In this document: in pieces, positions 1 to 64,000 of the stretch
Layout of the letters: each line of letters opens with the position of its first letter
Position numbering within the stretch: the first letter of the stretch is position 1
Source of the DNA: Actinomycetota bacterium
GTDB taxonomy: Bacteria; Actinomycetota; Nitriliruptoria; Nitriliruptorales; JAHWKO01
Assembly (NCBI GenBank): GCA_019347675.1
Contig: JAHWKW010000002.1
Location: forward strand, 1-64,000
Length of the DNA stretch: 64,000 nt
Direction of reading: 5' to 3'
Translations under genes and position numbers: made by a program
The notes under the pieces: generated by a model
The model's database searches: none
What the model was told of the DNA's origin: nothing
Seen by the model: the letters and a program-made list of their open reading frames with translations, nothing else

Positions 1-362
1 CCGCCATGGTCAGCGTGTCCGCGTAACGCAGGTCGATCTCGTGCTGACTCGGCGCGACCTCGTGGTGGCTGTCCTCGACGCTGATGCCCATCTTTTCGAG
101 CGTCGTGATCGCGTGGCGCCGGAAGTCCTGCTGGACGTCGCTCGGCGTCATGTCGAAGTACCCGCCGCCGTCCAGCGGCGTGAGGTCGTCGGTCGACGGG
201 AGAGGAAGAACTCCATCTCCGGGTGGACGTAGAAGGTGAACCCGAGGTCGGCCGCCCGCTGGAGGTTGCGGCGCAGCACCTGGCGGGCGTCGGCGGCGAA
301 CGCGTCACCGTCCGGTGTCTGGATGTCGCAGTACATGCGCGCGACGAACGTGCAGGGCGCGA
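1..362 (-). pseudogene. glnA: Glutamine synthetase (type I) fragment, frameshifted
   Basis: Reading leftward from about 360, the minus strand encodes ARMYCDIQTPDG, then FYVHPEMEFFL, and after a frame change YFDMTPSD, MGISVEDSHHE and HEIDLRYAD. These are conserved stretches of the N-terminal and central part of type I glutamine synthetase, which makes glutamine from glutamate, ammonia and ATP. A single missing base near 198-203 breaks the frame just after EFFL. The first 100 or so residues expected upstream are absent: homology stops near 360, before the insertion sequence. The 3' part runs off the left edge of the window. Family assignment is firm. Whether the frameshift is real decay or a sequence error cannot be told here. 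Confidence 0.8.
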
Positions 363-540
363 CGGCCTGGGATGGTCCCGATCGTGACTTGACCGGCGTG
401 GTGCCGCGGTTTGCTTCGCAGGTTGCCCGGCACGCCGTCCAGTTGGCTCGCGAGGATGCGATGCCGATGCGACCCGGCAGTTGTATGTGGCCGCACTCGG
501 GGCATCGGACACGCAACTCGCCCGACGGCGCGCTCGGGCG
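363..540. other. Unassigned stretch between glnA fragment and IS
   Basis: No recognisable gene. The minus strand stays open and encodes one CPECGH (CxxC) motif, which could be the remains of a zinc-ribbon protein, but there is no start, no second cysteine pair and no homology I recognise. It separates the broken glnA from the insertion sequence, so the IS did not simply jump into glnA at the point where homology ends. Confidence 0.4.
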
Positions 541-1940
541 TGTTGAATCCTCTGTGTGAGGTGAACCGGAGTAGGCCGGGACCCTCCGGCCAGAAGGGAC
601 ACCTGACATGACGAACAACAAGACGACGAGCGGCGTGAGGCCCGAGCCTGGGGTCCCGCGGGATGCGGATCTTGAGCCAGCGATCGACGATCGGCTGGTC
701 GAGGCCCTGATGGACCGGGTCGACGAGGACGAGCTCGAGCTGTTGGGCCCCGACGGGATCCTGACCGAGCTGACTTCCAAGATCTTGGAACGGGCGCTGG
801 ACGTCGAGCTGACCGATCACCTGGGCTACGAGCGCGGCGACAGCTCGGGCTATGGGTCGGGCAACCACCGCAACGGCAGCTCGCCCAAAACCGTGCTGAC
901 CGACGCCGGCGCGGTGCCGGTCGCCGTGCCCCGCGACCGCAACGGCAGCTTCCAGCCCAAGGTCGTGCCCAAGCACCAGCGACGCCTGAATGGGTTCAAC
1001 GAGTTGATCATCGGACTGGTGGCCCGCGGCATGACCGTACGCGACGTCCAGGCGCACCTGGCCGAGGTGTACGGCGTGGCGGTGTCCCCCGAGCTGGTGT
1101 CCAAGGTCACCGACGCGGTCGTGCCCGAGCTGCGCGCGTGGCAGAACCGGCCGCTGGACGCCGTCTGGCCGATCGTGTACCTCGACGCGGTCGTGGTGAA
1201 GGTCCGCGACGACCACGTCGTGGTCAATCGGCCCGTCTACATCGCGCTGGGGGTCGATATCGAGGGCCGCAAGCACGTGCTGGGCCTGTGGCTCGGCGAC
1301 GGCGGTGAGGGCGCCAAGTTCTGGCTGGGTGTCGCAACTGAGCTGTCCAACCGTGGCGTCAAGGACGTGCTGATCATCTGCTGCGACGGGCTGACCGGCC
1401 TGCCCGAGGCGATCGAGACCGTCTGGCCGCGCACCACAGTCCAGACCTGTGTCGTGCACCTGATCCGCAACTCGATCAAGTTCTGCTCGTGGCGAGACCG
1501 CAAGCACGTCACCAGAGCGCTCAAGCCGATCTACCGGGCCGCCACCGTCGAGGCCGCCGCCGACGCGCTCGATGACTTCGAGCTCGAGTGGGGCGACCGC
1601 TATCCCGCGATCGTGGACCTGTGGCGGCGCAACTGGGAGCGGTTCACGCCGTTCCTGGCGTTCCCCGCGCCCGTGCGCAAGATCATCTACACCACCAACG
1701 CGGTCGAGTCGCTCAACTACCAGCTGCGCAAGGTCACCAAGACCCGCGGGCACTTCCCCACCGAACAGGCCGTCCTGAAAATCCTCTACCTCGCGATCCG
1801 CAACATCGGTCACGACCGCGGTGGGGAACTCGGTACCGGCACCCACGGCTGGAAGCAGGCACTCAACGCGTTCGCGATCGCGTTCCCCGGACGACTCACC
1901 ATCTAACGAAGTGCCAACTCCTCACACAAAGGACTTGACA
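541..1940 (+). mobile_element. IS256-family insertion sequence
   Basis: One transposase gene lies between imperfect terminal inverted repeats. The left end (542-561) and the reverse complement of the right end (1920-1939) match at 16 of 20 positions, sharing a TGTGTGAGG core. Total length is about 1.4 kb, normal for the family. IS256 elements usually duplicate 8 bp of target. Here the flanks are only similar (GCTCGGGCG at 532-540 and GCTCGCGCG at 1942-1950), so a clean duplication is not demonstrated; the flanks may have diverged or recombined. Confidence 0.85.
608..1906 (+). CDS. IS256-family transposase (mutator type)
   Basis: A 432-residue DDE transposase of the IS256/MULE type that catalyses cut-and-copy movement of its own element. 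The presumed catalytic triad is visible: Asp193 in YLDAVVV, Asp260 in IICCDGL and Glu367 in AVESLN, with the usual long gap before the Glu. The CVVHLIRN and YTTNAVESLN stretches are typical family signatures. Length matches the family (about 400-430 residues) and the frame is unbroken, so it may still be active. The ATG is preceded by AAGGGA about 9 bases upstream. It is the only gene inside the inverted repeats. Confidence 0.95.
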   Translation: MTNNKTTSGVRPEPGVPRDADLEPAIDDRLVEALMDRVDEDELELLGPDGILTELTSKILERALDVELTDHLGYERGDSSGYGSGNHRNGSSPKTVLTDAGAVPVAVPRDRNGSFQPKVVPKHQRRLNGFNELIIGLVARGMTVRDVQAHLAEVYGVAVSPELVSKVTDAVVPELRAWQNRPLDAVWPIVYLDAVVVKVRDDHVVVNRPVYIALGVDIEGRKHVLGLWLGDGGEGAKFWLGVATELSNRGVKDVLIICCDGLTGLPEAIETVWPRTTVQTCVVHLIRNSIKFCSWRDRKHVTRALKPIYRAATVEAAADALDDFELEWGDRYPAIVDLWRRNWERFTPFLAFPAPVRKIIYTTNAVESLNYQLRKVTKTRGHFPTEQAVLKILYLAIRNIGHDRGGELGTGTHGWKQALNAFAIAFPGRLTI

Positions 1941-2264
1941 AGCTCGCGCGCTCCGCACGTCATGCGCCAGGCGGCCCGGCTGCTCGCCACGAGCCCCATC
2001 ACTCCAGGTGCCGCCCGGCGGGCCAAGCGTCTGCTGAGGAACGCGCGTGCGGTTACGAGTAGCAGCAGGGGTCGGGCGGACCCGGAACGGCTACCCCGCT
2101 ACATCGCCCGATGAGGCGAGGTACTCGTAGCGTGGACCGCCAGCATCAAAGTCTGCGGCTACCCACACCGTCGCCACCACGTGGCCCGTCTGACCCGCCG
2201 TCGACGCCGCAGGCTGGGACGCAAGGTGCAATGAGTCGCGGAGGCGGGGCCACGCACGCGGATC
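1941..2264. other. Gene-poor stretch right of the IS
   Basis: About 320 bases with no gene I can support. Short open frames exist on both strands, as expected at this GC content, but none has a ribosome-binding site plus recognisable protein. It may hold debris of whatever the region carried before the IS arrived. Confidence 0.5.
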
Positions 2265-3063
2265 TTGACCATGAACGTCTACGGTCACCACGGGCGATGG
2301 GACGCGCGACGTCCCGTCCTCACCGAGGGGCCCCGAGAGGTGGAACCGGATGTGGTGACCCTCCAAGAGACCGTTATGACCCGCACCTACGATCAAGTCG
2401 TCGAGGTCCTCGGCGACGATCACGACGTGTTCACCAGCGCGGCCGGTCCCCCGACGGTGTCGGAGCATCCATCGCCAGCCGCTGGCCGTTCGACGTGGTC
2501 CTCGAGGCGGACCTGCCCGTAGCAGACGACAACACCACCGCAGGGTGGATCGGCAGCCTCACTGTCGTCAGGATCCACGTGCCGTCTCCCAACGAGCCGC
2601 CACTGCTCGCCGACCACAAGCCCTGCATGGGCCATCCAACCGTGAACACGCCCGGGAAGTGCAGGCCGTCCGGGCGGCCCGCCTCATCGAACGACTGCTC
2701 GACGGGGACGACTCCCAGGTCGTCCTGACGGGGGATCTCGACGCCATGCCCGACTCCGCCAGCATCCGGTTCTGGTGCGGCAAGCAGTCCCTCGACGCCA
2801 TGAGCGTTCACTACCAGGACGCGTGGGATGTCACGCACGCGGCAGAACCCGGGCACACGTTCACCCCCGACAACCCGCTCGTATCGGAGCAGTGGCGACC
2901 ACGACCGGGTCGGCGCATCGACTACATCCTCATCCGCACCGGCGACAAGGGAGCATCCCTCTCGACGCCTGCGAACTCGCCTTCGATATCCACCATCGAC
3001 GACGTCTGGGCCAGCGACCACTTCGGCGTCGTCGCCGACCTCAAGAACAGGCTGGCCAGCTGA
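2265..3063 (+). pseudogene. Endonuclease/exonuclease/phosphatase-family protein, frameshifted
   Basis: The three plus-strand frames together spell one EEP-fold protein (the DNase I / AP endonuclease / phosphatase superfamily of metal-dependent phosphodiesterases). The first part contains DVVTLQE (metal-binding Glu), the middle part ASIASRWPF, and the last part LTGDLDAMPDSASIRF, RRIDYILIRT and ASDHFGV (catalytic Asp-His). At least two frame changes are needed, near 2440-2460 and near 2630-2670. With those repaired it would be about 265 residues, a normal length. No neighbour hints at a substrate. Disabled as written. Confidence 0.75.
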
Positions 3064-3261
3064 CCTTCTGACAACGCCGCGGCAGAACGCCCGATGGCGC
3101 GGTGACCCTGTCCCCCGTGCGACTCGGCTTCCATGGCATGATCCGTCGAAGGGAAGGACGTCGCATGACACGCGAGTGGCCGATGCCCCCACCGGCGCCT
3201 GAGAGGACATAGGGCCCCCGGAGTCGCCGCCAACGGGCGCTCCAACATATGCCGACGGTTG

Positions 3262-3517
3262 GCGCTGCACATCGACCTGGCCGACCCCGCGCGGCTCGCT
3301 CCCACTACGTCCGGGGTCGACGCCGCCCTGACGGCGATCATCGCGCAGATCCCATCGCCGACGCCCGAGGGATCCTCGACCGGCTGAAGATGTGCGCCAC
3401 GGACGACTGCCGCTTCGTCTACTACGACCACTCCCGCAGCCGCACCGCCCGCTGGTGCTTCACCGCGTCTGCGGCAACCGCATCAAGACCCGCCGCTACC
3501 GACGCCGCCACGCCTGA
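3262..3517 (+). pseudogene. CGNR zinc-finger protein C-terminus, frameshifted
   Basis: The end of a CGNR-type (ABATE domain plus zinc finger) regulator-like protein can be pieced together. LALHIDLADPARL comes first, then after a frame change LDRLKMCATDDC and SRSRTARWC, then after another change VCGNRIKTRRYRRR and a TGA at 3515. The Cys-x4-Cys ... Cys-x3-CGNR arrangement is the diagnostic zinc-binding motif. At least two frameshifts (near 3350 and near 3460) disrupt it, and no N-terminal ABATE domain is recognisable upstream. Proteins of this family are thought to bind DNA; here it is very likely non-functional. Confidence 0.7.
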
Positions 3518-3613
3518 CCGCCCACCGCCAAGGCCTCAACCTCGACGAGCCAACATCTGGGGAGCAGAACCTGCCACCCACGTAGAACGCCTGATGGAGC
3601 ACGTCCGCGGCCG

Positions 3614-3841
3614 CTATCGCGCTCGGCGGATTGGGGGAAAGGCGCGTGGGGTGCGGCCGTGGAGCACGGTGCGGTGGAGGGTGGTGATGATGTACTCGGC
3701 GTCGGGCGGGAGGAGCCGTTCGGCGAGGCGGATCGCGGCCTGCTTGGAGCTGGCGGTGCCGTACCCGCGGGTGCGTGGGACCGGGGCGCGGTCGCGCCGC
3801 TGGTGGTCGACCCAGGCCACGACGTAGTAGGTGGTCCCCAT
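3614..3841 (-). CDS. Small hypothetical protein
   Basis: A 75-residue basic protein that I do not recognise; it begins MGTTYYVVAWVD and has several Arg-rich stretches. The ATG is preceded by GAGG 7 bases upstream and lies 24 bases after the stop of the excisionase-like gene, so the two are probably co-transcribed. Co-location with an excisionase-like HTH gene and a relaxase remnant suggests it belongs to the same integrative element. It has no predicted membrane segment or signal peptide. Confidence 0.45.
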   Translation of the reverse strand: MGTTYYVVAWVDHQRRDRAPVPRTRGYGTASSKQAAIRLAERLLPPDAEYIITTLHRTVLHGRTPRAFPPIRRAR

Positions 3842-3865
3842 CGGGTGGCCTCGTGCAGGTCGCGG

Positions 3866-4120
3866 CTACGCGGGGGTGGTGGGAGGCGCGGCGTCGTCGC
3901 CCGAGGGTCCGCCGTCGCCTGGGTCGCCGTGGGAAGCCGGGTCGTGGTCGAGGCCGAGCATGCGGTGCAGCAGGGCGGTGGGGACCAGGATGCGGCGGCC
4001 GAGGCGGATGGTGGGGATGTCGCCGGTGGCGGCGGCGCGGTAGGCGGTGCGGCGGCTGATCCCGAGCAGTTCCCCGGCCTGTTCGACGGTCATGGTGGTG
4101 GGCTGGTCGTTGGCGGTCAC
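3866..4120 (-). CDS. Excisionase-family helix-turn-helix protein
   Basis: An 84-residue MerR/excisionase-like DNA-binding protein. Residues about 10-50 hold the compact winged-helix pattern: TVEQAGELLGISRRTAYRA is the helix-turn-helix, followed by TIRLGRRILVP as the wing. The C-terminal 30 residues are Gly/Asp/Pro-rich and probably disordered. The GTG start is supported by GGAGG 8 bases upstream. Such proteins act as excision factors or as repressors in integrative elements of Actinobacteria. No integrase gene is visible nearby, so the partner has been lost or lies elsewhere. Confidence 0.8.
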   Translation of the reverse strand: MTANDQPTTMTVEQAGELLGISRRTAYRAAATGDIPTIRLGRRILVPTALLHRMLGLDHDPASHGDPGDGGPSGDDAAPPTTPA

Positions 4121-4511
4121 GGCGGTTCCTCCCGGGTCCCGGCGTCTGGGTAGGGAGTCCCCGGCCGGTGTGGGCGGATGTGACAGCTGGGGTCATGGCG
4201 TGCGGGTAGCGCACGAACGCGGTGATCGCCGAGGAGGAAGTTGTGGTGGCACCCGGTGTCATCGGCTGACGCAACCGACTACCGGCGGATATCCACCGAT
4301 ACGGATTCTGACGATTTCCGCCTGTAGCGTGCCGAATTCGCGACTTTCGCTGCTCGACAGCTGCCCGTGCCGGACGCATCCTGACGTCCATGCAGCAGAA
4401 GCACAGACTGTCACTGGGTCAGTGCGCGGTCCGGGGCGGCGGTCCGGCAACGGCGCTCGCATCTCTTTCGGCCGCACCTTTCACGACGCCGACGGCGGTG
4501 CGGGTGGCGTG
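4121..4511. other. Intergenic region between divergent HTH and relaxase genes
   Basis: About 390 bases without a supported gene, between the minus-strand excisionase-like gene and the plus-strand relaxase remnant. Part of it (about 4270-4350) is clearly less GC-rich than its surroundings, as expected for a promoter or transfer-origin region. It contains the palindrome listed at 4283-4298. A transfer origin often sits upstream of MobF relaxase genes, but I cannot identify a nick site. Confidence 0.4.
4283..4298. promoter_or_regulatory. Near-palindrome, possible operator
   Basis: CGGCGGATATCCACCG reads the same on both strands except for one mismatched pair (14 of 16 positions symmetric). It lies in the AT-richer part of the space between divergent mobile-element genes. 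It could be a binding site for the HTH protein or part of a transfer origin. This is position-based inference only. Confidence 0.3.
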
Positions 4512-5000
4512 GTGTTGAACGTGGGGAAGATGGGGCCGGGCTCGGAGGACTACTACCTGTCGCTGACGGTGGACCGGACCGAGGACTACTACCTGCGCCG
4601 CGGGGAAGCGCCCGGCCGCTGGCTCGGGCGGGGCCTGGGCCCCTTGGGTCTCGAGGGGCGGGTGGAGGCCGACGAGCTGCGCGCCGTGCTCGCCGGCGAC
4701 CACCCCCAAACCGGGGAACGGCTCGCCTCCCATCCGGCACGCAAGGTGCCGGGGTTCGACCTCACTTTCCGGGCGCCGAAGTCCGTCTCGCTGGCCTGGG
4801 CGTTCGCCGACCGCGACACCGCCGAGGAGATCCTCGCCGCGCACGAGGCCGCCGTCGAAGCAGCGGTCGCCTACGTGGAGCGCCACGCGGCACGCACCCG
4901 CCGCGGCGCGGGCGGTGTCGAGCGTGTGGAGGTGGACGGGCTGATCGCCGCGGCGTTCCCGCACCGGACGTCGCGGGCGGGCGATCCCCTGCTGCGGGCC
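4512..5000 (+). pseudogene. MobF (TrwC/TraA-like) relaxase, truncated
   Basis: The N-terminal 163 or so residues of a MobF conjugative relaxase, the enzyme that nicks and pilots DNA during conjugation. From the GTG at 4512 it reads VLNVGKMGPG and EDYYLS (catalytic tyrosine region), then DLTFRAPKSVSLAWA and FPHRTSRAGDPLL. The homology stops exactly where the metal-binding HxH motif should follow, so the active site is incomplete and the helicase half is missing. The frame stays open beyond but encodes nothing related. The truncation point lies about 80 bases from tRNA-Leu, as expected for a decayed integrative element. Confidence 0.85.
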
Positions 5001-5009
5001 CGAAACACC

Positions 5010-5038
5010 TCGACCCTCGGCGTGGCGCCGAGGGTCGA
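5010..5038 (-). terminator. Hairpin downstream of tRNA-Leu(GAG)
   Basis: A perfect 13-bp inverted repeat (TCGACCCTCGGCG / CGCCGAGGGTCGA) with a 3-base loop. It lies 41 bases beyond the 3' end of the minus-strand tRNA-Leu gene, which is where a terminator would be expected. Only a short T-rich run (GTGTTT) follows on the minus strand, so it may be a weak intrinsic terminator or simply a stable hairpin at the element junction. Confidence 0.5.
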
Positions 5039-5079
5039 TTCCTACGAATTCGTTCGAGTAGAGGCTGAAAACTACAAAG

Positions 5080-5163
5080 TGCGAGAGGGGGGACTTGAAC
5101 CCCCACCCCCTTACGGGGACACGGCCCTCAACCGTGCGCGTCTGCCTATTCCGCCACTCTCGC
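5080..5163 (-). tRNA. tRNA-Leu (anticodon GAG)
   Basis: A complete class II tRNA cloverleaf. The acceptor stem is GCGAGAG/CTCTCGC with discriminator A. The anticodon stem CACGG/CCGTG closes the 7-base loop TTGAGGG, giving anticodon GAG (reads CUC and CUU). A long variable arm (CCCC/GGGG type) and the T-loop TTCAAGT follow. CCA is not encoded. Its 3' end points toward the relaxase remnant and other mobile-element debris, so it is a plausible integration site. No second copy of its 3' end was found in 1-5000. Confidence 0.93.
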
Positions 5164-5243
5164 GAAGAACGCCAGGCTGGACCGGCGGACGGGCTAGCGT
5201 ACCGGCCTCCGGGTGGGCCGGCGACTGTTTTGCCGCTCGCCGA

Positions 5244-6508
5244 TCACTCGCAGGGTGGCCTGCTGTGGCGGCGCCCCGCTGGGACCCACCGCCACGCCGC
5301 GACGTCCCAGAAAGCGATCCCCGGCCAGGCCGACGGGCACGCCCCGTGGAGCTGCGCTCGCCACGCGTGGGCCACACCGATCCGGTAGAGGGGACGGAGC
5401 CAGGCGGCGTCGTACACGGCCTCCTGCGCGCGGTCCATGGCCTCCGCGCGACGGAGGCTGCCGCGTCGCCGACGTCGAGGACCGCCAACACGTCGGTGCC
5501 GGCGCCGGGCGGGGCGAACGCCCGCAGACTCGGCCGGGGAAGGTCACGGCGGCTCCAGCAGCGCCCCGTCGCCCCGCTCGTCGACCCGGACGTGCAACAG
5601 GTCCGGTGGAGTCCGGATAAGGGTCACGGCGGCTCCAGCACGCCGCAGTCGCGCTGCAGAGCGCGGGCGGTGAAAGCAGGTGCTTCCTGTCGGCCGGAAC
5701 CAACAACGCCAACCGCTCCCCCTCAGCAAAGACGCCGGCGCGGTCGGCCACCCCCACGGGCGCCCCACGTCCGGGAGGACCGGTGGCCGTGTCGCCGGAC
5801 GCTCCCAGCAGCCCCTCGACCAGCTCGAAGAGTCCGCGGCGGCCCCGCGGCGCGACGGCGCTCCGGCGAGCCGTCGAGCGTCGCACCGGCGCGCCACCGA
5901 AGCAGCGTCCACGTCCCGCCCACGGGCGCGGCGGCTGACAGACCCGCGACAGGGTGGGCGCGCTCGACCGGGTTCAACGCCAGGTAACCGGCGGCCGCGT
6001 CCACGCGGTGATCGCGGAGCAGACCGAACGCGGTGTCGTAGGAGGATCTCCGGTACCTCGACCCGCTCGACACCGGGCGAACCCAGCGGACCATCGGGGT
6101 GCGCGACGAACGTGGCCCGCAACCCGCGTTCCACCGCGTCGAGTCGGAACGGCCCCCCCGAGACCGGCACGCCGTGCAGGCTGGGCTGCCGCGGAGGCAG
6201 CCAGCCCCGGCCGGAGCTGGCCGTGCGGGTCGACGCGGTAGAGCGGCAGGCCACACAGACCCGCCAGGTCACCCAGGCGTGGCCGGTCGGGCGGTCGCGC
6301 TCCTGGCCAGCGCCGCCCGGGGCGGATTGGTCGCTCAACGCGGGCAACCAGACCCCCGGTTCCTCGGGATGTGCGACGCGGACCTCACGCCACGGTGGCG
6401 CCGACCCAGCCGGTGAGCGGCGGGTGGACGGTCGGGCTGGGTGGCGACGTCCGCGTTCCCGCTGCAGGCGTCGAGGACGGCGACCGCGACGGCGACGAGC
6501 CGGATCAC
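5244..6508 (-). pseudogene. Peptide-binding lipoprotein (SBP family 5-like), frameshifted
   Basis: The start is clear: a GTG at 6508 begins a lipoprotein signal peptide (VIRLVAVAVAVLDAC, lipobox LDAC), 20 bases after the stop of the intact peptide-binding gene upstream. Downstream the protein jumps frames: REVRVAHPEEPGVWLPAL, then PFRLDAVERGL, then YDTAFGLLRDHRVDAAAGYLAL, then VADRAGVFAEGERLALLV, then AVYDAAWLRPLYRIGVAHAW and a stop at 5244. These pieces resemble the C-terminal half of periplasmic peptide-binding proteins of ABC transporters. At least four frame changes are needed. It is either a decayed paralogue of its neighbour or a gene with many sequence errors. Confidence 0.65.
5542..5640. 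repeat. 19-bp direct repeat pair
   Basis: GGTCACGGCGGCTCCAGCA occurs at 5542-5560 and again at 5622-5640, exactly 80 bases apart, inside the frameshifted lipoprotein gene. It could reflect a partial duplication that helped to break the gene. Confidence 0.7.
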
Positions 6509-6527
6509 CCGGAGCCCGTCAGCGTCG

Positions 6528-8279
6528 TCACCCCGTCGGTTGCAGCGTCACCACGGTCATGTCGACCTCGCCGAGGGGATCGAGGCGGAAGCCGCGGACC
6601 CGCTCGCCGACCACGCGTTGGTGGCGGTAGAAGTACAGTGGAGCGACCGGCATGTCCTGCAGGACGATCGTCTCGGCCTGCTGGTACAGCTCGGCGCGGG
6701 TGGCCGCGTCCAGTTCTCGGCGAGCGCGGTCCAACAGTTCGTTCACCTGGGGGTGCTTGTAGCGGGTGAGGTTGTCGGAACCGATCCGTCCCTGGTGGAA
6801 CAGCGAGTACAGGAACGTCTCTGCGGAGGCGTACTCGGCCACCCAGCCCGACAGGAAGAAGGCGGCCTGGCCGGCGCGGATCGCGTCCAGCCACTCCCCG
6901 TGCGCCAGTGTCCGCACGGTCAGTGACCCCTCGCCGAGAGTTGCGTTGACGTCGCGCGCCACGCGGGCGGCGACGTCCTCGTGGTCGGCTGCCTGCCAGA
7001 TCACGAGCTCGACCGGACGGTCGGGGCCGACCTTGCCGTCCAAGAGCTGCTTGGCGCGGCCAGGATCGAAGTCACAGGCAGCGCAGGCGGCCGGTTCGTA
7101 CCCCGGGATGCCCGGTGGGACCACCGACGTGGCGACAGCCCGTCCTTCGCCGACCACCTCCTCGACGATCGCACGTCGGTCGATCAGCAGCGACAGACCC
7201 TGACGCACAGCCGGGTCGTCGAACGGCGGCTTCTCGGTATCGAAGCCGTAGAAGGCGGTGATCAGCTTGATGCCGTCGACAACGCCCGGCCCGGTGTAGC
7301 CGTCGTCGGAGCGGCCGAACTGTTCCACGGCTCGCATCATCCGGCCGCCAGGGATGGGCGCCACATCCAGGGTGCCGTTGCGGAAGTCGTCGTACCCCTC
7401 AGCTGGCGCGCCGTCACCTTGGTAGATGCGGTAGACCAGCTGGTCGATGATCGGGCCGTCGTCAGGGTGGTCCTCGTAGGCGGCGAGCCGGAGACCGCGT
7501 GACCGCCCCGGCTGCCATGGTTCGGCGAGCCGGAAGGGGCCGTTACCGACCGGTTGCCGGCCGAACGCGTCCGCGTCGTCCACAGCGGCTGGTGGGACCG
7601 GGGCCAACGTCGGGTGGGCGACCAGGGCGGGGAACTCCGCGAACGGGGTCGTGAGCTCGACCCGAAGCGTGTGGTCGTCCACGGCCATCACGCCGGACAG
7701 CTCACCCCCGGCCTGCGCGTCCTCGAACCCCTTCACCGTCTCGAGGAGGTAGAACGTCGGTGACGGCTCCGACGAGGTGCGGTCGACGATGCGCTGCCAT
7801 CCCCGCACGAAGCTCTCCGCGGTCACCGGCGTGCCGTCGTGGAACGTGGCGTCGGGCCGGAGGTGGAAGGTGAACACCGTGGCCGGTTCCGGCGCCTGCG
7901 GGTCGGCAGGATCGGGTGGGCCGTTCACCTCCCACGACGCCGCGGCGGCCGGCAGGAGCGTGAGATCGGGACCGCTGACGGTAAGAGAGTCAAACAGCTG
8001 GTTCACGACGGCCAGGTCGTCGGCGTCCACCGCCACGCCCGGGTCGATCGACTCGGGTTGCCGCAGGTAGCTGTAGAACACCCCCCCGCCGCCGTCCTGA
8101 GCGTCCGCCGCGGCGGTCGCGGTCGGGGTCAGCGCGTTCCGGGGCTCGCCGCCCTGCTCCGTGCAGGCCCCGACCGTGGCGGCCAGGATCACGAGCACGG
8201 TTAGGCGAGCAGCGGCGGGGATGTGACCCGGCCGCGGGATCGGCGAACCGGTCGGGCGGCGGCCGAGGAAGGTGATCAC
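6528..8279 (-). CDS. Oligopeptide ABC transporter substrate-binding lipoprotein
   Basis: A 583-residue extracellular solute-binding protein of family 5 (OppA/DppA type), anchored to the outer face of the membrane. The N-terminus has a signal peptide ending in the lipobox TVGAC (about residues 36-40). The typical N-terminal half (TFHLRPDATFHDGTPVTAESFVRGWQ) and the NGPFRL signature are present, and the C-terminal lobe ends DMPVAPLYFY. It starts 25 bases after secG and is followed by a frameshifted relative, so this looks like an operon. No permease or ATPase gene is adjacent; it may serve the complete opp operon 3 kb away, which encodes its own binding protein. Confidence 0.9.
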   Translation of the reverse strand: MITFLGRRPTGSPIPRPGHIPAAARLTVLVILAATVGACTEQGGEPRNALTPTATAAADAQDGGGGVFYSYLRQPESIDPGVAVDADDLAVVNQLFDSLTVSGPDLTLLPAAAASWEVNGPPDPADPQAPEPATVFTFHLRPDATFHDGTPVTAESFVRGWQRIVDRTSSEPSPTFYLLETVKGFEDAQAGGELSGVMAVDDHTLRVELTTPFAEFPALVAHPTLAPVPPAAVDDADAFGRQPVGNGPFRLAEPWQPGRSRGLRLAAYEDHPDDGPIIDQLVYRIYQGDGAPAEGYDDFRNGTLDVAPIPGGRMMRAVEQFGRSDDGYTGPGVVDGIKLITAFYGFDTEKPPFDDPAVRQGLSLLIDRRAIVEEVVGEGRAVATSVVPPGIPGYEPAACAACDFDPGRAKQLLDGKVGPDRPVELVIWQAADHEDVAARVARDVNATLGEGSLTVRTLAHGEWLDAIRAGQAAFFLSGWVAEYASAETFLYSLFHQGRIGSDNLTRYKHPQVNELLDRARRELDAATRAELYQQAETIVLQDMPVAPLYFYRHQRVVGERVRGFRLDPLGEVDMTVVTLQPTG

Positions 8280-8304
8280 CGTGGCTGCTGTGCTCCCGCG
8301 TGAC

Positions 8305-8532
8305 CTAATTGAGCTGCAGGCCGAGCAAGACGGTGGTCACGGCGAACCCGACCGCGGAGAAGACCGTCAACCGGTCGAGGTTGCGTTCGACGATCGCCGA
8401 GCCCTGCAGGCCCGAGGCTCCACCACCGAACATGTCCGACAGGCCCCCACCGGTCCCGCGGTGGAGCAGGATGAACATCACCATCAGCAGCGAGAAGACC
8501 ACGTGGACCACGACAAGGGCGGCGGTGAACAC
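8305..8532 (-). CDS. secG: Preprotein translocase subunit SecG
   Basis: A 75-residue membrane protein with two transmembrane segments (about residues 4-24 and 54-73) around a Gly-rich loop with GGGLSDMFGGG, the hallmark of SecG. It assists SecYEG in protein export at the cytoplasmic membrane. The GTG start is fixed by AGGAG 9 bases upstream. In many Actinobacteria secG follows gap-pgk-tpiA directly; here a BlaI/M56 pair lies between tpiA and secG. Confidence 0.92.
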   Translation of the reverse strand: MFTAALVVVHVVFSLLMVMFILLHRGTGGGLSDMFGGGASGLQGSAIVERNLDRLTVFSAVGFAVTTVLLGLQLN

Positions 8533-8608
8533 GGTGCGACGCTCCTGATGGGGCTTCCAAGAGTTCCGCGGGGGGCGACGCCTCCTCGCGCGGCGGGAGA
8601 CTACCACC

Positions 8609-9934
8609 TCAACCAACCGTCTCGAGCCGGCGGAGCCAGTACACAGCCACGCCACCGTCGGAGGTGACCACCGGTCTGGCCCGCCAGTTGTCGAGGACAC
8701 GGGCGTCCACGGCGCCGGGTCGCGTGCCGTCCGGGGGGGTGGCGATGGGTGTGGGCTCGGCGGGGCGGAAACCGCGTAGCACCGCAGGATGGAACTCCTG
8801 CCCGTCCGCAAAGGATGCGCGGGACGCGACCGGCGGCGGGGGCGGATCCGGCTGGTTGCGACGGAAGACAGCCAGGGCGGTCGCCTCGGTGGCGACCTCG
8901 CTGGCGGGCTGGCTCCGCCACGCCCACAGCACCGCCAGAGCATCCCCGGCCGCCGACTGTCCCGCCACCGCTGCGGGAAGCCACCCGGCCATGAGGGTCG
9001 CCACCGCCAGCACCGCCGCCACCGCGCTGCCCTCGAGCACGGCGCGGAGCGGCGTGGCAGGCCGAGCGTCGGCCAGGAGACGCTCGACACGTGTGACGAC
9101 CGCCGCCGGCGCAGCGAACGCGGCGCACGCCACCACCGGCTGCTGGCTGTCGATCACCTTCAGCAACCCGCTTGCGAGGGCACCCGGTCGGGCGGTCGCC
9201 GCCACGGCGAGGTGGTCGGCGGCGAGCTCGCGCTCGTCCCGGAGCCGTCGGGCCACCCACTTCCCACCGGGCACGAAGAAGAAGACGTCACGCGTCAGCC
9301 CGACCAGGAGGCCGATGAGGTTGTCGCGATGACGGATGTGGGACAACTCATGGGCCAGCAGGCCCTCCAGTTCCTCGTCGTCGAGGCTGCGCAGCAGCCC
9401 GGCGTCGACCACGACGGTTGGGTGGCGGATGCCGACCACCACGGCGCTCCCGGGGCAGCCGTCCACGATCGAGACTGCAGGGACCGGCAACCGCAACTTC
9501 GCGGCCACACAGGCCAGGATGCGGACCACCCTCACGTCACGGCGCGTCCCGCCCGAACCGGCCAGCTGGTGCATGCGGCGCATGGCCACGATCCGGCGGA
9601 TCACCCGCAGCGCCACCACCGCCAACCAAACGGCGGCCAGCGGCCACCCGACCGGCGCCACGCGCAGGTACCCGTCGCTGACCCGCAGCGGGAGCGCCCC
9701 GTCCGCGTCCGTTGCGGTCATCACGGTGGGAAGCAGCAGATCACCCCAGGAGGTGAGCACCGCGACCAGCAACGCGGCGGCCGGGATCAGGACGGCAGCG
9801 GAACGCACCCGCGGCACCCGCAGGCCGCTGCGCAGCAGCAGCGCGATCGCCGCGACGGCGACGAGCGACGCCACGGTCGCGCGGACGGCGACCGACTCGG
9901 TCGGCAGGCTGATCAGAACGGCGACGTCAGACAC
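8609..9934 (-). CDS. BlaR1/M56-family membrane metalloprotease
   Basis: A membrane zinc protease of family M56, the sensor-protease partner of BlaI-type repressors. Three or four hydrophobic segments occupy the first 130 residues. The zinc site HELSH lies near residue 197, and RDERELAADH follows about 45 residues later as the third-ligand region. A last hydrophobic segment lies near residue 310. Compared with BlaR1 of staphylococci it lacks a penicillin-binding sensor domain. The GTG at 9934, 7 bases after the blaI stop, is the likelier start; an ATG at 9976 would overlap blaI and has no ribosome-binding site. It forms an operon with blaI. Confidence 0.85.
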   Translation of the reverse strand: MSDVAVLISLPTESVAVRATVASLVAVAAIALLLRSGLRVPRVRSAAVLIPAAALLVAVLTSWGDLLLPTVMTATDADGALPLRVSDGYLRVAPVGWPLAAVWLAVVALRVIRRIVAMRRMHQLAGSGGTRRDVRVVRILACVAAKLRLPVPAVSIVDGCPGSAVVVGIRHPTVVVDAGLLRSLDDEELEGLLAHELSHIRHRDNLIGLLVGLTRDVFFFVPGGKWVARRLRDERELAADHLAVAATARPGALASGLLKVIDSQQPVVACAAFAAPAAVVTRVERLLADARPATPLRAVLEGSAVAAVLAVATLMAGWLPAAVAGQSAAGDALAVLWAWRSQPASEVATEATALAVFRRNQPDPPPPPVASRASFADGQEFHPAVLRGFRPAEPTPIATPPDGTRPGAVDARVLDNWRARPVVTSDGGVAVYWLRRLETVG

Positions 9935-9941
9935 GTCGCCC

Positions 9942-10343
9942 TCAGCGTTCCTCGATCCGGCGGCGCGCGACCGCATCGCGCATCCGGGTCAGCGTCGCCT
10001 CATCCACCTCCCCGACCACCTCGGCGAGGTACGACGTCGCTGGCTCCGGATAACGGTCCACCAGCCATCCCAGCACGCTGGCGACGGTCGCCCGGGCGTA
10101 GTCCTCATGACTGACCGCCGGGCGGTAGCGGTGAGCAAGCCCTTCGGTATCGCGGCGCAGCATCCCCTTGCTGGCCAGGCGGCTCATCGTCGTCATCACG
10201 GTGGTGTACGCGATCTTCCGCCGCGCCGACAGGTGGTCGTGCACGTCCCGGACCGTCGCGTCGTCCAGCTCCCAGACGACGTCCATGACGTCCTGTTCGA
10301 GCGGCCCGAGCAACTGCTCCAGGGGCTCACTGCGCCGACCCAT
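9942..10343 (-). CDS. BlaI/MecI/CopY-family transcriptional repressor
   Basis: A 133-residue winged-helix repressor. MGRRSEPLEQLLGPLEQDVMDVVW begins the first helix, and the recognition helix region reads KIAYTTVMTTMSRLASKGML, typical of BlaI. Such proteins bind as dimers to operators upstream of their own operon and are inactivated through the partner M56 protease encoded next. The chosen ATG at 10343 gives the usual family N-terminus; the frame remains open further upstream but without homology. No beta-lactamase gene is nearby, so the regulon is unknown; envelope stress or copper are other known themes of the family. Confidence 0.88.
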   Translation of the reverse strand: MGRRSEPLEQLLGPLEQDVMDVVWELDDATVRDVHDHLSARRKIAYTTVMTTMSRLASKGMLRRDTEGLAHRYRPAVSHEDYARATVASVLGWLVDRYPEPATSYLAEVVGEVDEATLTRMRDAVARRRIEER

Positions 10344-10433
10344 GGGCCACCACCTCACCGTCCGCACCCGACAGCGTCCGCTGCCGGCGCGATGCACGTC
10401 GCGTGTCAGGTCACTATACCGACAGTCACCCCT

Positions 10434-11204
10434 TCAACGGCGGTGGCGGACGATCGCGGCGAAGTCGTCCGAGGACAGGCTCGCCGACCCCACCAGCGCC
10501 CCGTCCATGTCCGGACTGGCCATCAGGTCGCGGACGTTCCCCGGCTTGACGCTCCCGCCGTACTGGATGCGCAGGTCGTCTGCCACATCGGAGCCGTACA
10601 TGTCCGCCATCGTCTCGCGGACCGCCAGGCACATGTCCTGCGCGTCCTCGGGTGAGGCGGTCCGGCCGGTGCCGATCGCCCACACCGGCTCGTACGCCAC
10701 GACCAGCGCCTCGGGATCATCGATCTCGACGCCGTCGAGGCTGCCCTGCAGCTGGCTCACGACCACCTCACGCTCGCGCCCGGCGTCGCGCTGCTCCTCG
10801 GTCTCGCCGACGCACACGATCGGGCGCATGCCGTGGCGCTGCACCGCCTTGGCCTTGCGGTTCACATCCTCGTCGGTCTCGCCGAAGACGTGGCGCCGCT
10901 CCGAGTGACCGACGACGACGTAGCGCACGTCGAGCCGGGCGAGCATCGGGGGCGACACCTCGCCGGTGTAGGCGCCCTCCTCCTCCCAGAAGCAGTTCTG
11001 GGCGCCAAGCTGGATCGGGAGGTGGTCGGCGTCGATCAGGGTCTGGATCGAGCGCAGCGCCGTGAACGGGGGGCACACGACCACGTCCTGATCCTGGTAG
11101 TCCTTCTCGTCGAGGTGGTAGGCGAGCTTCTGCACCAGCTGGATCGCTTCGAGTTGGTCTTTGTACATCTTCCAGTTACCGGCCATGATCGGGCGTCGGG
11201 CCAT
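10434..11204 (-). CDS. tpiA: Triosephosphate isomerase
   Basis: Interconverts dihydroxyacetone phosphate and glyceraldehyde 3-phosphate in glycolysis and gluconeogenesis. A complete 256-residue TIM barrel: substrate Lys12 in AGNWKM, electrophile His100 in VVGHSERR and catalytic base Glu172 in AYEPVWAIGTG. The ATG at 11204 is supported by GGAAGG 7 bases upstream. It is separated from pgk and gap by the inserted opp operon, whereas the usual actinobacterial order has the three genes side by side. Confidence 0.97.
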   Translation of the reverse strand: MARRPIMAGNWKMYKDQLEAIQLVQKLAYHLDEKDYQDQDVVVCPPFTALRSIQTLIDADHLPIQLGAQNCFWEEEGAYTGEVSPPMLARLDVRYVVVGHSERRHVFGETDEDVNRKAKAVQRHGMRPIVCVGETEEQRDAGREREVVVSQLQGSLDGVEIDDPEALVVAYEPVWAIGTGRTASPEDAQDMCLAVRETMADMYGSDVADDLRIQYGGSVKPGNVRDLMASPDMDGALVGSASLSSDDFAAIVRHRR

Positions 11205-11262
11205 ACGCTCGCCTTCCCTGCGTTCCCCGCGCAGCGCAACATCGCTGCGCACAGTTCCGAGG

Positions 11263-12351
11263 CTAGTTGCCGATCGTGTCGTGCTCCGGTCCCGTCCGTC
11301 GGTGTTCACCCGACGAGTCACTGATCTCGGCGAAGTGGCACCGGCTGGGATGCCCGTGACCGAACCGGTCGATCAGGTCCGGTTCGTCCTCGGCGCAGAT
11401 GGCCTCTGCCTTCCAGCACCGGGTCCGAAACGAGCAGCCCGACGGCAGGTCCGATGGGCTGGGCAGGTCACCATCCAACAGGATGCGCTCCCGGCGGTCG
11501 CGGTCGGCCGGATCCGGGATCGGAACCGCCGACAGCAGTGCCTGCGTGTACGGGTGGGTGGGGCGCTCGTAGATGTCACGCTCGTCCCCGAACTCGACGA
11601 TCCTGCCCAGGTACATCACCGCGACCCGGTCGCAGATGTGGCGCACCACGGACAGGTCGTGGGCGATGAAGATGTAGGCCAGACCGAACTCGTCCTGCAG
11701 ATCGTCCAGCAGGTTGATCACCTGGGCCTGCACGGACACGTCGAGGGCAGAGACGGGCTCGTCGCAGATGATTATGTCGGGGTTGAGGGCCAGCGCACGC
11801 GCGACGCCGATGCGCTGGCGTTGCCCGCCGGAGAACTGGTGCGGGTAGCGGTTGACGTCGCCGGGGTTGAGGCCCACACGTTCCAGCAGGTCCCTGGCAC
11901 GGGCGGCCTGCTGGCTCTTGGCGACGACGCCGCGGTGGATCTGCCAGGGCTCCGTCACGATGTTCCCGACCGTCATGCGGGGGTTCAGCGACGCGTACGG
12001 GTCCTGGAAGATGATCTGGACGCGGCGCCGCAGTGCCCGCAGCTCGCGCTTGTCCATCGCGAAGATGTCGCGGCCCCGGTAGTAGGCGTGCCCGTCGGTC
12101 GGCTCCTCCAGCCGCAGCAGCGTCCGCGCAACCGTCGTCTTCCCGCAGCCGGACTCCCCGACCAGCCCCAACGTCTCGCCCGGGCGTAGGTCGAAGCTGA
12201 CCCCGTTGACCGCCTTGACGTCGCCGACGCGGCGCTTGAACAGGACACCGCGCTCGACCGGGAACCACTTCACCAGGTGCTCGACCGCGAGCAGAGCCTG
12301 GTCGGAACGCCGCTCGCGGACCCCGGCAGACCCCCCGTGATCAACCGTCAC
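11263..12351 (-). CDS. oppF: Oligopeptide ABC transporter ATP-binding protein OppF
   Basis: One of the two ATPases driving peptide import. In about 362 residues it carries Walker [10 protein letters not shown], the signature [15 protein letters not shown], Walker [13 protein letters not shown] and the switch histidine IAHDL. The C-terminal oligopeptide/dipeptide extension has the cysteine-bearing [10 protein letters not shown] pattern that binds an iron-sulfur cluster in studied relatives. The GTG at 12351 overlaps the end of oppD by 11 bases. Last gene of the opp operon; 58 bases separate it from tpiA. Confidence 0.92.
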
Positions 12352-13378
12352 CGTTGAGGATCTCCTCGTAGAAGTGACAGGCGCTCGCCCGGTCGCTGTC
12401 GACGTCGAACAGGGGTGGCCGGCGCTCCACGCACACGCCTTGCACGTACGGGCAGCGTGGGTGGAACTCGCACCCCGGCGGGATCCTGGCGAGGTTGGGA
12501 GGCTGACCCGGGATCGGGTCCAGCCGGCGGCCCTTGTGATCCGCACGCGGGATCGAGCGCATCAACCCGAGCGTGTAGGGGTGCGCCGGCCGTGCGTACA
12601 CGTCGTGGATGGGACCGCGTTCCATGGCCCGCCCCGTGTACATGACCACGACCTCGTCGGCGACCTCGGCGACCACTCCGAGGTCGTGGGTGATCAGGAT
12701 CATGCCCATGCCGGTCTGGTGCTGCAGATCGGCTAGGAGCTGCATGATCTGGGCCTGCACTGTCACGTCGAGGGCCGTGGTCGGCTCGTCGGCGATGAGG
12801 ATGTCCGGGTCGAGTGCCAGCGCCATCGCGATCATCACCCGCTGGCGCATGCCACCGGACAACTGGTGCGGGTAGTCGTCGAGCCGGCGGCGGGCGTTGG
12901 GAATGCGTACCCGGTCCATCAGCTCCGCGGCGCGGGCGCGGGCGTCCTGGCGGCGCATGCCCCGGTGGACGCGGAACATCTCCGCGATCTGGAACCCGAC
13001 CGTGAAGACGGGGTTGAGCGCCGCGAGGGCGTCCTGGAAGATCATCGCGACGCGCTGCCCGCGGACGCGGCGCATCTGCCGTTCCGGCAGGCGCAGCAGG
13101 TCCACGCCACGGTAGACGATCTGACCCCCGGTCACGTACCCGGGCGGCGAGTCGATGATGCCCATCACCGCGTGGGCGGAGACGGTCTTCCCGGATCCCG
13201 ACTCACCCAGGATCGCCAGCGTCTGACGCGGATCGAGGCTGTAGCTCAAGCCGTTGACCGCCTCGATGACGCCGTGGCGCGTGCGGAACTCGACGCAGAG
13301 GTCGCGCACTTCCAGCAGATGCTGGGCCGCACCCGGCCCGCTGTGGCCGAACGCCAGACCGTCGGTGGTCGTGGCCAT
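12341..13378 (-). CDS. oppD: Oligopeptide ABC transporter ATP-binding protein OppD
   Basis: A 345-residue ATPase subunit. Walker A is GESGSGKTV, the signature [15 protein letters not shown], Walker [13 protein letters not shown], and the switch loop ITHDLG. The C-terminal peptide-transporter extension contains [11 protein letters not shown]. It pairs with OppF to power the OppB/OppC channel on the cytoplasmic side. Its ATG overlaps the oppC stop codon (ATGA), implying coupled translation. Confidence 0.93.
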
Positions 13379-14472
13379 CAGCGTAGCCTCGGGTCGAGGG
13401 CATCGCGGATCGCATCGCCCATCAGCACGAAGCTGAACACGGTGATGCTGAGTAGCAGTCCCGGGAACAGCACCAGATGCGGCGCGGCCAAGACACGGTA
13501 CTGCGCCGAGTGGATCATCAGCCCCCACGAGATCGCGGGCAGCTTCAGCCCGACCCCGAGGAAGGACAGGGTCGCCTCGGCAGCGATGATCAAGCCGACG
13601 CTGAGGGTGGCGTAGACCACCACCGGCGCGACCGCGTTGGGGAGGATGTGCCACACGATGATCCGGAGATCGCTGGCTCCCAGGGCGCGTGCCGCATCGA
13701 CGTAGTCCGCCTCCTTCTTCTCCACCACCGACGAGCGCATCAGCCGCAGCATGGTCGGCCAACCGAGGATCGTCAGCACGAACGCCACCACACCGAGCCC
13801 GCGGGCGCCGGTCACCCGGTCGATCGCCCCGAACAGACGCGCGAGTGTCTCGGCGACCACGTGTCCGTCGGGGCTGCGCAGCGCGGTGATGGCCACGAGG
13901 CCGCCCAGGATGACGGGGACGGCCAGCCAGACGTCGGTGATGCGCGCGACGATCGCGTCCAGCACGCCGCCGTAGTACCCGGCCAGCGACCCGAACACCA
14001 CCGCGATCGCCGCGGCCACCCCCACCACCGAGACCCCGATCACCATCGAGACCCTTGCCCCGTACACCGTCCGGGTGTAGTAGTCGCAGCCTTGCAGATC
14101 GAAGCCGAACCAGTGCTGGGCGCTGGGCCGCTGCAGCGAGTCCACGAGGCTGCACGAGCGCGGATCGGGGTTGCCCGGGTAGAAGGTCGTGAACAGCTGC
14201 GGGAACGCCGCCATCACCGTCAAGACCGCGATCAGCCCGGCGGCGACCACGAAAAGCCGGTCGCGCCGGAGCTCCGCCCAGGCGTCGCCCCACAGGCTCG
14301 CGCCCCCGGCCGCGCCGCGGGCCCGGTCAGTGGCTGTCCGCGCCGCCGCGGCCTCCACCCCCTCGGAGAAGGCGTCACCGACCAGGACCTGCCCTCCGGC
14401 CGGGATCCCGGCGTCGCGCCGCTGCGCCGGTCGGCGCGCGTGCGCGGGGCTGCGGACGGGGCCGTCAGCCAT
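13378..14472 (-). CDS. oppC: Oligopeptide ABC transporter permease OppC
   Basis: A 364-residue permease. About 65 hydrophilic N-terminal residues precede the first membrane helix (VVAAGLIAVLTVMAAFPQLF). An outside loop holds two cysteines (PRSCS, LQGCD), then GARVSMVIGVSVVG starts the permease core with about five more helices. The EAA-type coupling motif is in ADYVDAARALGASDLRII. The ATG at 14472 sits in the second copy of a 19-base tandem repeat; the ATG of the first copy meets a stop after eight codons. Acts with OppB. Confidence 0.9.
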   Translation of the reverse strand: MADGPVRSPAHARRPAQRRDAGIPAGGQVLVGDAFSEGVEAAAARTATDRARGAAGGASLWGDAWAELRRDRLFVVAAGLIAVLTVMAAFPQLFTTFYPGNPDPRSCSLVDSLQRPSAQHWFGFDLQGCDYYTRTVYGARVSMVIGVSVVGVAAAIAVVFGSLAGYYGGVLDAIVARITDVWLAVPVILGGLVAITALRSPDGHVVAETLARLFGAIDRVTGARGLGVVAFVLTILGWPTMLRLMRSSVVEKKEADYVDAARALGASDLRIIVWHILPNAVAPVVVYATLSVGLIIAAEATLSFLGVGLKLPAISWGLMIHSAQYRVLAAPHLVLFPGLLLSITVFSFVLMGDAIRDALDPRLR

Positions 14473-14491
14473 GGACGGGGCCGTCAGCCAT
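14454..14491. repeat. Perfect 19-bp tandem duplication at the oppB/oppC junction
   Basis: The 19 bases at 14454-14472 are repeated exactly at 14473-14491. On the minus strand each copy starts with ATGGCTGACGG. The upstream copy contains the oppB stop codon and the downstream copy is the oppC start, so the duplication creates an out-of-frame decoy ATG 19 bases before the true start. Confidence 0.95.
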
Positions 14492-15440
14492 ACCGGATCC
14501 GCGGGTCGAGGATGGCGTAGACCACGTCCACCACCAGGTTGGCGACCATGAACACCACGACGAGGAAGGTCACGATCCCCACCACCACGAACCCTTCCTG
14601 GCGCAACACGGCCTCGAACACCGCCCGCCCGAGCCCGGGGATGTTGAAGACCGTCTCGGTGACGACGGCGCCACCGAGGAGGAACCCGAGGTCGACGCCG
14701 AGGAAGGTGACGACCGGGATCAGGGCGTTGCGCAGCGTGTGCAGGCCCACGACCCGCTGGCGCGTCAGGCCCTTGGCGATCGCCGTGCGCACGTAGTTGG
14801 CGCGGACGTTGTCGGCCAGGCTGGTGCGCAGCAGTCGGGCGATGAACGCCAGCGAAACCGAGCCGAGCACCATCGAGGGGAGCACGTAACTGATCCATCC
14901 CTGGCGGAGCCCCGCCACGGGGAAGATCCCGAACTTCACGCCGAGGAGCAGCTGTGTCAGGAAGCCGAGCACGAACATGGGGATGGAGATCACCGCCGTG
15001 GTCGCGACCAGCACGAGGTTGTCGAGGAAGCCGCTGCGGCGCAGCCCCGCCAGCACCCCCGCCACCATCCCCAGGATCGTCTCGAAGCCCAACGCCCCCA
15101 GGGCCAGACGAGCGGTGACCGGCAGCCGCTCACGGAAATGAGCGGACACCGGCCGTCCGCGGAAATCCTGTCCGAAGTCGCCCTGGAGGATGCCGCTGAA
15201 TCCGCGTTCGTCGTCCTGCCGCATCACCCCGATGTACTTCGCGTACTGACGCATCAAGGGATCGTCGAGGTTGTACCGGTCGGTGAGCTGCTGGCGGGCG
15301 GTCGGCGGCATCGGTCGCTCACCGGACAGTCCCCGGATCGGATCGCCGGGCATCACGAACACGAACGCGAAGAGCAGGAAGGTCGCCCCGAAGAACACCG
15401 GGATGAACTGAAGAACCCGGCGGACGAGGTAGCGACCCAC
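14484..15440 (-). CDS. oppB: Oligopeptide ABC transporter permease OppB
   Basis: A 318-residue inner-membrane permease. The N-terminus VGRYLVRRVLQFIPVFFGAT is the classic first helix of OppB/DppB, followed by MPGDPIRGL and five further hydrophobic helices. The coupling (EAA) region reads NYVRTAIAKGLTRQRVVGLH. The GTG at 15440 follows AGGAGG by 4 bases. It heads the permease part of the operon, 119 bases downstream of the binding-protein gene. Confidence 0.92.
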   Translation of the reverse strand: MGRYLVRRVLQFIPVFFGATFLLFAFVFVMPGDPIRGLSGERPMPPTARQQLTDRYNLDDPLMRQYAKYIGVMRQDDERGFSGILQGDFGQDFRGRPVSAHFRERLPVTARLALGALGFETILGMVAGVLAGLRRSGFLDNLVLVATTAVISIPMFVLGFLTQLLLGVKFGIFPVAGLRQGWISYVLPSMVLGSVSLAFIARLLRTSLADNVRANYVRTAIAKGLTRQRVVGLHTLRNALIPVVTFLGVDLGFLLGGAVVTETVFNIPGLGRAVFEAVLRQEGFVVVGIVTFLVVVFMVANLVVDVVYAILDPRIRYG

Positions 15441-15559
15441 GCATCCTCCTGCAGCGGGATCCGGCGCGCCGGTCCCCGCATGCCCCACGGGGCTGCGGGG
15501 CGGGGACCATACCAGCGGCGGGCTGCGACCGACACCACCGTGGGGGGCAGCTCACACGC

Positions 15560-17260
15560 TCACCGCGAGGTGCTGACATCCGTGTAGTTGATGTTCCCGA
15601 ACGCGTTGACGTAGAGGTCTTGGACTCCCTCCGCCCACGCGAAGAAGTTGGTGTTGAAGAACACGGGGGCCAGGGGCGTGTCCTCGCAGGCGATGCGCTG
15701 CGCTTCCTGGTAGACGGGGATCGCCTCGTCGAGGTCGGTGACGGCCAGGGCCTCATCCAGTTTGCGCTCGAACTCCTCGCTGTCGTAGAAGGTCGAGTTC
15801 GCACCGACCGGTGGGACGAAGTCGAGGTCGAGGACCAGCTGCAGGTAGTTCTGCGGGTGCGGATAGTCCATCTGCCATCCCAACCGGAACGGCCCGGTGA
15901 CCTCCCGGTTGTCGAGCTTCCCCAGGTACTCGGACCACACGGCCAGCTGCTCGAAGTCGATCTCCTGGATCCCGAGCGTGTCGCGCCACATGTTCGTGAC
16001 CGCCTCGACCCAGGGCTCGTGCCCCGCGCCGGCGTTCACCCACACAACCAGCGGCGAGGGGATGGCGTCCACGCCTCCGGCAGCCTCGAAGCGCCGCTTG
16101 GCCTCTTCGGGGTCGTGCGCCCAGTTCTCGCAGACATGCTCCTGGTAGCCGGGGATCACTGGCGTCACCAGCGCGTTCGCCGCTTGACGCGACCCGTCGA
16201 AGATCCTCTCGGTGATCGCCTCACGGTCGATCGCCATGGACAGGGCGGCGCGCAGGTCGGCGTTCTGCAGGAAATCGACGTAGGAGGGGAAGCCGATGTA
16301 GTTGACCCCGGATCCGGGAGACTCCCCGACGCGGTCGGGGATCTGCTGCTCCACCTCGCGAACCCGCTCGGGGGGGAGCTCGTCGACGACGTCCAGGTTG
16401 CCCGCCAGTAGGTCGTTCACCGCGGTGTTGATGTCGTCGTAGATGCGGAACTCGATCCCGTCCAGCAGGGGCTGGTCGTCGCCGGCGTAGTCGGCGAACC
16501 GTTCCACGCGGATGGACCGGTTGTGCTGCCACGGTTCGGCCATCCGGAACGGGCCGTTGCCGACCGGCTTCTCACGGAACGCTTGCGGGTCGGCGTAGAA
16601 CGACGTGGGCAGCGGGGCGTAGGCCACGTACCCCAAACGTGTCGGGAAGAACGTCTCGGGCTGAGTCAGCGACACCCGGAAGGTCAGGTCGTCCACGACC
16701 TCCAGTCCAGCCAACTCCTGGGCCGTCGGCGGCTGGTTCTCACAGTCGGGGACCTGCTCCGCTTCGCCGTCCTCGGACGTCGTGCGCACCGTGCCGCACT
16801 GGACGGCGTCGAACCCTTCGATTCTGGCGAAGAAGCCCGAGTTCTGCATGGCGTTGGGACCGTAGGCGCCGTAGTTCCACGCCCGGACGAACGACTCGGC
16901 AGTCACATCGGTCCCGTCGTGGAACGTCCATCCGTCCCGGATCCGGATGGTGTAGGTCCGCCCCCCGTCTTCGGTGTCGATGGACTCCGCCACCTGGTTG
17001 ATCGGTTCCGACGTGCGGTTGTGGTACTCCACCAGCGTGGCGTAGAGCGCGTCCAGGACCGCGATTCCTTCTGACTCGTTGCTGTTCAGCGTGCGGAGGT
17101 CTTCCGGTTCCTTGATGAAGGTCGAGATGCTCCCCCCTGCCGCCCCGGGTGTCCCGCCTGGCGCTGGCTCGTTCCCCTGGCGGTCGCAGGCCGAGGCGGC
17201 CATCGTCAACGCGGCCGCCGCCGCGACCATCCGGGCCAGGTTGGGCCGGGATCGTCTCAC
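15560..17260 (-). CDS. oppA: Oligopeptide ABC transporter substrate-binding lipoprotein OppA
   Basis: A 566-residue family 5 solute-binding lipoprotein. The signal peptide ends in the lipobox ASAC near residue 24, and the mature protein begins with a flexible Gly/Pro-rich linker. WTFHDGTDVTAESFVRAW and GNGPFRMAEPW are family signatures. It delivers peptides to OppBC. GTG 17260 is supported by AGGAGG 6 bases upstream. First gene of the opp operon, with a likely promoter in the 190 bases before it (TACGGT on the minus strand near 17370). Confidence 0.92.
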   Translation of the reverse strand: MRRSRPNLARMVAAAAALTMAASACDRQGNEPAPGGTPGAAGGSISTFIKEPEDLRTLNSNESEGIAVLDALYATLVEYHNRTSEPINQVAESIDTEDGGRTYTIRIRDGWTFHDGTDVTAESFVRAWNYGAYGPNAMQNSGFFARIEGFDAVQCGTVRTTSEDGEAEQVPDCENQPPTAQELAGLEVVDDLTFRVSLTQPETFFPTRLGYVAYAPLPTSFYADPQAFREKPVGNGPFRMAEPWQHNRSIRVERFADYAGDDQPLLDGIEFRIYDDINTAVNDLLAGNLDVVDELPPERVREVEQQIPDRVGESPGSGVNYIGFPSYVDFLQNADLRAALSMAIDREAITERIFDGSRQAANALVTPVIPGYQEHVCENWAHDPEEAKRRFEAAGGVDAIPSPLVVWVNAGAGHEPWVEAVTNMWRDTLGIQEIDFEQLAVWSEYLGKLDNREVTGPFRLGWQMDYPHPQNYLQLVLDLDFVPPVGANSTFYDSEEFERKLDEALAVTDLDEAIPVYQEAQRIACEDTPLAPVFFNTNFFAWAEGVQDLYVNAFGNINYTDVSTSR

Positions 17261-17450
17261 GAGTTCCTCCTGAGCAACGTGTCGTGGAGCGCGCCCGTCG
17301 GCGCCGTGCCCCCGACCCGTGAACCGCCCGCACTCCTCGAGTGACCAGCGCCTGCGACACCGGTCGGACCGTAACACGGAGAGGATGTGGGTTCGCTTCC
17401 AGACGCAGCGTGATCGGCTGCGCGCGGGGAGTGCCCGCGCCGGGGTGGGA

Positions 17451-18656
17451 TCAGCCGCGGGAGGCCGCGTCGCGGAGTGCCGCGACCCCGGGGAGCTCAG
17501 CGCCTTCCACGAGCTGCAGCGCCGCGCCGCCGCCGGTGGAGACGTGGTCGACGCGTTCGTCCAGGCCGAGCTCGCGCACCGCTGCGGCGCTGTCGCCGCC
17601 ACCGACCACGGTGTACCCGTCGGCGTCGGCCATCGCCTCGGCGACCGTCCGCGTCCCCGCGGCGAAGCGTTCCCACTCGAACACGCCCATCGGCCCGTTC
17701 CAGAACGCCGCGCCGGCGCCGGCGATCGCCTCGGCGTAGCTTTCGGCGGTGCGTGGGCCGATGTCCAAGCCGAGCTGGTCGGCCGGGATGTCCTTGGCGT
17801 CGACCGTGGTTGCTTCTGCGTCCTCGGCGAACTCGGGGGCCACCACCACGTCGACGGGCAGGTGCACATCCACGCCGCGGTCCCGCGCCTCGCCGACCAG
17901 CTCCCGCACGGTGTCGACCTGGTCGTCCTCGACCCGTGACGCCCCGGTGTCCGTGCCCTCCGCGCGCAGGAACGTGAAGCACATCGCCCCGCCGACCGCG
18001 AGTGCATCCACCCGTTCCAGGAGGTTGCGCAGCACGCCGAGTTTGTCTGAGACCTTGGCGCCGCCGAGAACGGCCACGTACGGCCGGGGCGGATCCTCGA
18101 GTAGCCGGCCGAGCATCTCCAGCTCCCGGATCAGCAACCGCCCCGCGTAGGCGGGCAGAACGTCGGCGACGCCGACCACGGAGGCGTGCGCGCGGTGCGC
18201 CGCACCGAACGCGTCGCTGACGTAGACGTCGCCGAACCACGACAGCGCGGTGACGAACCGCTCTTCGTTGCCCCTCTCACCGGGGTCGAAGCGCAGGTTC
18301 TCGAGGAGCGCGATCTCGCCCGGGGCCAGCGCCCCGGTCGTGTCGCGGGCGCGGTCCCCGACGACGTCCCCCGAGAAGTGGACCTCCTGCCCGATCACCT
18401 CACCGAGCCGCTCTGCGACAGGCCGGAGCGAGAGAGCATCGTCGGGTTCGCCTCCGGGGCGGCCCAGGTGCGAGCACAGCGTCACCTTCGCTCCGGCGTC
18501 GAGGAGATCGCGGAGCGTGGGGACCGCCGCGTGGATGCGCAGGTCATCGGCGATCGTGCCGTCTTCGAGCGGCACGTTCAGGTCGGCGCGGACCAGTACC
18601 CGCCGCCCGGAGGCGTCCAGGTCGTCGAGCGTGGCGATGCCGTCAAGAACGCCCAC
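17451..18656 (-). CDS. pgk: Phosphoglycerate kinase
   Basis: Transfers phosphate from 1,3-bisphosphoglycerate to ADP in glycolysis, and the reverse in gluconeogenesis. The 401-residue monomer shows RVLVRADLNVPL at the N-terminus, SHLGRPGG, LLENLRF, AVLGGAKVSDK, WNGPMGVFEW and the C-terminal TVVGGGDSAAAV nucleotide loop. Its GTG start follows the gap stop codon with no gap (TAGGTG), so the two are translationally linked. All motifs are intact. Confidence 0.97.
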   Translation of the reverse strand: MGVLDGIATLDDLDASGRRVLVRADLNVPLEDGTIADDLRIHAAVPTLRDLLDAGAKVTLCSHLGRPGGEPDDALSLRPVAERLGEVIGQEVHFSGDVVGDRARDTTGALAPGEIALLENLRFDPGERGNEERFVTALSWFGDVYVSDAFGAAHRAHASVVGVADVLPAYAGRLLIRELEMLGRLLEDPPRPYVAVLGGAKVSDKLGVLRNLLERVDALAVGGAMCFTFLRAEGTDTGASRVEDDQVDTVRELVGEARDRGVDVHLPVDVVVAPEFAEDAEATTVDAKDIPADQLGLDIGPRTAESYAEAIAGAGAAFWNGPMGVFEWERFAAGTRTVAEAMADADGYTVVGGGDSAAAVRELGLDERVDHVSTGGGAALQLVEGAELPGVAALRDAASRG

Positions 18657-19661
18657 CTACAGCTTCTCGCCGACGAACTCGACCAGCTCGACCATGCGGT
18701 TGCTGAACCCCCACTCGTTGTCGTACCAGCCGAACACCTTGATCAGGTTCCCGTTGGTCAAGGTGCTGCGACCATCGACGATGACCGAGTGCGGGTTGCC
18801 GACGATGTCGGCCGACACGACCGGCTCCTCGGTGTAGTCCACGATCCCGTTGAGGTCGTCGGCGGCGGCCTTCTGGTACGCCTCGTTGACCTCGTCGACC
18901 GTGACCTCACGCCCGGCGACCACCACCAGGTCAGTGATCGAGCCCACCGGGACCGGCACCCGCAGCGCCATGCCGTCCATGCGGCCCTTGAGGTCGGGTA
19001 GGGCCAGCCCCGACGCCTTCGCCGCCCCGGTGGTGGTCGGGATGATCGACAGCGCCGCGGCGCGCATCCGGCGCGGATCCTTGTGCGGCATGTCCTGCAG
19101 GGACTGGTCGTTGGTGTAGGCGTGCACGGTCGTCATGAACCCGCGCTCGATCTCGAAGTTCTCGTGGAGCACCTTGGCGAGCGGGACCACACAGTTGGTG
19201 GTGCAGGATGCGTTCGAGATGACGTGGTGGTTGTCGGGGTCGTAGCTGTCCTGGTTGGCGCCGAGGACGATCGTGATGTCCTCGTTCTTCGCCGGCGCAG
19301 AGATCACCACCTTCTTGGCGCCGCGGTCGAGGTGCTGCGACGCCTTCTCCCGGTTCGTGAACAGCCCGGTCGACTCGACCACGACGTCGGCCCCCAGGTC
19401 GTCCCACGGGATGTTCGCAGGATCGCGTTCGGACAGGACCTGCATCTCGTCGCCGTCGACGCGGAGCCCGTCCCGGCTGACCTCGACCTCGCCGGGGAAC
19501 CGCCCGAACACGCTGTCCTGACGCAGCAGCAACGCCAGGGACTCGGGATCGGTGAGGTCGTTGAGCCCCACGAAGTCGAGATCGGATCCGCGTTCCTTCG
19601 CAGCCCGGAAGAACATCCGACCGATGCGGCCGAACCCGTTGATACCGACCCGGATCGCCAT
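18657..19661 (-). CDS. gap: Glyceraldehyde-3-phosphate dehydrogenase (type I)
   Basis: A 334-residue NAD-dependent enzyme that oxidises glyceraldehyde 3-phosphate to 1,3-bisphosphoglycerate. The Rossmann start is [11 protein letters not shown]. The catalytic Cys153 lies in SNASCTTNC, followed by the expected HAYTNDQ, and the C-terminus has [12 protein letters not shown]. The ATG has a strong ribosome-binding site (GGGGAGG) 6 bases upstream. It heads a gap-pgk operon. Confidence 0.98.
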
Positions 19662-19858
19662 GACAAGCCTCCCCTGGAGTTGTCGAGTTGTCGTTCACAC
19701 GTCGGTATCGAGGCTAGTCAGCCGCGTCGGGGCGGACCATGCCCGCCCGTCCGGCCCATGGACGTCCGCCGCTCAGCGTCCGACCGGCAGGGGCCACGGT
19801 CGCAGCGATGCGCGCGCGGAGCCGCATCAGGCTGCATGACGCGAACGGGCGGCCGTCG
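19662..19858. other. Intergenic space where whiA would be expected
   Basis: About 200 bases between yvcK and gap contain no gene. In most Gram-positive genomes the regulator gene whiA follows yvcK directly. No DUF199 or LAGLIDADG-like fragments can be read here in any frame. A hexamer TAGCCT on the minus strand about 60 bases before the gap start could be a -10 box. Confidence 0.6.
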
Positions 19859-20845
19859 TCATCCCAACGCGGCCCGTCCGGGACGGAGCACGCGGCCCAG
19901 CGCGACGGCGAGCTTGACCGGCTCGTGCCCGCCACGGGGATCGAGGACGTCGGCGACCACGACCTGGGACGCCAAGCGCGCCAGCGCGGCCTCGTCGACC
20001 GTCAGCGCACGTCCGTCCGTCACGGGTCGGCCGCGGTGCGCGACGATCGCCGAGAGCCGGATCCCCGCGGCGTGGTCGATCAGCGCGTCGACGTGAGCCG
20101 GCAGGTCGAGGCCCTCGGTCTCGCCGGGCTGCTCGCGCAGGTTGGCCACCAGGACCACGGGGCAGGTCGCTGCCCCGACCGCTTCGGCGATCCCGGGGAC
20201 GAGGAGATTCGGGATGATGCTGGTGAACAGCGACCCGGGGCCGAGCACCACCAGGTCGGCGCGGCGGATCGCCTCGACGGCGGCGGGGGTCGCCGGCGGC
20301 TCGGCCGGTTCCAGCCACACCTGCCGGATGCGCTGTGACCTGGCGACCGCGACCTGCCCGGCGACCTCCTCGTCGCCTGCGCGCGCCGACAGCTGCACCG
20401 GGTGGGTGGTGCACGGCAGGACGCGGCCGCGGGCGTCCAGGACCGCTGCGACGTAGTCGAGGGCGGCGACGATGTCGCCGCTGTTGAGATCGGTGGTGGC
20501 GACGATCACGAGGTTGCCGAGGCTGTGCTGTTCCAGCTCCCCCGAACCGAAGCGGTACTGCATCAGCCGGACGAGGTCACGGCGGGGGCTCAGCGCGGTC
20601 AGAGCCATCCGCAGGTCGCCCGGAGGGATGACCCCGAGCAGCTCCCGGAGGCGGCCGGATGACCCGCCGTCGTCTGCGGTGGTCACCACCGCCGTGACGT
20701 GATCGACCACGTGGGTCAGCGCCTGCAGGCAGCGGCTCAGACCGTGGCCCCCGCCGATGGCCACTGCCCGGCTCCCGTCCCCGGGGCCGCGTCCCACCGC
20801 CCCGGCGCCGTACCCGCCCCCGTCGCGTCCCGCGAGTTCCGTCAC
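19859..20845 (-). CDS. yvcK: YvcK/CofD-family gluconeogenesis factor
   Basis: A 328-residue YvcK-type protein. Members bind UDP-sugars and are needed for growth on gluconeogenic carbon sources and for normal cell shape; in mycobacteria the relative is CuvA. The nucleotide-binding start AIGGGHGLSRCLQAL and TADDGGSSGRLRE, SLGNLVI and LGPGSLFTSIIPNLL are conserved. It overlaps the end of rapZ by 4 bases (GTGA type), giving the conserved rapZ-yvcK pair. The usual third partner whiA is missing from its place. Confidence 0.93.
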   Translation of the reverse strand: MTELAGRDGGGYGAGAVGRGPGDGSRAVAIGGGHGLSRCLQALTHVVDHVTAVVTTADDGGSSGRLRELLGVIPPGDLRMALTALSPRRDLVRLMQYRFGSGELEQHSLGNLVIVATTDLNSGDIVAALDYVAAVLDARGRVLPCTTHPVQLSARAGDEEVAGQVAVARSQRIRQVWLEPAEPPATPAAVEAIRRADLVVLGPGSLFTSIIPNLLVPGIAEAVGAATCPVVLVANLREQPGETEGLDLPAHVDALIDHAAGIRLSAIVAHRGRPVTDGRALTVDEAALARLASQVVVADVLDPRGGHEPVKLAVALGRVLRPGRAALG

Positions 20846-21726
20846 TCGTGCTCCACGTCGCGGTGGTCGACGTGCACGGGCAGCTCCGTGGTGTCACCCA
20901 GGTACCTGGCGACCTCGTCGACGATCGCAACCGACCGGTGCCGCCCGCCGGTGCACCCGATCGCGATGGTCAGGTACCGCTTCCCCTCGGCGACGTAGCC
21001 GGGGACGACCGTGTCGAGCAGGTCCCGGAACCGGTCCAGGAACGGCGCCGTGTGAGGCTGGTCGAGGACGTACCGCCTGACCGGCTCGTCCCGCCCCGTG
21101 TAGGGACGTAGGTCCTCTTCCCAGTGCGGGTTGGGCAGGAACCGCACGTCCATGACGAGGTCGGCGTCGCGTGGCAGCCCGTGCTTGTACCCGAACGAGA
21201 CCAGGTTCACGCGCATGGTCGCCTCTCCGGGAGAGCCGAAGGACTCGACCAGGCGGTCGCGGAGCTCGTGCACGTTGAGGTCGCTGGTGTCGACCACGAG
21301 GTCGGCCTCACCACGGAGATCCTCGAGCACCGCACGTTCGCGTTGGATCCCCTCCACGACCCCCTCCGCCCCGCCGGACTCGCCCAGGGGGTGCCGGCGA
21401 CGCGACGCCTCGAACCGCCGCACCAGGGTGTCGTCGTCCGCCTCGAGGAACAGCACGCGCACGTCGCGGTGGGCGTCGCGCAGAGCCCGGATCTCCTCCT
21501 GGAGCTCACCGAAGAACTCCCGGCCGCGGACGTCAGCGACAACGGCCAGCCGGTCCACGCTGCTCCGGGGCGTGGCGGCGAGGCCCACCACCTGCCCGAT
21601 CAGCGTGGGAGGCAGGTTGTCGATCACGTAGAAGCCGAGATCCTCCAGGACCTTCGCCGCCTCGGTTCGTCCCGCGCCCGACATCCCGGTGATGACCACG
21701 AGCTCGGCAGCACCGTCCACGTTCAC
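20842..21726 (-). CDS. rapZ: RapZ/YvcJ-family nucleotide-binding protein
   Basis: A 294-residue P-loop protein. In E. coli RapZ is an RNA-binding adaptor that controls glucosamine-6-phosphate synthase; the Gram-positive YvcJ hydrolyses nucleotides. The N-terminal P-loop reads GMSGAGRT (residues 14-21) with Arg where Lys is usual, a form I recall from other Actinobacteria. It continues with EDLGFYVIDNLPP. The C-terminal RNA-binding region has FGYKHGLPRDADLVMDVRFLPNP and GCTGGRHRSV. GTG start overlaps the upstream glycosyltransferase stop. Confidence 0.95.
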   Translation of the reverse strand: MNVDGAAELVVITGMSGAGRTEAAKVLEDLGFYVIDNLPPTLIGQVVGLAATPRSSVDRLAVVADVRGREFFGELQEEIRALRDAHRDVRVLFLEADDDTLVRRFEASRRRHPLGESGGAEGVVEGIQRERAVLEDLRGEADLVVDTSDLNVHELRDRLVESFGSPGEATMRVNLVSFGYKHGLPRDADLVMDVRFLPNPHWEEDLRPYTGRDEPVRRYVLDQPHTAPFLDRFRDLLDTVVPGYVAEGKRYLTIAIGCTGGRHRSVAIVDEVARYLGDTTELPVHVDHRDVEHE

Positions 21727-22466
21727 GGCTGCGCCTCCGGCTCGCGATCAGACGGCAGGCCGCGCCGCAACGTCGCGGTGAAGAACATCACCAGCAGGAC
21801 CCGCAGGTAGTGGTAGACGAGCTTGAGGTTGCGGGTCGAAGGACGGCCGGCGACCCGGTCGCGCATCGGGGTGGGAACCTCGTCGACGCGCAGACCAGCG
21901 TAGATGGCGAGCAGGATGGCCTCGACCGAATCCATGTACTCGGCAGGGTACGCGTGCGAGAACAGCTGGAGCGCGCGGGGGCCGAAGGCGCGGAACCCCG
22001 ACGACGCATCCGTGAAGCGGCGTCCGACCGCGAGCTGGATGAAGATCCGCAGCAGCTCCATGGCGCCGCCACGGAAGAAGCCGACGTCGTAGTCGCGTTC
22101 GGTCGCCCGGAAGCGGCTGCCGATCACCATGTCAGCGCCGTCGTCGAGCGCCTCGTACAGCCGCTCGATCGCCTCCGCGTCGTGCTGGCCGTCCGCGTCG
22201 AACTGGACGACCCGTGGGTAGCCGTGCCGGACGGCGTACCGGAAGCCGGTACGCAGCGCCCCTCCGATGCCGAGGTTGAACGGGAGCGTCGCGACCAGCA
22301 CCCCGGCGTCACGGGCCACCGCACTGGTGGCGTCCGTGGAGCCGTCGTCGACGACCAGCACGTCCTCGTCGGGGACGGTCCGCCGCAGCTCGGCCAGGAC
22401 GCCGGGCAGGGCGGCCTCCTCGTTGTACGCCGGGATCACGACGAGGGTGGAGGGCCGCTGCTTCAC
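21723..22466 (-). CDS. Family 2 glycosyltransferase, polyprenyl-phosphate sugar synthase-like
   Basis: About 247 residues with a GT-A fold: LVVIPAYNEEAALPG, VVDDGSTDAT and the metal-binding DADGQHD, then GIGGALRTGFRYA and SRF. This is the pattern of DPM1/ArnC-like enzymes that move a sugar from a nucleotide donor to polyprenyl phosphate at the membrane. Only the catalytic domain is present; a hydrophobic LLVMFF patch lies near the C-terminus. The GTG at 22466 has AAGGTGG upstream. It sits between a second GT2 gene and rapZ in one operon. The lipid-linked product could feed the GT-C-like proteins encoded 5 kb away. Confidence 0.85.
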   Translation of the reverse strand: MKQRPSTLVVIPAYNEEAALPGVLAELRRTVPDEDVLVVDDGSTDATSAVARDAGVLVATLPFNLGIGGALRTGFRYAVRHGYPRVVQFDADGQHDAEAIERLYEALDDGADMVIGSRFRATERDYDVGFFRGGAMELLRIFIQLAVGRRFTDASSGFRAFGPRALQLFSHAYPAEYMDSVEAILLAIYAGLRVDEVPTPMRDRVAGRPSTRNLKLVYHYLRVLLVMFFTATLRRGLPSDREPEAQP

Positions 22467-22488
22467 TGCCGCCACCTTACGTCGCCTG

Positions 22489-23505
22489 TCACAGCAGTCG
22501 CCGGACCAACTCCCAGTAGGCGGCGAGGATCCGGCCGAACACCACCCCGGCGCGGGACAGGTCCACGTTGCGGGGGGCGAACCCGCCCTCGAGGAGCCAC
22601 GCCAGGTCGCGATCCCGGACACGTCGCTCGTCGCCGAGCTGTGCCCGACGCTGGCGGACGTGGTCCGCGTGGCGCAGCATCCATCCCCAGCCGCGGATCT
22701 TCGCCGACCACCATCCCTGCCCCAAGCCGACCGCCAGCATCGCCGCTTCCACGGCCAGCAGCGCGGGGAGGATCAGAGCGAGCGTCCGGGTCTCGAAGAC
22801 GGTCAGCACGAACAGCAGCCGGTTGCGCTCGAGCAGCTCGTACTTGCGCGGGTTCCGGGCGAAGTCGTAGTGGTGGATCACCACCGCGTCGGGGACGTGG
22901 ACCACACGACGCCCGCGCCGCCAGCACCGCCAGCTGAGCTCGACGTCCTCGTGGTACGCGAAGTAGGCCGGGTCGAACCCGCCGAGCTCCTCCCAGAGGC
23001 GACGCCGGATCGCGAACCCCGCCCCGCTGGCCCCCGCGACATCACGTTCGTCCCGATGGGCATCGGCCGGCTCGTCGAAGGCCCCTGCCCAGCTCAACCC
23101 GACGTAGCTGATCGGGTTGCCAGCCGAGTTGAGCCGGTCGGGGCGGTCGGCCAGCCGGATGCTCCCCGACGCGATCCCCACCCCAGGACGGCACGCGACC
23201 GCCGCGAGGCGCGCGAGCGCGTCCGGTGCGACCACGGCGTCGGAGTTGACGAACGCCAGCACCCGGCCCCGAGCTGGGGCCGCCCCGGCGTTGCAGCCCC
23301 CGGCGAAACCCAGGTTCGTCCCCGGCCGGAGCAACGTCACGCCTGATCTCAGCGCCGCCGCCTCGACCGCTTCACGGCTGGTACAGCCGTTGTCGACCAC
23401 CACCACGTCGACGGTCACACCGCGCGACGCCAGCAGCGCCTCGACACACGGTTCGAGCCACGGCTCGTCGCGGTAGGCCAGGACGATCGCGGTGACGGGG
23501 ATCAC
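22489..23505 (-). CDS. Family 2 glycosyltransferase (rhamnosyltransferase-like)
   Basis: A 338-residue GT2 enzyme. It starts VIPVTAIVLAYRDEPWLEPC, then VVVVDNGCTS, FVNSDAVVAPD (metal site) and FDPAYFAYHEDVELSWR, the acidic motif typical of WbbL-like rhamnosyltransferases. One hydrophobic helix lies near residues 235-258 (LALILPALLAVEAAMLAV). It probably adds a sugar to a membrane-linked glycan on the cytoplasmic side. Its GTG overlaps the flippase stop (GTGA), and 22 bases separate it from the next gene. Confidence 0.88.
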   Translation of the reverse strand: MIPVTAIVLAYRDEPWLEPCVEALLASRGVTVDVVVVDNGCTSREAVEAAALRSGVTLLRPGTNLGFAGGCNAGAAPARGRVLAFVNSDAVVAPDALARLAAVACRPGVGIASGSIRLADRPDRLNSAGNPISYVGLSWAGAFDEPADAHRDERDVAGASGAGFAIRRRLWEELGGFDPAYFAYHEDVELSWRCWRRGRRVVHVPDAVVIHHYDFARNPRKYELLERNRLLFVLTVFETRTLALILPALLAVEAAMLAVGLGQGWWSAKIRGWGWMLRHADHVRQRRAQLGDERRVRDRDLAWLLEGGFAPRNVDLSRAGVVFGRILAAYWELVRRLL

Positions 23506-24827
23506 GGCTCGGCCGCGAATTGGCCGGCGGACGGCTGTGGGGCGGGGCGGTGGGATGCCGCCCGGACCGTGACGACCGTCAGCCACCCCATCGCTGCGAG
23601 CGCCAGCCCGGTACCGGCCACGAACCCGACCTCCAGCCGCAGCAGGAGCAGCTCGGAGACGACCGCCGTCACGACCGTGAAGCCCACCACGCCTGCCAGC
23701 CAGGCAGCGGCGACGCGGGCGTGCGCGTCGAGGGCGATCAGCGCCTGCGCGAGGGCGAGCGCGAGCATGTACATGGCGGCGCCCAAGGCGAGCATGCCGA
23801 GGTCGGCCCGCGCCAGGTCGTAGGCGGGGCCGAACAGCAGCCGCAGCGCCCAGGGACCCACCGTGAAGGCGCCGGCCGCGGCCAGCGACCCGATCCCCGC
23901 CACGGCAGCGAGCAGACGCCACAAGCCGCTGCGGAACTCGTCGTGGAGCCCGGCACCCGCCAGGTTGGCGAGCTTCGGGAGGAGCGCGACCTGGATCGCA
24001 GCGAACAGGAACAGCGGGACCCGGGCGAGGATCACGCCAGAGATGAACCGTCCCGCCACGGCCTCCTCGCCCGGCCCGGCCAGTAGCACCGCCGCGATCT
24101 GCGGCCCGTTGACGAGGAGCTGTGCGAGGACCTGCGCGCTCAGCAGCCAACCCAGGGCAGCGGACAGCTCTCGCCACTGCGCCTCGGGACCGTCGGCCGT
24201 CAGCTGCCGCGGGGCGCGGGCCGCCACGGCGGCCGCGACCAGGGGCGGCAGACCCAGGGCCACGCCATAGGGGCCGACGACCTGCACGCCCAGGACAGCC
24301 AACGCCAGCGCGAGTCCGAAGCGGACCATGCCCTCGGTCGCCAGGACGACCCCGTACCGGCCGAACCGGTCCGCCCCCGACAGGGTGCCGCGGAGCAGGT
24401 GTTCCCACGCGTACCCGACGATGCCCAGCCCCAGACCCACCAGCAGGAGGGGCTCGCCGGCGAAGAGGGCGTCGAGGAGCGGGGCGCGGGCGAGCACCGC
24501 TGCCGCCAGCACGATCGCGGCAGCGGTCGCTGCCACCACGCCGGCTCGGCGCACGACGGGTCGGCCGCCGACGCCCTGGGCACGGCGGCTGGCGAGGGCC
24601 CGGGCGACCTCCTGCTCGATCGGGAGGAACACCCCGGGCCCACTGGTGAACACCACCGCCCACAGCGCAGACAGCGGGGCGAACACCGCCGGTCCCAACA
24701 CCCGGCCGGAGATGACCAGGAACCCGTACGAGGTGAGGCCCAGAACCACCAGTCCCGCGCCGACCGCGACGGCGCCCTCCGGGAGCGGGTTCCGCGCGCG
24801 GACGCGCTCGAGCAGGTCCTGCGCCAC
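23502..24827 (-). CDS. Polysaccharide flippase-like membrane protein (MOP/Wzx type)
   Basis: About 441 residues with 12 or so hydrophobic helices, Ala/Leu/Val-rich throughout. The N-terminal LTSYGFLVISGRVLGPAVFAPLSALW is the common opening of oligosaccharide flippases of the MOP superfamily, which move lipid-linked sugars across the cytoplasmic membrane. The GTG at 24827 lies 4 bases after the stop of the DUF2304 gene. Flanking glycosyltransferases support export of a glycan. Substrate unknown. Confidence 0.8.
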   Translation of the reverse strand: MAQDLLERVRARNPLPEGAVAVGAGLVVLGLTSYGFLVISGRVLGPAVFAPLSALWAVVFTSGPGVFLPIEQEVARALASRRAQGVGGRPVVRRAGVVAATAAAIVLAAAVLARAPLLDALFAGEPLLLVGLGLGIVGYAWEHLLRGTLSGADRFGRYGVVLATEGMVRFGLALALAVLGVQVVGPYGVALGLPPLVAAAVAARAPRQLTADGPEAQWRELSAALGWLLSAQVLAQLLVNGPQIAAVLLAGPGEEAVAGRFISGVILARVPLFLFAAIQVALLPKLANLAGAGLHDEFRSGLWRLLAAVAGIGSLAAAGAFTVGPWALRLLFGPAYDLARADLGMLALGAAMYMLALALAQALIALDAHARVAAAWLAGVVGFTVVTAVVSELLLLRLEVGFVAGTGLALAAMGWLTVVTVRAASHRPAPQPSAGQFAAEP

Positions 24828-24831
24828 GCGG

Positions 24832-25197
24832 TCAGCCGGCGTCGCTCGGTCGTCGCCCGGCGAGGTCGCCCTCCGCCCGGAGCAACGCCAGTTCCTCCGC
24901 CAGCTTCCGGGTGCGTTCCTCCAGCCGGGACAGCTCCCACGACACGTGGACGGCAACCAGCAGCAGCAGCGTGATCGCGGCGAGGAACAGCGTCGCCGGG
25001 CCGTAGTCGATCCCGAGCCACAGCGACACCCGGTCGAGGATCGCCGGGGAGATCGCGAGCGCAACCATGACGACACCGACCGACAGCCACAGGAAGGCGT
25101 ACTTGACACGCAACTGCCGGCGTCGGACCAGCCGGAGGATCATCGTCACGCTGCCCAACGTGATCAGCGACACCAGGACGTGCGCCACCGGGCTCAA
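24832..25197 (-). CDS. DUF2304 membrane protein
   Basis: A 121-residue protein with three hydrophobic helices and the pattern RRRQLRVKYAFLWLSVGV typical of DUF2304. The last 35 residues form a charged, probably coiled-coil tail (ELSRLEERTRKLAEELALLRAE). DUF2304 genes often accompany DPM1-like GT2 genes in envelope loci, as here. The TTG at 25197 overlaps the uvrC stop (TTGA); a GTG at 25188 is an alternative start. Biochemical role unknown. Confidence 0.8.
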   Translation of the reverse strand: MSPVAHVLVSLITLGSVTMILRLVRRRQLRVKYAFLWLSVGVVMVALAISPAILDRVSLWLGIDYGPATLFLAAITLLLLVAVHVSWELSRLEERTRKLAEELALLRAEGDLAGRRPSDAG

Positions 25198-27080
25198 ACC
25201 GTGGCCTCCTCGCCGTCGGGCCCCGCGAGGTGGGCTCGGACCGCGGTCGCGATCGTACGAGACACCCCCGGCACCTCCATCAGATCCGCGACGCTGGCGT
25301 GTCGCAGCGCCGTGACGCTCCCGAAGCGCCGGAGCAAGGCCCGGCGGCGGGCCGGCCCGACGCCGGGGACGGCGTCCAGCTCCGAGGTCATGACGCTCCG
25401 CCGCCGCCGGATCCGGTGGTAGCTCACCGCGAACCGGTGCGCCTCGTCGCGGACGCGCTGCAACAGGAACAGCGCCGGGCTGCCTCGCGGGAGGACGATC
25501 GGCTGGGGGTCGCCGGAGACGTACAGCTCCTCGTACCGCTTGGCCAACGCCGCGACCTGGATCCGCTGCCCGAGCCCGAGGTCGCGCAGCGCGGCCAACG
25601 CCGCGTTGAGCTGCCCGGGGCCACCGTCGACCAGCACGAGGTTGGGCGGGTACGCGAACCGCTTGGGGGCGTCCGCCGGCGCGACCTCGTCCTCCAGGAG
25701 CCGCGCGAAGCGCCGTCGGATCACCTCGTGCATCGCGGCGTAGTCGTCGTTGCGATCGGCGCCCACCTTGAAGCGGCGGTACTCGGACTTCCTGGGCAGG
25801 CCATCTTCGAACGCCACCATCGAGCCGACCACCTCGGTGCCACCGAGGTGCGAGATGTCGAACGCCTCGATCCGCAACGGGGCGTCGCCCAGCCCGAGCG
25901 CCGCCTGGAGGTCGGGCAGCGCCTGGGACCGCGCGTTGAAGTCCTGGGCACGCGTGAGCTTGTGCCGCTGAAACGCTCCCCGCGCATTGTCGCGGACCGT
26001 CTCGAGCAGGGCCCGCTTCTCTCCTCGCCGCGGCACGTGGAAGCGGACCGTGCTGCCACGCAGCTCACCGAGGAGCGCGCCGACCGCGTCGTGGTCGGCT
26101 GGTTGGGTCGGCACCAGCACCAGCGGGGGGACATCGTCGCGGCGCTCCTCGTACAGCTCGAGGAGGAACGACGTCAGCAGCTCCGGCGTGTCGAGCTGCT
26201 CGACCTTGTCCACGGTCCAGCCCTTCCGGCCGACCACGCGCCCACGCCGGACGAAGAAGACCTGCACCGCAGCCTCGAGGTCATCCTCGACCAGGTCGAC
26301 CGCGTCCAGGTCCTCCCGGCGGCTGGACACCATCTGTTGTTTGGACAGGACCGTCCGCGCCGCCAGCAGCTGGTCGCGGAGGCGTGCCGCGGCTTCGAAG
26401 TTCAGCTCGTCGGCGGCGGTGCGCATCTCCCGCTCGATCCGCGCCAGGGTCTCGTCGCTGTCTCCGTCGAGGAACGCCGCGAGCTGACCGACCAGCTGCC
26501 GGTGCTCTTCCACGCCGATGTGACCGACGCAGGGAGCCGCGCACCGGCCGATGTGGTAGTAGAGACAGGGTCGGCCGCTGCGCTGAGCACGGTCGTAGAC
26601 GCCTTGGGAGCAGGAACGCACCGGGAAGACCCTCAGCAGCAGGTCGAGGGTCTCCCGGATGGCGTAGGCATGTGCGTAGGGCCCGAACCGACGGTCGCGC
26701 GGGTTGCGGGGGTTGCGCAGGACCCGGGCGCGGGGAACCTCCTCTGACGTGGTCAGGGCCAGGTAGGGGTAGCTCTTGTCGTCGCGGTACCGGACGTTGT
26801 AGCGGGGACGGTGTTCCTTGATCAGGTTGTACTCGAGGTGCAGCGCCTCGACCTCGTTGTCCACGACGATCCAGTCGACGCTGCGGGCGGCTTCGAGCAT
26901 CGCCTGGGTCCGTGGTGCGATCTGCTGCCACGACTGGAAGTAGCTGGCGAGGCGCTGTCGCAGCGACTTCGCCTTCCCGACGTAGACCACACGGCCGTGG
27001 TGGTCGCGGAACAGGTAACAGCCCGCCGCATCGGGGATGGCGCCGGGCTCGGGGCGGAACGCCAGAGCGGGGTTCTCCAC
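25194..27080 (-). CDS. uvrC: Excinuclease ABC subunit C
   Basis: Makes both incisions around DNA damage in nucleotide excision repair. The roughly 628 residues show, in order, a GIY-YIG nuclease (GCYLFRDHHGRVVYVGKAKSL), a Cys-rich segment, a UVR motif near residue 210 (ELNFEAAARLRDQLLAA), the RNase H-like second nuclease (IEAFDISHLGGTEVVGSMV; LVDGGPGQLNAAL) and C-terminal helix-hairpin-helix motifs (LDAVPGVGPARRRALL). The GTG at 27080 is the first plausible start and lies 7 bases after a minus-strand TATCTT, suggesting a leaderless mRNA. The frame stays open upstream without homology. It heads a long operon ending in yvcK. Confidence 0.96.
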   Translation of the reverse strand: MENPALAFRPEPGAIPDAAGCYLFRDHHGRVVYVGKAKSLRQRLASYFQSWQQIAPRTQAMLEAARSVDWIVVDNEVEALHLEYNLIKEHRPRYNVRYRDDKSYPYLALTTSEEVPRARVLRNPRNPRDRRFGPYAHAYAIRETLDLLLRVFPVRSCSQGVYDRAQRSGRPCLYYHIGRCAAPCVGHIGVEEHRQLVGQLAAFLDGDSDETLARIEREMRTAADELNFEAAARLRDQLLAARTVLSKQQMVSSRREDLDAVDLVEDDLEAAVQVFFVRRGRVVGRKGWTVDKVEQLDTPELLTSFLLELYEERRDDVPPLVLVPTQPADHDAVGALLGELRGSTVRFHVPRRGEKRALLETVRDNARGAFQRHKLTRAQDFNARSQALPDLQAALGLGDAPLRIEAFDISHLGGTEVVGSMVAFEDGLPRKSEYRRFKVGADRNDDYAAMHEVIRRRFARLLEDEVAPADAPKRFAYPPNLVLVDGGPGQLNAALAALRDLGLGQRIQVAALAKRYEELYVSGDPQPIVLPRGSPALFLLQRVRDEAHRFAVSYHRIRRRRSVMTSELDAVPGVGPARRRALLRRFGSVTALRHASVADLMEVPGVSRTIATAVRAHLAGPDGEEATV

Positions 27081-27087
27081 GCGCTCG

Positions 27088-27097
27088 AAGATACGCT
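27088..27097. promoter_or_regulatory. Overlapping divergent -10 elements, uvrC and GT-C gene
   Basis: The 10 bases AAGATACGCT contain TACGCT for the plus strand (27092-27097, 8 bases before the GTG at 27106) and TATCTT for the minus strand (27093-27088, 7 bases before the uvrC GTG at 27080). Both spacings would place the transcription start at or next to the start codon. No good -35 is visible on either side. Confidence 0.4.
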
Positions 27098-27105
27098 GCG
27101 CCGCC

Positions 27106-28755
27106 GTGGACCGCTCCCGCGCCGCCGCCCGCCTGCACGCGGCGGTCCTCCTGGTGGCGGTTGCGGCGCTGCTGTGGGTCAACCGGCACCAGTGGTTCGT
27201 CGCCGACGAGTGGGACTTCCTGGTCGACCGCCGAGCCGACTCGCTCGACAGCCTCCTGCAGCCCCACAACGAGCACTGGTCGACGCTGCCCATCCTGGTG
27301 TACCGGGCGTTGATCGCGACGGTCGGGCTGCGCTCGTACGTGCCGTACGTCACCATCGCGTTGCTGACCCACCTGGTGGCGGCGCACCTGCTGTGGCGCA
27401 TCATGCGACGCACCGGGACCGACCCGTGGGTCGCCACAGGGTTGGCAGCGGTGTTCACCGTCCTGGGCGCCGGCCACGACAACCTGCTGTGGGCGTTCCA
27501 GCTGGGTTTCAACGCTGCGCTGGCGTTGGGGCTGCTGGCCATCATCCTGGTCGCCGACGACCGTCGACGGCGCCACGTGGGCGCCGTGGGCGCGGCGGTC
27601 GTCTCGCTCCTCACCTCAGGCGTCGCGGTGGTGATGGTCGGGGTCGCGGGGCTGGCGGCGGCGCTGCGGGGCCGGGTGCGGACGGCCGCGCTGGTGGTCG
27701 CCCCGGCCGCAGTCGTGTACGTCACCTGGCTCGCCGGGTACGGGCAGCAGGGTCTCGGCTCGCACGCGCACCTCGCGCAGCGCTCGATCGGCGGGGTCGC
27801 CCGGTACGTGTGGGTGGGGATGGCCGGGACCGCCGAGGAGGTCACGGGCCTGCACGGTTGGGGTGGACTGGTCCTGCTCGTCACCGCGGTCCTGGCCGCG
27901 TCCACGGCGCGACGCCGGGCGGTGTCGTGGGGGGTCCCGATCGCCATGGCGGTCGGGGCGATGACGCTGTTCGCTCTGATCGGCGTCGGGCGGACCGGCG
28001 CCGGGCTGTCACTGGCCCGCTCCCCGCGCTACGTGTACGTGGCCACCGGCCTGCTGCTGCCGCTGGCCGGGCTGGCGCTCACCGGCCCGGCCGCCGGCAG
28101 TTCGACACGGCGGACCCTGGTGATGGTGCTCCTCGTGGCACTCACCTGGCGCAACTGGTCCCTGCTTGTCGACGCCGCCCGCATCACCGGCGAGGACGAG
28201 CAGCACCTGAAGGCCCACATCCTCGCCGCAGCGGACCTGGTCGAGTCCGGTGCCCCGCTGGTCTCCGCGCAGGTCGCCTCCGGCCTCCCCAACCTGCAGG
28301 CCCCGGAGTTGCGTGCTCTGGCCGCACGCGGCGCGCTCCCCGAACCCGATCGGCCGAGCCCGGTGGCTCGCTTGGAAGCCGCGGCCAACCTGCAGATGGA
28401 CCTGACCGCCACCGCGGTGCGGCCCCCCGCCCGCCAGCCCTCCGTCCAGGTCACCGGGGTGTCGTTCGGGACCGTCCCCCCGGTCCGGGATGGGTGCGTG
28501 ACCTTCGCCGCCGGGGACCACACGCAGATCGCGTTGACGTTCCCGGGCCCGGCCACGGTGCGGCTACGGACGAGCCACGCGGGTGAGCTCGTCGCCTACC
28601 TCGCCGATGCGGACGGCCGCGGGGTGCGCCACCCACGCGTCTGGCCTTTCCCGGAGGACACCCCGCAGTTCCTCACGGTCACCCGCCCCGACTCGACGGT
28701 CTTCCTGGAGGTCCCGGTCGCGGACAGGATCCGGGTCTGCGGCGTCGGGCCGTGA
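27106..28755 (+). CDS. Large GT-C-like membrane protein
   Basis: A 549-residue protein with about ten hydrophobic helices in its first 370 residues and a soluble C-terminal domain of about 170 residues. The first extracellular loop has VADEWDFLVD and HNEHWSTLP; acidic residues in this loop are the hallmark of GT-C enzymes, which use polyprenyl-phosphate sugars on the outer face of the membrane. GTG 27106 is preceded by TACGCT at leaderless distance. It overlaps the next gene by 4 bases. Not assignable to a precise family; it could also be a non-catalytic envelope protein. Confidence 0.7.
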   Translation: MDRSRAAARLHAAVLLVAVAALLWVNRHQWFVADEWDFLVDRRADSLDSLLQPHNEHWSTLPILVYRALIATVGLRSYVPYVTIALLTHLVAAHLLWRIMRRTGTDPWVATGLAAVFTVLGAGHDNLLWAFQLGFNAALALGLLAIILVADDRRRRHVGAVGAAVVSLLTSGVAVVMVGVAGLAAALRGRVRTAALVVAPAAVVYVTWLAGYGQQGLGSHAHLAQRSIGGVARYVWVGMAGTAEEVTGLHGWGGLVLLVTAVLAASTARRRAVSWGVPIAMAVGAMTLFALIGVGRTGAGLSLARSPRYVYVATGLLLPLAGLALTGPAAGSSTRRTLVMVLLVALTWRNWSLLVDAARITGEDEQHLKAHILAAADLVESGAPLVSAQVASGLPNLQAPELRALAARGALPEPDRPSPVARLEAAANLQMDLTATAVRPPARQPSVQVTGVSFGTVPPVRDGCVTFAAGDHTQIALTFPGPATVRLRTSHAGELVAYLADADGRGVRHPRVWPFPEDTPQFLTVTRPDSTVFLEVPVADRIRVCGVGP

Positions 28756-30638
28756 GGGTGCCCGTGCCGCGGCGGCACGTCGCCGTCCTGCTCGCCATCG
28801 CCCTGGTCGGCCTGGTCCGCGGGCTGTTCTGGGTGACGGTCGTGGAGATCACCAGCCCGATCGACGAGGCGCAACACATCGATTACGTCGTCTCCCTGGC
28901 GACCAGGGGCCGGCCACCGATCGTGGGGACCGACACGCTGCACCCGGATCTGCTCCGGCTGCTGAAATCGGCCCCGACGTCGACGATCGGCCGGATCCCG
29001 GTTTCGGTCGAGGAGCCGGCCGGTTGGGCGGCGGTGGCACAGTCCTACGAGGGGGTCCAGCCCCCGCTGTACTACGCCGTCCTGACACCGGCGTACCTCG
29101 CGCTGCGTGACGCCGGGATCGCACCTGTCGTCTTCGCGCTCCGTCTCGCCTCGCTGCTGCTGGCGCTGACCGCCGTCCCGCTCATCTACGTTCTCGCCCG
29201 CGAGCTCTTCCCGGAGCGCCCCGCGGTGTGGCTCGGTGGCCCGCTGCTGCTGGTCTTCGTGCAGGGGTTCAACGCCAACCTCGCCACCGTGAACAACGAC
29301 GCGCTGATCGTCCCGCTCGGTGTCGCCACGCTCATCCCGGTCGCCCGTGCCATCCGCCGTGGCATCACCTGGCGGCAGGCGGTCGCGACCGGGACGCTGT
29401 TCGGTCTGGGGTTGCTGACCAAGGCCACGGCGGTGGGGCTGGCTGTGGTGGTGGCGCTCGGTGCGCTGCTGGTGGCGGGCCGTCAGCGTCCACCGGTGCG
29501 CACGCTGGTCGGCTGGCCCGCCGTCGTGGGGGGGATCGCCGCCGTCCTGATCGCCCCCTGGGTCGTGTGGAACCTGGTCGTCTACGGCGCGACCAGCGGC
29601 GCCGTGCAAGCCCACGCGATCACCGGCGCGTTGCAGCTCAGCGCGCCGGTGACCACCCTCGCGGGTCTCGCCGACCACGTCGAGGCCGCGTCGCTGGGCT
29701 TCTGGGACATGCAGCTCCTCGCCCCGGCGTGGAACGCCTACACGCTGCGGTGGACCGCGGTGTTCCTCGCCGCGGTGGCCGGCGGCCTCGTGGTCACGCT
29801 GATCCGCGGCCGGCAGCGGGCGGCTGCGCGGCTGGGATGGCTCGCGGTCGCCACGCCGGCGGCATTCCTCGGGATGCTCGCCGTCATCGTCGGCGCCTTC
29901 GGCGGAGTCGGGTTGATGGTGGGCCGACACCTGTACGGGGCGCTGGGTGCCGCGGTGCTGGCGGTGGCCGGCGGGATCGGACTGGCTCTGCCGGCGCGCT
30001 GGGCGGCGGTGACGCTGCTCGCGGTGGTCGCGTTCGTCACCGGGGCGGAGCCGCCCGGCGTGCACCGCTACCTCGACGCGACGTACGTCCGCGGTGTGGT
30101 CGCGCCCGATCTCGCCCCGGTGGTCGATCAGACCTGGAACGACGAGTGGATCCCCGGTGAACCGGTCCGTCTGTCGGCGCCCTGCCAGTCACCGGCTTTC
30201 ACGCTGACGTTCGAGGACCGCAACCCCACGGTCCTCACGGTGGCGGGCGGCGGGTCCGCGCAACGCGTCGAGGAGGTGCGGTACCCGATCGGTTTCACGA
30301 TCTCGCGCTACCGGTTGGACGCTGCGGTCACCGAGGCCGTCGTCGAGGTCCCGCCGTGGGCGCATCTGGGCTGGTCGCGGGGCGATCGCACGCCGCACCT
30401 GGAGATGGTTCACCGCGGCGGCGATCCGGTGGGCCAGATCCTGTGCCCCGTGGACGACCCCGGACCGGTGCGCTTCGAGCAGACCTTCGACCGCCACCAC
30501 CCCGACGCGATCGACTACGGCCCGGTACGCGCCTGGCCGTTGGTGTGGGTATGGGCGACGCGCGCGGCGGCTCTCGGGGCGCTGCTGGGTGCGCTGGTGC
30601 GGGCGGGGCGCCGCCGCCGGTCGGGATCGGCTACGTGA
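28752..30638 (+). CDS. DUF2142/GT-C-like polytopic membrane protein
   Basis: A 628-residue protein with about 11 helices. It has [18 protein letters not shown] after helix 1 and [17 protein letters not shown] before helix 2, the acidic-loop and QPPLYY motifs typical of DUF2142 and related GT-C glycosyltransferases. An extracytoplasmic domain of about 150 residues follows, with one last helix and an Arg-rich cytoplasmic tail. It probably transfers sugars from lipid carriers to an envelope polymer, working with its overlapping upstream neighbour. Its 3' end overlaps the 3' end of uvrA by 8 bases (convergent). Confidence 0.75.
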
Positions 30639-33498
30639 GCAGGTCGCGGAGGAACTTGCCTGTGTACGACGCGGGCTCGGCCGCGATGTCCTCGGGGGTT
30701 CCGGCGACGACCACGGTTCCGCCGCCGACGCCGCCCTCAGGCCCCAGGTCGATGACGTGATCCGCCGTCTTGATCACGTCGAGGTTGTGCTCGATCACGA
30801 TCACGGTGTTGCCCTTGTCGACCAGCCGGTGCAGGACGTCGAGCAGCCGCGCGACGTCGGCGAAGTGCAGCCCGGTGGTGGGCTCGTCGAGGATGTACAC
30901 GGTCTGGCCGGTTGCGCGTTTCTTCAGCTCCGAGGCCAGCTTGACGCGCTGGGCCTCACCGCCCGACAGAGTCGTGGCGGGCTGACCGAGGCGGAGGTAG
31001 CCCAGGCCCACATCGCTCAGCGTCTGCAGGTGCGCCGCGATCGCCGGGATCGGCTCGAAGAAGTGCAGCGCCGTCTCGACCGTCATGTCGAGCACCTCCG
31101 CGATGGTGCGGCCCTTGTAGTGCACCTCGAGGGTCTCGCGGTTGTAGCGACGGCCGCGGCACACCTCACACGGGACGTACACGTCGGGCAGGAAGTGCAT
31201 CTCGATCTTGATGGTTCCGTCACCGCGGCACGCCTCGCACCGTCCCCCTTTGACGTTGAACGAGAACCGGCCGGGCATGTAGCCGCGGAGCTTCGCCTCC
31301 GGGGTCGCCGCGAAGAGCCTGCGGATGTGGTCGAACACGCCGGTGTAGGTGGCCGGGTTCGAGCGTGGCGTGCGTCCGATCGGTGACTGGTCGACGACCA
31401 CGACCTTGTCCACGTGCTCCAGACCGGTCACGCGGCGGTGACGACCGGGAGCCTCCCGCGACGAGTAGACGTGTCTCATCAGCACCCGGGCGAGGATGTC
31501 ATTCACGAGCGTGGATTTCCCGGATCCGGACACGCCGGTCACGCAGGTGAAGGTCCCCAGCGGGAAAGACACGCCGATGTCGTGGAGGTTGTGTTCGCTG
31601 GCTCCGACGACCGTCACTGCCCGGTCGTGGTGCACCGGCCGACGCTGGGTCGGGGTCGCGATCGACAGCTGACCAGACAGGTACCGCCCCGTGATCGAGC
31701 TGTCTTGCCGCAGCAGCTCGGCCAGCGACCCGGAGTGAACGATCTCCCCGCCGTGTTCGCCGGCGCCGGGACCGATGTCGACGATGTGATCGGCAGCCTC
31801 GATGGTGGCCTCGTCGTGCTCGACGACGATCAGCGTGTTGCCCAGGTCGCGCAGGCGGAGCAGCGTCTCGATCAGGCGGGCGTTGTCGCGCTGGTGCAGC
31901 CCGATCGATGGTTCGTCCAGGACGTACAGGACACCGACCAGACCGGCGCCGATCTGGGTCGCCAGTCTGATCCGCTGCGCTTCTCCGCCCGACAGCGATC
32001 CGGCGGAGCGGTCGAGGGTGAGGTACTCCAGGCCGACGTCGAGGAGGAACCGCAGTCGCGACCGGATCTCCTTCAGGACCCGAGCGGCGATCAGCTGCTG
32101 GCGCTCGGACAGCTGAAGGTCAGCGACGAACTCGTCGGCTTCAGCGACCGATAGCGCGGCCAGCTCGGCGATCCCGATCCCGGAGACGGTCACGGCCAGC
32201 GCGAGCGGCTTCAGGCGCTGCCCGTGACACGCTGGACAGGCCACCTCACGCATGTACTGCTCGACCTGTCCGCGGACGTAGTCGGAGTCGGTCTCGGTGT
32301 GGCGGCGAAGCAGCGACGGGAGGACGCCCTCGAAACGAGCCTTGTACGAGCGTCGGCGCCCGTAGCGGTTCGTGTACTGCACGTGGACGCGGTGGTCGAG
32401 CCCGTGCAACACCGCGCGGCGGACACGCGCAGGGAGATCCTTCCATGGGCTGGTGGGGTCGGCGCCCTGATCGCGGATCACCGACCGCAGCAGTTGCTCG
32501 TAGTAGTTGCTCTGGTGGCCGCCGGCCCACGGCAGGATCACGCCATCAGCGATCGACAGGTGTGGGTCGCCGACCACCAGCTCGGGGTCGACGGTCAGCT
32601 GCGTCCCCAGCCCGCTGCACTCCTCGCATGCCCCGTAGGGCGAGTTGAACGAGAAGTTGCGCGGCGCGAGCTGATCGAACGAGAGGCCGCACACCGGACA
32701 GGCGAGGTGCTCGGAGAACGTCAGGATCTCCGGTTCGCCGCCGCCCTCGGAGGGAACGATCTCGATCATCGCGACCCCCTCCGCCAGGTTGAGGGCCGTC
32801 TCGATCGAGTCGGTCAGGCGCCGGCGCAGATCCCCCCTCTGCACCAGGCGATCGACCACCACCTCGATCTCGTGCTTGCGCTGCTTGTTGAGCTTCGGCG
32901 GGTCCTCGAGCGGGTGAACCTCGCCGTCCACCCGCACCCGGGCGTACCCCTGCCGTGACAGCTGCTGGAACAGGTTGGCGTATTCGCCCTTGCGGCCACG
33001 CACGACGGGGGCGAGCACCTGGAAACGTGTCCCCGGCGGGAGCTCATGGACCTGGTCGACGATCTGCTCGGCGGTCTGGCGCGAGATCTCCCGACCGCAG
33101 TTGGGGCAGTACGGTGTTCCGATCCTGGCGTACAGCAGCCGCAGGTAGTCGTAGATCTCGGTGATCGTCCCGACGGTGGACCGCGGGTTGCGGGAGGTCG
33201 ACTTCTGGTCGATCGAGATCGCCGGGGACAGCCCTTCGATGAAGTCGACGTCCGGCTTCTCCATCTGACCGAGGAACTGCCGGGCGTACGCAGACAGGGA
33301 CTCGACGTAGCGTCGCTGCCCCTCGGCGTAGATGGTGTCGAAGGCGAGGCTGGACTTGCCCGAGCCGGACAGCCCGGTGAACACGATCAGCGCATCACGG
33401 GGGAGCTCGAGGTTGACGTCCTTGAGGTTGTGTTCGCGGGCACCGCGGACGGTGATCACCGCGTGCGAGACGTGCTCGATCACCTGCTCGCTGGGCAC
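30631..33498 (-). CDS. uvrA: Excinuclease ABC subunit A
   Basis: The damage-recognition ATPase of nucleotide excision repair, 955 residues (usual 940-970). It has two ABC ATPase halves: the first Walker A is GLSGSGKSS (about residues 42-50), the second GVSGSGKST; both have LSGGEAQR signatures. Zinc modules are visible as CPNCG, CPVCG with CEECSG, and [16 protein letters not shown] with CEVCRG. The GTG start at 33498 has the standard UvrA N-terminus soon after ([15 protein letters not shown]). A LexA-type box lies 88 bases upstream. The divergent metallo-beta-lactamase neighbour matches the order near uvrA in mycobacteria. Confidence 0.98.
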
Positions 33499-33557
33499 GG
33501 TCGGACGTCTCCGGGGTTGGTCGGCAGGGTTCGCGGGATCGTTTGCGAGAGGTGCCG

Positions 33558-33563
33558 ATCGTA
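33558..33563 (-). promoter_or_regulatory. Possible uvrA -10 box
   Basis: The minus strand reads TACGAT here (TAnnnT class), about 60 bases before the uvrA start. The LexA-type box begins 22 bases upstream of it and so would cover the -35 region. Inferred from position only. Confidence 0.4.
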
Positions 33564-33585
33564 TCGCAGGGGACGGTACGCGAGG

Positions 33586-33599
33586 CGAACCGGTGTTCG
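33586..33599. promoter_or_regulatory. LexA-type SOS box between uvrA and MBL hydrolase
   Basis: CGAACCGGTGTTCG is a perfect inverted repeat of the form CGAAC-N4-GTTCG, the core of the LexA operator known from mycobacteria and bacilli. It lies between the divergent uvrA and metallo-beta-lactamase genes, close to the possible -10 boxes of both (TACGAT at 33558-33563 minus, TACAGT at 33611-33616 plus). LexA bound here could repress either or both. Confidence 0.75.
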
Positions 33600-33627
33600 G
33601 GTCCGGCCTCTACAGTGGCACGGGGAC

Positions 33628-34296
33628 ATGGAGGAGGCAGCGTTGGGTGACGCCTACTCAGGTCACGTCGACCCCGGCGGCGGGCCGGTCGAGCGCCGCG
33701 ACGGACGTCTGCTCGTGCGCAAGCTCTCCGTCGGAGACATGGACAACAACGTCTACGTGGTCGCGGACGCCTCCACCGGCGCCGCCATGATCGTGGACGC
33801 AGCAGCCGACGCGGAGCGGATCCGCCAGGCGGCGAGCGACCTCGAGCCCGTCGCCGTGCTGCAAACCCACGGACACTGGGACCACGTCCGGGCGTGGCCC
33901 GACCTGGCGACGGATCCCGGGCTCGACGTCTGGGGACACGCCGACGACCGCGAGCTGTTCCCGCGTGAACCCGACCGGCTGCTCGACGACGGCGACCAGC
34001 TGCAACTCGGAGGCATGCGCGTGGAGGTGATCCACACCCCGGGTCACACTCCCGGGAGCATCAACTTCCTGGTCGGCGCCGACCAGCGACCGCACCTCTT
34101 CACGGGCGACTCGCTGTTCCCCGGCGGCGTGGGGCGCACCACACCGGAGACGTTCCCTCAGCTGTTCGACAACGTCAAGAAGAAGCTGTTCGCGCGTCTC
34201 CCGGACGAGACGTGGGTGTATCCCGGACACGGCGACGACACCACGCTCGGCCGTGAGCGGCCGCATCTCGACGAGTGGCGCGCGCGCGGCTGGTGA
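33628..34296 (+). CDS. Metallo-beta-lactamase-fold hydrolase (glyoxalase II-like)
   Basis: A 222-residue MBL-fold protein with the full metal motif THGHWDH (His81, His83, Asp85, His86 from the ATG), plus [19 protein letters not shown] and a final PGHGDDT. This pattern is closest to hydroxyacylglutathione hydrolase-like proteins acting on thioesters or related small metabolites. The true start may be the in-frame TTG at 33643, which has GGAGG 5 bases upstream; the ATG at 33628 is used here. The gene diverges from uvrA and shares the SOS-box region. Substrate unknown. Confidence 0.85.
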
Positions 34297-34303
34297 CCGT
34301 CGA

Positions 34304-34343
34304 CCACCGGTGATGGGCCCTCGCTCGGCCACCGAGCCGGTGG
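34304..34343. terminator. Nested inverted repeat between convergent genes
   Basis: An outer 7-bp repeat (CCACCGG at 34304-34310 with CCGGTGG at 34337-34343) encloses a 6-bp hairpin GCTCGG-CCA-CCGAGC at 34323-34337. It sits between the 3' ends of two convergent genes and could stop transcription from both sides. There is no clear T-run. Confidence 0.35.
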
Positions 34344-34361
34344 GCGCATGCCGCGCCCACG

Positions 34362-34742
34362 TCACCGCCCCCACGGAACTCCGAGGACGATCACGATTAT
34401 CCCAACGAGGAACGCCGCCCCGACCGTTCGGTACGCGTCGCCCGGAATGTCGCTGCGCCGCGCGCGGACCAGACCTGCGTGCACCAGGCCGAGCCCGGCG
34501 ATGCTCATGGCCGGGTGGATCACGGCCATGAACAGGCCTTGTCCCCATCCGGCGTTCACCAGGTACAGCAGGATGCCGAGCGTGACCTCCACGTCCACGA
34601 TGATCGCTGCCGCCACGAACACCCGCGGTTCGAAGCGGCGGTCACTGGGCGCGCGCAGCAGCGCGTACGCCCCGCCGCCGATCAGGCCCACCACGACGAA
34701 CCAGCGCAACATCGAGTGGACGTTGACGAGGAAGTCGGACAC
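34362..34742 (-). CDS. Small four-helix membrane protein
   Basis: A 126-residue protein with four hydrophobic helices and little else. Histidines are placed within or next to helices (NVHSMLRWF, AVIHPAMS, GLVHAGLV), as in some haem-binding membrane proteins, but no haem motif can be proven. The GTG start (VSDFLVNVHSML) was chosen because it opens the first helix; the frame is open upstream without homology. It lies downstream of a small flavoprotein on the same strand with an 80-base gap, so they may be co-transcribed. I do not recognise the family. Confidence 0.65.
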   Translation of the reverse strand: MSDFLVNVHSMLRWFVVVGLIGGGAYALLRAPSDRRFEPRVFVAAAIIVDVEVTLGILLYLVNAGWGQGLFMAVIHPAMSIAGLGLVHAGLVRARRSDIPGDAYRTVGAAFLVGIIVIVLGVPWGR

Positions 34743-34822
34743 GGTCGCGCCTTCCGCCCGGCGGGGACGGGCGGGGAGCGTAGTGACCGTGGCACGCCCC
34801 CGGCGCGACCCGGTGCAGGCCG

Positions 34823-35374
34823 CTACTCGGGTGGCGTGTCCCAGTCGTGGACGTCCTTCCCGGCCTCGCGTGACAGGATGTCGAGCGCGGCGACCGCTCC
34901 TGCGCCCGCGGAGATCACCGCCTGGCTGCGGTGCGGGCGGACGATGCGGCCGGCGGCGTACAGCCGGTCCAGTGAGCTCGCCTGGTTGGCGTCGACCCTG
35001 ACCGCGCCTTCCTCGATGTCGGCCCCGAGCTCCTGGGCGAGGATGACCGACGCGCGCGCTCCCGCCAGCACGACGTAGTCCGCCTCCTGCTGTGCTCCCC
35101 CGTCGGTGTCCACGACGAACGCCCGGCCGTCGCGGCGGATGGATGCGACCTTGTCCTCGCGCAGTCGCGCACCGAAGCGCTGGACCTGTCGACGGGCGAT
35201 CCCCTGGAACTCCGTCCCGGCGATCTCCTCGATCCCGAGGTAGTTGTACAGGTACGCGTAGTGCATCGCCGTCTCGTCCTGGGCGAAGACGACCACGTCC
35301 TGGCCGTTCTTGGCCAGGAACAGCGCGGCGCTCAGCCCCGCAGGTCCGTCGCCAACCACCACCACCGTCGCCAT
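34823..35374 (-). CDS. Half-size FAD-dependent oxidoreductase (thioredoxin reductase-like)
   Basis: A 183-residue flavoprotein. The FAD-binding GDGPAGLSAALFLAKNG is at the N-terminus (residues 8-24). A C-terminal LYAAGRIVRP and AGAGAVAALDIL match the end of the thioredoxin-reductase FAD domain. The central NADPH-binding domain and the redox CxxC are absent, so it is not a normal thioredoxin reductase (about 310 residues). The frame is intact and both ends match the fold, so this appears to be a naturally short family, not a truncation. Electron donor and acceptor unknown. Confidence 0.75.
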   Translation of the reverse strand: MATVVVVGDGPAGLSAALFLAKNGQDVVVFAQDETAMHYAYLYNYLGIEEIAGTEFQGIARRQVQRFGARLREDKVASIRRDGRAFVVDTDGGAQQEADYVVLAGARASVILAQELGADIEEGAVRVDANQASSLDRLYAAGRIVRPHRSQAVISAGAGAVAALDILSREAGKDVHDWDTPPE

Positions 35375-35525
35375 GTCGCTCCTTTTCCACCCCTGAACCT
35401 AACCGAAGCCGGCTGTGACGGCGGCTGTGTGGCCGGCGCTGTACCCTGCGTCGCCGGGGCGGAAGAGCGGCGCGAACTGCCCGCCTCGTGCCCGCCCGTG
35501 TCCGGTCAGGGAGGCTGCGGCCAAG

Positions 35526-36299
35526 ATGCCCCGAGCGAAGCTGGTTCCCGCCGCCGTGTTCGCCGGCGCGGCGGTCACCGCCCACAACGTCCGCCGGGTC
35601 CTGCGACTGCGTCGTGTCGCCCACGTTCACGACCACCGACTGGATCACGACACCGTCGTCGGCGCCGGCGAGGCGCAGCTGCGCGTCGCGGTCCTCGGCG
35701 ACTCATCCGCGTCGGGGTTCGGTCTCGACGATCCAGACCTCGCCTACCCCTACCAGCTCGCCTCCCGTCTCGGGCAGCTGCTGGCGGCCAGCGTCCGCGT
35801 GGCCTGCGTCGCCGAGCGCGGCGCACGGCTGCGCGACGTCATCGATCAGCAGGTCCCCAGGCTGGCAGAGATGGACCCGGATCTCGTGGTGATGTCCGTC
35901 GGGTCCAACGACGCGTTCGGGCGGCGTCTGCCCGGTCACGTCACGGCCGACACCCGTGACCTCCTCGAGGCCGTCCGCGTCGCGGCTCCCGAGGCCCAGC
36001 TGTTCCTCGGCGGGCCAACGGATCTCCGCCACGCTCCCGGGTTGCCGCGGCCGTTGAACGTCGTGGTGGGGGCGGCCTGCCGCGCGGTCGCCGCCGCACA
36101 GCAGTCGGTCGCCGAGGAATTCGGGATCCCGTTCGCAACCCTGCCCGAACAGCTGGAAGGCGACTTCGGGCCCGATGGCTTCCACGGCGGCGCTGCGGCG
36201 CATGCTCGGGCGGCCGATATCACGGTGTCGGCGCTCCAGGACGCGTGGCGAGGCAATGGGCTGCAGCATGGGCGAAGCAGCGCCCTCTCCCTGCTATGA
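35526..36299 (+). CDS. SGNH/GDSL-family hydrolase
   Basis: About 257 residues. An N-terminal hydrophobic stretch (LVPAAVFAGAAVTAH) suggests a signal anchor. The SGNH blocks are present: VLGDSSASGFG (nucleophile Ser), a Gly in block II, VVMSVGSNDAFG (Asn) and GFHGGAAAHA (catalytic His, with Asp in PDGFH). These enzymes are esterases or lipases acting on lipids or acylated sugars, here probably at or outside the membrane. The ATG follows GGAGG by 11 bases; the frame is open upstream. It ends 4 bases from the convergent guaB1. Confidence 0.85.
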   Translation: MPRAKLVPAAVFAGAAVTAHNVRRVLRLRRVAHVHDHRLDHDTVVGAGEAQLRVAVLGDSSASGFGLDDPDLAYPYQLASRLGQLLAASVRVACVAERGARLRDVIDQQVPRLAEMDPDLVVMSVGSNDAFGRRLPGHVTADTRDLLEAVRVAAPEAQLFLGGPTDLRHAPGLPRPLNVVVGAACRAVAAAQQSVAEEFGIPFATLPEQLEGDFGPDGFHGGAAAHARAADITVSALQDAWRGNGLQHGRSSALSLL

Positions 36300-36303
36300 A
36301 CCG

Positions 36304-37743
<1,440 letters not shown>

Positions 37744-37893
37744 TCACCTCGGATGGGGTTTCACTCTCCCGCTCGCTCCTGCCTCACCGTATCGACGCCC
37801 CCGGCGCGCCCGTCGACGAGTGGCCGCTCCAAACGTCGCGGCGATCAGCGGCGGTGACCCTTGGGTTGCTCCCGGTTGTCGCATACTGGCGGT

Positions 37894-37899
37894 TAGCCT
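37894..37899 (+). promoter_or_regulatory. Possible -10 box for leaderless mRNA
   Basis: TAGCCT lies 7 bases before the ATG at 37907, the distance expected for a transcript starting at the start codon. No ribosome-binding site precedes that ATG, which fits. No convincing -35. Confidence 0.35.
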
Positions 37900-37906
37900 C
37901 AGCGCC

Positions 37907-38533
37907 ATGGCGATGTCTGCCGAGGACGTGCGAACGGCCGCCCGGCTGTGCACGGCCTCCCTGGCGCCGGGAGCCGATCGGGACTGGGGAGGTCGCGCCG
38001 GTGGCCTCGACTGGTCTTGCCGGCGCACGCTCGACCACCTCCCTGATGCGCTGTTGCTCTACGCCGCTCACCTCGCCAGCCGGGCGACCGACCGGCTCGC
38101 GTTCGTGCGCGACGGTGATCCCGAGGCCTCGGTGCCTGACCTGCTGGATGCGGTGCAGTCGGCCGCGGCGATCCTCGCTGCCGTGGTCGAGGCCGCGCCG
38201 GTTGGCACGCGCGCCTACCATCCCGCCGGCATGGCCGATGCGGAAGGGTTCGCGGCGATGGGGTGTGACGAGATCCTCGTGCACACCGGTGACATCGCCG
38301 AGGGCCTCGGCCTGGAGTACGCACCACCGGGGGATCTGTGCGCCCGTGTCGTGGCACGGCTGTTTCCCTGGGCACCGGCTGGCGGCGAGCCGTGGGAGGT
38401 CCTGCGGTGGGCCAACGGCCGGACGGCGCTGCCCGGGGCAGGACGGCTTCGTCCCGACTGGTGGTGGCATTGCGCCCCTCTTGACGAGTGGGACGGGCGA
38501 ACGAAGTCCCGTACCGCCCCCCCGGCCTGGTGA
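37907..38533 (+). CDS. DinB/mycothiol-dependent maleylpyruvate isomerase-like protein
   Basis: About 208 residues of the DinB/MDMPI four-helix family. WSCRRTLDHLPDALLLYAAHL and CDEILVHTGDIAEGLG carry the spaced histidines and acids that bind metal in this fold. Many actinobacterial members use mycothiol; the substrate here is unknown. The ATG at 37907 (or 37913) was chosen because a TAnnnT box sits just upstream and homology begins there. It is convergent with uvrB. Confidence 0.75.
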   Translation: MAMSAEDVRTAARLCTASLAPGADRDWGGRAGGLDWSCRRTLDHLPDALLLYAAHLASRATDRLAFVRDGDPEASVPDLLDAVQSAAAILAAVVEAAPVGTRAYHPAGMADAEGFAAMGCDEILVHTGDIAEGLGLEYAPPGDLCARVVARLFPWAPAGGEPWEVLRWANGRTALPGAGRLRPDWWWHCAPLDEWDGRTKSRTAPPAW

Positions 38534-38568
38534 CCCAGGCCGAACCAAGACCGCCGACCACGGAGCCG

Positions 38569-40596
38569 TCACACGTTGGCGACGTCCATCGCCTTCAGCT
38601 CCCGCTTGAGCTCGGCAAGCTCGTCCCGCAGCCGCGCGGCGTACTCGAACCGCAGCTCCCCGGCGGCCTCGTGCATCTCGTCGGTGAGCCGCTGGATCAA
38701 GGCGCGTAGTTCGTCGCGGGGCAGCTCGGTGGCGTCGGGCTCGGTGAGGCCGCCGCGCCGCGGCCGGTCCACCGCCGTGTAGGCGCGCCCCGCCTCGGCC
38801 GCCCGCGCGGCCTGGATGATGTCGCCCACACGTTTGCGGATCGTCTGCGGGTCGATCCCATGCTGGCGGTTGTACGCCAGCTGCTTGTCGCGCCGGCGGT
38901 CGGTCTCCTCGAGCGCGGCACGCATCGCGTCGGTGACGGCGTCGGCGTACATGATGACCTGGCCGTGGACGTTGCGGGCGGCCCTCCCGATGGTCTGGAT
39001 CAACGACGTCCCCGACCGCAGGAACCCCTCCTTGTCGGCGTCCAGGATCGCCACCAGCGAGACCTCGGGGAGGTCGAGGCCCTCACGCAGGAGGTTGATC
39101 CCGACGAGCACGTCGAACTCGCCCATGCGCAGGTCGCGGAGGATCTCGATGCGCTGCACCGTGTCGATGTCGGAGTGCAGGTACCGCACGCGGATCCCGT
39201 TGCCGAGCAGGTAGTCGGTCAGGTCCTCGGCCATCTTCTTGGTCAGCGTGGTGACCAGCACGCGCTCGTCCTGCTCGACACGTGCCGAGATCTCGTGCAT
39301 CAGGTCGTCGATCTGCCCTCGGCTGTCGCGGACGACCACCTCGGGGTCGACCAGCCCGGTCGGGCGGATCACCTGCTCGACGAAGGTCGTGCACTCGCGC
39401 CGTTCGTACGAGCCGGGCGTGGCTGAGATGAACAGCCGCTGACCGATCCGGTCCAGGAACTCATCGAACCGCAGCGGCCGGTTGTCCAGCGCCGACGGCA
39501 GCCGGAAGCCGTGCTCGACCAGCACCTCCTTCCGGGAACGGTCGCCCTCGTACATCCCGCCGATCTGCGGGATCGTGACGTGCGACTCGTCGGTCATCAG
39601 GACGAAGTCCTCGGGGAAGTAGTCCAGCAGGGTGTAGGGCGGCGTCCCCGGCGCACGACCGTCGAAGTGCCGCGAGTAGTTCTCGATCCCCGAGCAGAAG
39701 CCGACCTCGCGGATCATCTCCAGGTCGTAGTTGGTCCGCATCCGCAGGCGCTGCGCCTCCAGCAGCTTGTTGTGGTGGCGCAGCTCAGCCAGTCGCTGGT
39801 CGAGCTCGGCCTCGATCGTGGCGATGGCGCGCTCCACGTTCGCCCGTGACGCCACGTAGTGCGACGCCGGGAAGACCGCGAACTCCTGCAGTTCCCCGGT
39901 CACCTCCCCCGTCAAGGTGTTCAGCCGGGTGATGCGGTCGACCTCGTCGCCGAAGAACTCGAAGCGGACGGCGAGCTCGTCATCGGTGGGGAACACCTCC
40001 ACGGTGTCGCCCCGGACCCGGAAGCTCCCGCGGATCAGGTTCAGATCGTTGCGGTGGTACTGCAGGTCGACCAGCTTGCGCAGCGCGGCGTCGAGCCCGT
40101 AGTCGTCCCCACGGCGGAGCCACAGCACGTGGTCGCGGTACTCGGCAGGAGATCCCAGACCGTAGATGCACGAGACCGACGCCACCACGACGACGTCCCG
40201 GCGCGACAGCAGAGACATCGTCGTGCGGTGACGCAAGCGCTCGATCTCGTCGTTGATCGACGAGTCCTTCTCGATGTAGGTGTCGGTCTGCGGGATGTAC
40301 GCCTCGGGCTGGTAGTAGTCGTAGTAGGACACGAAGTACTCGACGGCGTTGTGCGGGAAGACCTCGCGGAACTCGTTGGCGAGCTGCGCCGCGAGGGTCT
40401 TGTTCGGGGCGATCACCAGCGTGGGGCGCTGCACACGCTCGATGACGTTGGCTGCCGCGAACGTCTTCCCCGTCCCGGTGGCGCCGAGGAGGGTCACCGC
40501 CTTCTCCCCCGCCAGGAGCGCCTCGGCGATGGCCTCGATCGCCGCCGGCTGATCGCCGGACGGCCTGAGATCGCTCACCACCTGGAAGTCGGGCAC
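38569..40596 (-). CDS. uvrB: Excinuclease ABC subunit B
   Basis: The damage-verifying helicase-like core of nucleotide excision repair, about 675 residues. Walker A is GATGTGKTF near residue 39; the DNA-separating hairpin region reads [14 protein letters not shown]. Helicase motifs follow ([37 protein letters not shown]). The C-terminal UVR domain, which contacts UvrC, is [24 protein letters not shown] 40596 has GGAGGG 7 bases upstream; the frame is open upstream without homology. It is the last gene of the rpsA-coaE-HAD-M1 cluster, 83 bases after the M1 gene. No LexA box is seen before it. Confidence 0.97.
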
Positions 40597-40679
40597 GTAG
40601 ACGCCCTCCGGAGCTCTGTGCGAGCGCGACAGCGCCCGCCCCGAGCGTAACGTCACCCCACCCAGCCGCCTTCCCGGCG

Positions 40680-42320
40680 TCAACCCACAGGGGCCGGGTC
40701 GAACCAGTACCGCTGCAGCGCATCGGCGACAGCCGGGTCGCGGTCACGCGCCTGCGCCAGCAGCTCACGGTCGGTGATGAAGCCCAGCCCCGCCCGGTCG
40801 ACGATGTCGCCGAGGAAGCCCACCAGCTGCTCGCGGCCGGCGGCCTCCTCGGCGGCCAGCCATCCCAGCGGCGCACGGGCGTAGACCAGCGCCCCGTACG
40901 CCTCGACGCTGTCGAACTCGCCGAGCGGCTGTGCGGGCGGCTCGTCCTGCACTCCGGCGTCCCGGGCGAGCTCGTACCGGCGGACGAACACCCTGTCGGC
41001 CAGCTGGGCGGCGACGTCCTGCCCGTAGGTGTCGGCGTAGAACAGGTAGGCGCAGTACTGGGCGAGGGACTCGTCGACCACCGGGGCGGACAGCGACCCG
41101 TTGCCCACCAGTGCGTGCCACCACTGGTGGGCGACCTCGTGCGCCACGATGTACGCACCGAAACGGACGTCCATCCGGTCGTACAGGTCCTCGCCGATCA
41201 CCACCAGGCCGGGGAACTCCATCCCGGCAGCGCCGGCCGACAACGGCGCGGCCACCACGTCCACCTCGCGCCACGCCAGCGGGCCGAACCGCTCCAGGAA
41301 GCTGCGCACCGACGCGGCCGAGATGTCCAGCGCCTCGTCCAGGCCGGCCATCCCGGCAGGTCCCGACGCGTGGACCCGCACGGGTCCCACCGTGGCACTC
41401 CGGCTCTCGAGCCGGTCGTAGGCGACGACGGCCACGTCGCGGAGCGCGACACCTCTCGCCCACACGCACGGCTCGTCGGGGATGGTCCGCACCGCCGCGG
41501 GGCAGTCCTGCTCCTCGGCCCCGGTGAGGATCTCCGCCCCACCGGTGTGGATCCGCAGGGACCACACCGCCACCGGGAAGGCACCCACGTCGCCGATCGG
41601 GATCATGGGACCGTCGTCGCTAGGGACGGTGAGCAGCGGGAGCCAGTGGCCCAGGACCGTGACCTCAGGGCTCCACGCCAGCAACCCGAACCCGACCGGT
41701 CCGCCGTCGTCTCGGATGTCGGCACGGTCGGCGAGCGCGTAGCTCAGCTGGGCACGGACCACCGTCGCGTCACCCTCCCTCAGCGGCGGGTCGAGTCTCA
41801 CGAACAGCCGGGCGCCGGCCGGGTCGACGTCGCTGGCGACGTCCCTCCCGTCGCGCCTGGTGGCGATGTCCAACGATGTCCCCGCGTCGGCGAGGGTGTC
41901 GGACGCGGGCAGGAGCCGCAGCACCAGTCGGTCGAGGTCACGGTCGGCCCGGTAGGCGACCACGACGTCCGCCTGGAGGCGTCGACGGCCTGGATCGAGG
42001 CGAAGGCTGGCCACGTAGACCGGGCGTTCCTCCGCCGGCCATGCCGGATGTCCCAGGTCGGCCCACGGTCCGCTCGCCGCCCGTAGGCCGGCGGCCAGGA
42101 GCGCGTCGCCACCGAGCGCCTCCGCATCAGCCGGCTCGTGCGGCAGGTCAGGGGCGGACCTGGGCGACCCCGTGGGGGTCGGCGCCACGTCAGCCTCGGT
42201 CGCCGCTTCGTCCCGGGGAGCCTCTGGTGCTCGGGTGCGCGAGATCGCGATGGCGGAACCGACCAGCAGGATCGCTGCCGCGAGCGCCGCCAGCGCCCGG
42301 ATCGCCCACGGTGGCGTCAC
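40680..42320 (-). CDS. Membrane-anchored M1-like zinc metallopeptidase
   Basis: A 546-residue gluzincin. One N-terminal helix (residues 5-27) anchors it to the membrane, followed by a Pro/Ala/Glu linker. The zinc site is HEVAHQWWH with His394, His398 and Glu417 (18 residues between, as in M1). GMEFPG near 367 corresponds to the GAMEN exopeptidase motif of M1 aminopeptidases. The N-terminal beta domain is present. It probably trims peptides outside the membrane. GTG start overlaps the HAD gene stop. Confidence 0.85.
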
Positions 42321-43051
42321 CCGAGACGCTCCCGCCGGGCCAGAGCGACCACCGCCGGGAGCTGACGCAGGTCGGTGACCCGGGGGCCGTCGTGGTGGCG
42401 GCGACGTTCCTGGCGGTCGACGAGCACGGCGGTCAAGCCCAGTGCACGGGCGGGGTCGATGTCGTGGCGGAGATCATCACCGACGTAGGCGACGTGTGCA
42501 CCGGGCCGCTCCCCCAACCGCTGCAGCACGAGGTCGAACGCGGCCGGGTTGGGCTTGGCGACACGCTCCTCGCCGGACACCACCACAGCATCGAAGCGGT
42601 CCGCCAGGCCGGCGTGCGACAGCACCTCCCGGAGCGCGGGGCGGCTCCCCCAGTTGGACAGCAGACCGAGGCGGATGGCGCGGCGGTCGAGGTCGTCGAG
42701 GGCCTCGGCGACGTCCGGGTACGTCCCGTACGAGCGGTGGTCGATGAACGCGTCGAACACCTGCCACGGGAGGCGCTCGTCGTGCTCGACCCTCAGGTGG
42801 CCGAGGTAGCGGCGGTACAGGCCACGCCAGTACCGGCTCTCGGCAGCGTCGTCACCTTCCCAGGGCGACGGCTCACCGCGGGCCCGCCAGGCATCGTGAT
42901 GCTCGGCCCACAGATGGTTCGCCGCGGCGATGTCGTCGGCGTCCACGGTGACACCCGCCGCTGCGCACGCACGCGCGAACACCGCGGCGAACGACGGCTC
43001 CGGGCGAACGAGGGTGAGGCCGGCGTCGAAGATGACGGTGGTGACGTTCAC
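42317..43051 (-). CDS. HAD-superfamily hydrolase
   Basis: A 244-residue HAD protein. Motif I is VIFDAGLTL: the nucleophile Asp is present, but the second Asp of DxD is replaced by Gly, as in a subset of HADs with unusual substrates. LLSNWGS is motif II, KPNPAAFDL holds the motif III Lys, and YVGDDLRHDI is motif IV. The cap is helical (about residues 17-100). It overlaps coaE and the M1 gene by 4 bases on each side. Substrate unknown. Confidence 0.85.
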   Translation of the reverse strand: MNVTTVIFDAGLTLVRPEPSFAAVFARACAAAGVTVDADDIAAANHLWAEHHDAWRARGEPSPWEGDDAAESRYWRGLYRRYLGHLRVEHDERLPWQVFDAFIDHRSYGTYPDVAEALDDLDRRAIRLGLLSNWGSRPALREVLSHAGLADRFDAVVVSGEERVAKPNPAAFDLVLQRLGERPGAHVAYVGDDLRHDIDPARALGLTAVLVDRQERRRHHDGPRVTDLRQLPAVVALARRERLG

Positions 43052-43656
43052 CCGTCCTCCGCTGCGGCGGCTGCCTGGAGGTCCTCCCAGACGTGGTCCA
43101 CCTGCGCTTCCAGCTGGTCCAGGTCGCCGCTGTTATCGATGACGTGCGTGGCGACTTCCCGGCGTTCGGCGTCGCTGGCTTGCGCCGCGATGCGGGCGCG
43201 CGCATCGCCCTCGTCCATGCCCCGTGCGACGACCCGCTCGACGCGGAGCTCCTCAGGCGCGGTCACGACGACGACGTCCCGGTAGCCGCGGTCGGCCTGG
43301 ACCTCGACCAGGAGGGGAACGTCGACCACCACGACGCGGTCGGAGTCGGCGTGCTCGGCGACCAGCTCGGCGATGCGCTGGCCGACCTTCGGGTGCACGA
43401 TCGCGTTGAGGTCGGCACGGGCGGATCCGTCGTCGAAGACGATCGCTGCCAGCCGGTCACGTTCCAGAGATCCGTCCGGCCCGACCACCTCGTCCCCGAA
43501 GCGCTCCACGACCTGTTCGAACCCGGGCGTGCCCGGCGCGACGACCTCGCGGGCGATGGCGTCGGCGTCGATCACCACGGCGCCGCGGTCGGCGAACATG
43601 CTCGCGACCGTGCTCTTGCCGCTCGCGAGCCCGCCGGTCAACCCCACCAGGTGCAC
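43048..43656 (-). CDS. coaE: Dephospho-CoA kinase
   Basis: Catalyses the last step of coenzyme A synthesis: ATP-dependent phosphorylation of dephospho-CoA. The 202-residue protein has Walker A GGLASGKST (residues 8-16), DADAIARE (catalytic Asp) and VVVDVPLLVE. It lies 15 bases downstream of rpsA, the same neighbour as in mycobacteria. Mycobacterial CoaE carries an extra C-terminal domain that this protein lacks. Confidence 0.95.
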   Translation of the reverse strand: MHLVGLTGGLASGKSTVASMFADRGAVVIDADAIAREVVAPGTPGFEQVVERFGDEVVGPDGSLERDRLAAIVFDDGSARADLNAIVHPKVGQRIAELVAEHADSDRVVVVDVPLLVEVQADRGYRDVVVVTAPEELRVERVVARGMDEGDARARIAAQASDAERREVATHVIDNSGDLDQLEAQVDHVWEDLQAAAAAEDG

Positions 43657-43671
43657 GGCGGTCGCGCGACG

Positions 43672-45390
43672 TCAGGCCTGTGAACCGGCCTGCTCCTCGG
43701 GCGGCAGCTGCGGGGCCTCCTCCGGGGTCTCGGCCAGCGCCTCCTCGTCGACCTGAGCGACCGCCTTGGACGGCGCCTCGGGGCTTGCGGCGGGCGGCGG
43801 CGGTTCCTCCGCGGTGTCGGGGACCTCACCCGAGACGTCCCCGCCTGAGACGTCGGCGCCGGTGACGTCACCGCCTGCGGTCGCGGCTTCGGCGGCCGCG
43901 GAACCCTGGGCCTGCCCCGCGAGCTCACCTTCCAGGGCGGGCTCGCCTGCATCGGCGACAGCGTCGCTCGGCGACTCCGTCGGACGCGACGCGTCGGTGT
44001 CGCCAGGATCGGGCTCACGCTGCTCCGCCTCGGCGGTGCGCTGGTCAGCCGACGATGCGAACCCGGCCTGGCGCAGCTGGTCACCCAGTGCCGAGGTCGC
44101 CGGCGTGACCCGCTCACCGGCCACGTACGCCGTCTCGGCCAGTGCGATCTGCTCCGGCGTCAGGGCGCCCGGACCCGTCATCGTGGCCTCACGTGATGGA
44201 GCGACGGCCTGCTTCAGCGAGAGGCTGATGCGCCGGCGGACCGCGTCGATGTCGATGACCTTCACCGTGACCTTGTCGCCGACGTTGACGACCGCCTCAG
44301 GCGCCTCGACGTGGTGCTCGGCGAGCTCCGAGATGTGGATCAGTCCCTCGATGCCCTCGGCGACCTTCACGAACGCCCCGAACGGGACCAGCTTGGTGAC
44401 CTCGCCCTCGACGTTGTTCCCGACCTGGTTCTCGCGGGCGAACTTCGTCCACGGGTCCTCCTGGGTGGCCTTCAGCGAGAGCGAGACCCGCTCGCGTTCC
44501 AGGTCGACGTCGAGCACCTCGACCTGGACCTCGTCGCCGACCTCCACCACCTCCGACGGGTGGTCGATGTGCTGCCACGCCAGCTCGGAGACGTGCACGA
44601 GGCCGTCGACCCCACCCAGATCCACGAACGCGCCGAAGTTCACGATCGACGAGACGACGCCCTTGCGGATCTCCCCCTTCTGGAGGCTGTTCAGGAACTC
44701 GTGGCGGAACTCGGCCTGGGTCTCCTCCAGGAACTTCCGCCGCGACAGCACGACGTTGTTGCGGTTCTTGTCCAGCTCGATGATCTTGCACTCGAGCTCC
44801 GTCCCCACGTAGGGGTTGAGGTCGCGGACCCGGCGCATCTCGACCAGCGACGCCGGCAGGAACCCGCGCAGACCGATGTCGAGGATCAAGCCGCCCTTGA
44901 CCACCTCGATGACAGTGCCCTTGACGGTCTTGTCCTCGTTGAAGATGCGGTCGATGGTCCCCCACGCGCGCTCGTACTGGGCCCGCTTCTTGGACAGCAC
45001 CAACCGGCCCTGCTCGTCCTCGCGGGTGATGACCAGCGCCTCGACGACGTCACCGACCTGGACCACGCTCCGCGGGTCGACGTCCTGCTTGATCGACAAC
45101 TCCCGCGCGGGGATCACACCCTCGGACTTGTACCCGATGTCCAGCAGCGCCTCGTCGGGGTCGACCTTGACGACCACCCCCTCGACGATCTCGCCCTCGT
45201 CGACGGACTTGAAGGTCGCCTCGAGTGCGGTGTCGAGGTCCACGTCGAGATCGTTCTCGACGATCGCCTCCCCGGTCGAGGTCATCTCCCTACCGGGATC
45301 GTGCATGATCACCAAGCCCGATGGATCAAGTGGCGTGGGGCTGGGCTGGCCGGGCGTGGCGGGGGTCGGGGTCTCCTGCTGCTGGTCCAT
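43672..45390 (-). CDS. rpsA: 30S ribosomal protein S1
   Basis: A 572-residue S1 with four S1 RNA-binding domains, seen as repeated openings (GEIVEGVVVKVDPDEALLDIG, GTVIEVVKGGLILDIG, GVVSSIVNFGAFVDLG, GEVTKLVPFGAFVKVA). A disordered, acidic C-terminal tail of about 150 residues follows, with a small GGDV(T/S)G repeat. The same four-domain layout is known from actinobacterial S1. It helps the ribosome bind mRNA. The ATG at 45390 has GGAG 14 bases upstream; internal in-frame ATGs near 45306 and 45285 (the latter beginning MTSTGEAIVEND) are credible alternative starts. Confidence 0.95.
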   Translation of the reverse strand: MDQQQETPTPATPGQPSPTPLDPSGLVIMHDPGREMTSTGEAIVENDLDVDLDTALEATFKSVDEGEIVEGVVVKVDPDEALLDIGYKSEGVIPARELSIKQDVDPRSVVQVGDVVEALVITREDEQGRLVLSKKRAQYERAWGTIDRIFNEDKTVKGTVIEVVKGGLILDIGLRGFLPASLVEMRRVRDLNPYVGTELECKIIELDKNRNNVVLSRRKFLEETQAEFRHEFLNSLQKGEIRKGVVSSIVNFGAFVDLGGVDGLVHVSELAWQHIDHPSEVVEVGDEVQVEVLDVDLERERVSLSLKATQEDPWTKFARENQVGNNVEGEVTKLVPFGAFVKVAEGIEGLIHISELAEHHVEAPEAVVNVGDKVTVKVIDIDAVRRRISLSLKQAVAPSREATMTGPGALTPEQIALAETAYVAGERVTPATSALGDQLRQAGFASSADQRTAEAEQREPDPGDTDASRPTESPSDAVADAGEPALEGELAGQAQGSAAAEAATAGGDVTGADVSGGDVSGEVPDTAEEPPPPAASPEAPSKAVAQVDEEALAETPEEAPQLPPEEQAGSQA

Positions 45391-45537
45391 GATGTTGGGG
45401 GGGTCTCCTGGTTCGGTCGCTGGTCGCGCCAGCCCGGTGCTGGCGCACCGCGGCCAGGTCGCCTCGGACGCAGCCCGCTTCCTCGCTGCGGGAAGCGGAG
45501 ACGTCGAAGTGCCGTGCGACCGGGTCGCGGCGTGGCG

Positions 45538-45566
45538 AGCGTCCCACCCCCGGCAACCGCTGTCAA
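45538..45566 (-). promoter_or_regulatory. Probable rpsA promoter
   Basis: On the minus strand a consensus -35 TTGACA (45566-45561) is followed after 17 bases by GACGCT (45543-45538), close to the TACGCT -10 seen elsewhere in the window. This would give a leader of about 140 bases before rpsA, room for the autoregulation typical of S1. Confidence 0.5.
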
Positions 45567-45624
45567 CGGCTGCGGACGCTGGCGCGGCGCTCGACGCCAC
45601 CGAGGGTACCGCCCGACCCGGCGG

Positions 45625-45630
45625 TACGCT
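45625..45630 (+). promoter_or_regulatory. -10 box (TACGCT), likely leaderless start
   Basis: TACGCT lies 6 bases before the ATG at 45637, and no ribosome-binding site is visible, so the mRNA probably begins at or beside the start codon. Confidence 0.45.
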
Positions 45631-45636
45631 CCGCCC

Positions 45637-46032
45637 ATGCCGCCGTCGCCGCGCCAGCCGGGGATCGTCCCCGACGACCTGCCCAAACGGGGCCTGTTCC
45701 GCGAACCGATCCGCGTGGAGGACGTGGAGGTGCTCCCGCCCGAGCAACTGGGCGACGGGCGGCTGCGGGTGACCTTCCGCATCCAGGTCCGCGACGCCGA
45801 CGGTCGACCCTGCCCCGACCTGGCGGTCATCGCTCGGATCGCGGGCCCGGACCGGGCCGGCCAGAAGATGGGTCACACCGACCTCTTCGGTCAGGTGCGG
45901 TTCCGGATGGCCGGCCCTGAAGGCCGTTACCGGTTCGAGGTGCTCGACGTGGCAGCGGGTGCACTGCAGCTCGAGCGCGGATCCGAGCTGGCCGTCGCCG
46001 CGGCTGAGACGACCGCCTCGGTGCAGGGTTGA
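45637..46032 (+). CDS. Hypothetical protein, beta-sandwich-like
   Basis: A 131-residue protein I cannot name. The second half has the spacing GHTDLFGQVRFRM and PEGRYRFEVLDVAAG, which resembles Ig-like or transthyretin-like beta-sandwich domains with a TDxxGxVxF core. No signal peptide is evident. It is divergent from rpsA with a 246-base gap and precedes the 13E12 HNH gene on the same strand by about 270 bases. The reading frame and TACGCT box support a real gene. Confidence 0.6.
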   Translation: MPPSPRQPGIVPDDLPKRGLFREPIRVEDVEVLPPEQLGDGRLRVTFRIQVRDADGRPCPDLAVIARIAGPDRAGQKMGHTDLFGQVRFRMAGPEGRYRFEVLDVAAGALQLERGSELAVAAAETTASVQG

Positions 46033-46206
46033 CACAGGGCGGCACTGTCACATGGCTTTCCGGATCCGACGGACGCAGGAGGCTGTCGCGGCCGTCGCTG
46101 CGCACGTGGTTGGGCGACGGCATCGTCGGCGAGTGCGGGCGCGTCCTCGTTCTCCACAGGTGATGAGCGCCATGGTCGGCGCCTGTCGCAGCCGTGTGGC
46201 ATGATG

Positions 46207-46220
46207 CGAACATCAGTTCG
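46207..46220. promoter_or_regulatory. LexA-type SOS box upstream of the 13E12 HNH gene
   Basis: CGAACATCAGTTCG is a perfect CGAAC-N4-GTTCG inverted repeat, about 84 bases before the chosen start of the HNH gene. In M. tuberculosis several 13E12-repeat genes are known to be controlled by LexA, so the site and the gene type support each other. A CATGAT hexamer at 46200-46205 just upstream could be the -10 that LexA would cover. Confidence 0.75.
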
Positions 46221-46295
46221 GACCTGGGATTCGGACCTGCATGTCGGACCTGCATGTCGGACCTGGATGTCGGACCTGCATTTCGGACCTGGATG
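46218..46295. repeat. 13-bp tandem repeat array, six copies
   Basis: Six head-to-tail units of consensus TCGGACCTGSATG, with copies 1 and 5 slightly diverged. The array begins within the right arm of the LexA box and ends 8 bases before the chosen ATG of the HNH gene. The 13-base period is not a multiple of three, so it is not a simple coding repeat, although the HNH frame is open through it from an ATG at 46241. Confidence 0.9.
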
Positions 46296-46303
46296 TGGTC
46301 GCC

Positions 46304-48148
46304 ATGGACGTGGGGATGGACGTGAAGCCGGGCGTCGACCCGGCCCATACCGGCCGCGCGAGTCACAGCGCGTGTGCTGACGTGGGCGTCGACCGAGACG
46401 GTGTGGGCGCTGGCGTGGGCATCGACCGTGACGTCGACACCGGTGGCCTTGATGTGTTGAGGGCGTTGGTGGCGGTGGTGGACGCGGTGGTGGCGGTGGA
46501 CGCCGACACGTTGCCGGCCGGGGAGGACGCCCGGTGGGTGCAGATGCTCGACACGCAGATCAACCGCCTGTCGGGGGCCAAGTTGGCGGCGGTTGCGACC
46601 ATGTCGCGGCGTGAGACGTACCGACGGTTGGGGCAGCGGTCGGTCCAGGGCTGGTTGCAGTCCAACCTGCGCATGTCGGCCGCGCAGGCCAAGAAGGAGA
46701 CCGACACGGCGGCGGCCGTCGACACCGAACTGTCTTCGACGCGTCGGGCGCTGGCTGACGGGGACATCAACGTCGAGCACGCTGCCGCGATCGCCACAGC
46801 CGCCAAAGCCCTGCCCGACGCACACGACGCCGAACGGCCGCTGCTGGCCCAAGCCAGACGCGGCGACGCGGCTCAGGTGCGCCGGCTGGGCCAGCGCCTG
46901 CAAGCAGCCGCCGACGCGGACGCGGCAGCCCGCCGCGACGGGCGCCGCGCCTACGAACAGCGCACCTTCACCCTGACACCCGACGGGCACGGGTCGGTGT
47001 TCACCCAAGGGCGGCTGCACCAGCTGGCCGGCGAGCGCCTCGCCGAAGCGCTGCACGCCCTTGGCGCCCCGCGCAGCGACGACGATCAACGCTCCTACGG
47101 TCAGCGCATGGCCGACGCGCTCGAACAGCTGGCCGACATCGCACTGCGCGGCGGGCGCCTACCCGCCAACGGTGGGGTCACGCCGCAGATCACCGCGGTC
47201 GTGCCACTCGCCACCCTGGAAGCGCGCGCGGGGCGGGCCGCGGACCCTGCGACCTTGTCGTGGTCGGGGCCCTGTCCCCCGCAGGCGTTGGAGCAGCTGT
47301 GCTGCGACGCCGGCATGGCGTGGCTGGTCACCGACGTCGACCATCGCCCGTTGTGGCTTGGGCGCACCCGGCGCTACGCAACCGCCGACCAGCGCGCCGC
47401 CGCCCGCGTGCGCGACGGCGGGTGCCGCTGGCCGGGCTGCTCGATGCCGCTGGCCTGGTGCGTGCTGCACCACGCCGACTGGTGGGACCACGGCGGGCAC
47501 ACCGACATCCACCGGCTGATCCCCCTGTGCGCCGCCCACCACGCCATGCACCACCACGGCGGCTGGCACATCAACGTCGACGACGTCGCCACCGTGACCG
47601 CCACCTCACCGGACGGCGACACCGTGCGACGCGAGACGGCTGCGCGCGCCCGCGCCCGCCACACCGGCAGGAGCGACCTGTCCGCGCTCAACAACGGGCG
47701 TGGCACCGGAGGCGGTGGCGGTGACGGCAGCGGTGAGGGTGGCGGTGGCGGTGGCGGTGGTCTCGGTGGCACCGGCCCGACGCCCGGCGCGGAGACCTTG
47801 CACCCGGCGCTGGCCCGCGAGAACCGTGGCCCCTACCGCATCTACGAGATCGACGAGGACCGTCGCGCCGGACCGACGTGGCCACCGCAGCGCCACGGGC
47901 AGCGTCGCCCACCGGCGATCATCAGTGTTTCTGAGCGTCGAACCAGGTCGGCCCCCAGGCGGTGTCCACCTCGAGCGGCACCCGTAGCTCCGCGACGCCG
48001 CACATCTCGGCGACGACGAGGTCGCGGGCCTCCCGGAGCTCGTCGTTGGCCACCTCGAACACCAGCTCGTCGTGGACCTGCAGCAGCAGCTGGGTCGCCA
48101 GCCCCGCCCGGTCCAACGCCTCCTGCACGCGGGCCATGGCCAGCTTGA
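46304..48148 (+). CDS. 13E12/DUF222 HNH endonuclease-family protein
   Basis: About 614 residues. The central DUF222 (13E12 repeat) region is helical and Ala/Arg-rich. The C-terminal HNH nuclease reads GGCRWPGCSMPLAWCVLHHADWW, then HGGHTDIHRLIPLCAAHH. The usual Asn of the motif (normally in TDLDNL) appears to be replaced, since TDIHRL is seen. A Gly-rich linker follows (47705-47770), then an Arg/Pro-rich tail that runs 227 bases antisense into polA; the natural stop was probably near the linker and has been lost. The family is widespread and multicopy in Actinobacteria, of uncertain role. Start ambiguous: ATG 46304 chosen, ATG 46241 lies inside the repeat array. Confidence 0.85.
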   Translation: MDVGMDVKPGVDPAHTGRASHSACADVGVDRDGVGAGVGIDRDVDTGGLDVLRALVAVVDAVVAVDADTLPAGEDARWVQMLDTQINRLSGAKLAAVATMSRRETYRRLGQRSVQGWLQSNLRMSAAQAKKETDTAAAVDTELSSTRRALADGDINVEHAAAIATAAKALPDAHDAERPLLAQARRGDAAQVRRLGQRLQAAADADAAARRDGRRAYEQRTFTLTPDGHGSVFTQGRLHQLAGERLAEALHALGAPRSDDDQRSYGQRMADALEQLADIALRGGRLPANGGVTPQITAVVPLATLEARAGRAADPATLSWSGPCPPQALEQLCCDAGMAWLVTDVDHRPLWLGRTRRYATADQRAAARVRDGGCRWPGCSMPLAWCVLHHADWWDHGGHTDIHRLIPLCAAHHAMHHHGGWHINVDDVATVTATSPDGDTVRRETAARARARHTGRSDLSALNNGRGTGGGGGDGSGEGGGGGGGGLGGTGPTPGAETLHPALARENRGPYRIYEIDEDRRAGPTWPPQRHGQRRPPAIISVSERRTRSAPRRCPPRAAPVAPRRRTSRRRRGRGPPGARRWPPRTPARRGPAAAAGSPAPPGPTPPARGPWPA

Positions 48149-50597
48149 TGATGTCCGCCGCAGCGCCCTGGATCGGGGCGTTGAGCGCCATGCGCTCGGC
48201 CATGCTGCGACGGTTGTAGTTCGACGACAGCAGGTCCGGCAGGTACCGGCGCCGGCCGAAGATCGTGCTGGTGAAGCCGTCGCGGCGGGCGTGCAGCACC
48301 GCCTGGCGGAGGAACTCGCCGACCTTGGGGAACCGGCTCATGTAGGCGTCGACGATCTCCTGGGCCTCCTCGGGAGGGATGCCGATCTGCTGCGACAGGC
48401 CGTACGGGGTCAAGCCGTATGCAAGGCCGTAGTTGATCGCCTTCGCCCGGTCGCGCAGCGCCCCGTCGACCATCTCCAGGGGCAGGTCGAACACCTTGGC
48501 CGCGGTCGTGGCGTGGATGTCCTCCCCGGACGCGAACGCGTCCAGCAGCCCCTCGTCGCCCGACAGGTGGGCCATGATGCGCAGCTCGATCTGGGAGTAG
48601 TCGGCCACCAGCAGGTGGTCGTAGCCCTGGCCCGGCACGAACGCACGGCGGATCTCGCGCCCCTCCTCCCGCCGGACCGGGATGTTCTGCAGGTTGGGGT
48701 TCGACGAGGACAGACGCCCGGTGGCGGCGGTGACCTGCGACAAGGTGGTGTGCACCCGGCCGGTCTCGGGGTCGACCAGCGGCGGGAGCGCGTCCAGGTA
48801 GGTCGACACCAGCTTGGACAGCTCCCGCCACTCCAGGATCGGTTCGATGATCGGATGGGCGGTCACGATCGACTCGAGCGACGCCGCGTCGGTCGAGTAC
48901 CCGGTCTTGATCTTCTTCGTCCTGGGCAGACCCAGCTTGTCGAACAGGATCTCCTGCAGCTGCGGGGTGGACCCGACGTTGAAGCGCTCGCCCGCGAGGT
49001 CCCAGATCTCGTGCTCGAGCTGCTGGCAGCGGGTTGCCAGACGGTCGCGCAGCTCGGCGAGCACGTCGAGGTCCACGGCGATGCCGGTGCGCTCGACGCG
49101 GGCCAGGACCGGAGCCAGCGGCATCTCGATCGTGTCGTGCAGCTCCCGCTGGCCGCGGAGGTCCAACTCCTGCTCGAGATGTTCGGCGAGCTCGAGGGTG
49201 GCCAGAGCACGTAGCGCGCGGTCGCGCCACGCGGTCGCGCCGTCTTCGACGTCGAAGGCGAGCTGGTCGCCTTCCGTGGCCTCATCGACCGTGATGGTGC
49301 GGTTGAGATGCTGGAGCGCCAGCCGGTCCAGGTCGAACGACCGCTGATCCGGGCTGACCAGGTACGCCGCGAGCATCGTGTCGAGCGTCACCCCGGTCAC
49401 GTGCCAGTCACGTGAGCGCGTCGCGTGGTGAAGGAGCTTGACGTCGTGCACGACCTTCGGCAGGGACGGGTCGGCCAGCGCCCGCGCGAACGCCTCCAGG
49501 TCCTCTCGCGCCAGGTCACCGAACGAGCACGCCACCGGGTCGCTGCCGGGCGCCGCGAGGCCGGCAGCCGTCCACCGCGGCTTCGGCACGGCACCGCCGG
49601 TCACCGGCGCGACAGCGAGTGGGGGGCGGATGTCCTCCAGCCAGCGACGGAGCTCGCCGCTGCCCAACCGGCGTGGCTGGCGTTCGAACCCGACGGCGTC
49701 CTCCTCCTGCTGCGCGCCGAGCACCTCCGACTGCAGGCGCTCCCACAGCGAGGTGAACTCCAGCGTCGCGAACAGGCGCTGCACCTTCTCGGGGACCGGG
49801 CGTCCCATGCGCAGCGTCGCCAGGTCCACGGCGACGTCGACGTCACGCCGCAGCCGCATCAGCATCCGGTTGACGAAGACCTGATCCTTGTGTTCGGCGA
49901 GGTTCTGGGGGAGCTTCTTCCCTCCGACCTCGTCGAGGTGGTCGTAGACGCCTTCCAGGTCGCCGTACCTGGAGATCAGCTTGGCGGCGGTCTTCTCCCC
50001 CACCCCGGGGACGCCGGGCAGGTTGTCGGAGGTGTCCCCCCGCAGCGCCGCGTAGTCGGGGTAGCGCTCGGGCGTGATGCCGTACCGGTCCTCGACCGCC
50101 TCGGGGGTCATCTCGGCCGTCTCGGTGATGCCGCGCAGCGTGTACAGGATCGTGACCCCGTCGCCGACGAGCTGCATCGCGTCGCGGTCGCCCGTGACGA
50201 CCATCACGCGGTGGCCTTCCTGCACCGCTCGGTCCGCCAGCGTGGCGATCACGTCGTCGGCTTCGACCCCGGGGACCTCGACCACCGGGATCTCGAGCGC
50301 CTCGAGGACCTCGTGGATCAGGTCCAGCTGCGTGCGGAACTCGTCGGGGGTCTCGGCGCGCCCCGCCTTGTAGTCGGGGTAGGCGTCGGTCCGGGCGACG
50401 TCACGGCCCTTGTCGAAGCACACCACGATCCCGTCGGGCCGGTGGTCGGCGATCATCTTGATCAGCATGCTCGTGAAGCCGTACACGGCGTTGGTGAGCT
50501 GCCCGGTCTTGGTCCGCAGGCTGTCGGGGAGGGCGAAGAACGCCCGGAAGGCGAGGCTGTGGCCGTCGAGGAGGAGCAACGTCTGGCGGTCGGGCAC
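47922..50597 (-). CDS. polA: DNA polymerase I
   Basis: Fills repair gaps and removes RNA primers. The 891 residues contain an N-terminal 5' nuclease (LLLLDGHSLAFRAFFALP, VEADDVIATLA, GDTSDNLPGVPGVGEKTA). The middle 3' exonuclease-like domain lacks the DxE proofreading motif and is probably inactive. The C-terminal polymerase has motif A DYSQIELRIMAHLSGD, motif B RAKAINYGLAYG and motif C QVHDELVFEV. Tyr occupies the position of E. coli Phe762, as I recall for mycobacterial Pol I, a residue known to ease dideoxynucleotide use. The GTG follows AGGA by 7 bases. Divergent from the CnoX-like gene. Confidence 0.97.
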   Translation of the reverse strand: MPDRQTLLLLDGHSLAFRAFFALPDSLRTKTGQLTNAVYGFTSMLIKMIADHRPDGIVVCFDKGRDVARTDAYPDYKAGRAETPDEFRTQLDLIHEVLEALEIPVVEVPGVEADDVIATLADRAVQEGHRVMVVTGDRDAMQLVGDGVTILYTLRGITETAEMTPEAVEDRYGITPERYPDYAALRGDTSDNLPGVPGVGEKTAAKLISRYGDLEGVYDHLDEVGGKKLPQNLAEHKDQVFVNRMLMRLRRDVDVAVDLATLRMGRPVPEKVQRLFATLEFTSLWERLQSEVLGAQQEEDAVGFERQPRRLGSGELRRWLEDIRPPLAVAPVTGGAVPKPRWTAAGLAAPGSDPVACSFGDLAREDLEAFARALADPSLPKVVHDVKLLHHATRSRDWHVTGVTLDTMLAAYLVSPDQRSFDLDRLALQHLNRTITVDEATEGDQLAFDVEDGATAWRDRALRALATLELAEHLEQELDLRGQRELHDTIEMPLAPVLARVERTGIAVDLDVLAELRDRLATRCQQLEHEIWDLAGERFNVGSTPQLQEILFDKLGLPRTKKIKTGYSTDAASLESIVTAHPIIEPILEWRELSKLVSTYLDALPPLVDPETGRVHTTLSQVTAATGRLSSSNPNLQNIPVRREEGREIRRAFVPGQGYDHLLVADYSQIELRIMAHLSGDEGLLDAFASGEDIHATTAAKVFDLPLEMVDGALRDRAKAINYGLAYGLTPYGLSQQIGIPPEEAQEIVDAYMSRFPKVGEFLRQAVLHARRDGFTSTIFGRRRYLPDLLSSNYNRRSMAERMALNAPIQGAAADIIKLAMARVQEALDRAGLATQLLLQVHDELVFEVANDELREARDLVVAEMCGVAELRVPLEVDTAWGPTWFDAQKH

Positions 50598-50639
50598 GCG
50601 CGATCCTGGTGGGACGCATTGGGAACCGGAGCGGGGTGG

Positions 50640-50649
50640 AGCGTACCTT
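50640..50649. promoter_or_regulatory. Overlapping divergent -10 elements, polA and cnoX-like gene
   Basis: AGCGTACCTT holds TACGCT for the minus strand (50645-50640, about 42 bases before polA) and TACCTT for the plus strand (50644-50649, 26 bases before the thioredoxin gene). This is the same back-to-back arrangement as at 27088-27097. Confidence 0.4.
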
Positions 50650-50675
50650 CGCAGGGGCGCGGACCCGGAGGTCGC

Positions 50676-51503
50676 ATGGCGGAACAGCAGGTCGTGATCG
50701 ACGTCGACGAACACGACTTCCAACGGGACGTGGTCGAGCGCTCGCACGACGTCCCCGTCGTCGTCGACTTCTGGGCGGCGTGGTGCGGACCGTGCCGGAC
50801 GCTCGGGCCGCTCCTCGAGCGCGCCGTGACCGCCCGCGGCGGTGACGTGGTCCTCGCCAAGGTCGACGTCGACCGCAACCAGCGGCTGGCATCGATGTTC
50901 TCGGTCCGGGGGATCCCGGCCGTGAAGGCGTTCCGCGCCGGGGCGGTCGTCGCCGAGTTCGTCGGGGCGCAGCCGCCCCAGGCGATCGAGGCGTTCCTCG
51001 ACCGGCTGGTGCCCTCGGCCGCCGATCAGCTGGTCGAGCGAGCAGCCCAGCAGCACGGCGACGAAGCCGAGGCGACACTGCGCCAGGCCCTTCAGATCGA
51101 ACACGGTCACCGCGACGCCGCGGTGGCGCTCGCTCGGCTGCTCGTCGAGCGCGACCCGGACGCTGCCCTGGATCTGGTCGCCCCGCACCGACCGGACCCG
51201 GCGGCGGAGCAGGTCGCCGCCCGGGCGGAACTCGCCCAGGTCGGTGGCGACAGCATCGATGACCTCCGCGCACGGGTCGCGGCAGACCCCGACGACGGTG
51301 GTGCCCGCCTGGCGTTGGGCCGGGCTTTGGCCGCCCGCAGCGAGCACGACGAGGCGATCGAGGAGTTGCTCGCCGCGGTCGACGCGGGCAGCGGGGTCCG
51401 CGAGGAAGCCCGCGAACAACTCGTGGCGCTGTTCACGATGCTGGGTCAGCAGGATCCGCGCGTCGCGGCAGCCCGGAAGCGCCTGTCGCGCGCGCTGTTC
51501 TGA
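50676..51503 (+). CDS. Thioredoxin-TPR co-chaperone, CnoX/YbbN-like
   Basis: A 275-residue protein joining a thioredoxin domain (residues 1-110) to TPR-like helices. The redox motif WCGPC is at 36-40 and the cis-Pro in RGIPAVKAF near 80. The C-terminal repeats are Ala/Glu/Arg-rich (ARLLVERDPDAALDLV; ALGRALAARSEHDEAIEELL). E. coli CnoX protects proteins from oxidation by hypochlorous acid and hands them to chaperones; it lacks the second active Cys, whereas both cysteines are kept here, so this one may also act as an oxidoreductase. GGAGG lies 6 bases before the ATG. Confidence 0.88.
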   Translation: MAEQQVVIDVDEHDFQRDVVERSHDVPVVVDFWAAWCGPCRTLGPLLERAVTARGGDVVLAKVDVDRNQRLASMFSVRGIPAVKAFRAGAVVAEFVGAQPPQAIEAFLDRLVPSAADQLVERAAQQHGDEAEATLRQALQIEHGHRDAAVALARLLVERDPDAALDLVAPHRPDPAAEQVAARAELAQVGGDSIDDLRARVAADPDDGGARLALGRALAARSEHDEAIEELLAAVDAGSGVREEAREQLVALFTMLGQQDPRVAAARKRLSRALF

Positions 51504-51513
51504 CCCTCGCCGA

Positions 51514-52278
51514 TCAACGCTCCAGGACCACCGACAGGAACCGGCGGGTGCGTTGTTGATCCGGGGCCTCGAACACGCGCGACGGCGGGCCCTGTTCGAC
51601 GATGACACCGTCCGCCATGAACACGACCCGGTCGGCGACGCGGCGGGCGAAGCCCATCTCGTGCGACACGACCATCATCGTCATGCCCTCGTCCGCCAAC
51701 GTGCGCATCACGTCGAGCACCTCCCCGACCAGCTCGGGGTCGAGGGCGCTCGTGACCTCGTCGAACAGCATCATGCCCGGATCCATGCACAGCGCCCGCG
51801 CGATCGCCACGCGCTGCTTCTGACCGCCCGACAGGCGGACCGGGTAGTCGTCGGCCTTCTCGGCCAGGCCGACCCGGTCGAGCATGTCGCGGCCCACCTG
51901 GTTCGCCTCACGCTTGGACCGTTTCAGGACCCGCCGCTGCGCGATCGTGAGGTTGCCCATCACCGTGAGGTGCGGGAAGAGGTTGAACTGCTGGAACACC
52001 ATCCCGATCTTGCGGCGGACCAGATCCACGTCGACGTCGGGATCGGTGATGTCGGTCCCCTCGATGATGATCCGCCCGGACGTGGGTTCCTCGAGCCGGT
52101 TCACGCAGCGCAGCAGGGTCGACTTCCCCGAACCCGACGGCCCGATGACGCAGACGACCTCGCCGTGCTCGACGTGGAAGTCGATGCCGCGCAGCACCTC
52201 GAGATCACCGAACCGCTTGTGCAGATCGATGATGTCGATGGCGTGCTCCGCCTGGCCGGCGTTCGCGAACGTGGCCAT
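51514..52278 (-). CDS. Polar amino-acid ABC transporter ATP-binding protein
   Basis: A 254-residue GlnQ/HisP-type ATPase. Walker [21 protein letters not shown], signature [15 protein letters not shown], Walker [15 protein letters not shown] and switch [10 protein letters not shown] are intact. It powers import of glutamine, glutamate or a similar polar amino acid through the neighbouring permease. It overlaps the permease gene by one base in ATGA style and ends 10 bases from the convergent CnoX-like gene. Confidence 0.93.
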
Positions 52279-53060
52279 CAGCGCGCCCTCCTCGCCCGGC
52301 GTTCCAGCAGCGCGACGAGCCGGGTCATCGGGATGGTGATCGCGAGGTAGACCAGGCCGACGACGATCAGCGGCGTCGGGCTCGCTCGCAGGTTCAGCAC
52401 GTCACGCCCGAACTTGGTCAGCTCCTCCATGCCCTGCCGGGTCCCGATCACGAACAGCAGGGACGTGTCCTTCAGCAGCAGGACGAGCTCGTTGGTCATC
52501 GGGGGGATGATGATCCTGAAGGCCTGGGGCACCACGATCGACGCCATGGCGCGCGAGTAACGCATCCCCAGTGACCGTGCCGCCTCCATCTGCGCGCGAG
52601 GAACCGCCTCGATGCCGGCGCGGATGGTCTCCGCCATGTACGCGGCCGCAACCAGTCCCAGCCCGACCGTTCCGGGGCCGTATCGGCCCGGGATGCTGAA
52701 CCCCAGCCCGATCGGGATCCCGAACCCGATCAGGAAGATGGTCAGAAGCGCGGGGAGCCCGCGGAAGACCTCGATGTAGACGGCCGCGAACCAGCGGTAC
52801 GGACGGATGGTCGACAGCCGCATCAGGGCGAGGATCAGGCCGAGGATCAGCCCGAAGCTGAACGACAGGACGGTGAAGATCAGGGTGTTGCGGGCCGCGA
52901 CCGTCACGACGCGGGGGAACATGTCTGCGGCGATCTGGAGGTTGAAGAAGCGATTCTGCAGCCGCGCCCAATCCGCGTTCACCCCGACGTAGACGACGGC
53001 GACGGCGAACAGCGTGTAGAACACCACCCGGACGAGACGGACCTGGGTCCGTCGCTGCAC
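52278..53060 (-). CDS. Polar amino-acid ABC transporter permease
   Basis: A 260-residue HisMQ-type permease with an extra N-terminal helix and about five core helices. [21 protein letters not shown] is the family's conserved entry, and the EAA coupling motif reads [14 protein letters not shown]. Only one permease gene is present, so the channel is probably a homodimer. GTG 53060 follows GAGG by 7 bases. It is 72 bases downstream of the binding-protein gene. Confidence 0.92.
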
Positions 53061-53132
53061 GTGGGGCCTCCTCGAACGGCGAGGGGACCCTAACGGGCCC
53101 CCTCACACAGTTGGTGCCGCTGACCGCGGCGC

Positions 53133-53981
53133 CTACAGCAGGTCGTCGGGCGGATCCTCCCCGAAGTAGCGCCGGTGGATCTCGGCGAACTCGTTGTCGC
53201 CCTCGAGATCGTGCAGGACCTCGTTGATCGCGTCGCGCAGTTCGGTGTCGCCTTCCGCCACCGCGAACCCGTACTGCTCACCGGTGGCGAACCGCTCGAC
53301 GACCACCACCGACTCGTCCTGCGTGGCCTGGTAGGCGTTCACCGGGAAGTCCTGCAGGATCGCGTCGATCTCACCGGCTGTCAGGGCGGTGAACAGCGCG
53401 CCGGCGTCCTCGTACGTCGTGATGGTCGCGCCCTCCGGTTTGTTCTCTTGCGCGTATTCCTCGCCGGTCGTGGCGGACTGCACGCCGATGGACTGACCGG
53501 CGAGGTCCTGCAGCGACGCATGCGTTTCGCGGTCATCGGTGCGGACCAGCAACGATTGGTCGGCGTTGAAGTACGGGTCGGTGAAGTCGAGGTTCTCGTC
53601 GCGCTCGGCGGTGATCGTGATCGCCGACGCGGCCACATCGCACTGGTCGGCCGCCATCGCGGTCCCGCTCCTGATCGCGTCGAAGCTGGTCACCACGACC
53701 TCGAGCTGCAGGCCGAGGCGGTCGGAGGAGGCCCGCATCAGGTCGATGTCGTACCCGGTGTACTCGCCGGGTCGCTCGGGGTCTTCGAACTCGAACGGCG
53801 CGTAGGGGATGTCGGAGCAGACCGTGAGCACGCCTTCGTTGACGAGGTCGAACGCCGGCGCGGTCCCCGGCGTCCCGGCCGGGCCCGGGGTGGCGGTGGT
53901 GTCTCCGTCGCCGCAGGCGGCGACGCTGAGAGCGACGGTGGCGGCCAGCGCCACGGTGCGCAGGCTGATCGGGACGCGCAT
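53133..53981 (-). CDS. Polar amino-acid ABC transporter substrate-binding lipoprotein
   Basis: A 282-residue family 3 solute-binding protein. The signal peptide ends in the lipobox VAAC near residue 23. GVLTVCSDIPYAPFEFED, GYDIDLMRASSDRLGL and FDAIRSGTAMAADQCD form the first lobe and its ligand site; QSIGVQSATTGEEYA is the hinge-side motif. It captures a polar amino acid outside the cell for the permease encoded next. GGAGG precedes the ATG. First gene of the operon. Confidence 0.93.
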   Translation of the reverse strand: MRVPISLRTVALAATVALSVAACGDGDTTATPGPAGTPGTAPAFDLVNEGVLTVCSDIPYAPFEFEDPERPGEYTGYDIDLMRASSDRLGLQLEVVVTSFDAIRSGTAMAADQCDVAASAITITAERDENLDFTDPYFNADQSLLVRTDDRETHASLQDLAGQSIGVQSATTGEEYAQENKPEGATITTYEDAGALFTALTAGEIDAILQDFPVNAYQATQDESVVVVERFATGEQYGFAVAEGDTELRDAINEVLHDLEGDNEFAEIHRRYFGEDPPDDLL

Positions 53982-54010
53982 GGCTCCTCCGGGTCGGTTC
54001 GGCGAGGTCG

Positions 54011-54038
54011 AGCGTAGAACCGGGGCACCCCAGGTCTA
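54011..54038 (-). promoter_or_regulatory. Probable promoter of the amino-acid ABC operon
   Basis: On the minus strand, TAGACC (54038-54033) and TACGCT (54016-54011) are separated by 16 bases, fitting a -35/-10 pair about 30 bases upstream of the binding-protein start. Confidence 0.45.
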
Positions 54039-54083
54039 CGACCCCGGTAGGACCTCGCGAGGAACGCCCCCCGCGCCGGGTCC

Positions 54084-54731
54084 TCAGCCGGAGGGACGAT
54101 CGTCACCGCGCAACTCGTCGATGATCTGCTCGGCAACGGCGCGCATGGTCAGGCGCCGTTCCATCGCCTGGCGCTGCATCCAGCGGAACGCCTCGGCCTC
54201 GGTCATGCCCTGCGACTCCTGCAGCATCCCCTTGGCGCGCTCCACGAGCTTGCGGGCCTCCAGACGAGCCTCGAGGTCGTCGACCTGAGACTCCAGCCCG
54301 GACATCTCCCGGAAGCGCCCCGCGGCGATCTCGACGGCCGGTAGCAGGTCGTGCTTCTGGAACGGTTTGACGAGGTACGCCATCGCGCCAGCGCGGCGAG
54401 CCTTCTCGACCAGGTCACGCTGGCTGAAGGCGGTGAGGATGAGCACCGCAGCGAGCCGCTCCCGGGCGATCTCCTCGGCGGCCTGGATCCCGTCCATGAC
54501 CGGCATCTTGATGTCGAGGATGACCAGCTCCGGTCGGAGCTCGCGGGTCAGGCGGACCGCCGAGGCGCCGTCCGCCACCTCGGCGACGACCTCGAACCCC
54601 TCCTCCTCGAGCATCTCCTTGAGGTCCAGGCGGATCAGCGCCTCGTCCTCAGCGATCAGGACCCGCGTCGGGAGCCTGTCGTCCGGGGCCTGCCCGCCTG
54701 GCGTCCCCGCCCGCGCGGCGTCCTCGGTCAC
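54084..54731 (-). CDS. pdtaR: ANTAR-domain response regulator, PdtaR-like
   Basis: A 215-residue two-domain regulator. The receiver domain (about residues 22-140) has the acidic pocket AEDE, phospho-acceptor Asp73 in VILDIKMPVMDG, Thr in LILTAFS and Lys in YLVKPFQ. The C-terminal ANTAR domain (about 150-205, KGMLQESQGMTEAEAFRWMQ) binds RNA and prevents transcription termination. The layout and the neighbourhood near polA match mycobacterial PdtaR, the partner of the sensor kinase PdtaS, which is not in this window. GTG 54731 is preceded by GGAGGGG and overlaps the upstream gene stop. Confidence 0.9.
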   Translation of the reverse strand: MTEDAARAGTPGGQAPDDRLPTRVLIAEDEALIRLDLKEMLEEEGFEVVAEVADGASAVRLTRELRPELVILDIKMPVMDGIQAAEEIARERLAAVLILTAFSQRDLVEKARRAGAMAYLVKPFQKHDLLPAVEIAAGRFREMSGLESQVDDLEARLEARKLVERAKGMLQESQGMTEAEAFRWMQRQAMERRLTMRAVAEQIIDELRGDDRPSG

Positions 54732-55000
54732 CTGGTCCCCTCCAGCTCGAGCAGGCGGTCGAGGAGGCGGTCCCGCTCGGCGGCCAGCTCGGCAGCCTCG
54801 GCGCGGGTCTCGTCGAGCAGCCGCACGTGCCGGTCGTGGTCCGTCTTCGCCTCGCGCCACTCGCGGTCGGCCAGCGGCGTCTGCGCGACGAGCTTCCGCG
54901 TCTCGGCGTCCTCGGCGAGTTCCCGCAGGTACGCGACCTGCTCCTCGAGCACCCGCAGGTTCGCCCGCGTACGGCGGAGACGCTCGTGGACGTTCGCCAA
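54728..55000 (-). CDS. Small coiled-coil protein
   Basis: A 90-residue, highly charged, almost entirely helical protein with heptad-like spacing (RANLRVLEEQVAYLRELAED; AAELAAERDRLLDRLLELE). The likely start is the TTG at 55000; no ATG or GTG lies in frame before the upstream stop. It overlaps the ANTAR regulator gene (GTGA), suggesting a linked role, but no family is recognised. Confidence 0.6.
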   Translation of the reverse strand: MANVHERLRRTRANLRVLEEQVAYLRELAEDAETRKLVAQTPLADREWREAKTDHDRHVRLLDETRAEAAELAAERDRLLDRLLELEGTR

Positions 55001-55112
55001 CCGCTCGCGGAGCTTGGTCGCATCGCGTGCGGTGCCCGTGGCGCTACTCCCCGAGTGTCACGCGAGCTCGATGGACAGCCCTCGCCCCGCGGGAGCGTAG
55101 CCGTCGCCGACC

Positions 55113-55140
55113 CGAGCGCGAAACAAACCTCGAGCGCGAA
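55113..55140. repeat. 10-bp direct repeat next to the CAA tRNA
   Basis: CGAGCGCGAA occurs at 55113-55122 and 55131-55140, ending one base before the 3' end of the tRNA gene. Function unknown. Confidence 0.6.
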
Positions 55141-55141
55141 G

Positions 55142-55215
55142 TACCCCGGGTGGGATTCGAACCCACACTGACACGCTCTTGAGGCGCGTGGCTCTGCCGA
55201 TTGGCCTACCGGGGC
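55142..55215 (-). tRNA. tRNA with anticodon CAA (Leu), short variable loop
   Basis: A full cloverleaf can be drawn: acceptor GCCCCGG/CCGGGGT with a G-U closing pair, anticodon stem CGCGC/GCGTG around loop CTCAAGA (anticodon CAA, reads UUG), T-arm GTGGG-TTCGAAT-CCCAC and discriminator A. The D-arm (3-bp stem GGC/GCC, 11-base loop ending GGCAGA) is of the leucine type. The variable region is only 5 bases (TCAGT), whereas leucine tRNAs normally have a long arm. Structure and anticodon are clear; the amino-acid identity rests on the anticodon, D-arm and discriminator. Confidence 0.85.
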
Positions 55216-55349
55216 ACGCCACGAGGATACGGCCTCGCACCCGCCGAGCCACGTGGGGGGTGCTAGGTTCCCGACCCGCCGCCGGGGAGGACGGGGCCAC
55301 GGCGGCAACATGGGAGGTCCCCGTCGTCGCGGACGGTGATGGGTCGACC

Positions 55350-56735
55350 ATGGTGATCACACCGACGAGGCTGCGTGCGGTGTTCGCCGCGTCCGGCCTC
55401 GTCCTCGGATTGTGGCTCACCGGCGTCCAACCGCCCGGGGCCGAGCCAGACCAGGCGTCGAGCGCGGCGACACCCGCCACCCCACCGATCGTGGCGACGG
55501 ACAGCGAGGAGACGACCGACCCAGCACGGGCAGCGCCCACCGACCCGACCGACGACGCTCCCGCGGCGCAGCTCGCGGCGGCACCCGCGGTCGACCTCAC
55601 CCCCGAGCTCCTCGGCCGTACCCGTGCGGAGCTGCGGACCTTCCCCGCGGAGTGGCCGATCGTGCGGGGGGTGTACTCGACGATGTGGAGCTTCGCCGGG
55701 GAGCGGTGGAACGACCTGATGGACCTGATCCGCACAACCGAGATCAACGCGATCGTCATCGACGTCAAGGATGACAACGGCATGATCGCGTGGAAGGACT
55801 CCCGCGTCGCGATCGCGCACGAGTCCGGCGCGGACAGCCACTCGGGCCAGTCCAAAGCGCGTGCGGCTTCGCGGATCCGCCAGCTGCGTCACGCCGGCGG
55901 CTACCCGATCGCCCGGATCGTGTGCTTCAAGGACCCGATCGTGGCGGCGGCGAAGCCCGAGCTGGCGATCAAGGCCGCCGGTGGGGGCGTGTGGCGCGAC
56001 CGCAAGGGCATGGCGTGGCTGGACGCCAACAAGAAGGAGGCGTGGGACTACATCGTCGATCTCGGCCGTGAGGCCGCACGGATGGGCTTCCTCGAGATCC
56101 AGTTCGACTACGTGCGCTTCCCCACCGACGGGAACGTCGCCTCAGCCGTGTACGACGACGGCAAGACGGTCGACCCCGCCGCGATCCGGGCGTTCCTCGC
56201 CTACGCCCGGGAGCAGCTGCACGCCGAGGGGGTGCGGATCAGCGCCGACATCTTCGGGCTGACCACGTACAAGCAGGAGGGTTCCGGCGACGGTGACGGC
56301 ACCGGGCAGCTCTTCGAGGACGTGATCAGCGAGGTGGATCACGTCTCACCGATGGTGTACCCGTCGCACTACTACCCCGGGAACTACGGCCTGGCCCGAC
56401 CGGAGGCGCACCCCTACGAGGTCGTGGTCAACGCCATGCGCGAGGCTCAGGAACGTGTCACCGGCTACCGGGCCAAGGTCCGCCCGTGGCTGGAGGACTT
56501 CTCCCTGACCGTCCCGCACCACCCAGGCCGGGTCAGCGATCAGCTCCGTGCGACCTACGACAACGGCATCGAGTCGTGGCTGCTGTGGAACGCGCGGAAC
56601 CGCTACAGCCGTGAGGCGCTGGCCCCCGTCCTGCGGCCCCGCGCGGTCCAAGCCCCACCGGAGCCTGCCGCGGAGGAGCCACCCGCGGAGACACCCACGC
56701 CGTTCGTGATGCTCCGCGGAGGACACATCGAATGA
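55350..56735 (+). CDS. DUF4015 putative glycoside hydrolase, secreted
   Basis: About 461 residues. A hydrophobic N-terminus (VFAASGLVLGLWLTGV) is a likely signal peptide or anchor, followed by an Ala/Thr/Pro-rich linker. The catalytic-type domain shows NAIVIDVKDDNG, ARIVCFKDP, LEIQFDYVRFPTDG, ADIFGLTT and VSPMVYPSHY, all hallmarks of DUF4015, a TIM-barrel family related to glycoside hydrolases. It probably acts on envelope polysaccharide outside the cell. The ATG at 55350 was chosen because the signal peptide begins there; the frame is open upstream. It overlaps the next gene by 4 bases (ATGA). Confidence 0.8.
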   Translation: MVITPTRLRAVFAASGLVLGLWLTGVQPPGAEPDQASSAATPATPPIVATDSEETTDPARAAPTDPTDDAPAAQLAAAPAVDLTPELLGRTRAELRTFPAEWPIVRGVYSTMWSFAGERWNDLMDLIRTTEINAIVIDVKDDNGMIAWKDSRVAIAHESGADSHSGQSKARAASRIRQLRHAGGYPIARIVCFKDPIVAAAKPELAIKAAGGGVWRDRKGMAWLDANKKEAWDYIVDLGREAARMGFLEIQFDYVRFPTDGNVASAVYDDGKTVDPAAIRAFLAYAREQLHAEGVRISADIFGLTTYKQEGSGDGDGTGQLFEDVISEVDHVSPMVYPSHYYPGNYGLARPEAHPYEVVVNAMREAQERVTGYRAKVRPWLEDFSLTVPHHPGRVSDQLRATYDNGIESWLLWNARNRYSREALAPVLRPRAVQAPPEPAAEEPPAETPTPFVMLRGGHIE

Positions 56736-57817
56736 TCCGCCGCGCTGTCCTCGCCACCGCTGCGGCCCTCATGGGTGCCTGTTCGGCCGCCCCGGTCGGC
56801 ATGCAGCCACCCGCCGCCGCGCCCGTCCCCGACGCCACAGCCGCCGTGGATCGCGAGCCGGCTCATCCATCACCGGCCGAACCGGAGGTGACCGTCGTCG
56901 AGGTCGCCGACGACGAGCTGGCCGCAGCCGGGGTCAACGAGCTCGGACGGGTGCTGGTCGTCGAGTGGCACGACATCGGCGACCGCGACGGGCGCTGGGA
57001 GAACTCGCTGGCCACCTTCCGTGCGCAGCTGCGCGAACTCTACGACCGCGGCTACCGGCCGATCTCGGTCGACGAGTTCATCGACGGGACGTTCCCCATC
57101 CCGTTGGGGAGATCACCGGTGCTGCTGACGTTCGATGACTCCTACCGACAGCATTTCTTCTTCGCCGACGATGGCCACACCCCCCACCCCGATTCGGTGG
57201 TAGGGATCCTGCAGGCCATGGAGCGCGAGGACCCGACCTGGCGGGCACGGGCGACGTTCGCGTTCTACTGGCCGGTCCCCTTCCGCGACACCGACCGCGA
57301 CACCATCGAGGCGAAGCTGCGCTACCTGGTCGCCAACGGGTTCGACCTGTCCAACCACACCTACAACCACGACAACCTCGCCGAGCTCACCGACGCCGAG
57401 GTGCAGGACAACCTCGCCCGGGCCGAGGCCGAGCTCGCCGAGGTGGTGGGGACCGACTACCGCGTGCGGTCGATCACGCTCACCCAGGGCATCTGGCCCA
57501 ACAACCGCGAGCTGGCCATGCGCGGGGAGGCGAACGGCGTCCGCTACGAGCACGACATCGCTCTCCTGGTCGGCTTCATGCCGACCCGTTCGCCGCACCA
57601 CAGCGAGTACGACCCCATGGCGGTGCAGCGGGTCCAGGCGTACGTCCCCGAGTTCGACAAGTGGGTCGAGTGGCTCGACGCCGAGCCGGGCCGCCGCTTC
57701 GTCTCCGACGGCGACCCGGCCACGGTGAGCTTCCCGGCGTCGTGGGCCGACGTCGCCCGCCCCCTTCCCGGCTTGGCCCCCCGCAGCTACGCGGAGGCAT
57801 CGGCGGGGGCGGGCTGA
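56732..57817 (+). CDS. Polysaccharide deacetylase-family lipoprotein
   Basis: A 361-residue lipoprotein (signal MIRRAVLATAAALMGAC, lipobox MGAC). The NodB-like fold shows VLLTFDDSY (catalytic Asp and metal Asp) and FDLSNHTYNHDNL (two metal histidines, HxxxH). WENSLATFRAQLRELYDRGY precedes the catalytic core, as in chitooligosaccharide or peptidoglycan deacetylases. Co-translated with the DUF4015 gene, so the two may process the same glycan outside the membrane. Its 3' end overlaps the convergent LD-carboxypeptidase gene by 31 bases. Confidence 0.85.
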   Translation: MIRRAVLATAAALMGACSAAPVGMQPPAAAPVPDATAAVDREPAHPSPAEPEVTVVEVADDELAAAGVNELGRVLVVEWHDIGDRDGRWENSLATFRAQLRELYDRGYRPISVDEFIDGTFPIPLGRSPVLLTFDDSYRQHFFFADDGHTPHPDSVVGILQAMEREDPTWRARATFAFYWPVPFRDTDRDTIEAKLRYLVANGFDLSNHTYNHDNLAELTDAEVQDNLARAEAELAEVVGTDYRVRSITLTQGIWPNNRELAMRGEANGVRYEHDIALLVGFMPTRSPHHSEYDPMAVQRVQAYVPEFDKWVEWLDAEPGRRFVSDGDPATVSFPASWADVARPLPGLAPRSYAEASAGAG

Positions 57818-58758
57818 CGGGGTCTGGTCGCCGGCTCCAGGAGCGTGAGCGTCCCGGCGTCGGCGTCGAGGCGGGCGCGGACGCCGAGCGGCAGGGCCAG
57901 CTGACGGTCGACGTGCCCGATCGGCAGGCCGTGGAGGACGGGGATCCCCAGCCCGGCGACCGCGGCGCGGATGACCGCGGCGGTGGGCATCGACGGGCGG
58001 TCGGTCGGTGGGTGGCACCCGACCATCTCGCCGACGACCACGCCGGCGACGTGGTCGAGGATCCCGGCGCGGTGCAGTTGCGTCAGCGACCGGTCGAGCC
58101 GGTAGGGCGCCTCGTTGACGTCCTCGATGACGAGGATGGTCCCGTGGGTGTCGGGGGCGTCGCCGGTGCCCACCAGGGCGCACAGGACGCTGAGGTTCCC
58201 GCCCAACAGCCGACCCTCGGCGACCCCGCCAACGACCGTCTCGACCGGTGGATCGTCGGGTTGGGTGAGCATCCCGGCGGGGCGCGGGTCGGTGAGGAGT
58301 CGGCGCAGGTGCGCGCTGCTTGGACCCCCACCCAGCAGGTGCAGCCGACCCGCGAAGGGACCGTGCACCGTCACCAGGCGCAGACGCTGCCACGCCGCAA
58401 CCAGCAGAGCGGTGACGTCGCTGAACCCCACGACCAGCTTGGGGTCGTTGCGCAGCGCCTCCCAGTCCAGCCGGTGGAGGATCCGGGTGACGCCGTACCC
58501 GCCGCGTGAGGCGATCACGGCCCGGATGCCGGGATCGCGGAACGCGGCGTTGAGGTCGGCGGCCCGGTCCTCGTCGGTGCCGGCGAGGTGGCCGTGCACG
58601 TCGTCGACGTGGGGGAACACCACCGGCTGGAGTCCCCACGAGCGCAGCTGAGCCAGACCGCGGTCGAGGCGATCGCGGTGCAGCACCGGGCTGCTCGGCG
58701 ACACGATCGCGACGCGGTCACCGGGGCCCAGCGCCGGCGGGCGGACCACGTCGGTCAC
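57787..58758 (-). CDS. LD-carboxypeptidase, family S66
   Basis: About 323 residues of the LdcA/MccF family, serine peptidases that cleave peptidoglycan tetrapeptides between L- and D-residues, or microcin-like toxins. ASRGGYGVTRIL and VVGFSDVTALL (nucleophile Ser), GGNLSVL, VIEDVNEAPYRLDR (Glu) and LPIGHVDRQL (His) supply the triad. GTG 58758 overlaps the S9 peptidase stop (GTGA), so it is the last gene of the trp/peptidase operon. LdcA and MccF activities cannot be told apart here. Confidence 0.87.
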   Translation of the reverse strand: MTDVVRPPALGPGDRVAIVSPSSPVLHRDRLDRGLAQLRSWGLQPVVFPHVDDVHGHLAGTDEDRAADLNAAFRDPGIRAVIASRGGYGVTRILHRLDWEALRNDPKLVVGFSDVTALLVAAWQRLRLVTVHGPFAGRLHLLGGGPSSAHLRRLLTDPRPAGMLTQPDDPPVETVVGGVAEGRLLGGNLSVLCALVGTGDAPDTHGTILVIEDVNEAPYRLDRSLTQLHRAGILDHVAGVVVGEMVGCHPPTDRPSMPTAAVIRAAVAGLGIPVLHGLPIGHVDRQLALPLGVRARLDADAGTLTLLEPATRPRQPAPADASA

Positions 58759-60779
58759 AGCAGGTCGGGGCGCTCCCACGGTCGCCCGCGGAGGTGGTGG
58801 TCGAGGAAGGCGAGCACCGTCCGGTACCACAAGCGCGCGTTCTGGGGCTTGGCGATCCAGTGGTGCTCGTCGGGGAAGTACAGCAGCTGAGCGTCGACGC
58901 CGTGGCGCGACAGGTCCGTCCACAACCTCAGGGCCTCGCTGATGGGCACGCGGTGGTCGTTCTCGCCGTGGATCACCAGCATCGGGGTCCGGATCGCGCC
59001 GACGTGCTGGTGTGGCGACTGCTCGCGGTACCGCCCCGGGTCGACGTAGGGATCGCCGAACTCGCGCTCCCACCACACGCCGAGGTCGGTGGTGCCGTGG
59101 AAGCCGTCCAGCGCCCACAGGCTGGCGTGCGTGACGATGGCGCGGAAGCGGTCGGTGTGGCCGGCGATCCAGTTGGCCATGTACCCCCCGAACGAGCCGC
59201 CCATCGCCGCGACGCGGGTCGCGTCGATGTCGTCGCGCCCCGCGGCGTGTTCGACCGCGGCGATCACGTCGGTGTAGGGCTCGGCGCCCCACCGTCCCCA
59301 CCCCCGGCGGATCAGGTCGAGCCCGTACCCCGTCGACAGAGCCGGGTCCGGGCAGAGGACGGCGTAGCCCTGGGACGCCAGGACGTGCGGGTTCCAGCGC
59401 CAGTGCCAGCCGTTCCACGTCCCGAGCGGCCCACCGTGGATGAACACCACCAGCGGGGCTGGGCCGGCGGTCGTTGCGGCCGGCGGCAGGACCAGCCACG
59501 ACCGGATCGACGTGCCGTCCGTGGCGCGCGCGGTGACTCGCTCGACGCGCCCGGGGCCGTGCAGGGCGGCCGCCGGTGAGGGGATCTCGCCCGGGGAGTG
59601 CTGATCGGGGGCGGTGGCGTCGAGAACGACCGGGTGCGGAGGACGCTGCATGGTCGCGCGGAGCGCCACCACCCGCTCACCGTCGCGCGTGGCGTCGACG
59701 TCGCTGTACGCCCCGCCCGCGGTAAGCCGGGTCACGCGACCGTCGTCGACCGACACGCGGAACACGGGCCGATGTCCGGCCTGGTCGGCGGTGAACAGCA
59801 GGGCCGCGCCGTCCGGGGTCCACACCGGCCGGTCGGGCCACAAGTCCACGTCGGCCACCAGCGTCCGCACGTCGCCGCGATCGAGGTCGACCACGACCAG
59901 GTTCGTGTCGGTGACCGTCTCCGGGTCACCCTGGAAGGTCCGCAGGCAGGCGACCGCGCGGCCGTCCGGCGAACATCGTGGGTCCGAGTACCAGTGGTCG
60001 TCGTGGTGCAGCAGGACACGTCGTTCGCGCGTGGCGACGTCGACGGCCACGAGGTCGAACGTGCGCTGGCGTGGGTCGTCGGCCAGCCGTTGCCAGCTCG
60101 TCACCACCGTGGCGCCGTCGGGCGTGACGTCGAAGACGGCGTTGTCGATGGCGAGCTGATCGCCGACGTCGGGGGTGAGGTCGCGGAGCTGGAGGCGGCC
60201 CTCGTCGCGGCCGGGGAGCTGCCCGTGCCACAGCCGTCGCTGGCGGGGCCCGAGCCAGTGGTCCCACCAGCGGATGGGGTAGGTGGTGAACAGCAGCGCG
60301 CGGACACCGGCGTCGCGTCGGGCGCGGTCCCGGCCGGCGTCGTCCTCCCAGGTCGACGCGCCCGGGTGGATTGGGACGCCCAGGATGACGTGGCCGGCGT
60401 CGCGGGCGACGGTCAGTCCGGCGAGGCCACCCGGCGGCTCGGCGACCAGCCGTGCTTCGCCGCCGGCGGTTGGGAGCAGCCACAGGTCGGCGGTGGTGTC
60501 GCTGTTCTCGGCGTCGTCGCGGCTGGCCCGTTCCGAGACGAACAGAAGGTCACCGGCGGGCAGGAACGCCGGGCTGGACTCCCCCCGCGGTGACCGGGTC
60601 AGTCGCCGGGGCTCGCGGGCGCCGTCGGGATCGAGCTCCCAGAGCGCGCTGGTGTAGCGCTTGCGGTCGTCGTCGGGGGTCGCGACCGCGACGACGAGGC
60701 GGGATCCGTCCGGGGACAGCCGCAGGTCGCTCAATCGCGGCATCGCCAGGAACGTGTCGAGGTCGAGCTGTTCAGGCAC
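58755..60779 (-). CDS. S9 prolyl oligopeptidase-family peptidase
   Basis: A 674-residue enzyme with an N-terminal beta-propeller (repeats such as LRLSPDGSRLVVAVA, AVFDVTPDGATVV, PRCSPDGRAVACL) and a C-terminal alpha/beta hydrolase domain. The triad is Ser529 in GGSFGGYM, Asp608 in HGENDHRVP and a His in DEHHW (639-640). It resembles acylaminoacyl-peptidases or dipeptidyl peptidases; no signal peptide is visible, so it is probably cytoplasmic. GTG 60779 overlaps trpA by 8 bases. Confidence 0.88.
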   Translation of the reverse strand: MPEQLDLDTFLAMPRLSDLRLSPDGSRLVVAVATPDDDRKRYTSALWELDPDGAREPRRLTRSPRGESSPAFLPAGDLLFVSERASRDDAENSDTTADLWLLPTAGGEARLVAEPPGGLAGLTVARDAGHVILGVPIHPGASTWEDDAGRDRARRDAGVRALLFTTYPIRWWDHWLGPRQRRLWHGQLPGRDEGRLQLRDLTPDVGDQLAIDNAVFDVTPDGATVVTSWQRLADDPRQRTFDLVAVDVATRERRVLLHHDDHWYSDPRCSPDGRAVACLRTFQGDPETVTDTNLVVVDLDRGDVRTLVADVDLWPDRPVWTPDGAALLFTADQAGHRPVFRVSVDDGRVTRLTAGGAYSDVDATRDGERVVALRATMQRPPHPVVLDATAPDQHSPGEIPSPAAALHGPGRVERVTARATDGTSIRSWLVLPPAATTAGPAPLVVFIHGGPLGTWNGWHWRWNPHVLASQGYAVLCPDPALSTGYGLDLIRRGWGRWGAEPYTDVIAAVEHAAGRDDIDATRVAAMGGSFGGYMANWIAGHTDRFRAIVTHASLWALDGFHGTTDLGVWWEREFGDPYVDPGRYREQSPHQHVGAIRTPMLVIHGENDHRVPISEALRLWTDLSRHGVDAQLLYFPDEHHWIAKPQNARLWYRTVLAFLDHHLRGRPWERPDLL

Positions 60780-61610
60780 GCGTGGCTCCGGGGGCGGGGC
60801 GGGGCGCCGCGGCGTCGACGCCCGCGCGGAGGGCCCCGACCAGCGCAGCGACCCGGTCGGGCGCGCCGGCAGGGTCGCCGTCGCCGGCGGCACGCACCAA
60901 CGCCGACCCGACGATGACCCCGTCGGCGTACCCGGCGACGTCACGGGCCTGTTGCGGCGTGGAGACACCGACCCCCACCAGGACCGGGAGGTTGGTGTGT
61001 TGGCGGATGCGCGACACCAGGTCGCGGGCCGACCGCCGTACCGCATCGACCCCGGTGACACCGAGCAACCCGGTGGCGTAGACGAACCCGGTCGAGGCCG
61101 CCGAGATCGCGGCCAGGCGCGCCTCCGAGCTGACGGACGCAGCGAGGAAGACCGTCTCGAGACCGGCGTCGCGCGCGGCAGCGAGCCAGGATCCGGACTC
61201 GCCGGCGGGCAGGTCGGGGAGGATCGCGCCTGACAGCCCCGCGTCGGCGCAGTCGCGGGCGAACGGGGCGAGCCCTCGGACCGCCGCGATCGTGAAGTAG
61301 GTCATGACCAGCGCCGGCGCTGGGGTGGCGGCCGTCACGCGGCGCGCCACGTCGAGGAAGTCGTCCACGCGGTAGCCGCGGTCGAGCGCGTGCTGGCAGG
61401 CCGCCTGGATGGTGGGCCCGTCCATGATCGGGTCGCTGAACGGGAAGCCGATCTCGAGCAGGTCCGCACCGGCCTCGTCGGCGGCGTGCAGGCACGCCAC
61501 CGACGTGTCGAGGTCCGGGTAGCCAGCCGGGAGGTAGCACACGAGTGCGCGGCGGTCGTCCCGACGGCGGTCCTCGAGCGTGTCGCGCACGCCGGGTCGG
61601 TCGGGTCCGG

Positions 61611-61614
<4 letters not shown>
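60772..61614 (-). CDS. trpA: Tryptophan synthase alpha chain
   Basis: Splits indole-3-glycerol phosphate into indole and glyceraldehyde 3-phosphate, passing indole to TrpB. A 280-residue TIM barrel with catalytic Glu54 ([11 protein letters not shown]) and Asp65 (MDGPT). The C-terminal phosphate loop includes [13 protein letters not shown] and IVGSALVR. Start overlaps trpB by 4 bases. The C-terminal Ala/Pro-rich extension is not conserved. Confidence 0.96.
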
Positions 61615-62794
<1,180 letters not shown>

Positions 62795-62798
<4 letters not shown>

Positions 62799-63604
62799 CG
62801 GTACTCCGTCGCGGTGGTGGGCGATGCGCCGGCCGAGACGAACAGCGCGACCGCGGCGCGGGGGTCGGGCGCGGTGATCAGCGACTCGCCGACCAGCACC
62901 GCGTCGGCACCGGCCAGCGCGATCGCCCGCACGTCCTCGGGTCCGCTCAGGGCCGACTCGGCCACGGTGACGACCGAGTCGGGCAGGGCCGGGCGGACCC
63001 GCCCGAAGATCGTCTGGTCGACCTCGAAGGTGTTGAGATCACGGGCGTTGATCCCGACGATCGCGGCGCCCGCCTCGTAGGCGAGGGCAGCTTCCTGTTC
63101 GTTGTGGACCTCGACGAGCGCGTCGAGCTGCGCCTCGCGGCACGACTGGAGCAGTCGCTGGGTGTCGTGGGGACCGAGGGCGGCGACGACCAGCAGCACC
63201 GCGGAGGCTCCCGCCGCTCGGGCCTCCCACACCTGGTACGGCGCCACGACGAAGTCCTTGCGCAGGGTGGGGATCTCCAGCCGGGCGACCGCCGCCAGGT
63301 CGTCGAGGCTGCCCAGGAACCGGTCGGGCTCGGTCAGGACGCTGACCGCCGCGGCGCCGCCGTCACGGTACGCCTCTGCCTGGGCGACCGCGTCGAGCTC
63401 GGGCGCGAGGGGCCCGCGCGACGGCGACGCTCGTTTGATCTCGGCGATGACCGCCACGCCCGGCCCGCGCAACGCCACGTCCAGCGAGGGCCCGGGTGCG
63501 ACCTGCAGCGCCCGTTCGCGGAGGGCGTCGAGCGGCTCGGCGTCCCGCGCGGCGTCGAGCCGGGCGTGGGCGCCGGCGACCAACTCATCGAGGTAACTGC
63601 TCAC
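62795..63604 (-). CDS. trpC: Indole-3-glycerol-phosphate synthase
   Basis: Ring-closing step of tryptophan synthesis, making indole-3-glycerol phosphate. The 269-residue TIM barrel has [13 protein letters not shown] near residue 51, [25 protein letters not shown] and [11 protein letters not shown], all standard TrpC motifs. GTG start overlaps the M28 gene stop. trpD, trpE and trpF are not in this window. Confidence 0.97.
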
Positions 63605-64000
63605 ACGACGTCCCGGATGGGCGGGACCAGGGTCGGCGCCATGGTAGTGACTGGCCGCGGCGCGGTACCGGCTACGGCCCTGTCGCGCGGGGCGGGCGTG
63701 GCCGGTGCCAGGCCGTTGGCGTCCTGGGGGCCCAGGCTCCGCAGGAACGACAGCGTGAGGTCACCTGCCCGACGCAGATCGGTCGGGCGCAGATGCTCGG
63801 GGGTGTCGCGGGGCGAGTGGTAGACCTCGTCGAGGAACGTCCACAGAAGCGCCGCGGGGACGCGGCGGCGGGCGAACGGGCCGTGGTCGCTGATGTCTCC
63901 GCGCGTCTGGACCTCGTACCCGGTGAGACCGGTCTCGGCGGCCACGTGCTGCAGCCGCTGGGCGAGGGTGGCCGGGCCGACGTCGGACCAGCAGATACAG
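63601..64000 (-). CDS. M28-family metallopeptidase, C-terminal part (partial)
   Basis: The gene enters from the right edge; only the last 133 codons are visible. SDHGPFARRRVPAALLW and YHSPRDTPEHL match the C-terminal end of M28 zinc aminopeptidases (Zn-binding His in YHSPRDT). A 45-residue Pro/Ala/Thr-rich tail follows. It overlaps trpC by 4 bases, so it belongs to the same operon. Start and signal peptide lie outside the window. Confidence 0.7.
   Translation of the reverse strand, partial: CICWSDVGPATLAQRLQHVAAETGLTGYEVQTRGDISDHGPFARRRVPAALLWTFLDEVYHSPRDTPEHLRPTDLRRAGDLTLSFLRSLGPQDANGLAPATPAPRDRAVAGTAPRPVTTMAPTLVPPIRDVV

Follow-up and report, generated by a model that had tools for sequence, protein, structure and literature searches.

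The perfect LexA-type box located between the divergently transcribed uvrA gene and a gene for a metallo-β-lactamase (MBL)-fold hydrolase in the window (the whole stretch of DNA that was analysed, 64,000 nucleotides from an actinobacterium of the class Nitriliruptoria) is most probably the LexA operator of uvrA, with the MBL gene being a long-standing neighbour and not a conserved SOS gene. The same motif is found upstream of lexA and of a recA-like gene in this genome, is enriched next to uvrA in related genomes and keeps its distance to the −10 element on the uvrA side. LexA bound at the box would sit on the −35 element of uvrA and repress the gene. RecA-stimulated self-cleavage of LexA after DNA damage is the established SOS pathway, and it would free the uvrA promoter. 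In this genome, some passive co-repression of the MBL gene is probable, since the gene directly follows the box, which covers its presumed −35 element. The first-pass annotation had expected SOS control of uvrA and had proposed that the MBL gene might respond to DNA damage as well; its interpretation is right for uvrA, while for the MBL gene it is unproven and the proximity of the box is probably incidental.

Layout of the uvrA–MBL Intergenic Region

The features of the region are listed in Table 1. In a profile search, the uvrA product also matched TIGR00630 (1480 bits, cut-off 729.8). A uvrA −35 element, if positioned 17–20 nt from TACGAT, would overlap or abut the box, and an MBL −35 element at a spacing of 17 nt from TACAGT falls within the box. 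There is no gene between the box and the MBL gene in this genome. As a counter-point to ownership by uvrA, the edge of the box is closer to the start codon of the MBL gene (43 nt) than to that of uvrA (87 nt).

Table 1. Features of the region between uvrA and the MBL-fold hydrolase gene (positions in the window).
Feature	Position	Strand	Description
LexA box CGAACCGGTGTTCG	33586-33599	.	palindromic operator (predicted), between uvrA and the MBL-fold hydrolase gene
uvrA	30631-33498	-	955 aa, GTG start; NF001503 1570 bits (cut-off 1147)
MBL-fold hydrolase gene (YcbL / glyoxalase-II-like)	33643-34296	+	217 aa, TTG start; PF00753
uvrA -10-like TACGAT	33558-33563	-	22 nt from box; backed by conservation in relatives
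possible MBL -10 TACAGT	33611-33616	+	11 nt from box; position not conserved in relatives
Shine-Dalgarno GGAGGAGG of MBL gene	33630-33637	+	read from sequence

A scan of positions 33480–33660 with a stricter σ70 consensus retrieved no promoter, so TACAGT, the candidate −10 element of the MBL gene, amounts to no more than a short match to the consensus. Of the two possible −10 boxes that the first-pass annotation had placed next to the operator, the one of uvrA is backed by conservation in relatives. The string GAGGAGGCAGCG ahead of the MBL start is also present in L170, a related locus in which the two genes adjoin directly with a perfect box between them. There, TACCGT is located 26 nt from the box and ca. 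28 nt before the MBL start; the corresponding distance of TACAGT to the MBL start in this genome is 32 nt. The comparison hints that the candidate MBL −10 element may keep its distance to the gene and not to the box, and the hint is a weak one because it comes from two loci and a short motif. Likewise, there is a weak indication, limited to this genome, that the box also lies over the presumed MBL −35 element.

Identity of the Motif

Every fixed position of CGAAC-N4-GTTCG is matched by CGAACCGGTGTTCG. With one flanking base on each side the sequence reads GCGAACCGGTGTTCGG, i.e., the outermost T and A of the mycobacterial-type LexA consensus TCGAAC-N4-GTTCGA are missing. Since this 16-mer has no sites in the whole genome, the 14-mer was used for searches. 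Taken within the window alone, the short core GAACN4GTTC speaks only weakly for a LexA box: it was found twice where 0.57 sites are expected, and 9 of 100 shuffled sequences also reached two. The genome-wide excess of CGAACN4GTTCG, with 30 sites against 2 for a reversed-pattern control, is strong evidence. Three of the 30 sites (C23:34753, 34827 and 34851) are just upstream of lexA, which encodes the sole LexA match of the genome (C23:34064-34684, minus strand; TIGR00498, 224.6 bits, cut-off 110.95). A recA-like gene, named by reading the sequence, has a box 282 nt ahead of it, and another box precedes a gene with a PHP domain (identified with Pfam) that resembles dnaE2 as judged by reading the sequence. 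The motif also exceeded the control in 59 of 60 related genomes of the class, the exception being G036 (4 against 6). The genome-wide excess, the lexA and recA boxes and the excess in relatives identify the motif as this lineage's LexA box, in line with the LexA-type box of the first-pass annotation.

A further counter-point to ownership by uvrA is that other likely box-controlled genes of the genome mostly have the box 5–57 nt from their starts. In ten likely SOS genes, including lexA and the dnaE2 cassette, the −10 element starts 8–13 nt before the box, which stands 13–57 nt from the start; this layout is unlike that of uvrA or the MBL gene.

Phasing of the Box to uvrA in Related Genomes

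The MBL protein was searched in 60 related genomes, 52 of which gave loci for the synteny table; G016, G022, G034, G036, G049, G054, G056 and G057 were left out as partial or weak matches. In 44 of the 52 loci uvrA is upstream of the MBL gene on the opposite strand. The fetched stretch of the other eight is without uvrA; in five of them, the sequence ahead of the MBL gene is shorter than 1.5 kb. Several of the related genomes consist of the same contigs as loci of a second set of 80 named loci (see below), and the two sets were therefore counted apart. The uvrA starts of relatives were extrapolated from tblastn matches and may be off by some codons; at L146, the match used has only 44% identity to UvrA.

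The 14.2 kb of sequence adjoining uvrA in the 44 loci contains 15 perfect and 7 one-mismatch boxes, while the remaining 232.8 kb of the same loci contains no perfect and 20 one-mismatch boxes. When the window is included, there are 23 box-bearing class loci, which are related and do not represent 23 independent events. On the uvrA side, 20 of the 23 have a −10 element of the form TANNNT at a distance of 16–23 nt from the box; on the rightward side, one has it. When the uvrA-side sequence was shuffled 2000 times, a phased −10 element appeared in 0.59 loci on average and in five at most. Since the phase is kept on the uvrA side only, the box is phased to uvrA and overlaps or abuts its likely −35 element, which, at the level of sequence comparison across related loci, is strong support for the box serving uvrA. 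The placement expected to block the uvrA promoter is conserved, and a corresponding placement in front of the rightward gene is not.

The box also stays with uvrA when the MBL gene is elsewhere. In G010, uvrA, the box and a dehydrogenase gene are found together, the MBL gene is ca. 10 kb away from uvrA, and no box is present within 400 nt of it. At L186/L212 the box is with uvrA, and the MBL gene has none in the adjoining 400 nt.

Outside Nitriliruptoria (L030-L095), 43 of 51 loci lack a box at uvrA even when one mismatch is allowed; the other eight have one near uvrA (5 perfect, 3 one-mismatch), and the −10 phase is kept in none of these eight. Together with 12 of 17 directly adjacent class loci where uvrA is boxless (see below), this indicates that control of uvrA by LexA is not a universal trait.

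The Rightward Partner of uvrA Changes

As the first-pass annotation had stated, uvrA and the MBL gene are often divergent neighbours in Actinobacteria: among the 80 named loci, uvrA is divergently upstream of the MBL gene in 62 and absent within at least 4 kb in 10, while in 8 the contig ends before uvrA would be reached. In 27 of the 51 loci outside Nitriliruptoria, a maleylpyruvate-isomerase-like gene stands in between. Since adjacency of uvrA and the MBL gene is commoner than the box, the neighbourhood is wider than the box.

The partner on the right-hand side of uvrA may be the MBL gene, a VanH-like D-lactate dehydrogenase gene or a DUF222 gene. Counting the class loci with the window included, the MBL gene directly adjoins uvrA in 17, with a box (at most one mismatch) in 5; a D-2-hydroxyacid dehydrogenase gene separates the two in 19, with a box in 13; and another gene separates them in 9, with a box in 5. 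In the five directly adjacent loci with a box, it is located 44–142 nt from the MBL start. The 12 directly adjacent loci that lack a box come from genomes each of which has boxes in excess of the control elsewhere. We also inspected 20 MBL loci (two of them from the same contig) with at least 400 nt of upstream sequence and no uvrA in the fetched stretch; no perfect box was found within 400 nt of the MBL start, and one of the loci, L078, has a one-mismatch box 3 nt from the start. The MBL gene thus does not keep a box when away from uvrA, as a member of the SOS regulon would be expected to do. A conserved role of the MBL gene in the damage response is not supported by these data: the rightward phase is seen in 1 of 23 loci, the partner changes, and 12 of 17 adjacent loci are boxless.

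The MBL Protein and the Dehydrogenase of Relatives

The MBL protein matched PF00753 with 74.8 bits (cut-off 22.7) and is an MBL-fold metallohydrolase. Unlike GloB equivalogs, it scores below the curated cut-off of TIGR03413 (107.8 bits against 200.8). The closest solved chain, 2xf4 (E 4.1e-28), is labelled hydroxyacylglutathione hydrolase, and we take it to be YcbL. The HxHxDH motif and the later H, D and H ligands of this YcbL or type II glyoxalase II-like protein align with the MBL protein. All seven residues concerned (H76, H78, D80, H81, H135, D156 and H196), presumably the ligands of a binuclear metal centre as in the rest of the family, are invariant in 28 sequences. The nearest named relatives, with 56–63% identity, come from metagenome-assembled genomes of Nitriliruptoraceae. 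Judging from these similarities, thioester hydrolysis is the likeliest activity. No report linking Rv1637c with uvrA was found in the open-access papers searched. The MshC profile reached 267.7 bits in this genome against a cut-off of 485.1; it matched all 14 control genomes, one of them above the cut-off. The MshC family is related to cysteinyl-tRNA synthetase, so this match says nothing about mycothiol as the thiol used.

In many relatives belonging to the same order, a VanH/LdhA-like D-lactate dehydrogenase gene divergently adjoins uvrA and precedes the MBL gene (L166-L169, L171-L173, L176, L180-L184 and L212). Its product resembles VanH/LdhA and scored 244.5 bits with NF000492, below the cut-off of 540. 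In most loci that have the dehydrogenase gene, the MBL gene is located closely downstream of it, and the two look like an operon. A dehydrogenase ortholog was sought in our genome (assembly 96.7% complete) and not found, as the search gave only a partial match with 36% identity.

As far as gene neighbours go, the link to the dehydrogenase in relatives suggests a methylglyoxal route. It could be imagined that the Nitriliruptoria uvrA divergon is a LexA-controlled unit for repair and detoxification. UvrA would remove adducts of reactive carbonyls such as methylglyoxal, and the aldehyde itself would be converted to D-lactate and pyruvate by the products of the rightward genes, namely the glyoxalase II-like thioester hydrolase and the D-lactate dehydrogenase present in most relatives. 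In the present genome, loss of the dehydrogenase from the locus would have left the hydrolase directly under LexA. We consider this scenario, drawn from gene neighbours, very unlikely.

Alternative Explanations

Alternatively, the operator might have been selected to control both divergent genes, with joint repression of uvrA and the MBL gene by LexA and a real role of the hydrolase after DNA damage. The box does cover the presumed MBL −35 element, it is present 44–142 nt from the MBL start in five of the 17 directly adjacent class loci and, in many relatives, it is followed by the apparent dehydrogenase–MBL operon, so that a promoter at the box could read the MBL gene there as well. We nevertheless regard control of both genes as rather unlikely, since the box is in phase with a rightward −10 element in a single locus out of 23, most of the directly adjacent loci (12 of 17) have no box, and no perfect box was found within 400 nt of the MBL start in the 20 loci lacking uvrA, the only match being the one-mismatch box of L078.

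The box might also have been left behind by, or still serve, a gene of the DUF222-HNH (13E12) type that formerly separated uvrA from the MBL gene. Such an arrangement is seen in L161, which belongs to the nearest genus by MBL identity and has a DUF222 gene (39.3 bits, cut-off 24.4) between the box and the MBL gene; a similar protein is encoded upstream of the MBL gene in L160, where the contig ends before uvrA, and several DUF222 genes of our own genome have a LexA box. However, the uvrA-side −10 element of L161 is located at the family-wide distance, 21 nt from the box, relatives without DUF222 have the same box, and, among the DUF222 genes of our genome confirmed with Pfam, three out of four have a different layout, with the −10 element starting 8–12 nt before the box. 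The shared uvrA phase disfavours this origin, to which we give hardly any weight. Least probable of all is a chance palindrome without function: the short core is indeed not rare in the window, but the 30 sites against 2 in the genome, the lexA and recA boxes, the enrichment beside uvrA and the phasing to the uvrA −10 element all speak against it. A LexA operator belonging to uvrA agrees best with the data, and with it a little-studied class of actinobacteria joins those in which uvrA is under LexA control. The side on which the distance between box and −10 element is kept may serve as a cheap test of which divergent gene owns a shared operator. It also follows, as a caution, that a box between a repair gene and its neighbour does not make the neighbour a damage gene.

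Comparison with Known Systems

In E. coli, divergent uvrA and ssb share one LexA box, which overlaps the uvrA −35 element and lies 170 nt away from ssb; the effect of losing LexA is therefore more direct on uvrA (PMC9505508). The arrangement described here, for which E. coli provides the precedent, is similar in having a single box between uvrA and a divergent gene, at the uvrA −35 element; it differs in the partner, an MBL gene instead of ssb, and in the motif, that of E. coli being gammaproteobacterial. In Streptomyces venezuelae, uvrA has a LexA peak in ChIP-seq and an operator that LexA binds in vitro, while its induction was just under the authors' cut-off (PMC9380542). The GAAC-type box at uvrA is as in that regulon, and the main text of the S. 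venezuelae paper mentions no β-lactamase or hydrolase (PMC9380542). Control of uvrA by LexA is not general in the phylum, since UvrA of M. tuberculosis is described as overproduced without RecA (PMC8151990). A study of C. glutamicum SigH describes uvrA as raised in an rshA mutant, and the term "beta-lactamase" does not occur in the available text of that paper (PMC3489674).

DUF222 Genes and Other Observations

A second perfect LexA box of the window (46207-46220) is located 20 nt before an ORF starting at 46241 on the plus strand, the product of which matched PF02720 (DUF222) with 120 bits. Genes for DUF222 or DUF222-HNH (13E12-like) proteins of the genome have a LexA box 5–57 nt before their starts. 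Four of the box-bearing genes (L003, L005, L096 and L105) were confirmed with Pfam; L009, L010, L013, L099, L100 and L103 were assigned by resemblance, without a Pfam match, and several of them run off the fetched stretch. Several box-bearing DUF222 genes are found at contig ends, as if repeated. No report tying DUF222 to LexA or SOS was found in the open-access papers searched; 13E12 HNH genes are discussed in a section on the RecA-LexA SOS box in the available text of PMC4181829.

Two other box-bearing genes were noted. A gene for protein-L-isoaspartate methyltransferase (L012:1534-2166, plus strand; PF01135) has a perfect box 19 nt ahead, and a small protein (L102:1608-2084, plus strand), which is LysM-like by eye and gave no Pfam match, is encoded divergently from lexA, with boxes common to both genes. 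To the right of the MBL gene, the window contains a gene for a maleylpyruvate-isomerase-like protein (37820-38533, plus strand; TIGR03083, 33.3 bits against a cut-off of 50), which is adjoined by a gene reading as uvrB by eye (38569-40683, minus strand). A related maleylpyruvate-isomerase-like protein adjoins uvrA in other Actinobacteria.
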